A stretch of DNA of 21,508 nt from the IMG/VR virus record IMGVR_UViG_3300042908_000431, positions 1 to 21,508 of that record; one strand, given 5' to 3'. Shown here in pieces: positions 1-21,508 of this stretch (the first letter of the stretch is position 1; every line of letters starts with the position of its first letter). The position numbers and the translations under genes were made by a program. The notes under the pieces were generated by a model. That model had not been told where the DNA came from, did no database searches, and saw nothing but the letters and a program-made list of their open reading frames with translations. The stretch is from a virus.

Positions 1-45
1 TTCAATAAGCGGCTGTGTTACTGCAATAATCTTAGCGTCGTTCAT
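1..45 (-). CDS. thyX: Start of a gene, probably ThyX (flavin-dependent thymidylate synthase), cut by the window edge
   Basis: Only the first 15 codons are present (MNDAKIIAVTQPLIE); the rest lies beyond base 1. The pattern xKIIAVTQPLIE resembles the N-terminus of flavin-dependent thymidylate synthases of phages and bacteria as I recall them, which would make dTMP from dUMP. The ATG overlaps the stop of the upstream 61-aa gene (ATGA) and has a good ribosome-binding site (GAGGAAG, 5 bases before ATG). A deaminase that would supply dUMP is encoded at 13758..14171, so the role would fit phage nucleotide metabolism. Fifteen residues are little evidence, so the family assignment is tentative, although the existence of the gene is well supported. 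Confidence 0.5.
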   Translation of the reverse strand, partial: MNDAKIIAVTQPLIE

Positions 46-227
46 TTTACTTCCTCAAAATATTTCATTATCTGGTCGTCAGTAGCACCATCTTTTAGTT
101 CTTCAATCAACTTGGGAATGTCATTAGGATTCACATATCGCATCAAATCGGTTATCTGGTGAGTTAGCGATCTTTCTAACTCAAGTTTTCTCATACAGTT
201 CCGAGTCATTCTCTTAGCGTCGTTCAT
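42..227 (-). CDS. Small hypothetical protein, 61 aa
   Basis: I do not recognise this 61-residue charged protein. It is soluble and mostly helical in appearance, with no membrane segment or cysteine motif, and ends EEVK. I chose the ATG at 225-227 because it overlaps the primase stop (ATGA) and has GGGAG six bases upstream; a longer frame starting at GTG 239 would lie inside the primase gene and has no such site. Its first five codons (MNDAK) are identical at DNA level to those of the next gene, over 16 bases. It is translationally coupled to both neighbours, between primase and the probable thyX, so a replication-related accessory role is possible but unproven. Confidence 0.75.
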   Translation of the reverse strand: MNDAKRMTRNCMRKLELERSLTHQITDLMRYVNPNDIPKLIEELKDGATDDQIMKYFEEVK

Positions 228-1279
228 AGTTTCTCCCACTGGTTCATTTTCATAGTCGCTATCAATCCTTCATATGTATTACTATCTATGATATGTTGGA
301 TTTCACTCTGATGCATTCCACCCATAATCATTTCATTGATATCTTTATATTGAATGTCATTAGGCCACACACAAATCTTTCTTCCCATTTCAATAGTCTT
401 CCGCATGTTAGAAACGATTTGTTTGTTACGAGGTTCATTATCATATACGAATATGTAGTCTAGGTCAAGTCCTACGATGCTAGGAGCAACGTATAATGCT
501 GCATCCATAGTAGCCAGGCTATTATCAAGGTAAAGAGAATCGATGGGCCCCTCAACCACATACATAGTCTTACGAGGGTCAACTCTATCCCAACCAAATA
601 TCTTAGGAGCAGTTTCATCTACTTTGATCGTTATGTATTTGATTTTAGATGGGCCAATGGCACGTCCTTGAACGCCTATTAGGAAGCCATCCTTATTGAA
701 GAAGGGTATAACTATCCTTGCTTCTTTATATAGTTGTTTATCATTCTCTGGGAATGATCTCTTTACAAACTGTGCAAAGTCATCCGTGTAGTATAGAAGT
801 CCCATGGGACCCTTAGGAATCTGTCGCTCTTTCAGATATCTAACCGCAGGATTCTTAGAATCAAGCATAATCATAGGGGTGATATCATCTAGTTCATGGA
901 ACGTATGATTAGTAGCAACAACCTTTGAAGGAGGACGACATGGTATATTGAATACAGGCTTTGATACGAACTGGTTGGCATCAACCTTAGTATTCGTTGT
1001 GTTAGATTGAACGAATGTCTCTAACTGATAATCGTTATACAGTCCCGGATCAACATACTTGATAAATTTTTGCAGTCCCATGGTTGTACCGCAGTTGTGA
1101 CACATAAAGCCAAAGTGTTCCTTTCGCTTATAGATATACCCACGAGCCTTGATCTTGTCCTTCTGGGAATCGCCACAAACAGGACAACGGAAGTTCCATA
1201 AAAACTCTCCCCGCTGCTTGAACTGTTTGAGTTTAGGAGCGAGGAGAGAGACATACTTTTTATCAATATATACCGACAT
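224..1279 (-). CDS. DNA primase, T4 gp61 type
   Basis: This 351-aa protein makes the RNA primers for lagging-strand synthesis with the replicative helicase. Seen in the sequence: an N-terminal zinc ribbon with C32-P-V-C35 and C60-H-N-C63, a central region, and a TOPRIM core with VVEGPIDSL (about residues 240-248; the Glu is the general base) followed by an acidic VYDNE segment (about residue 278) that should bind metal. Length agrees with T4-type primases (about 340 aa). The start ATG has GGGTGA upstream, and a clear promoter (1306..1334) lies about 27 bases before it, so it heads its own transcription unit with the 61-aa gene and the probable thyX. The stop is shared with the next ATG. Confidence is high for primase; the split from DnaG rests on length and the lack of a DnaB-binding domain. 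Confidence 0.92.
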   Translation of the reverse strand: MSVYIDKKYVSLLAPKLKQFKQRGEFLWNFRCPVCGDSQKDKIKARGYIYKRKEHFGFMCHNCGTTMGLQKFIKYVDPGLYNDYQLETFVQSNTTNTKVDANQFVSKPVFNIPCRPPSKVVATNHTFHELDDITPMIMLDSKNPAVRYLKERQIPKGPMGLLYYTDDFAQFVKRSFPENDKQLYKEARIVIPFFNKDGFLIGVQGRAIGPSKIKYITIKVDETAPKIFGWDRVDPRKTMYVVEGPIDSLYLDNSLATMDAALYVAPSIVGLDLDYIFVYDNEPRNKQIVSNMRKTIEMGRKICVWPNDIQYKDINEMIMGGMHQSEIQHIIDSNTYEGLIATMKMNQWEKL

Positions 1280-1305
1280 ATATCACCCAGTCATAATGAA
1301 CAAAC

Positions 1306-1334
1306 ATATTATACGACCCTTGACTCTATGTCAA
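1306..1334 (-). promoter_or_regulatory. Sigma-70-type promoter for the primase operon
   Basis: On the minus strand TTGACA (1329-1334) is followed after 17 bases by TAATAT (1306-1311); the overlapping hexamer TATAAT (1308-1313) gives a 15-base spacer. The start point would fall near 1299, leaving a leader of about 20 bases before the primase ATG at 1279. The -35 box is part of a small inverted repeat (CTTGAC-TCTAT-GTCAAG on the plus strand). Confidence 0.75.
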
Positions 1335-1337
1335 GTC

Positions 1338-1673
1338 TTATTTTTTGAGCAAAGGTTTCATTTGCTGAATAACTTCCTTGAGGCCTTCAATCTCCTTACG
1401 GAGGTCCTGTCTGTCTTGATCAACGACAGGAACCCTTGCCTCAAGTTTTGCTTTGATGGTATCCATAGTTTCTTCTATGTGATTTACCTTCTGTTCAATG
1501 TAAGTTACTCTTTGTTGGAGTTCTAAATCTTTCATCTTGAAATCACCAATGGTCATGAAATAGGCGGCAATCAATCCACCGACTGCTATTAGGGCAGTGA
1601 TGAAATGAGGTGCCTTATCAAGTAGACCACCAACTACATCGTCATTGTCGTCGTTGGTGTTGTGGTTAGCCAT
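1338..1673 (-). CDS. Membrane-anchored coiled-coil protein, holin or spanin-like lysis candidate
   Basis: This is a 111-aa protein with an acidic N-terminus (NTNDDNDDVVGG), one hydrophobic segment of about 20 residues (roughly FITALIAVGGLIAAYFMTIG, residues 25-44) and a long charged helical tail with heptad spacing up to the Lys-rich end. One membrane helix followed by a coiled coil is the layout of XhlA-type hemolysin/holin helpers. It sits directly downstream of the endolysin gene, which supports a part in lysis, but no family signature proves it. Start: the ATG at 1685 directly abuts AAGGA, leaving no room for a ribosome-binding site, so the ATG at 1673 (MANHN) is preferred; either is possible. 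Confidence 0.7.
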   Translation of the reverse strand: MANHNTNDDNDDVVGGLLDKAPHFITALIAVGGLIAAYFMTIGDFKMKDLELQQRVTYIEQKVNHIEETMDTIKAKLEARVPVVDQDRQDLRKEIEGLKEVIQQMKPLLKK

Positions 1674-1693
1674 TGTTGCTTCCATTCCTTTCT

Positions 1694-1783
1694 TTATCCC
1701 CCTAATGCGATTACTGTGGTGTAGGTAGGAGGACCTAAACCGACTTTGTGTAGCATGACACTAACGAACAATCTCGTTCGCAT
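1694..1783 (-). CDS. Possible 29-aa small gene between endolysin and membrane protein
   Basis: A 29-codon frame (MRTRLFVSVMLHKVGLGPPT, then TYTTVIALGG-like end) fills the gap between the endolysin and the downstream membrane protein. It has a purine-rich GAGAG a few bases before ATG and GGAG slightly further up. The N-terminal half is hydrophobic with two arginines, so it may insert in membranes. No family is assigned. The alternative is a non-coding spacer; codon composition of such a short frame is not decisive. Confidence 0.42.
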   Translation of the reverse strand: MRTRLFVSVMLHKVGLGPPTYTTVIALGG

Positions 1784-1807
1784 TATCTCTCGCTCCAGTG
1801 CATCATA

Positions 1808-2521
1808 CTACTGATTAGTTAGATCAATCTCAACAAACATTGGTATATCATTAGATGTATTAGCAACTGTTTCAACCACTTCAATAATCGTATTTGTATT
1901 CGGTTGCTCAATCTTTTTTACGACCACTGGTTCCGCTTTAGGTTGTTCAACTTTCTTAGGAGCAGGTTCAGGTTTCTCAAATGTCTCAATAGTTTTCAAT
2001 GCCTGTTTTGCTCTAGCAAGTTTAGCCTTACGATCTTCTAGACCATTGTAACCACCATTGATGGCTCTTGTTACAAGTCTAACATCGTCACGGTCAGCAA
2101 GTGCATTTATCTTTCTCTGCTTCCAGTATTCCAATGCAGTCAATACTGAAATCCTAGGAGTCGCTGCCAACTCTGGATGATTAACTAGGTCAATACCTAG
2201 AATGTCTCCATAACGCTGATAGTTAGCACGACCTGTTAGTTGGATGACACCACGTCCTTTAAAACGAACACCATCACCCTTTCTAATGTTTCCTAAATCT
2301 CGTCTGCCTTCATATGCTCTACCAGATGCATATTCTTCGGTAGTTCTAAAATGGTCACTCTCATGTGCGATTTGGGCAAGAAAGTGAGCCAATCTCAATT
2401 TTGTTGTTATACCATATTTCTCTAGTGCCTCAGGCAAGTGTTCAACTAATCCATCAATTACTTTTTTGTTACCCTGGACACCAGAAACCTTCCTTAGTAT
2501 CTCTGGTGTAATCTTATACAT
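1808..2521 (-). CDS. Endolysin, chitinase-19/lysozyme-like fold
   Basis: A 237-aa lysis enzyme that should cut peptidoglycan glycan strands. The catalytic domain (about residues 1-165) has the GH19-like layout: the helix LAHFLAQIAHES(D)HF carrying the probable catalytic Glu, then FKGRGVIQLTGRANYQRYG, and a helical end with INGGYNG. The tail (about 165-237) is rich in Pro, Lys, Val and Glu and looks like a linker or disordered end. No signal peptide is seen, so a holin would be needed; the 111-aa membrane protein just downstream is the candidate. The ATG at 2519-2521 is chosen because it follows AGAGGAT and sits one base after the stop of the preceding gene; upstream in-frame ATG codons lie within that gene. 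Confidence 0.88.
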   Translation of the reverse strand: MYKITPEILRKVSGVQGNKKVIDGLVEHLPEALEKYGITTKLRLAHFLAQIAHESDHFRTTEEYASGRAYEGRRDLGNIRKGDGVRFKGRGVIQLTGRANYQRYGDILGIDLVNHPELAATPRISVLTALEYWKQRKINALADRDDVRLVTRAINGGYNGLEDRKAKLARAKQALKTIETFEKPEPAPKKVEQPKAEPVVVKKIEQPNTNTIIEVVETVANTSNDIPMFVEIDLTNQ

Positions 2522-2522
2522 A

Positions 2523-2933
2523 TTATCCTCTCTTACCGTAACGAGCATATAACATTTCACCTGATGTTCTATTCTTTAGAACGATAGGCTTATGTGGATG
2601 CTTGTTAGCATATTCTCTAATCTCAGCCAAGCAATCATCTTCTTCCAGATACTTACGCCAGGTTTTGTGTTTTCTTTTTTGGTTCTTTGTGTTATAGAAT
2701 ACCTCTGATGATACCTCAAACACAACGGCGCCGGCGAATGTCTCACATTCTTCTGACAACGGAGCCTTACGACGCATCATATTGATGATAACAGGTGTAG
2801 GTGTAGATTTATTCTTACCATATCTCTTTCTCTGTGCTTTGACAGATACACCTGGTTCACCCATTGCTCCGACGCCTGCACCAGCAATAGCGCCTGAACC
2901 TACGTTGTTTGTTGGGGCATCTTCTTTTATCAT
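2523..2933 (-). CDS. Conserved phage hypothetical protein with GSGAIAGAGVG N-terminus
   Basis: 136 aa. The N-terminus (MIKEDAPTNNVGSGAIAGAG, then VGAMGEPGV) is a low-complexity Gly/Ala segment of a kind I recall in T4-like cyanophage and other myovirus proteins, often after a longer leader ending in ...E-D-A-P. A basic stretch (KAQRKRYGKNK, then MMRRKAP) and a mixed C-terminal domain (about 60-136) follow. Function is unknown. It overlaps the DUF7207-like gene start by four bases (ATGA) and is followed after one base by the endolysin ATG, so it belongs to the late run. The MIKE|DAP start could be a remnant of a prohead-protease site, but this is speculation. Confidence 0.75.
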   Translation of the reverse strand: MIKEDAPTNNVGSGAIAGAGVGAMGEPGVSVKAQRKRYGKNKSTPTPVIINMMRRKAPLSEECETFAGAVVFEVSSEVFYNTKNQKRKHKTWRKYLEEDDCLAEIREYANKHPHKPIVLKNRTSGEMLYARYGKRG

Positions 2934-3316
2934 ATGTTCCTCAATCTGTCTGCTATGGATAAATCCACAGGTATCTCTTCCTGTCTTATGATGTATTTAT
3001 CAAACGAGACCTTGAAATGGGTGGGCATATAGTTGAGATATAGCAAAATAGTTTTGAGAACTGGGAAGTCCTCTTGATCTACTTTGAAGAAAAGCATGTT
3101 GGTGGTTGCTTCTACACCAAACACATTAGCAAGAATGATAACGTGGTTGAGAACCAACCTCTCTTTGAAGTCACCTGTCTGTCTATACTTTCTGATAAGT
3201 CTTTTTACATACTTGAGCCGCTTTAGATCGTCCTCAAACTCCGATTGAAGAATGTGAGGACGATCATAAGACTTTGCAGCATAGATCAAAAAGTTTCCAT
3301 CATTAAGATCAAACAT
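2930..3316 (-). CDS. Conserved T4-like phage protein, DUF7207-like
   Basis: 128 aa beginning MFDLNDGNFLIYAAKSYDRP, a sequence start that I recognise from a small protein widely shared by T4-like phages of marine hosts (DUF7207 as I recall). The protein is helical with a basic centre (RLIRKYRQTG) and no enzyme motif. It is adjacent to putative head genes and its order is often kept in those phages, which suggests a virion assembly or late regulatory role; the function is not known to me. It starts six bases after the stop of the 357-aa gene. Confidence 0.8.
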   Translation of the reverse strand: MFDLNDGNFLIYAAKSYDRPHILQSEFEDDLKRLKYVKRLIRKYRQTGDFKERLVLNHVIILANVFGVEATTNMLFFKVDQEDFPVLKTILLYLNYMPTHFKVSFDKYIIRQEEIPVDLSIADRLRNI

Positions 3317-3322
3317 TACATT

Positions 3323-4396
3323 TTATTCAGATTGCTCTTTGTTCTTAGCCTTCCAGGCAGTAGCAAAGGCAATGCCTTTTTCTTTAGCAGTTAGTTCGCC
3401 GTCTTTGGCATAACCCTTCTTGATGTGCTTGACCATACGCTCAAACTTGGCACCTGGAGGTGCTTTTTCATCAATCTGTTCTTCCTTGACAGTCTTTGAA
3501 TACTCATTGCTGTCTTTGCCATAACCATGACGACGAGCCATAGACTTTAGTTGTTCTTCTGATTTACCAGCGAACTTCTTAGCCTTTTCTTCTGGTGTCA
3601 TGTTAGCCAATTTCTGCTTATGCTTGATAACAGAAGCGGGCATACGACCTTCTTCGACAGTTTCTTCCATATAAGGATGCTTAGGAGCAGAGGCATTTAC
3701 CTTTGCCTTACCTTTCATCTTCTTATCAGCAAGAGCAACACCCTTTTCACGACCTTCTCCAGCCTTGTTCTTATAGCGAACAAGTTTGCCTAGAGAAACT
3801 TCGTTTAGACCCTTTTCAGAATCGGAGACTGCTTCCTTGTTACCCTTCTTCTTTTCATCGGAAGTGATATCATGCATTGGCTCTTTTGGAGCATTTGCTT
3901 TAGCAGACATCTGGCGACATTCGGCTTCTTCTGACATGGTGATTTCAGCAATGTCTAGTAGTTTGTCTAGTTCTTCCTTATCAACTACTCTTGCCATAAC
4001 CTTGAACATACCGCCAACAATTGGCTTAGCATATGTAATGCCATATGGTGTTAGTATGCCATACTGTAAGAATAGATAATGAGTTGAAGGAACTTCATTG
4101 ACAAACTCACCAGAGTCGGTCATACCCATCTTGTGTCCAAACTGACGTAGTTCAAATACCTCAACACCCTTATCACCTTCAAGGAACTTCTTAGGAAGAA
4201 TGATGTGATACTGTGCTAGTAGTTTTGATAGTCTGTTATAGACAACATAAGGTGTTACTGCTGGCTGTGAGGTCACGCCAGCAATAGCAGCATTGATAGC
4301 GGCACGAACCGCTGGTTTGTTAATGTCTAGGCTGCCATCTGCCACTTGGGCAGTTGGCATAACATCTTCTTTAAGAAAGTCACGAAATGTTTTCAT
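3323..4396 (-). CDS. Putative head protein with capsid-targeting-like N-terminus
   Basis: 357 aa. The start MKTFRDFLKED closely parallels the T4 internal protein III leader (MKTYQEFIAEA, from memory), which directs proteins into the prohead and is cut by gp21 after (L/I)-x-E; here L8-K9-E10 fits, although D rather than A/G follows. Residues about 25-165 form a folded domain (VTPYVVYNRLSKLLAQYHII ... FELRQFGHKMG). The middle (about 170-300) is Lys/Glu-rich and of low complexity. The last 45 residues (PPGAKFERMVKHIKKGYAKD ... KGIAFATAWKAKN) match a C-terminal module I recall in many T4-like phage proteins. It is flanked by virion-type genes. Likely a structural or internal head protein; an enzyme is not evident. 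Confidence 0.78.
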   Translation of the reverse strand: MKTFRDFLKEDVMPTAQVADGSLDINKPAVRAAINAAIAGVTSQPAVTPYVVYNRLSKLLAQYHIILPKKFLEGDKGVEVFELRQFGHKMGMTDSGEFVNEVPSTHYLFLQYGILTPYGITYAKPIVGGMFKVMARVVDKEELDKLLDIAEITMSEEAECRQMSAKANAPKEPMHDITSDEKKKGNKEAVSDSEKGLNEVSLGKLVRYKNKAGEGREKGVALADKKMKGKAKVNASAPKHPYMEETVEEGRMPASVIKHKQKLANMTPEEKAKKFAGKSEEQLKSMARRHGYGKDSNEYSKTVKEEQIDEKAPPGAKFERMVKHIKKGYAKDGELTAKEKGIAFATAWKAKNKEQSE

Positions 4397-4406
4397 CTAT
4401 GACTCC

Positions 4407-5018
4407 TTATGGTGTTGTTACGGCAGCGTTTGCGGATGTAACAGTGTTTGCTCCTGTTGCGGAAACTAGAACACGGAATGTATTGCCTGTTGCTACTGTA
4501 GCATTGGCGATTAGAGCAGGTGATGTTGCATTGAAGTAAATACCAGCGGTGTTAGCGACTGATACCCAACCTGAACCTGGGTTACGCTGCCATGCATAAG
4601 ATAGTGTAGCACCAGATGGTGTTGATGTAGCAACTGATGTTAGTGTTACGTTGCCTACGCCATTTGCACTTGATGGATTTGTTGTAATTCTTAGTGTGTA
4701 ATCTGGGAAGTTGGTATCATCAGAACCGTCGGTTGCGATTGAACCTGTAGCAACTAGAACTTCATATGTTACACGACCAGCACGTAGGCCAGTGCCTTCT
4801 TTACGAAGAACCCAACCAGAGTGAGGGATTTTACCGTTAGCACGGACTTCGTTTGTGTCTACAGCAAACTGTCCGATTGCTAGGTTTGTTGTGAACTGAC
4901 CAACTCTAGTATTACCATAAAGCATTGTCTGGTTGGCAGTTGTGGTTGCTTTATTAACCTGCATTGTTGCTGCAATGTCTGAATTGGCAGCGTTGTCTTT
5001 ATTACCCCATAGTGGCAT
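4407..5018 (-). CDS. Virion structural protein with C-terminal Ig-like domain
   Basis: 203 aa. The first half (MPLWGNKDNAANSDIAATMQ ... GKIPHSGWVLRKEGTGLRAGRVTYEVLVAT) is of a type I recall as highly conserved in T4-like cyanophages and annotated as virion structural. The second half (about 105-203) is a beta-rich Ser/Thr/Ala segment (LSYAWQRNPGSGWVSVANTA, then ATSPALIANATVATGNTFRV) typical of Ig-like or PKD-like modules on phage surfaces. Such domains commonly bind carbohydrate weakly, as T4 Hoc does. No signal peptide. The ATG follows an A/G-rich AAGGAAAAC. It is in line with other head-type genes. Confidence is good for virion protein and moderate for the Ig fold. Confidence 0.78.
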   Translation of the reverse strand: MPLWGNKDNAANSDIAATMQVNKATTTANQTMLYGNTRVGQFTTNLAIGQFAVDTNEVRANGKIPHSGWVLRKEGTGLRAGRVTYEVLVATGSIATDGSDDTNFPDYTLRITTNPSSANGVGNVTLTSVATSTPSGATLSYAWQRNPGSGWVSVANTAGIYFNATSPALIANATVATGNTFRVLVSATGANTVTSANAAVTTP

Positions 5019-5019
5019 T

Positions 5020-5190
5020 TTAGTTTTCCTTCTTCTCTGAAAGTGATGGACCTTGCATACCTGACTTTTCTGGATCCAACTCTACGGGATCCGACGGTTT
5101 GCCTGTCTCTGTTTTATTCTTCTTCATTTTTTGGAGGACCTTTTTACGGTCCTCCTCAGTTAGTTTCTTTGTATCATATGGATGTTTCAT
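5020..5190 (-). CDS. Small charged protein, 56 aa
   Basis: A 56-codon frame (MKHPYDTKKLTEEDRKKVLQ, then a Lys/Glu/Pro-rich end) fills the space between the 300-aa and 203-aa genes. Its ATG overlaps the upstream stop by one base (TAATG), which favours coupled translation, and AGGA stands nine bases upstream. The protein is highly charged, without a hydrophobic core, like small prohead-core (scaffold) proteins of T4 (gp67/gp68), but I cannot show homology. The message forms a perfect 8-bp hairpin inside the coding region (5133..5155). A late-type -10 motif (AATAAATA, 5203-5210) lies just upstream. Confidence 0.72.
   Translation of the reverse strand: MKHPYDTKKLTEEDRKKVLQKMKKNKTETGKPSDPVELDPEKSGMQGPSLSEKKEN
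5133..5155 (-). repeat. Perfect 8-bp inverted repeat inside the 56-aa gene
   Basis: GGAGGACC (5133-5140) and GGTCCTCC (5148-5155) are perfectly complementary with a 7-base loop. On the minus-strand message it lies about 35 bases into the coding sequence and is followed by CAAAAAA rather than a T-run, so it is not a usual terminator. Confidence 0.6.
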
Positions 5191-6092
5191 TATACGATCC
5201 TATATTTATTATCACCGACCATTACAGATTCATTCATTGGAGTCACAGAACCTTTTGCTTTCTTTTCATCTGGTGTATTAGATGATGAGGTTGCATTAGG
5301 TGTTGTCTGTGTCTGTGCATTAGATGGTGTGCCCAAGTCGGCTGGACGACTTGGTGGAGTTGGCACATTATCAACTGGCTTAGGTGCTGGTTCAGACTTT
5401 ACACCTGTGTCAGTCTGTTTTGATGGTGCAACATACTTTTCTGATCCCTTTGCAGGGGCTAGATTAGTCTGATATGTCTTTTCACCATACTTGAATGAAC
5501 CAGTTGATTTAGCACCAATCTCTGATGCTTTTGCTCTAGCAGCAGCGAAGGCTTGACCAAAGGTCTTAGGTGCTTCTTTTGATGTGGTTGTTCTGCCAGC
5601 ATTTGGTGCAATAGAACCACCGGCTACAGGAGCAGTATTCTTAGCACTGCCCTGCCCTGGTGCAACGTTAGGCAATGACTGACCATAAGCGGCTTGTCTT
5701 GCCTTTTCGTCCTCACCAGAGTTAGCAGGAGTTGGCGTCATAGCAGCAGCAACACCACCAACAACTGGATTGGCTGCTACTCTAGCAACTGTTCCTACTA
5801 GACCTCTCGCTGCACCTGATGCAACAGTAGGTGCCTTAGGTGCGTTCATTGCAGCACGACCGGCATCTGACATCTTAGCAGTTACCTGACTTGGTGATGA
5901 ACTAGACATCTTTTGTGCTACTTGAGTTCCACCCTGTGAGAATGAACTAGTACCACCAGTTGCTCTAGCAGACATACCTCTTGAACCAAATCTAGCAGTA
6001 GATGGTTTCACAGTTGGCTTTGCTGGCTGACCAGCGACGGCAGGACCATGAATAGCGGCCACAGGCTGTGCGGCAGCCGGTGGCATTCCCAT
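5190..6092 (-). CDS. Low-complexity Ala/Pro/Thr/Ser-rich putative head protein, start uncertain
   Basis: 300 aa from the first ATG, rich in Ala, Pro, Ser, Thr and Gly, with stretches such as ATGGTSSFSQGG and repeated PKAPTVASG / TPSNAQTQTTPNAT segments, ending MNESVMVGDNKYRIV. No folded enzyme domain is visible; it resembles disordered virion or prohead-core proteins. The start is a problem: no ribosome-binding site precedes ATG 6090-6092, and the frame stays open upstream through LNAQATGKSVNELA into the end of the 335-aa gene without any ATG, GTG or TTG. It may therefore be made by -1 frameshifting from that gene, by a real indel, or by start at this weak ATG. Its stop overlaps the start of the 56-aa gene. 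Confidence 0.65.
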   Translation of the reverse strand: MGMPPAAAQPVAAIHGPAVAGQPAKPTVKPSTARFGSRGMSARATGGTSSFSQGGTQVAQKMSSSSPSQVTAKMSDAGRAAMNAPKAPTVASGAARGLVGTVARVAANPVVGGVAAAMTPTPANSGEDEKARQAAYGQSLPNVAPGQGSAKNTAPVAGGSIAPNAGRTTTSKEAPKTFGQAFAAARAKASEIGAKSTGSFKYGEKTYQTNLAPAKGSEKYVAPSKQTDTGVKSEPAPKPVDNVPTPPSRPADLGTPSNAQTQTTPNATSSSNTPDEKKAKGSVTPMNESVMVGDNKYRIV

Positions 6093-6130
6093 TGCTAGTT
6101 CGTTTACCGACTTACCAGTTGCCTGTGCGT

Positions 6131-7138
6131 TTAGAAAGACTGGTCTTCCTTTACATACTTTTTAGCAAGTTTAGCCTTGATGGACTCCATCATTGCTTCA
6201 TTAGCTTGAACTTTAGCACGACCTGTTAGTTTATTGACAGCCATATTGACACCCTTTTCACGCTTGTAGGAATCACGATTATGCTTACGGGCTGTTTCAA
6301 CGTCCTGCTTTGTTCTTTTCTTTGTAGCAAGTTCCTTGCCATATACTTTACCAGACTGGAAAGAAGATTCAGAACGCTTGTAATCGGCGTGCTTGATATA
6401 CTTACCAGCTAGTTCTTTTGAGATTTCGTTGATCTGATCTTCTTCTGCAATAGAAACACCAGGAACAGGAGCCTTTGTTACTGCACCCTTGTTTGGCTGA
6501 CGCTTCATTGCCCAATCCTTAGGAGCAGTTACATTCTCTCTAACAGCATTTGACATGCGCTGTGTGGTTGGGTTATTTGGTGTTAGTGAAGATGCTGCAC
6601 CTGGATATGACTTTGGTGTTGATGGATCTTCCTTTGGAGCAGACTTAGTAACGTCGCCTGAACCTTGAACTGATGGATCTCTTTTTACAACGTCAAGACC
6701 TTCTTCCATCTTGCCTGCTAGTCTAGCAGCACGGAAGCGAGAACCCCATACTTCGTCCTTTGGCTTCTCTCTCTTACCGTCTCTATCGTAGTCCTTGTCG
6801 GCGAGTTTCATTTCTTCTTTTGTTAGAGAACGAGCAGTTCTTTTTAATGACTGACCTGGAAATCCACCCATCTTTTTGATGTGCTCCATGCCAACTTTTT
6901 CTTCATGCTCTTTCTTCTTTTCTTTATTATCTTTGTTGCCTTCCTTCATGCACTTATAGGCTTCCTCAACAGCGGCATCATATGCAGCAAGGTTTTCACG
7001 AATGACTGCATTGCGTGAATAGACACCGAACTGTTCATTAACTGTAGCGATAGCCTGGCGGCGCATGTCACCGTCAGCCTGTGCTTGCTTGACTGCCTCT
7101 ACTAGAGGGTCCTTCTTTAGAAATTTGTTATCAAACAT
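6131..7138 (-). CDS. Putative head/prohead protein with DxDxDG loop
   Basis: 335 aa. Begins MFDNKFLKKDPLVEAVKQAQ; L-V-E|A (12-15) fits the (L/I)-x-E|(A/G) rule of T4-type prohead protease. Residues 60-100 are very Lys/Glu-rich. DKDYDRDGKRE (114-124) contains D116-x-D118-x-D120-G121, a calcium-loop pattern like an EF-hand, a kind of motif that I recall from cyanophage head-type proteins. The second half alternates disordered Pro/Ser/Thr-rich and basic segments, ending SIKAKLAKKYVKEDQSF. GCT AAA AAG near the end is a potential slip site into the frame of the next protein. Likely virion or assembly-core protein; function unproven. Confidence 0.72.
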   Translation of the reverse strand: MFDNKFLKKDPLVEAVKQAQADGDMRRQAIATVNEQFGVYSRNAVIRENLAAYDAAVEEAYKCMKEGNKDNKEKKKEHEEKVGMEHIKKMGGFPGQSLKRTARSLTKEEMKLADKDYDRDGKREKPKDEVWGSRFRAARLAGKMEEGLDVVKRDPSVQGSGDVTKSAPKEDPSTPKSYPGAASSLTPNNPTTQRMSNAVRENVTAPKDWAMKRQPNKGAVTKAPVPGVSIAEEDQINEISKELAGKYIKHADYKRSESSFQSGKVYGKELATKKRTKQDVETARKHNRDSYKREKGVNMAVNKLTGRAKVQANEAMMESIKAKLAKKYVKEDQSF

Positions 7139-7178
7139 TTTAGGTTCCTTTGTTGTTTCTTATAATAAAAGTTGTATA

Positions 7179-9191
7179 TTATTTAGCTTTTCTGTATTTC
7201 TTCTTCTTAAAAATGCTTGTTTTTTCAAACTCTGCGTTCATGTCAGGTTTAACATCCTCTATATTTGAAGCATTTGGAGTTGCACCCATAGACCCCATAT
7301 AAGGATCAACTAGGCTTTCTTGTTTTAGTTTCTCGGCAGTTTCCTTCAACTTTTGCTCTGCCAACTTTCCATACTTCTCTTTAAATCTCTTGCGTGTTTC
7401 TTCTTTGACCATCCAACGATCAATAGGTGACCAGTTTGCATTAGGTTCCATAGGAACAGATGGGTTGACATCACCTGTAATGTTACCGACGAACGATGGG
7501 TTCTTAGCAGAGGTGAATGTCTGACCAAGATTGTCAGCGCCGATACGCAACTTGCCAAACACCTTGACACTATCTGGCTTATAGTAGCCCATCTTGCGTG
7601 TCTTACCTGGCTCTTGACCTGGTGTGTCTGCTTTATATCTGTTTGTTAGTTTAGGTGTTGCCCAGTTACCAGCACCACCTACAGGATTGTTCTTGGGCTT
7701 AGAATCAAAGTCTGAATAGCCTTCTAGCATTTGTTCGAAGCGACGATCCGTCTCTGATGATAAGAAGTCCTGGACCTCTTTTGCAATAGAATCCACAAAC
7801 TTGTTATATGTTTCTGTGATTACATTAGCATCAAGATCATTCTTGACCTCGATTACCTTTTCAAATAGTTGATCATATTTGTTTAGATTGAATTGAGCAT
7901 GACGCCATTTGTCATAACGTCTATCTTCTGCAATAACTCTACCACCAGTAGTTGATCTGGCTTCGTTACGTTGCTTTGATACTTCATTGCTGGTATTGAC
8001 GAACATCATAATCGTCTTATAGCCAGCACTCTCTAGGATATTCTTGATCTCTTTGGTAGCCTCATAGTCTGACATAGTGCCATTGACTACTAGGTTCTCA
8101 CCATTACATTCATTTACAGAAAACTTATTATCAGAAACTTCTCTAAAGCCATGTGGTAAGATTGCTTCTTTTAGAATCTTATCTTTACCCGATCCCGGCA
8201 CACCACCTAGAACGATAGCCTTATGCTCTGTAACATATGACTTTCTAAACATATCTGGATTAGCCTTGCCGAACCAGCGCATTACTCTTCCTGCCATGTA
8301 GTTTGCTTCGTCCTCTATTGGTGAGCCTGTAGCACCTTCTTTAGCAATATCTTTGCCGAGTTTGCCATCTTCATTTTGCTTATGATGAACCAACTCATGT
8401 GCTACTGTGCGGAAGATATCCATTGGGTGACGGTTCTTAGAAGCCACAATGATCTTCTTAGAGCATGGTGAATAGCCACCGAATGATGGCTGCTCGGCTT
8501 CATCTTCTGAACCAATCTTATACTCTAACTCTGGCACCTCTTTGATGCCTAGTTTATCTACTGTAAAGTCAATAAAGTTCTTTAGATGACCTTGAAATTC
8601 TTTGTGTGACATATCTTCGTTTAGTATTTCTTCTTCTTTGAGATATGTCTTAGCTGCACTGAAAATCTTTTTGGCTAATGTTCTATCAGATGTTGCAGAG
8701 ACTTTCATAAACTCTGAGAACTTACCAGAACGAATATACTCACGCATATCTGTACCAGACACGCCAGCCTTACGCTTGCCAGAGTTGATTACATCAAAAC
8801 GGCGAAAGGCATAGTTCTTCTTAGGATCAAATTTAGGATTGTCTCTAGGCATAACATACTTACCGATTTGTGTTTTGAACTCTGCCACACGATCACCACC
8901 AGTGATCATTGTAACATCTTCTACACCTTCATCGGATAGTTTCTTACAGATAGCAAAAGCGGTTGTTGCATTTGGGTCATCAACAACATTGATGCCAGGA
9001 AATATCTGGCGCAAGAATGATACTTTTTGCTGATAGGGGAGAGGGTTCTTTTTAGCGTCCCATGACTTGGAGGTATATACACGGAACTCGGCGCCTATCT
9101 TCTTAGCATAGTTGGCACCGTAATGGATCATTTCAGCATGACCCTTGGTAGGCACTTGAAAACGCCCAAATATGAATACAACTTTTTTCAT
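7179..9191 (-). CDS. Three-domain fusion: nucleotidyltransferase + zinc metalloprotease + P-loop kinase
   Basis: 670 aa. Domain 1 (about 1-170) is an HxGH-type nucleotidyltransferase: GRFQVPTKGH (9-18), TGGD (97-100) and VSGTDMR (144-150), closest to NadM/NMN adenylyltransferase-like enzymes. Domain 2 (about 195-310) carries HELVHH (265-270) with a downstream IEDEANYMAG (third ligand probably E295), a minimal zinc peptidase. Domain 3 (about 322-470) is a P-loop kinase with GGVPGSGKD (329-337) and an arginine-rich lid (EDRRYDKWR), similar to polynucleotide kinase/zeta-type folds. The tail (about 470-670) is Pro/Asn/Lys-rich like head proteins. TYLKEEEILNED (182-193) between domains 1 and 2 contains L/I-x-E sites. 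The ATG has GAGGGAGAGAC upstream; a hairpin and TATAAATA lie before it. Exact substrates are unknown. Confidence 0.85.
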   Translation of the reverse strand: MKKVVFIFGRFQVPTKGHAEMIHYGANYAKKIGAEFRVYTSKSWDAKKNPLPYQQKVSFLRQIFPGINVVDDPNATTAFAICKKLSDEGVEDVTMITGGDRVAEFKTQIGKYVMPRDNPKFDPKKNYAFRRFDVINSGKRKAGVSGTDMREYIRSGKFSEFMKVSATSDRTLAKKIFSAAKTYLKEEEILNEDMSHKEFQGHLKNFIDFTVDKLGIKEVPELEYKIGSEDEAEQPSFGGYSPCSKKIIVASKNRHPMDIFRTVAHELVHHKQNEDGKLGKDIAKEGATGSPIEDEANYMAGRVMRWFGKANPDMFRKSYVTEHKAIVLGGVPGSGKDKILKEAILPHGFREVSDNKFSVNECNGENLVVNGTMSDYEATKEIKNILESAGYKTIMMFVNTSNEVSKQRNEARSTTGGRVIAEDRRYDKWRHAQFNLNKYDQLFEKVIEVKNDLDANVITETYNKFVDSIAKEVQDFLSSETDRRFEQMLEGYSDFDSKPKNNPVGGAGNWATPKLTNRYKADTPGQEPGKTRKMGYYKPDSVKVFGKLRIGADNLGQTFTSAKNPSFVGNITGDVNPSVPMEPNANWSPIDRWMVKEETRKRFKEKYGKLAEQKLKETAEKLKQESLVDPYMGSMGATPNASNIEDVKPDMNAEFEKTSIFKKKKYRKAK

Positions 9192-9215
9192 GTCTCTCCC
9201 TCTGCGGGTTTAATA

Positions 9216-9253
9216 ACCTCCCTGGGTGCGCTTCTACGAGAGGCGTGGGAGGT
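9216..9253 (-). terminator. Hairpin between two late genes, terminator or leader element
   Basis: ACCTCCC (9216-9222) pairs with GGGAGGT (9247-9253); AATA/TATT sequences extend the stem outside. The loop of 24 bases has a small inner stem. It follows the stop of the 39-aa gene and precedes the ATG of the 670-aa gene. No strong T-run follows on the minus strand (TTATTAAA), so it could be a weak terminator, an RNA-processing site or a leader structure. Confidence 0.5.
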
Positions 9254-9263
9254 CTTATTATCT

Positions 9264-9383
9264 CTATTTATATACTTTTTTCTTTCTAGCAGCCTTGACA
9301 ATCTTTTTGATTGTATCAACGACTGGGACTGGCTTGATTTCAGGATGCCCCTTATCACAACCGCAATGCTCTTTTATCTTCAT
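9264..9383 (-). CDS. Tiny basic protein, 39 aa
   Basis: A 39-codon frame whose ATG overlaps the stop of the ligase-like gene (ATGA). The product has a Cys/His start (EHCGCDKGHPE) and a very basic end (KKIVKAARKKKVYK), so it may bind nucleic acid or zinc, but I recognise no family. Its last codons overlap a perfect T4-late-type motif (TATAAATA). Coupling to the preceding gene and full use of the gap support it as real. Confidence 0.62.
   Translation of the reverse strand: MKIKEHCGCDKGHPEIKPVPVVDTIKKIVKAARKKKVYK
9265..9272 (-). promoter_or_regulatory. T4-late-type -10 motif TATAAATA before the fusion gene
   Basis: The minus strand reads TATAAATA here, the exact T4 late promoter -10 consensus. 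It stands about 74 bases before the ATG of the 670-aa gene, with the hairpin 9216..9253 in the leader. Late promoters of this type need a phage sigma factor (gp55) and sliding clamp, neither of which is in the window. Confidence 0.5.
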
Positions 9384-10627
9384 TTGGTTCCCCAGTTTTT
9401 GACAGCCAAGAAGTTGGCTCTACTAAACTCCATACGATCAACTAGTTTGACAGCATCACCACCAGTTGACCAAGCGGCTACATAGCCCTCAGGAGTTGTT
9501 ACCTTATAACCACCATCAGCGGTATGTAAGAATGTACCTAAGTCATTTACCTGATTGAACTTAGCAATCAATAGCATCTTGGCATCTATCAGTAGGTTTT
9601 GTAACTGAAAGATTTTCTTTAAATCGGTGGCGTGCTGACGATACCAACGGAGAACAATATCTCTTTCTGCCTTGCGCTTTGCTTTAGTCGCAGGCAGTTT
9701 GGCATCATCGATAGTCTTTTGGTATTTATCACCCACCCATTTTATAAGTTGAGCGGTGTGACCTGCGCCCATATGTTCACCAGCACGAATACGCTGATTA
9801 TAGAATGACATGATATGGATTCTATATGTTTCGTTAGTGGCAATAAAGTTTAGTAGTGAGGCTGGGATTGTTCTAAAAGTAGAACCAGCCTGCGAAAGAA
9901 TACCTGTCAGTTTGGCGTTCTCAGACTTAGTAAGTGTAGCACGACCTGTAACATCAACGAACTTATTAGAACGATACCATACATTGCGTGATGGTCTAAA
10001 GTTATTGACGTTGATATCAAAATGTGTTTGTAGAGTTTGCATTGTCTTACCATGATATGTGGTGTGAAAGACAATACCAATCTTAGCAGCCATAACTTGT
10101 CTAGCAAGAGACGAGTCAGCGGGAACAGCATATGTGATAGTATTAGGGCGGAATGTGATCCACTTTCTACCGTCGATTGTTTCCATCTTTAGGTCAGAAC
10201 GAGAGAACATAAAGTCACCATGAACGATGCCGGTGATACCTAACTCTGGTAAATACTTTAGTGCGTCTGATAGTTTATCAGCAAGACCACCCTGATGGTT
10301 TGCTCTAACGTCTGCTTCGGTATAGTTTAGTTTGGCGTTCTTAGCAAAGATAGACTTAGAGCCTACGAAGAAACGACCATTCTCTGGATTGATACCTGCA
10401 TAGATGGCAGGAGCACCATCAAACTTTGTTCTTAGAATTAGAGAGCCGCTGGCTTCTGATAATGTCTGACCATCATCAGCAAACATATCACGAAGCGAAC
10501 GAAGAAACTCAATAGCATTGCGAGTGCCGGCAACACCACCTTCTAGAACGGCATCCTCAATATGTGTGAGGTGACGATCCTTCTCGGCTGCTGCTTCTGT
10601 TAGAAAATCTGAAAGTCTAATCATCAA
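9380..10627 (-). CDS. ATP-dependent nucleic-acid ligase/nucleotidyltransferase-like protein with capsid-targeting-like N-terminus
   Basis: 415 aa. Seen: K68-F-D70-G71 with following AP (RTKFDGAPAIYAG), the motif I pattern of covalent nucleotidyltransferases (ligases, capping enzymes); FFVGSKSIF (86-94, near motif Ia/III); HGDFMF (136-141, motif III/IIIa-like); FRPNTITYAVP (159-169); TPEGYVAAW ... AVKLVDR (378-398), like motifs IV-V with E380-G and K394. This fits an enzyme that adenylates Lys68 and joins nucleic-acid ends. I recall related uncharacterised cyanophage proteins (DUF6267). The N-terminus MMIRLSDFLTEAAAEKD includes L9-T10-E11|A12, a perfect T4 gp21 cleavage pattern, suggesting head packaging. 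Its ATG overlaps the stop of the 266-aa gene (ATGA). Activity on DNA or RNA is not deducible. Confidence 0.78.
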   Translation of the reverse strand: MMIRLSDFLTEAAAEKDRHLTHIEDAVLEGGVAGTRNAIEFLRSLRDMFADDGQTLSEASGSLILRTKFDGAPAIYAGINPENGRFFVGSKSIFAKNAKLNYTEADVRANHQGGLADKLSDALKYLPELGITGIVHGDFMFSRSDLKMETIDGRKWITFRPNTITYAVPADSSLARQVMAAKIGIVFHTTYHGKTMQTLQTHFDINVNNFRPSRNVWYRSNKFVDVTGRATLTKSENAKLTGILSQAGSTFRTIPASLLNFIATNETYRIHIMSFYNQRIRAGEHMGAGHTAQLIKWVGDKYQKTIDDAKLPATKAKRKAERDIVLRWYRQHATDLKKIFQLQNLLIDAKMLLIAKFNQVNDLGTFLHTADGGYKVTTPEGYVAAWSTGGDAVKLVDRMEFSRANFLAVKNWGTK

Positions 10628-11424
10628 ATAGTGACTCCTGGTGGTTTCCCTGATAGTCTAAAACTAGCCATCACATCGATACTAGGTGGCTTTGAACCAC
10701 CTGTCATACCTCTAGGTTGTATTCTAACTTCCAGTTTTGCTTTCAAACCTACAAGTTTAGGAATGTTAGGCACACCAAGAGCCTGATTTATTCTCTTTTT
10801 GATCTCTGCATTAGCAGTACCTTTTGTGGCTACTAATGAGATACTATCACCGAGCATCATCAATAGAATACTGTAATCAGCATCCTTCTTGACTTCTTTA
10901 TTGAACTTGTTTTTGTAATGTGTGATAATGTGGTCACCCATAGTCACATTGTCGATATTAGCCAACTGGTAATTGCTTGTACCTTTGACAAACTTTTCCA
11001 TCTTGATCTTTCGTATCTTCTTATCAGGTTCAATAGAGAGCATACCAGAATAGATAGATTTAATACCAGGATCAACATACGTTTTAAAATCTTTGAGCAA
11101 TCTCTTACCGTTTCTTAGACAGTCAGGACTCTCGTTCATAATCTTGATTAGATCGGTCTTTTCAGGAGTTGGGTTGGGTGTGATAAACTTTTTACCATCA
11201 AACTGCCAATCTCGCATAGAACCCATCTGGGCTTTGGAGTCGGCTTTATACTCAACGTGTATATCTACTTTCTTACCATCAATGATGATACGAAAACCAA
11301 AATCCGGGAATGCTGTCGCAAACCCGGCTGGTTGTGCAAATGCGGTGGCACCTGCACCTAGTTTCTTTTTCATCTTATTAAATGCTTTGACTTCTTCTTG
11401 TTGAGCCTTAATATTCTCTGCCAA
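10624..11424 (-). CDS. Conserved phage protein, possible PD-(D/E)XK nuclease fold
   Basis: 266 aa. The N-terminal part has FPDFGFRIIIDGKKVDIHVE YK-type spacing: P40-D41, then V53-D54-I-H-V-E58-Y-K60, compatible with the D...ExK active site of PD-(D/E)XK nucleases on a beta-hairpin. The rest is a Lys-rich alpha/beta region and a C-terminal QPRGMTGGSKPPSIDVMASF beta segment. The gene is translationally coupled (ATGA) to the ligase-like gene, so the two products probably act together; a cutting and joining pair is an attractive but unproven reading. A late-type motif (CATAAATA at 11450-11457) and CTAGGAG precede its ATG. If the ExK match is accidental, it is simply an unknown virion-associated protein. 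Confidence 0.6.
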   Translation of the reverse strand: MAENIKAQQEEVKAFNKMKKKLGAGATAFAQPAGFATAFPDFGFRIIIDGKKVDIHVEYKADSKAQMGSMRDWQFDGKKFITPNPTPEKTDLIKIMNESPDCLRNGKRLLKDFKTYVDPGIKSIYSGMLSIEPDKKIRKIKMEKFVKGTSNYQLANIDNVTMGDHIITHYKNKFNKEVKKDADYSILLMMLGDSISLVATKGTANAEIKKRINQALGVPNIPKLVGLKAKLEVRIQPRGMTGGSKPPSIDVMASFRLSGKPPGVTI

Positions 11425-11449
11425 AACTATACTCCTAGTAATATAAGAG

Positions 11450-11457
11450 TATTTATG
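11450..11457 (-). promoter_or_regulatory. Late-type -10 motif CATAAATA before the nuclease/ligase pair
   Basis: Minus strand reads GCATAAATAC, one mismatch from T4 late TATAAATA; the same ten bases occur at 18931-18940 before another gene. It lies 26 bases upstream of the 266-aa ATG, a fitting distance for a short leader, and overlaps the stop codon of the preceding gene. Confidence 0.45.
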
Positions 11458-12280
11458 CTTCTTCTATAAACTTGATTAGATCCTCTGGCTTCACCATGAT
11501 GAACTTCTCACCATTATACTTCTTTCGGACTTTTTCGACGATTGGCTTTGCTGCGTCCTTTTCAAGATTTACCAACTTATCTTTATAGTAAGTTTCGAGT
11601 CTTGCATAATCCCTCTTGAGACCTTCAATCTCGATCTCATACTTGTTTTTATTAAGAGGCTTAAAGACCTTCTGAAAGCCGAACCAAAACTCACGGATTG
11701 CTTCGTCACGACCGATGCCCGGTGGAATAGTAATATCACCAGTTTCAGTATTAATTCCGATTCTACCAACTTTAGTTTCAATCTGAATAACATTTGTTAG
11801 TGACTCGTGAAATGCGGATGACTTGCCGGTAGCTATCGAAAGATTACCACCGCCTGCGGCGGCGTTGGAGCCGAGCCATCCTTTAGGAATGTTTGTAGTC
11901 ACAGGAGTATTCACGGTAGGATAGGCAGTATCCACCCATCCGTTGTGTGTAGTATAGACATACACCTGACCACTAGCAGCATCGGTCCACATATCACCAT
12001 CATTAGGACTGGTAGGTGCTATATGACCGTGAGAATGTTTGATATAAGGACCAGCAGGACCATTAGCACCAGGTGCACCAGGTGGCAGCGCTATTTGATT
12101 TGATCCACTGGTTGCACCACCGCCCGTTGCTCCATATATTTTCGCATATGCTTTTACGAAAGAACCTTCAATCGTAATATCGAATTTAGAAATGAACTGT
12201 CCGTTGGGACCCTGATATCCGTCCTTCGCAGCGGAATAGAGCCAACCAGGTGGAATAGATGTACCGGTGAATGATGACAT
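11453..12280 (-). CDS. Fibre-like virion protein with short collagen-like stretch
   Basis: 275 aa. The first part is beta-rich (GTSIPPGWLYSAAKDGYQGP ...), followed by GAPGANGPAGP (about residues 68-78), a short Gly-X-Y run, and a WTDAASGQVYVYTTHNGWVD segment typical of phage fibre or structural proteins. The middle, KVGRIGINTETGDITIPPGI, resembles beta-helix/structural pieces. The C-terminal 90 residues switch to a charged helical region (EIEGLKRDYARLETYYKDKL ... EKFIMVKPEDLIKFIEEA), perhaps trimerising or an attachment to another virion part. Its ATG overlaps the stop of the DUF7352-like gene (TAATG). Role as fibre, whisker or head decoration is open. Confidence 0.68.
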   Translation of the reverse strand: MSSFTGTSIPPGWLYSAAKDGYQGPNGQFISKFDITIEGSFVKAYAKIYGATGGGATSGSNQIALPPGAPGANGPAGPYIKHSHGHIAPTSPNDGDMWTDAASGQVYVYTTHNGWVDTAYPTVNTPVTTNIPKGWLGSNAAAGGGNLSIATGKSSAFHESLTNVIQIETKVGRIGINTETGDITIPPGIGRDEAIREFWFGFQKVFKPLNKNKYEIEIEGLKRDYARLETYYKDKLVNLEKDAAKPIVEKVRKKYNGEKFIMVKPEDLIKFIEEA

Positions 12281-12570
12281 TATTCATGCACCTCAAAAAC
12301 GTGCCAGACAAGAGTAGTCATACCCTTCTGTTGAACAGTGCCGACATAATCGTAATGCTTCTTATCATAGTCTTGCATTTCAAAGCCTGTGCCAAACACC
12401 TGAAAGACATACTTGCGCTTCTCTTTCTTTGGATTCACAATAGCCCAGAGCATAGGGAAGCCACCCTGTTCCTGAATTGACAGGATCTTGGCGGCTCTTG
12501 GCATTTCAATTTCATACACCGCATTGTGATGGATATCCATACCCAGCGGATACTTATAGATCATCTTCAT
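12280..12570 (-). CDS. Small phage protein, DUF7352-like
   Basis: 96 aa. The pattern IYKYPLGMDIHHNAVYEIEM ... ILSIQEQGGFPMLWAIVNP ... FQVFGTGFEM ... YVGTVQQ ... LVWHVFEV is that of a small beta-sandwich protein family common in phages (DUF7352 as I recall). Function is unknown. It resembles the 97-aa product of 13008..13301 in layout and several positions, suggesting an old duplication. Its ATG overlaps the stop of the 43-aa gene and its stop overlaps the fibre-like gene start. Confidence 0.75.
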   Translation of the reverse strand: MKMIYKYPLGMDIHHNAVYEIEMPRAAKILSIQEQGGFPMLWAIVNPKKEKRKYVFQVFGTGFEMQDYDKKHYDYVGTVQQKGMTTLVWHVFEVHE

Positions 12571-12698
12571 TGTATAACTCCAATTATTAAGTCACGGTCA
12601 CTAACACCATTGACGGTGTGATAGGTTATAACATACTCACAACACCAATGCTCACGATTTGATCTTGCTAAGGTTGCTATCTCATGTATGTAGATCAT
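12567..12698 (-). CDS. Tiny hypothetical protein, 43 aa
   Basis: A 43-codon frame (MIYIHEIATLARSNREHWCC, then EYVITYHTVNGVSD..LIIGVIQ) that exactly bridges two genes: its ATG overlaps the upstream stop (ATGA) and its TGA overlaps the next ATG (ATGA). This double coupling and protein-like composition make it very likely real. A helix with an R/H/W/C-C segment is followed by a beta-like end. I recognise no function. Confidence 0.72.
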   Translation of the reverse strand: MIYIHEIATLARSNREHWCCEYVITYHTVNGVSDRDLIIGVIQ

Positions 12699-13006
12699 TC
12701 AATCTCCTTGGCATGACAAAGCATTGGTAGTTCCGCAAACACCTCTGGCACAAATAGACCACAAGGAACAGTATATTCATACTGCGCTGTTACGGGATTG
12801 AAATTGACGAAGTACCATCCAGAGCCATCATCAACGGTGCGATGATTTGGAAACCATAGTTTATACCATGGTTCGGTAAAAAACTCGGTTCGGGTTTTCT
12901 CTGCCCAACCAATAAGAACTGGTCGATTACCTTGCCATGATAGTTTGGCCCTATCATTCTTTTCAGCTTCTTCAATTGGTCTAATGTTCATTGTAATCTG
13001 TTTCAT
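12695..13006 (-). CDS. Hypothetical protein, 103 aa
   Basis: An aromatic-rich soluble protein (FFTEPWYKLWFPNHRTVDDG, then SGWYFVNFN) of unknown family, without signal peptide or membrane segment. I take the ATG at 13004-13006 (MKQITMN), one base after the preceding stop (TAA A ATG), over a GTG start 12 bases upstream that lies in the previous gene. It is coupled downstream to the 43-aa gene. It is part of a run of small genes behind the deaminase promoter, the usual setting for phage early or middle accessory proteins. Confidence 0.7.
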   Translation of the reverse strand: MKQITMNIRPIEEAEKNDRAKLSWQGNRPVLIGWAEKTRTEFFTEPWYKLWFPNHRTVDDGSGWYFVNFNPVTAQYEYTVPCGLFVPEVFAELPMLCHAKEIE

Positions 13007-13007
13007 T

Positions 13008-13301
13008 TTATATTTCACTTTCTATAATATAGTAACGTGTGACTACTGGCGGCGTCACATCTATAACAGTTCCTACATGCCAGTATTTTTTACCAGGTGG
13101 TAGATTCAAATCATAAAATGCACTAACACAATGAAACTGCCGAATGACATATGGTCTAGTATCATCACAAAGAACAGCAGCAATAATGTTACCGTATCTT
13201 TCAAAAACATCTACAATAAAGCCGCCCTGAGGTAAAGAAACTGACATATTGGTGCTAATACCTATATGGCTGAATAGATTATACTCTTTGACTCCTACCA
13301 T
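13008..13301 (-). CDS. Small phage protein, remote DUF7352-like paralogue
   Basis: 97 aa, beta-rich: SVSLPQGGFIVDVFERYGNI, IAAVLCDD, FHCVSAFYDL, KKYWHVGTVIDV, TRYYIIE. The order of strands and the WHVGTV..(8)..E end parallel the 96-aa protein at 12280..12570 (YDYVGTV ... VWHVFE), so both may descend from a duplication. Function unknown. Good GGAGG five bases before ATG; the frame overlaps the upstream gene by seven bases. Confidence 0.72.
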   Translation of the reverse strand: MVGVKEYNLFSHIGISTNMSVSLPQGGFIVDVFERYGNIIAAVLCDDTRPYVIRQFHCVSAFYDLNLPPGKKYWHVGTVIDVTPPVVTRYYIIESEI

Positions 13302-13519
13302 GTAACCTCCATCGTCGCATGTTTAGGACAATATCCACGGTTGATCCAGTGCATCATCTTACGATCCCAGTCAGCATCACTAGGAGTATTGTTCAAAAAA
13401 CGAATCCATGCCTCTAATGGTGTCTTACTAAAAGTATCCTCATGAGGATGCCATGGTGACTTAGTTTCGTCTCCCCATGTATTGATAGGGCCGCAGATTA
13501 CATATCCTTCGATTTTCAT
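13295..13519 (-). CDS. Hypothetical protein, 74 aa
   Basis: Small soluble protein, rich in Trp and His (TWGDETKSPWHPHED, WIRFLNNTP, KMMHWINRGYCPKHA). Its layout, with a TPLEAWIRFL helix and a following SDADWDRKMMHWINRGYCP, is of a type seen in phage accessory genes, but I cannot name a family. ATGA overlap with the gene before it and seven-base overlap with the one after suggest one polycistronic message. Confidence 0.7.
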   Translation of the reverse strand: MKIEGYVICGPINTWGDETKSPWHPHEDTFSKTPLEAWIRFLNNTPSDADWDRKMMHWINRGYCPKHATMEVTW

Positions 13520-13761
13520 TTCTCTACCTCAGCCTGAATCAACTCTTTACAACGTCTCTTCCAGTCGTCACGCTGCCACTTTGCCTTGTCGTGTGATAGT
13601 TCATGATAGTCATTGGCGATGAACTGAACCAGCTTCTCATACTTTTGTAGACGCTCAACTTCTTTTTCTAACTGTTTTGCCACTAACATAGCATCGGTAG
13701 TTTTATAACGACCTTTGCCATCAGGTTTGAATTGACTTCTAAGTAGATCCCACGCTTTCAT
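13516..13761 (-). CDS. Hypothetical coiled-coil protein, 81 aa
   Basis: A highly charged helical protein: AKQLEKEVERLQKYEKLVQF gives a heptad-like stretch, followed by HDKAKWQRDDWKRRCKELIQ. No catalytic or binding motif is recognised. ATGA overlaps on both sides (with the deaminase gene upstream and the 74-aa gene downstream) support the start and the operon. Confidence 0.7.
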   Translation of the reverse strand: MKAWDLLRSQFKPDGKGRYKTTDAMLVAKQLEKEVERLQKYEKLVQFIANDYHELSHDKAKWQRDDWKRRCKELIQAEVEK

Positions 13762-14171
13762 TCCACCACCTCATAATCTCCATCATCACAAGTGTATATC
13801 GTCCGTCTAAAGCCAAACTCGGCAATTGCTCTAGCACAACCAGGGCACGGCTTAGACAATCCCCACACAAACTTTTTAGTGAAAGGCTTTTCCTTCTTAA
13901 CTCGTGCGATATAAATGTCACACTTGGAAAGATCATCCACGTCCATTTCACGCAAGGCATTCTTGATAGCAGCCACTTCCGCATGTAGGAAGATAGCATG
14001 TTCATTCTTGGAAAACTTAGCCTGCATGGGATGGGATTTCATGCTATTGATACCAATAGACACGATACGATTCCGATAAACGACCGCAGCCGCAAACTTT
14101 TCCCGGAGACCAGGATTAGCTGCGGCTACTTTCGCCAGAGTATGGAGGATACCTGCATTCACATTTTTCAT
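13758..14171 (-). CDS. Cytidine/deoxycytidylate deaminase-like protein
   Basis: 137 aa zinc deaminase. H63-A-E65 (HAEVAAI) supplies a zinc ligand and the proton-shuttle Glu; P108-C109-P-G-C112 (PCPGCARAI) gives the two Cys ligands. The fold usually converts dCMP or cytidine to the uracil form, which would feed thymidylate synthesis (a probable thyX starts at the window edge). It is shorter than T4 dCMP deaminase (193 aa) and lacks its extra zinc site, so a (deoxy)cytidine or nucleic-acid base substrate is possible. The promoter 14178..14206 places the start point at or next to the ATG, so the message may be leaderless; no ribosome-binding site is visible. Confidence 0.85.
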   Translation of the reverse strand: MKNVNAGILHTLAKVAAANPGLREKFAAAVVYRNRIVSIGINSMKSHPMQAKFSKNEHAIFLHAEVAAIKNALREMDVDDLSKCDIYIARVKKEKPFTKKFVWGLSKPCPGCARAIAEFGFRRTIYTCDDGDYEVVE

Positions 14172-14177
14172 AATAAC

Positions 14178-14206
14178 ATTATATACGAGGAGGAGTCTTA
14201 TGTCAA
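14178..14206 (-). promoter_or_regulatory. Sigma-70-type promoter for the deaminase operon
   Basis: TTGACA (14201-14206), 17-base spacer, TATAAT (14178-14183): both hexamers are perfect consensus. The -35 box also encodes the last two codons (TTG ACA) before the TAA of the preceding 210-aa gene. Expected start point is about 14171, at the deaminase ATG. Confidence 0.85.
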
Positions 14207-14830
14207 GACGGGATACTTATTTACTATCTTTCCCTTGACAACTGAAACGGTAGCAGGAATCGTATTGCCGATATCTTTACCGTCATAGCGCCACTTGATT
14301 TGAATGATGCCGACACCTTTGGCGTGCCATGCTCTCCAACCAGCGGCCTTACCAGAACCGAATGACTGATCATATTCGATCTCGACCACATCGGTGTAGC
14401 CCAATAGTAGGTTATATTGATTGCAGAATTTTACTCTTTGATTGCCAGGTGTGCCAACTTCAAACTTAGTTGAGGCAATAGAGTCGATTTGAATAGGTGC
14501 GTTAAATTCATCACCAATGTTCTGTAAGCCACCCCAAAAGATTTCTTTACCTTTAGTGAAGGCAGTTGTTCTATAAGTTGTCCAGAACTGATAAGCACGG
14601 CGAGGATAGATATCAGCGGTTTCAGTTACACCTTTCTCACCGAGATAATCCATAACCCATGTTGCTTGCCACTTGTTGTCGTGATAGTCCTCTTGATAAT
14701 AATGGCGATTGTCTCCCGAGTTCCAGACCATGAACGAGTAGGGTTTACCATCTGCTCCATTACCAAAGTTGTGAATTGATAGATACCCTGGCTCAGGTGT
14801 AGGCCAGTAATTTCGGAATAGAAATGCCAT
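14198..14830 (-). CDS. Hypothetical beta-rich phage protein, 210 aa
   Basis: Starts MAFLFRNYWPTPEPGYLSIH and is rich in aromatic residues, Gly and Asn (KPYSFMVWNSGDNRHYYQED, FGSGKAAGWRAWHAKGVGII), suggesting a jelly-roll or lectin-like beta fold. No family is recognised and there is no signal peptide. The ATG at 14828-14830 overlaps the Dps-like stop (TAATG) and has GGGAG upstream; an upstream in-frame ATG at 14917 lies inside the Dps-like gene and gives an unrelated leader. Its last codons contain the -35 box of the next promoter. It could be a virion or carbohydrate-binding protein, but nothing proves that. Confidence 0.7.
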   Translation of the reverse strand: MAFLFRNYWPTPEPGYLSIHNFGNGADGKPYSFMVWNSGDNRHYYQEDYHDNKWQATWVMDYLGEKGVTETADIYPRRAYQFWTTYRTTAFTKGKEIFWGGLQNIGDEFNAPIQIDSIASTKFEVGTPGNQRVKFCNQYNLLLGYTDVVEIEYDQSFGSGKAAGWRAWHAKGVGIIQIKWRYDGKDIGNTIPATVSVVKGKIVNKYPVLT

Positions 14831-15270
14831 TACTTTTCTCCCATTGTTGCCCTCAACATCCAACGATGCTTTTTGTGTGTGGTGATTAAGTCTTGAACAT
14901 AGTTCTGCCAGCCCCAAGCCTTTTCCTTACCTGCTATATCGAAACATTCATTCAAACAGGCGATGACTTGTTCGTTAGCGTCATAAAGGTTCTTGAACAT
15001 CTTTTCTGGCTTAACGATCTGCGTATCTTCTTTGATCTCTGAAAGTTCGATTAACCTAGCCATTGAAGGAGGTGCGAAGGAATCCATTTGCCTGATGTGT
15101 TCTGCGACAACATCTAATTCACCATGCACACTCTCGTATAGATCACCGAAGAAAGCATGATACTGTGGAAACTCTGGGCCGATATAGTTCCAGTGATATG
15201 CATGTGCCTTCATGTAGAACACAAACATGTTACCCAATAAGACTTTTGCTTTTTCTACTACTTCATCCAT
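14830..15270 (-). CDS. Dps-like ferritin-family protein
   Basis: 146 aa four-helix protein. AHAYHWNYIGPEFPQYH is the Dps signature (H26 in HWN and H38 as ferroxidase ligands), and HGELDVVAEHIR gives D53 and E57 in the D-x3-E spacing. The acidic residue normally four positions after the second His is displaced by one (D43), so the iron site may be altered. Dps proteins bind and oxidise iron and protect DNA; in a phage this could guard DNA against oxidation or supply an iron store. It is slightly shorter than E. coli Dps (167 aa) and lacks a long basic N-tail. It overlaps the zinc-ribbon gene by eight bases. Confidence 0.8.
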   Translation of the reverse strand: MDEVVEKAKVLLGNMFVFYMKAHAYHWNYIGPEFPQYHAFFGDLYESVHGELDVVAEHIRQMDSFAPPSMARLIELSEIKEDTQIVKPEKMFKNLYDANEQVIACLNECFDIAGKEKAWGWQNYVQDLITTHKKHRWMLRATMGEK

Positions 15271-15466
15271 TTTCGTTCTCTTTGTAGCGTCCCCACTTAT
15301 TTAGCGGACATTTAGAATTAGGCCATATAGTCTTGGCTTTTAGAAAGCATCCACATTCTTTGCATTGTATCAAGGTTCTGTTAAAGTGTTCGCAACCTTC
15401 ACATATCTCCATACGCTCGGCTGCCATCTTCTTATTCTTTGTCCACCTTGTTTCCAATTCTATCAT
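15263..15466 (-). CDS. Small zinc-ribbon protein, DUF6171-like
   Basis: 67 aa with two cysteine pairs: C-x2-C (ICEGCEHF), C-x2-C-x-C (QCKECGCF) and a final C (SKCPLNKW). This CxxC...CxxCGCF..K...CPxxKW pattern is that of a small phage zinc-ribbon family (DUF6171 as I recall); its role is unknown, perhaps nucleic-acid or protein binding. It overlaps the QueG-like gene by 35 bases; the ATG at 15466 has a weak GGGAAG. An internal ATG (15427) is possible and would keep all cysteines. Confidence 0.78.
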   Translation of the reverse strand: MIELETRWTKNKKMAAERMEICEGCEHFNRTLIQCKECGCFLKAKTIWPNSKCPLNKWGRYKENENG

Positions 15467-16319
15467 ACGGATACTTCCCGTTCCATTTGCTGCATCTTGG
15501 TTGAGAGGTACATTCTCTGCATATAGGTATATCTACTGCAACACCATCTTTATATACTGATTGACCATCAGATGTATAACCGTTTTGATTCCATGGCATA
15601 CCATTCAAACCACCCTCATTAAATGGGCGCAATGATTTCATATAATCAGTGACACCATCAACATAGTCTTTCGGTATCTCAGGATAAACATTCTCGTGCC
15701 AATATTTTTTGACAGAAGGTATCGTAGGATGATTTGATATACCGATAAACGTCTCACATTTACTCGAATCTAACCACCACGAAAACTCATTCTTACCACT
15801 ATTATGTATAGCACCTACAGGACATGCTTTAGCACAATCGTCACAACCAACACATCTGTTCCATATCTTATAGTTCACCCGTTTGTCTGTAGGTAGATCA
15901 ACAATCTCTTTTTCAAATCTAACTGCTGCAATGTGATGATCAAAACCAAACCTGTAACTATAGATTAATGAGTTCTTGGCTCTGACACCCAAGCCTGCTA
16001 AGATAGCCGCCTCTTTGTAGTTTGTATATATTAGATAGTTATCTCTTTCACCATTTCTATCTAGAATGTCTCTGGCTTCTTGATAGTGGGTATAGTCCCA
16101 TGATGCACCATCACGTATCAATACTATTGTATTCGTCTCTTTTCTAAAGAACAAGTCATTGGAAAAATCTTCCATGAATGGCTGATTTAGTAGGTGGAGT
16201 TTTGCTTTTACGGGGTGTAAGTTTGCTCTATGAAACAACTCTGGTGTTAGAACACCAATGTCCCAATGCTTTTCATCAAACAAACTTTTAATATAATTGA
16301 ATGATATCGTATCAGTCAA
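15432..16319 (-). CDS. QueG-like 4Fe-4S protein (epoxyqueuosine reductase family)
   Basis: 295 aa. C156-x2-C159-x2-C162-x3-C166-P (RCVGCDDCAKACPVGAI) is a ferredoxin-type cluster site. C188 and C267-x2-C270-x5-C276 could bind a second cluster, but not in the regular CxxCxxCxxxC form. Upstream, YKEAAILAGLGVRAKNSLIY (101-120) resembles the QueG segment AGLGWIGKN. QueG uses cobalamin to reduce epoxyqueuosine in tRNA; the family is also related to reductive dehalogenases. The phage encodes a tRNA-Tyr(GTA), a queuosine substrate, about 4 kb upstream. The first codon is TTG, with AGGTGG six bases before it; no ATG is available in the N-terminal region. A hairpin lies 18 bases upstream. Exact reaction uncertain. 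Confidence 0.72.
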   Translation of the reverse strand: MTDTISFNYIKSLFDEKHWDIGVLTPELFHRANLHPVKAKLHLLNQPFMEDFSNDLFFRKETNTIVLIRDGASWDYTHYQEARDILDRNGERDNYLIYTNYKEAAILAGLGVRAKNSLIYSYRFGFDHHIAAVRFEKEIVDLPTDKRVNYKIWNRCVGCDDCAKACPVGAIHNSGKNEFSWWLDSSKCETFIGISNHPTIPSVKKYWHENVYPEIPKDYVDGVTDYMKSLRPFNEGGLNGMPWNQNGYTSDGQSVYKDGVAVDIPICRECTSQPRCSKWNGKYPYDRIGNKVDKE

Positions 16320-16336
16320 AGACCACCTAACATGCT

Positions 16337-16362
16337 AAAAGGGCGGAGATTTCTCCCCGCCC
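16337..16362 (-). terminator. Rho-independent terminator behind the M15-peptidase gene
   Basis: On the minus strand GGGC-GG-GGAG-AAAT-CTCC-GCCC forms a GC-rich stem with a two-base bulge, followed directly by TTTT. It stands eight bases after the stop of the M15 gene. The next gene begins 18 bases later and so needs read-through or a promoter overlapping this region (AATAAATA, 16364-16371). Confidence 0.65.
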
Positions 16363-16363
16363 C

Positions 16364-16371
16364 TATTTATT
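16364..16371 (-). promoter_or_regulatory. Possible late-type -10 motif AATAAATA before the QueG-like gene
   Basis: Minus strand AATAAATA has one mismatch to TATAAATA and overlaps the stop of the M15 gene. A start near 16357 would yield a message beginning within the terminator hairpin, thus bypassing it. Such a short AT motif may also be chance. Confidence 0.3.
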
Positions 16372-16864
16372 ATCGCTGAATGTGTATGTGATTAAAATGG
16401 CCAGCTACTCGCCACAGCACGGTATATCCTGCTGCCCTGGCTCTAGCGGCAACAGCGTCAAATCTTGCTCTAGTTGATCGACCTGACGCCTCATTTACAC
16501 CACGTCCTATATTAATATCAATGGCACGACCAGCGTAGTGTGCCCAACCATGATGGACATGATGAACACCACCGAAAGCAGGATGCTCCGAGACACGAAG
16601 TCCAGAAGCCTGTAACATTCTCCCATAAGCAACAATAGAAGATGAACCATGTCCGGCAAAGTGGCGTGTATATGTGCTATAGTATTGACGGGCATGACGC
16701 ACATGACCACGAATACGTGGAGATACGCCCCAATTTCCGTCGGGAGTTCCAAGAATGTCGTCAATGACGCTGCGTTCCTGAACCTCATGTTGAGCGAGAT
16801 TTCTTGCTTCTGCGGTTCCCGCAAGAGCAAGGACCGTAATGAAAGCAAATAAAATCTTTTTCAT
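16370..16864 (-). CDS. Exported M15-type peptidase-like protein
   Basis: 164 aa with a signal peptide (KKILFAFITVLALAGTAEA|RN) and a C-terminal zinc peptidase domain of the D-Ala-D-Ala carboxypeptidase/peptidase M15 type: H109-x2-G-x-A-x-D116 (AHYAGRAIDIN) and H159-x-H161 (NHIHIQ). The domain usually cuts cell-wall peptides. Because it is exported, it would act in the periplasm, unlike the endolysin, perhaps to remodel the wall during infection or as a moron acting on the host envelope. It has GAAAGG ten bases before ATG and is followed by a terminator. A leader hairpin (TGCG/CGCA) and the motif GCATAACAGAAAGG are shared with the leader of the 75-aa exported protein. Confidence 0.8.
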   Translation of the reverse strand: MKKILFAFITVLALAGTAEARNLAQHEVQERSVIDDILGTPDGNWGVSPRIRGHVRHARQYYSTYTRHFAGHGSSSIVAYGRMLQASGLRVSEHPAFGGVHHVHHGWAHYAGRAIDINIGRGVNEASGRSTRARFDAVAARARAAGYTVLWRVAGHFNHIHIQR

Positions 16865-17053
16865 AATAGTACCTTTCTGTTATGCGCCTCCACGCACAAT
16901 ACCACGACAACGAAAGATGAATGAAATGTGGGATTGATTTGGCCGAAGCCGACGAGGAGGTGATAGATGCACCAGTGCCATTACATCCGTGGTCACCGGT
17001 GCGGTTGATCCATGGGGCAATATGACTGTCCCATGGATATCTATTTAGTAAAC
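16865..17053 (-). other. Intergenic stretch with 9-bp inverted repeat
   Basis: 189 bases without a convincing gene. ATCCATGGG (17008-17016) and CCCATGGAT (17030-17038) form a perfect 9-bp inverted repeat with a 13-base loop; no T-run follows, so it is not a standard terminator. A smaller hairpin (TGCG/CGCA, 16883-16896) lies before the M15 gene. No consensus promoter is seen. A 33-codon frame in the minus direction starting ATG GCA CTG has no ribosome-binding site and an Arg/Pro-rich, non-protein-like composition. Confidence 0.5.
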
Positions 17054-17518
17054 CTAGAGGCTTGGAAACTTATCCGCAGCGATAGATGCCGCCCATGCGG
17101 CAGGTTTAACCCGTGGGGTCACTCCTGTCATTCCCTTAATATAGCCTACTGCTTCACTTATAACGCAAGATGAACCGTGCTTATGGTCTGGATTGATATC
17201 AATATGGACCTCGCACTCACGGCCACCAATCACTTCTTCTAGATCGAGGTATAGCTGGGCTGCCTTCATTACCTCGTTCATTAGTCTCATTCTTGGCTTG
17301 TCTTTTGACTGGTCGTAGTCCCGTTCCGTAGTGATTTCACCAAAGACCTTTGCGCCTCGGTTACCATCAATATGTACCACCACGACTGTAGCATAATCAG
17401 CGAACCAAACACCGCCACGTCGATGACGTTCTGAATCGGCTCCGATATAGATTCGAGAGTTTTCGGAGGTGTTTTCAATGTATTCTTTGACTTCATCTAT
17501 ATTCATCCTCCGTACCAT
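17054..17518 (-). CDS. RNase H-fold protein of the YkuK/DUF458 type
   Basis: 154 aa. RIYIGADSERHRRGGVWFAD (22-41), YATVVVVHIDGNRGAKVFGE and CEVHIDINPDHKHGSS match the layout of the DUF458/YkuK family, an RNase H-like fold with an acidic D28 on the first strand. Members have no settled function; nuclease activity is possible. The C-terminus (GYIKGMTGVTPRVKPAAWAA, then SIAADKFPSL) is conserved-looking. ATG 17518 has GAGAG; an internal ATG four codons later has its AGG directly adjacent and is less likely. It follows the SpeD-like gene by four bases. Confidence 0.78.
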   Translation of the reverse strand: MVRRMNIDEVKEYIENTSENSRIYIGADSERHRRGGVWFADYATVVVVHIDGNRGAKVFGEITTERDYDQSKDKPRMRLMNEVMKAAQLYLDLEEVIGGRECEVHIDINPDHKHGSSCVISEAVGYIKGMTGVTPRVKPAAWAASIAADKFPSL

Positions 17519-17522
17519 TTTA

Positions 17523-17870
17523 CTACTCTCTTTCTATGTACCGCTCCACTATTCGTTCAGGAGCAAAAAATTGTTTAACCGTTTCTACTACTAGAGCATT
17601 CTCATAGGGCTTGCACGAAAACACATCGAGGTAAAAGTTGCCACTATCGTCACAAAAATGTGCGGAGATATTGGATGTTTCAATCAACTGAACCAGTGTG
17701 TAACCCTGCTTATCATCTTCCCCGAAATGAATGACCTGTGGTTCACCATAAGCCTTCATGTTAATCTTTCTCACTAGTGCCTTCGCAAAGGCAGCTATGT
17801 TTGTGCTACTTGTAATAAGTTCTTTGTCTGCATTATAGCAGTCGAGTATTAGATGGTAACCCCACGCCAT
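17523..17870 (-). CDS. speD: S-adenosylmethionine decarboxylase-like protein (SpeD family)
   Basis: 115 aa, the size of the short bacterial/archaeal AdoMet decarboxylases. GYHLILDCYNAD (4-15), HFG (48-50), GYTLVQLIETSNISAHFCDD and FYLDVFSCK align with the family. S66 matches the Ser that self-cleaves to the pyruvoyl cofactor, H71 the processing His and C86 the catalytic Cys. The residue before Ser is Thr (usually Glu), so self-processing should be tested. The reaction supplies aminopropyl groups for spermidine; related SpeD homologues of phages may have other decarboxylase activities. T4-like cyanophages carry speD, as I recall. The ATG immediately follows the stop of the exported 121-aa gene. 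Confidence 0.82.
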   Translation of the reverse strand: MAWGYHLILDCYNADKELITSSTNIAAFAKALVRKINMKAYGEPQVIHFGEDDKQGYTLVQLIETSNISAHFCDDSGNFYLDVFSCKPYENALVVETVKQFFAPERIVERYIERE

Positions 17871-18236
17871 TTAGATATCCCTTTGCTTAGTCTGTTTCTT
17901 ATATGTTTCCCAGACTTCTTCAATAGCCTTGGGATTATATGTCACCTTGGACATTGTTGCCAGTAGGCAGCTTTTCTGTTCATTCGGAACCGCAGCCGTA
18001 ATAGCGATTGACTGACCACTTGTCCAGATTGACTCGACAACACCTTCACTGTTTGTCATGTTCAATAGAATGTCATAACCTTTTTCAGTCATGGTCTTAT
18101 CAAGATCCGCATTAGTAAGGCAGATCATTTTTTCATCTTTCTTGGCTTCTGCGCCTCTAGCATGATCCGCATAAAGATTGAAAAGAGTGGCAGGGATGAA
18201 GCCGGCCAGAAAATATGCAACATGACGAAGTTTCAT
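17871..18236 (-). CDS. Exported hypothetical protein, 121 aa
   Basis: MKLRHVAYFLAGFIPATLFN is a hydrophobic signal or anchor, followed by a soluble domain with two cysteines (MICLTNADLD ... EQKSCLLATM) that could form a disulfide in the periplasm. The rest is mixed alpha/beta (EGVVESIWTSGQSIAITAAV) and ends in a charged helix. No family is recognised. AGAGGAATAAA before ATG is a strong ribosome-binding site. It lies between a cytosolic unknown and the SpeD-like gene. Confidence 0.72.
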   Translation of the reverse strand: MKLRHVAYFLAGFIPATLFNLYADHARGAEAKKDEKMICLTNADLDKTMTEKGYDILLNMTNSEGVVESIWTSGQSIAITAAVPNEQKSCLLATMSKVTYNPKAIEEVWETYKKQTKQRDI

Positions 18237-18238
18237 TT

Positions 18239-18523
18239 TTATTCCTCTGGGTATTTGGTATGAACCGAGTTGCAGTAACTTACTAACGAAACATCAGAGT
18301 TACCACTCTTATACTTAGTGATCATTTTCTTAATGGGTGCGGTCACAAGGTCCGCAAACCCGTCTGTTATATGGATGCCTTCTTGTATATCGAAACTTGG
18401 TAGATTAAAAGTCTTGATATACTCACGTTTAGCATATTCTTCATTATCAGCATTGATGATCATGAGGGCTAATGTGTGACCCTCTTTGTTATGTATGTCG
18501 GATGTGATAGTGAAGTAGCACAT
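18239..18523 (-). CDS. Hypothetical protein, 94 aa
   Basis: Begins MCYFTITSDIHNKEGHTLAL and contains an NADNEEYAKREYIKTFNLPS segment; an alpha/beta soluble protein with no recognised family. I chose ATG 18521-18523 because it lies one base after the stop of the Gly/Tyr-rich gene and has GGTGGATGG upstream; a longer frame from 18709 would run inside that gene and gives a Leu-rich nonsense leader. The stop overlaps the space before the 121-aa exported protein. Confidence 0.7.
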   Translation of the reverse strand: MCYFTITSDIHNKEGHTLALMIINADNEEYAKREYIKTFNLPSFDIQEGIHITDGFADLVTAPIKKMITKYKSGNSDVSLVSYCNSVHTKYPEE

Positions 18524-18524
18524 A

Positions 18525-18905
18525 TTACCATCCACCAAAGATATCATCTTCTTCATAGACCTGGGCGCCAGGACTATTCTTGATGATAATCTGTTTGCGA
18601 ACCGTGGGTGCTCTATAGGTAGGAACAGCGACAGGTGCAGCATACACAGGAGCATAGCCACCATAGTATGCAGGACGATTGTAGTAACCAGCGTAAGGAT
18701 ATGCACCATAAGGATATGAGTTAGCGATAGCAGCGCCAGCTAGTGCGCCAGTTGCTAGACCGATACCAGCGATAGCAGCGGTGTATCCCCAACCACCACC
18801 ATAACCCCATCCGCCATATCCACCCCAAAACTGGGCTTTAGCGGGAGTAGCAATTGCAAAGGCCAAACCAAGGGCAGTCACCAATGCGATAATCTTGTTT
18901 CTCAT
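18525..18905 (-). CDS. Exported Gly/Tyr/Ala-rich protein, 126 aa
   Basis: A clear signal peptide (MRNKIIALVTALGLAFAIAT, cleaved after PAKA before QFWGG) precedes a Gly/Tyr/Trp-rich stretch (GGYGGWGYGGGWGY), a short hydrophobic glycine-zipper-like segment (AIAGIGLATGALAGAAIANS) and a Pro/Tyr-rich repeat region (YPYGAYPYAGYYN..YYGGYAP). The end is charged. It resembles small envelope or surface proteins with glycine-zipper segments of bacteria, so acquisition from a host is likely. Start chosen at 18905 (GGAG six bases upstream) rather than 18917. A late-type motif lies upstream. Confidence 0.78.
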   Translation of the reverse strand: MRNKIIALVTALGLAFAIATPAKAQFWGGYGGWGYGGGWGYTAAIAGIGLATGALAGAAIANSYPYGAYPYAGYYNRPAYYGGYAPVYAAPVAVPTYRAPTVRKQIIIKNSPGAQVYEEDDIFGGW

Positions 18906-18931
18906 TTTCAACTCCATGTTGAATGTGGATG

Positions 18932-18939
18932 TATTTATG
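18932..18939 (-). promoter_or_regulatory. Late-type -10 motif CATAAATA before the Gly/Tyr-rich gene
   Basis: Minus strand GCATAAATAC, ten bases identical to the motif at 11449-11458 and one mismatch from the T4 late consensus. It is in the gap between two genes, 27 bases from the chosen ATG. Confidence 0.45.
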
Positions 18940-18943
18940 CAGT

Positions 18944-19549
18944 CTAAAAGTATTCACCGAATACAAAGTTTAGAGTGATACGAGGCCCACCCTTTCTTGG
19001 CACTGACGATGTGTGACACTGTGTTAGAGGAAACAAAACGCTCTTGCCTTTCTCGGCAGTGATACGCAACTGGTTTGTAAAGTTGCCATTCCAATTCTCT
19101 GGCCCATAACGTTTATGCACATAGTCATAAGTCTCATTGAACATAAACGTATCACCATCTGCATCATTTACAAAGTAGAGAAACGTCTCACCACGAAAGT
19201 TATCCTCAGAGTTATCGATATGACCAGGGTGATGAAAGTCCTCTGGATAAGAGCCGTCTTTTGTATAGAGATTAGCTTTGATACGCCATACTCTATTCTG
19301 AAAGCGCCGACCCTGATGACGTTCTAATGCTTCTATGATAGGCTGACAAATCTTGGGATAGTAATACTCCGACTGAACCTTGCCGTCAATATAGAACATA
19401 TGACCAAAGAAGGGAGTGTTTAGAGTCCTATTGTCATTGAACATGTCATAGGTTGCTTCGGCATTATAATACCACGGAAACCCATTCAACATAGTATTCT
19501 CGATTTCGGTTTGCTTTTCTCTCGAAAGCAAGTCTTTTATGATTTCCAT
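18944..19549 (-). CDS. 2-oxoglutarate/Fe(II)-dependent oxygenase
   Basis: 201 aa. H110-I-D112 (HPGHIDNS) and the distal H179 (QCHTSSVP) form the iron triad, and R190 in GGPRITLNFVF should bind 2-oxoglutarate; this is the prolyl-4-hydroxylase-like layout common in T4-like phages. Substrates may be protein, nucleic acid or a metabolite; nothing here decides it. It has its own promoter (19600..19628) inside a long inverted repeat. It is transcribed before the Gly/Tyr-rich gene. Confidence 0.85.
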   Translation of the reverse strand: MEIIKDLLSREKQTEIENTMLNGFPWYYNAEATYDMFNDNRTLNTPFFGHMFYIDGKVQSEYYYPKICQPIIEALERHQGRRFQNRVWRIKANLYTKDGSYPEDFHHPGHIDNSEDNFRGETFLYFVNDADGDTFMFNETYDYVHKRYGPENWNGNFTNQLRITAEKGKSVLFPLTQCHTSSVPRKGGPRITLNFVFGEYF

Positions 19550-19569
19550 GATGTATCTCTATCGGTAGT

Positions 19570-19624
19570 CATTCCGCTTCTCTTTTCACATTATGCATAA
19601 TATTAGCATGAGAGAAGCGGAATG
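19570..19624 (-). repeat. 14-bp inverted repeat around the oxygenase promoter
   Basis: CATTCCGCTTCTCT (19570-19583) and AGAGAAGCGGAATG (19611-19624) are perfect inverted copies 27 bases apart. The -10 box is in the spacer and one arm abuts the -35 box, so the arms flank the start of transcription; an operator for dimeric regulators or a DNA loop is likely. Outer seven bases and total span (55) recur at 21363..21417. Confidence 0.75.
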
Positions 19625-19628
19625 TCAA
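19600..19628 (-). promoter_or_regulatory. Sigma-70-type promoter for the oxygenase gene
   Basis: TTGACA (19623-19628), 17-base spacer, TAATAT (19600-19605). The leader to the ATG at 19549 is about 44 bases and contains the downstream arm of the inverted repeat. Confidence 0.8.
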
Positions 19629-19634
19629 GGAGTT

Positions 19635-19862
19635 TTACTTATCCTTAGGTTGGCTAGCAATGTAGCCAGGATAGTAGGAATTTTCCCTGTGATGATTGGC
19701 AGCAACGTGGGAACCACGGAGACCACCTTTTAATTCCGTGCTAGGTATAGTGGAAGCACCAGCAGCATAACCATACTTCTCATATGTATCAGTCTTATAT
19801 TCAACCGCAAATGCTGGTGTGCTTAGTGTGAGGATAGTTAGTAGAGAAATAACCTTATTCAT
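19635..19862 (-). CDS. Small exported protein, 75 aa
   Basis: A signal peptide (MNKVISLLTILTLSTPAFA|VEY) and a 56-residue mature part rich in Tyr, Gly, Ser and His (TYEKYGYAAGAS, HHRENSYYPGYI) without cysteine. Function unknown; it would be periplasmic or secreted. AAAGG nine bases before ATG. It has its own promoter (19931..19959) and a leader with two hairpins. Confidence 0.75.
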   Translation of the reverse strand: MNKVISLLTILTLSTPAFAVEYKTDTYEKYGYAAGASTIPSTELKGGLRGSHVAANHHRENSYYPGYIASQPKDK

Positions 19863-19880
19863 TTCTTTTCCTTTATGTTA

Positions 19881-19901
19881 TGCTTCCCATTAGGCGAAGC
19901 A
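19881..19901 (-). other. Leader hairpin before the 75-aa exported gene
   Basis: TGCTTC (19881-19886) pairs with GAAGCA (19896-19901), with CC/GG extending the stem. It directly precedes GCATAACATAAAGG and the start codon, a leader layout also seen before the M15 gene (16872-16896). Confidence 0.5.
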
Positions 19902-19908
19902 ATCCAAA

Positions 19909-19925
19909 ATGCTGCAATGCAGCAT
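19909..19925 (-). repeat. Palindrome at the predicted transcript start
   Basis: ATGCTGCA-A-TGCAGCAT is an 8-bp perfect inverted repeat around one base. It lies at or just after the predicted start point of the promoter 19931..19959, so it could be an operator or a 5'-end stem-loop that stabilises the message. Confidence 0.6.
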
Positions 19926-19930
19926 ACACT

Positions 19931-19959
19931 AATATATAGGCCATGAAGGCTTTTGTCAA
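19931..19959 (-). promoter_or_regulatory. Sigma-70-type promoter for the 75-aa exported gene
   Basis: TTGACA (19954-19959), 17-base spacer, TATATT (19931-19936). It lies just after the RlpA-like stop codon. Leader about 60 bases. Confidence 0.78.
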
Positions 19960-19962
19960 GGT

Positions 19963-20448
19963 TTAATTTAGTCTTTCGACGGAGATACTTTTAGTGCTAC
20001 CCATACCAATAGCACGAGCGGCACCATAAGACAGGTCAAGGGAGCGACCTCTGACGAAAGGGCCTCTGTCATTAACGACCACATTTACACAACCCTGATG
20101 GCAAACACGCAGGTGCGTACCAAACGGCAGTGTTCGATGGGCTGCGGTGAAGGCGTGAGGGTTGAAAACTGCCCCCGAAGCGGTGTGTTTGGAAAGTCTC
20201 TCTCCGTGGCCGTAGAATGAAGCCACCATGCGGCTCCCTCCATGATCATGAGAGCCCCAACTAGAAGCCCAAGTGTCATTATCATTGCTTTGAACGCTGC
20301 GGCCATGTCTATTTCTTCCTTTGACTGTCTGTTGCTGAGGTTGTGACTGACCGCCAAAGAGACCACCGAAAAAATCGGATAACGGATCGGCAGCGGCCGA
20401 GGTTGTGAGGGTAATGAATACGGCTATAGTAGTAAATGCTTTGTTCAT
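19963..20448 (-). CDS. Exported RlpA-like double-psi beta-barrel protein
   Basis: 161 aa with signal peptide (MNKAFTTIAVFITLTTSAAA|DPL), a Gly/Gln/His-rich linker (about 25-70) and an RlpA-like domain (about 73-161): VASFYGHGERLSKHTASGAV ... HRTLPFGTHLRV ... VVVNDRGPFVRGRSLDLSYG. NDRGPF contains the catalytic-type Asp of RlpA lytic transglycosylases. There is no lipobox and no SPOR domain, so it is a free periplasmic protein; two Cys (C116, C120) could pair. It may cut or loosen peptidoglycan. Likely acquired from a bacterium. GAAAGG stands nine bases before ATG; the tRNA genes lie just upstream. Confidence 0.82.
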   Translation of the reverse strand: MNKAFTTIAVFITLTTSAAADPLSDFFGGLFGGQSQPQQQTVKGRNRHGRSVQSNDNDTWASSWGSHDHGGSRMVASFYGHGERLSKHTASGAVFNPHAFTAAHRTLPFGTHLRVCHQGCVNVVVNDRGPFVRGRSLDLSYGAARAIGMGSTKSISVERLN

Positions 20449-20467
20449 AATATACCTTTCAATGAAT

Positions 20468-20542
20468 TGGATCTCCCGCTAGGATTCGAACCCAGATAGC
20501 CAGAACCAGAATCTAGCGTCCTACCAGTTAGACGACAGGAGA
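20468..20542 (-). tRNA. tRNA-Gln(CTG)
   Basis: Folds as a standard cloverleaf: acceptor TCTCCTG/CGGGAGA, D-stem GTCT/GGAC, anticodon stem CTAGA/TCTGG with loop TTCTGGT (anticodon CTG), T-arm CTGGG-TTCGAAT-CCTAG, discriminator T and an encoded CCA. It reads CAG. Confidence 0.88.
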
Positions 20543-20543
20543 A

Positions 20544-20629
20544 TGGTAGGGGACCCCGGTAACGATCCGGGCCAGCACATAGGCTTGGGTTTTACAGACC
20601 CCTTGGCGTCCTTAGCCAAATAGTCCCCC
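20544..20629 (-). tRNA. tRNA-Tyr(GTA), long variable arm
   Basis: Acceptor GGGGGAC/GTCCCCT with A and encoded CCA, anticodon loop CTGTAAA (anticodon GTA), a long variable arm (AGC..GCT) typical of bacterial tRNA-Tyr, and T-arm CCCGG-ATCGTTA-CCGGG. The T-loop has A54 and T58 in place of T54 and A58. The anticodon stem has four good pairs. One base separates it from tRNA-Gln. U33-G34-U35 makes it a queuosine substrate type. Confidence 0.85.
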
Positions 20630-20633
20630 ATAA

Positions 20634-20707
20634 TGGTTGTCCCTGATGGTATCGATCCATCGTCTATCGCTTATCAAGCGATTGCTCTACCTTTGAGCTA
20701 AGGGACA
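20634..20707 (-). tRNA. tRNA-Ile(GAT)
   Basis: Acceptor TGTCCCT/AGGGACA with A and encoded CCA, D-stem GCTC/GAGC, anticodon stem ATCGC/GCGAT with loop TTGATAA (anticodon GAT), T-arm GATGG-ATCGATA-CCATC with A54 and A60. It starts on the base next to the stop of the 62-aa gene. Confidence 0.9.
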
Positions 20708-20896
20708 TCAACTCTTTAACTTTAGACCGGTCAGTGGAATCTCATAGGACTCCACTGACACAATCTTTGAAACTCCTCTACAAGTAGCAATGAAACTTTC
20801 TGTATCTTCCCAGTTTCTAAAAGAAGTCTGGTATGTATTGCTACCATCTTTGATAAACACTATAAACTGTTTACCTTCTTTTGTCAAGTCAATCAT
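20708..20896 (-). CDS. Small hypothetical protein, 62 aa
   Basis: MIDLTKEGKQFIVFIKDGSN, then a YQTSFRNWEDTESFIATC helix and a VSKIVSVESYEI strand: a small alpha/beta protein of unknown family. The ATG at 20894-20896 lies one base after the phosphatase stop and has GGAG eight bases upstream; a longer frame inside the phosphatase gene was not used. A consensus-like promoter is contained in its coding sequence. Confidence 0.7.
   Translation of the reverse strand: MIDLTKEGKQFIVFIKDGSNTYQTSFRNWEDTESFIATCRGVSKIVSVESYEIPLTGLKLKS
20859..20887 (-). promoter_or_regulatory. Possible internal promoter for the tRNA-Ile/Tyr/Gln cluster
   Basis: TTGACA (20882-20887), 17-base spacer, TATAGT (20859-20864), located within the 62-aa gene. 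A start near 20852 would transcribe the tRNA cluster and the RlpA-like gene. Same hexamers as the promoter at 21393..21421. Confidence 0.6.
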
Positions 20897-20897
20897 A

Positions 20898-21365
20898 TCA
20901 ATACTCCAGACGTTCCTGGTTACACTCGAAAGTGTACCAACCTTCGGCACGGAACGCATCGATGATACGATGACGATCTTCGAAGATGGCACCAACCTTA
21001 TAGTTAGGATGGTGCTGTAGCCAATTCTTGATAATCTTGACCTTTAGAACGTCATCATCTTCACGGTTTCCACCAGGACGCATGTATAGGTCCTGCGTAG
21101 GAAAATTAAACTGAATATGACGATTGAGCCATTCTAGTGATACATCACGGAAACGCTCATCACGACCAGTAACGACAATGAAAGCATCATCAGCACGGTC
21201 AAAAGCCAGAGCATGAAACACATCTAGCACCGCCTGATACGGTTCATCTAAATGCTGCTTGGCAAAGAACTGATCCCAGTCCTTCTTTTCCCCACGCAAA
21301 TGATCCCAACGGTGATGCACATTCGCCATAGTGTTGTCAATATCAAATACCCAAAGTTTATTCAT
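20898..21365 (-). CDS. HAD-family phosphatase, PNKP 3'-phosphatase-like
   Basis: 155 aa. D8-I-D10-N-T (FDIDNT) is the HAD nucleophile motif, VVTGR (64-68) motif II, K108/K110 (DDVLKVKIIK) motif III and FEDR (128-131) motif IV. The arrangement HHRWDHLRGEKKDWDQF ... LYMRPGGNREDDDVLK is that of the T4 polynucleotide kinase phosphatase domain, which removes 3'-phosphates (and 2',3'-cyclic phosphates) from nucleic acids. The kinase domain of T4 Pnkp is absent here, so it is a stand-alone phosphatase; a kinase-like domain is in the 670-aa fusion. The ATG is the end of the dyad arm ATCGGAATG, with AAAGG upstream. Confidence 0.82.
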   Translation of the reverse strand: MNKLWVFDIDNTMANVHHRWDHLRGEKKDWDQFFAKQHLDEPYQAVLDVFHALAFDRADDAFIVVTGRDERFRDVSLEWLNRHIQFNFPTQDLYMRPGGNREDDDVLKVKIIKNWLQHHPNYKVGAIFEDRHRIIDAFRAEGWYTFECNQERLEY

Positions 21366-21417
21366 TCCGATTTCCTTTCAAGATTATGTCATACTATAAC
21401 ACACCGATATCGGAATG
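21363..21417 (-). repeat. 9-bp inverted repeat around the phosphatase promoter
   Basis: CATTCCGAT (21363-21371) and ATCGGAATG (21409-21417), total span 55 bases, enclose the -10 box. One arm includes the phosphatase ATG and the other abuts the -35 box. The outer heptamer pair and span are identical to those at 19570..19624. Confidence 0.7.
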
Positions 21418-21421
21418 TCAA
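21393..21421 (-). promoter_or_regulatory. Sigma-70-type promoter for the phosphatase gene
   Basis: TTGACA (21416-21421), 17-base spacer, TATAGT (21393-21398). It lies just after the tRNA-Thr CCA end. Leader about 20 bases. Confidence 0.82.
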
Positions 21422-21422
21422 A

Positions 21423-21496
21423 TGGTGCCGGTTAACGGAATCGAACCGCTATCAGAGGACTACGAAACCACTGTAATGCCATTATACTAAACCGGC
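21423..21496 (-). tRNA. tRNA-Thr(CGT), tentative anticodon
   Basis: Acceptor GCCGGTT/AACCGGC with A and encoded CCA, D-arm GTATAATGGCATTAC, T-arm AGCGG-TTCGATT-CCGTT. The best anticodon loop is TTCGTAG (anticodon CGT), but the stem GTGGT/TCCTC then has two T-T mismatches. The tRNA is clear; the anticodon is less sure. Confidence 0.75.
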
Positions 21497-21501
21497 GTAA
21501 C

Positions 21502-21508
21502 TGGTGCT
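21502..21508 (-). tRNA. Possible 3' end of another tRNA, cut by the window edge
   Basis: The minus strand reads AGC-A-CCA up to five bases before tRNA-Thr, the form of an acceptor end with encoded CCA. Only seven bases are visible, so this is a guess from context. Confidence 0.3.

Follow-up and report, generated by a model that had tools for sequence, protein, structure and literature searches.

The two-gene locus and its late promoter

The DNA analysed here (the window) is a fragment of a virus, 21,508 nucleotides (21.5 kb) in length. Its best relatives are uncultured virus contigs, and among isolates they are C48C1, DLP6, and Methylophilales phages. Two neighboring open reading frames (ORFs) occupy positions 10624-11424 (266 aa) and 9380-10627 of the minus strand, as described in the initial annotation, which had read them as coupled nuclease-like and ligase-like genes. 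The short motifs that it pointed out, namely VDIHVEYK in the first protein and KFDG, HGDFMF, EGYV, and a later lysine in the second, are all present. The second ORF had been given a length of 415 aa. Its listed TTG start directly precedes an ATG at 10624, and we place the start of the gene at this ATG because homologues begin there. The protein is therefore 414 aa long, and the lysine that had been numbered K68 becomes K67. The junction had been described as a four-base ATGA overlap; the actual overlap is TGATG, in which the stop and the start codon have one base in common. Relatives have this one-base overlap more often than any other junction (80 of 200). The features of the locus are as follows.

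11450..11457, minus strand: octamer of late-promoter type, CATAAATA, with one mismatch (in longer form CATAAATACTCTT), 33 nt before the TTG start; from family enrichment
11432..11436, minus strand: ribosome-binding site AGGAG of the nuclease gene; from the sequence
10624..11424, minus strand: gene 1, PD-(D/E)XK-like nuclease, 266 aa, TTG start; from a family of 17 sequences, profile E 1.7e-8
11392..11394, minus strand: invariant E11, first-helix glutamate; from the alignment
11302..11304, minus strand: invariant D41 (PDFG), predicted metal ligand; from the alignment
11245..11253, minus strand: invariant E58-Y-K60 (ExK); from the alignment
9380..10624, minus strand: gene 2, DUF6267, ligase-like nucleotidyltransferase, 414 aa from the ATG at 10624; from the PF19782 match, alignment, and fold
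10595..10624, minus strand: capsid-targeting sequence MIRLSDFLTE, predicted prohead-protease cut after Glu10; E10 invariant (n=48), published position rules
10415..10426, minus strand: motif I, K67-F-D-G, predicted nucleotidyl-lysine; K67, D69, and G70 invariant (n=48)
10214..10219, minus strand: motif III, G136-D137; invariant (n=48)
9548..9928, minus strand: helical module, residues 233-359, between motifs IIIa and IV; from the predicted structure
9479..9490, minus strand: motif IV, E379-G-Y-V, usual lysine missing; E379, G380, and V382 invariant (n=48)
9446..9448, minus strand: motif V lysine K393; invariant (n=48)
9265..9272, minus strand: exact TATAAATA upstream of the 670-aa gene; from the octamer scan
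7179..9191, minus strand: next gene, 670 aa; from domain matches

The nuclease gene is probably the first and the DUF6267 gene the second gene of one late transcript, because in relatives the octamer precedes the gene directly upstream of DUF6267 (the slot gene) and only rarely DUF6267. Of 121 distinct slot genes, 26 have an exact TATAAATA in the 120 nt before their start, in most cases at -28 to -47; the octamer density in the loci predicts 1.5%, so that the enrichment is ~14-fold. Upstream of DUF6267 itself the octamer was found in only 4 of 178. The late-type promoter motif of the initial annotation thus draws its support from the family as a whole; in the window alone, octamer matches are no commoner than chance (28 seen, 30 expected).

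DUF6267 as a ligase-like protein

The 414-aa protein matches DUF6267 (PF19782) over its full length (E 7e-101, 338.7 bits against a cut-off of 27). In other words, the second gene represents a known and widespread family, which the initial annotation had missed. The family also appears as phrog_455 and as the T4-like gene cluster GC 71, and neither PF19782 nor phrog_455 carries an annotated function. Relatives occur in 464 phage records, mostly of cyanophages, and the order of the genes is shared with cyanophages. A literature search for DUF6267 by name found no paper. A cellular origin of the family was considered and rejected, as the 34 loci recovered in a genome scan come nearly all from water-sample metagenome-assembled bins and are most likely binned phage contigs.

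What kind of enzyme could DUF6267 be? One line of evidence comes from an alignment of 48 diverse homologues, in which KxDG, GD, EGxV, and K follow one another in the canonical nucleotidyltransferase order and are invariant in all 48. R397, E10, and most of a FxPNTIxY stretch are invariant as well. Sequence searches do not register this relation. Pfam and PDB sequence searches with DUF6267 returned no ligase, PF09414 had no match within the window, and single-sequence searches of the PDB with both proteins of the pair gave no match. A profile search of the PDB with DUF6267 returned chance-level matches only, mostly helical, and a profile comparison with T4 Rnl2 failed (hhalign probability 0.4%).

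A second line of evidence comes from the predicted structure, obtained with AlphaFold2 on the 48-sequence alignment (pLDDT 82.9, pTM 0.77). Foldseek E-values for this model are weak (best 0.099). A second aligner was applied to the best 1000 chains from Foldseek, and the best 50 neighbors listed are all ligase-superfamily enzymes, at Z-scores of 8.4 to 6.0, where a Z near 8 is not decisive alone. The top neighbor is a Naegleria RNA ligase (Z 8.4, 182 residues, 3.7 A). Others are trypanosome RNA editing ligase 1 (8.3), T4 Rnl2 (7.7), fungal Trl1 (7.1), T4 Rnl1 (6.8), and human DNA ligase I (6.6). The model ends ~20 residues past motif V and has neither an OB domain nor an Rnl2 C-terminal domain. 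The ligase of Clostridium thermocellum Pnkp also has a helical insert; it is not among the structural neighbors listed for DUF6267.

By its predicted fold and the order of its motifs, DUF6267 is ligase-like. We do not call it a member of a known ligase family, because the Foldseek E-values are weak and sequence profiles are blind to the relation. The predicted fold seems to resemble that of T4 Rnl2, the RNA editing ligase, and the Naegleria RNA ligase, and motifs I, Ia, III, IIIa, IV, and V follow one another as they do in these enzymes. However, DUF6267 has no sequence-profile similarity to these enzymes and differs from them by the helical module between motifs IIIa and IV, by the absence of the motif IV lysine and of a C-terminal domain, and by the capsid-targeting N-terminus. 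The ligase-like reading of the initial annotation is supported by the conserved motifs and the predicted fold; it had been staked in part on a structural match to nucleotidyltransferases, and such enzymes, RNA ligases first, are what the model resembles. Because the motif IV lysine is missing and the protein stops just after motif V, DUF6267 might be incapable of joining ends at all. For this family, the ligase-like reading is a new proposal, and so is the targeting sequence.

The nuclease and its variable slot

The 266-aa protein is PD-(D/E)XK-like, judging by its conserved motifs and its predicted fold, and the earlier nuclease-like reading agrees with both. Residues E11, D41, E58, and K60 are of catalytic type and are invariant in 17 homologues. 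The D...ExK motif proposed initially was right in its ExK and wrong in its aspartate, as the conserved one is D41 and not the D inside VDIHVEYK. For the model of the protein (pLDDT 74.3), the top structural neighbors are archaeal Hjc/Hje resolvases (Z 7.1 to 6.2), followed by restriction enzymes (top rows together Z 7.1 to 5). Foldseek on the same model is weak (best E 0.013). The family profile reaches the Holliday-junction resolvase of Thermus phage 15-6 (7bgs) at an E of 0.014. The 266-aa protein has the E-D-ExK residues of these resolvases, and its predicted fold core seems to resemble theirs; it differs from them by a long C-terminal extension and by slot relatives that are restriction-enzyme-like. 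The protein of the window has no match in Pfam, NCBIfam, or PADLOC, and a tblastn search of the phage collection gave none either. Direct searches recovered only near-identical copies, and its other relatives were reached solely through the conserved neighbor DUF6267.

The region directly upstream of DUF6267 was compared in 233 loci with enough upstream sequence. The loci were collected with three DUF6267 proteins as queries and do not amount to a census. In 200 of them an ORF of 120 aa or longer stops at or near the start of DUF6267. The 133 distinct slot proteins form 23 BLAST clusters, and the nuclease of the window groups with cluster 1 (88.7% by hhalign, profile E 1.7e-8). The slot families are mostly mutually unalignable, and profile links are convincing only between the window nuclease and cluster 1 and between clusters 0 and 5. 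Most of the other clusters with at least three members have a conserved D-x(12-14)-[S/E]-x-K core, mostly with S in place of E, and about nine-tenths of the distinct slot ORFs belong to families with a nuclease motif. A PADLOC type II restriction-enzyme model is matched by three proteins of cluster 2 (1.7e-12, 1.5e-10, and 3e-8), including one from DLP6. Singletons are mostly other genes, such as a HAD-like protein, a zeta-type kinase, and an HD protein. With no other convincing profile link between the families, only the shared motif and position speak for a common origin of all slot nucleases.

Sequence comparison indicates that the slot is exchanged or very fast evolving, because closely similar DUF6267 proteins are paired with dissimilar slot proteins. 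In phage pairs whose DUF6267 proteins are 85-95% identical, the slot proteins typically have no detectable similarity; in this comparison, a single large single-linkage cluster makes the same-cluster figures too high. The coupling of the two genes that the initial annotation asserted is supported by the 200 loci given above and by the nuclease-motif families found there. However, the partner is exchanged or has diverged past recognition, 33 loci have none, and P-SSM2 has a slot-type nuclease with no DUF6267 beside it.

The head-targeting sequence and possible roles in infection

Bacteriophage T4 directs its internal proteins into the prohead by means of ~10 N-terminal residues, in which positions 4 and 7 serve targeting and positions 8 and 10 serve cutting (PMC9026906). 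The full targeting pattern is present in 90 of 116 distinct DUF6267 N-termini, compared to 36 of 785 other ORFs of the same loci, a background that consists of mechanical ORFs and is hence approximate. Several of these 36 matches are cargo-type neighbors or overlooked copies of genes 1 and 2. Cultured phages whose DUF6267 carries the tag include Methylophilales phage Melnitz, Pelagibacter phage HTVC008M, and Stenotrophomonas phage DLP6. In T4 IPI-IPIII and Alt, as in DUF6267, a short targeting sequence at the N-terminus, with [L/I]xE as its end, goes together with late expression and expected injection, whereas the cargo in the present case is a ligase-like enzyme. We know of no evidence that T4's own RNA ligases are packed into the head via such targeting.

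The view that DUF6267 is head cargo, as the initial annotation had supposed for both proteins, is thus well supported by its N-terminal sequence. The supposition does not extend to the nuclease of the window, which begins with MAENIKAQQEE and has no targeting sequence and no in-frame upstream start, though several of its relatives carry such a sequence and several slot families share it. A tag of the targeting type is also found in relatives on HAD phosphatase-like and cytidylyltransferase-like proteins encoded near DUF6267, and the kinase-like proteins there fit it loosely. Published virion proteomes allow these tags to be checked independently. The cytidylyltransferase of S-CREM2 (MKNFSSFLTE/A), encoded in the corresponding region, was found in virions (PMC10665884), and so was that of S-SZBM1 (MRFRQFIIE/A), encoded directly after DUF6267 (PMC9146016). 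A cytidylyltransferase is also present in S-SM1 particles (PMC3037559). The DUF6267 protein of S-SZBM1 starts with MAKNTHLEHLED, has no targeting sequence, and went undetected in the virion proteome (PMC9146016). The S-CREM2 proteome was weighed as evidence against packaging and ruled out, as S-CREM2 has no DUF6267 at the corresponding place.

The 670-aa protein encoded after DUF6267 contains a cytidylyltransferase/NMNAT-like domain, a HELVHH metallopeptidase-like segment, and a zeta-toxin/AAA_33 P-loop kinase domain. A gene of this type follows DUF6267 in nearly all related loci of enough length, and distant cyanophage homologues were found in virions (PMC9146016, PMC10665884, PMC3037559). 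The same window encodes an untagged PNKP-type 3'-phosphatase, located between tRNA genes 9.5 kb away. A 3'-phosphatase and a P-loop kinase domain are partners that a sealing enzyme would need.

How might the pair act? In our preferred reading, the first minutes of infection are served by a two-gene late operon that provides a nuclease along with a ligase-like enzyme packed into the head. As an account of the entire function we hold this reading tentatively, at a probability of about 40%. The anatomy on which it is built (the operon, the promoter enrichment, the targeting sequence, the motifs, the folds, and the variable slot), as read from sequence or models, is very probably correct. For catalysis, substrate, delivery, and purpose we infer the following course. 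The two genes would be transcribed as a late operon of a T4-like phage. DUF6267 would be a covalent nucleotidyltransferase of the ligase superfamily, nearest in shape to RNA ligases, whose first ten residues would take it into the prohead, where a gp21-type protease would cut after Glu10. The processed protein would enter the cell along with the DNA, form an AMP-lysine at K67, and seal breaks with 3'-OH and 5'-phosphate ends while the phage has yet to express its own repair genes. RNA, for example tRNAs that host defence has cut, would be a likelier site of these breaks than DNA. The case for RNA is circumstantial and leans partly on models; we favour it because of the structural ranking, the absence of an OB domain, the 3'-phosphatase, and the P-loop kinase domain. 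The product of gene 1 would be a PD-(D/E)XK endonuclease, one of a widely differing set of nucleases that can replace one another, and its target would probably be host or rival DNA. The nuclease of the window may be made late and stay unpacked, or may ride along. A generic sealing enzyme would explain one conserved partner for many nucleases, and the two may have a common target molecule.

Other readings give the same genes different work. The pair may handle the phage's own DNA: a resolvase-like nuclease, made late, would clear branched DNA ahead of packaging, taking the part that endonuclease VII has in T4, and DUF6267 would seal nicks in the genome once it is packaged or has just been injected. 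The Hjc-like model and the resolvase profile match point this way, as do the late promoter, the DNA ligases among the structural neighbors of DUF6267, and the REase-fold resolvase candidates proposed in other large phages (PMC7824862). Such a role appears unlikely, given that the slot nuclease, unlike an essential resolvase, is hypervariable, sometimes restriction-enzyme-like, and missing at some loci, and that DUF6267 does not have the OB domain of DNA ligases. An injected effector is an alternative for DUF6267 itself. It would move a nucleotide onto a host protein or RNA without joining ends, comparable to T4 Alt with ADP-ribose, which would fit a capsid-targeting sequence like that of T4 internal proteins, the missing motif IV lysine and C-terminal ligase domain, and neighbors that include NMNAT-like and kinase domains and not repair enzymes only. 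However, the nearest folds are polynucleotide ligases, with nick-sealing RNA ligases first, and a nuclease adjoins DUF6267 in most phages, so that we do not expect this alternative to be the right one.

Quite improbable, in our judgment, is a nuclease that is merely an unrelated exchangeable or mobile hotspot gene, with only the late promoter in common with DUF6267 and no functional tie to it. Slot families that cannot be aligned, that are swapped between phages with ~90% identical DUF6267, and that are missing in 33 of 233 loci are what a hotspot would produce, and the P-SSM2 nuclease without an adjacent DUF6267 also agrees with it. Against it speak the single fold type and common D-x(12-14)-[S/E]-x-K core of nearly all multi-member slot families, the one-base stop-start overlaps, and the targeting sequences shared in several families. 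A further proposal is that of an injected, self-protected weapon, in which the fast-exchanged restriction-like nuclease destroys host or rival nucleic acid and the conserved ligase-like antidote reseals phage DNA or needed RNAs. We regard it as doubtful. If it were true, DUF6267 would to our knowledge be the first ligase known as a virion-delivered infection effector.

Parts of the preferred reading have precedents. Earlier work already describes enzymes that T4-like phages inject (Alt, IPI), RNA ligases of phages, and nucleases combined with ligases. Rnl2 ligases are reported to be fused to HNH nucleases in jumbo phages (PMC7824862), and in T4 the endonuclease gene denA adjoins the RNA ligase gene rnlA. 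The initial annotation knew of no described system of this composition, which is too broad in view of these pairings; the statement holds for a head-targeted ligase-like enzyme and for the hypervariable nuclease slot that accompanies it, neither of which was found described. Like the HNH-Rnl2 fusions and denA-rnlA, the present pair may couple a phage nuclease to an RNA ligase, but the nuclease fold is another one, the genes are separate, and the late promoter, the head targeting, and the hypervariable nuclease are added features.

Hundreds of abundant phages of marine and fresh waters carry DUF6267. The proposed enzyme class, which can be tested, the head signal, and the nuclease partner turn it into a concrete hypothesis on the first minutes of infection by viruses that are among the commonest in water. 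If the enzyme is both active and injected, the family may provide a new ligase, and an end-sealing activity would arrive in the cell ready-made, with a bearing on how phages escape nuclease-based defences.

Head-related and multidomain proteins of the window

3323-4396, minus strand: 357-aa protein, N-terminus MKTFRDFLKE|D (bar, predicted prohead-protease cut)
4407-5018, minus strand: 203-aa phrog_613 head protein
7179-9191, minus strand: 670-aa protein of three joined parts

The N-terminus of the 357-aa protein is a near-perfect T4-type capsid-targeting sequence, and homologues of this protein are present in several relatives. Judged from its sequence, it is probably a further head cargo. An apparent counterpart of the 203-aa protein was detected in the S-SZBM1 virion. 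In the 670-aa protein, an NMNAT/cytidylyltransferase-like domain is combined with a metallopeptidase-like segment (HELVHH) and a P-loop kinase domain resembling zeta toxins; the protein itself lacks a targeting sequence.

Auxiliary and tRNA genes

13758-14171, minus strand: cytidine deaminase-like
14830-15270, minus strand: ferritin/Dps-like
15432-16319, minus strand: 4Fe-4S ferredoxin-like
18944-19549, minus strand: 2OG-Fe(II) oxygenase-like
20468-20707 and 21423-21496: tRNA genes (Gln, Tyr, Ile, Thr)
20898-21365, minus strand: stand-alone PNKP-type 3'-phosphatase (HAD_PNKP, E 8e-16)

The first four are auxiliary genes of kinds typical of water phages. The tRNA gene cluster encloses the phosphatase gene.

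Neighbours and variants of DUF6267 in relatives

HAD-family phosphatase-like genes with capsid-targeting N-termini directly adjoin the ligase-like DUF6267 gene in four related loci (L180:3396-4001, L209:2457-3065, L067:7242-7871 and L068:7242-7856). Close relatives L040, L011, L027 and L030 carry DUF6267 with no nuclease in the slot directly upstream; the flanking genes lie only ~30 bases apart there in L040 (577-610), and short ORFs occupy the slot in the other three. In cyanophage P-SSM2, a nuclease of the type of the window's slot family, cluster 1 (T4-GC 188, L252:3519-4196), adjoins a tagged cytidylyltransferase with no DUF6267 between them. The DUF6267 of S-H25 (L253:4362-5309) is shortened to 315 aa, with the helical module between motifs IIIa and IV reduced and KWDGAPA and EGYV retained, and may represent a minimal form of DUF6267.
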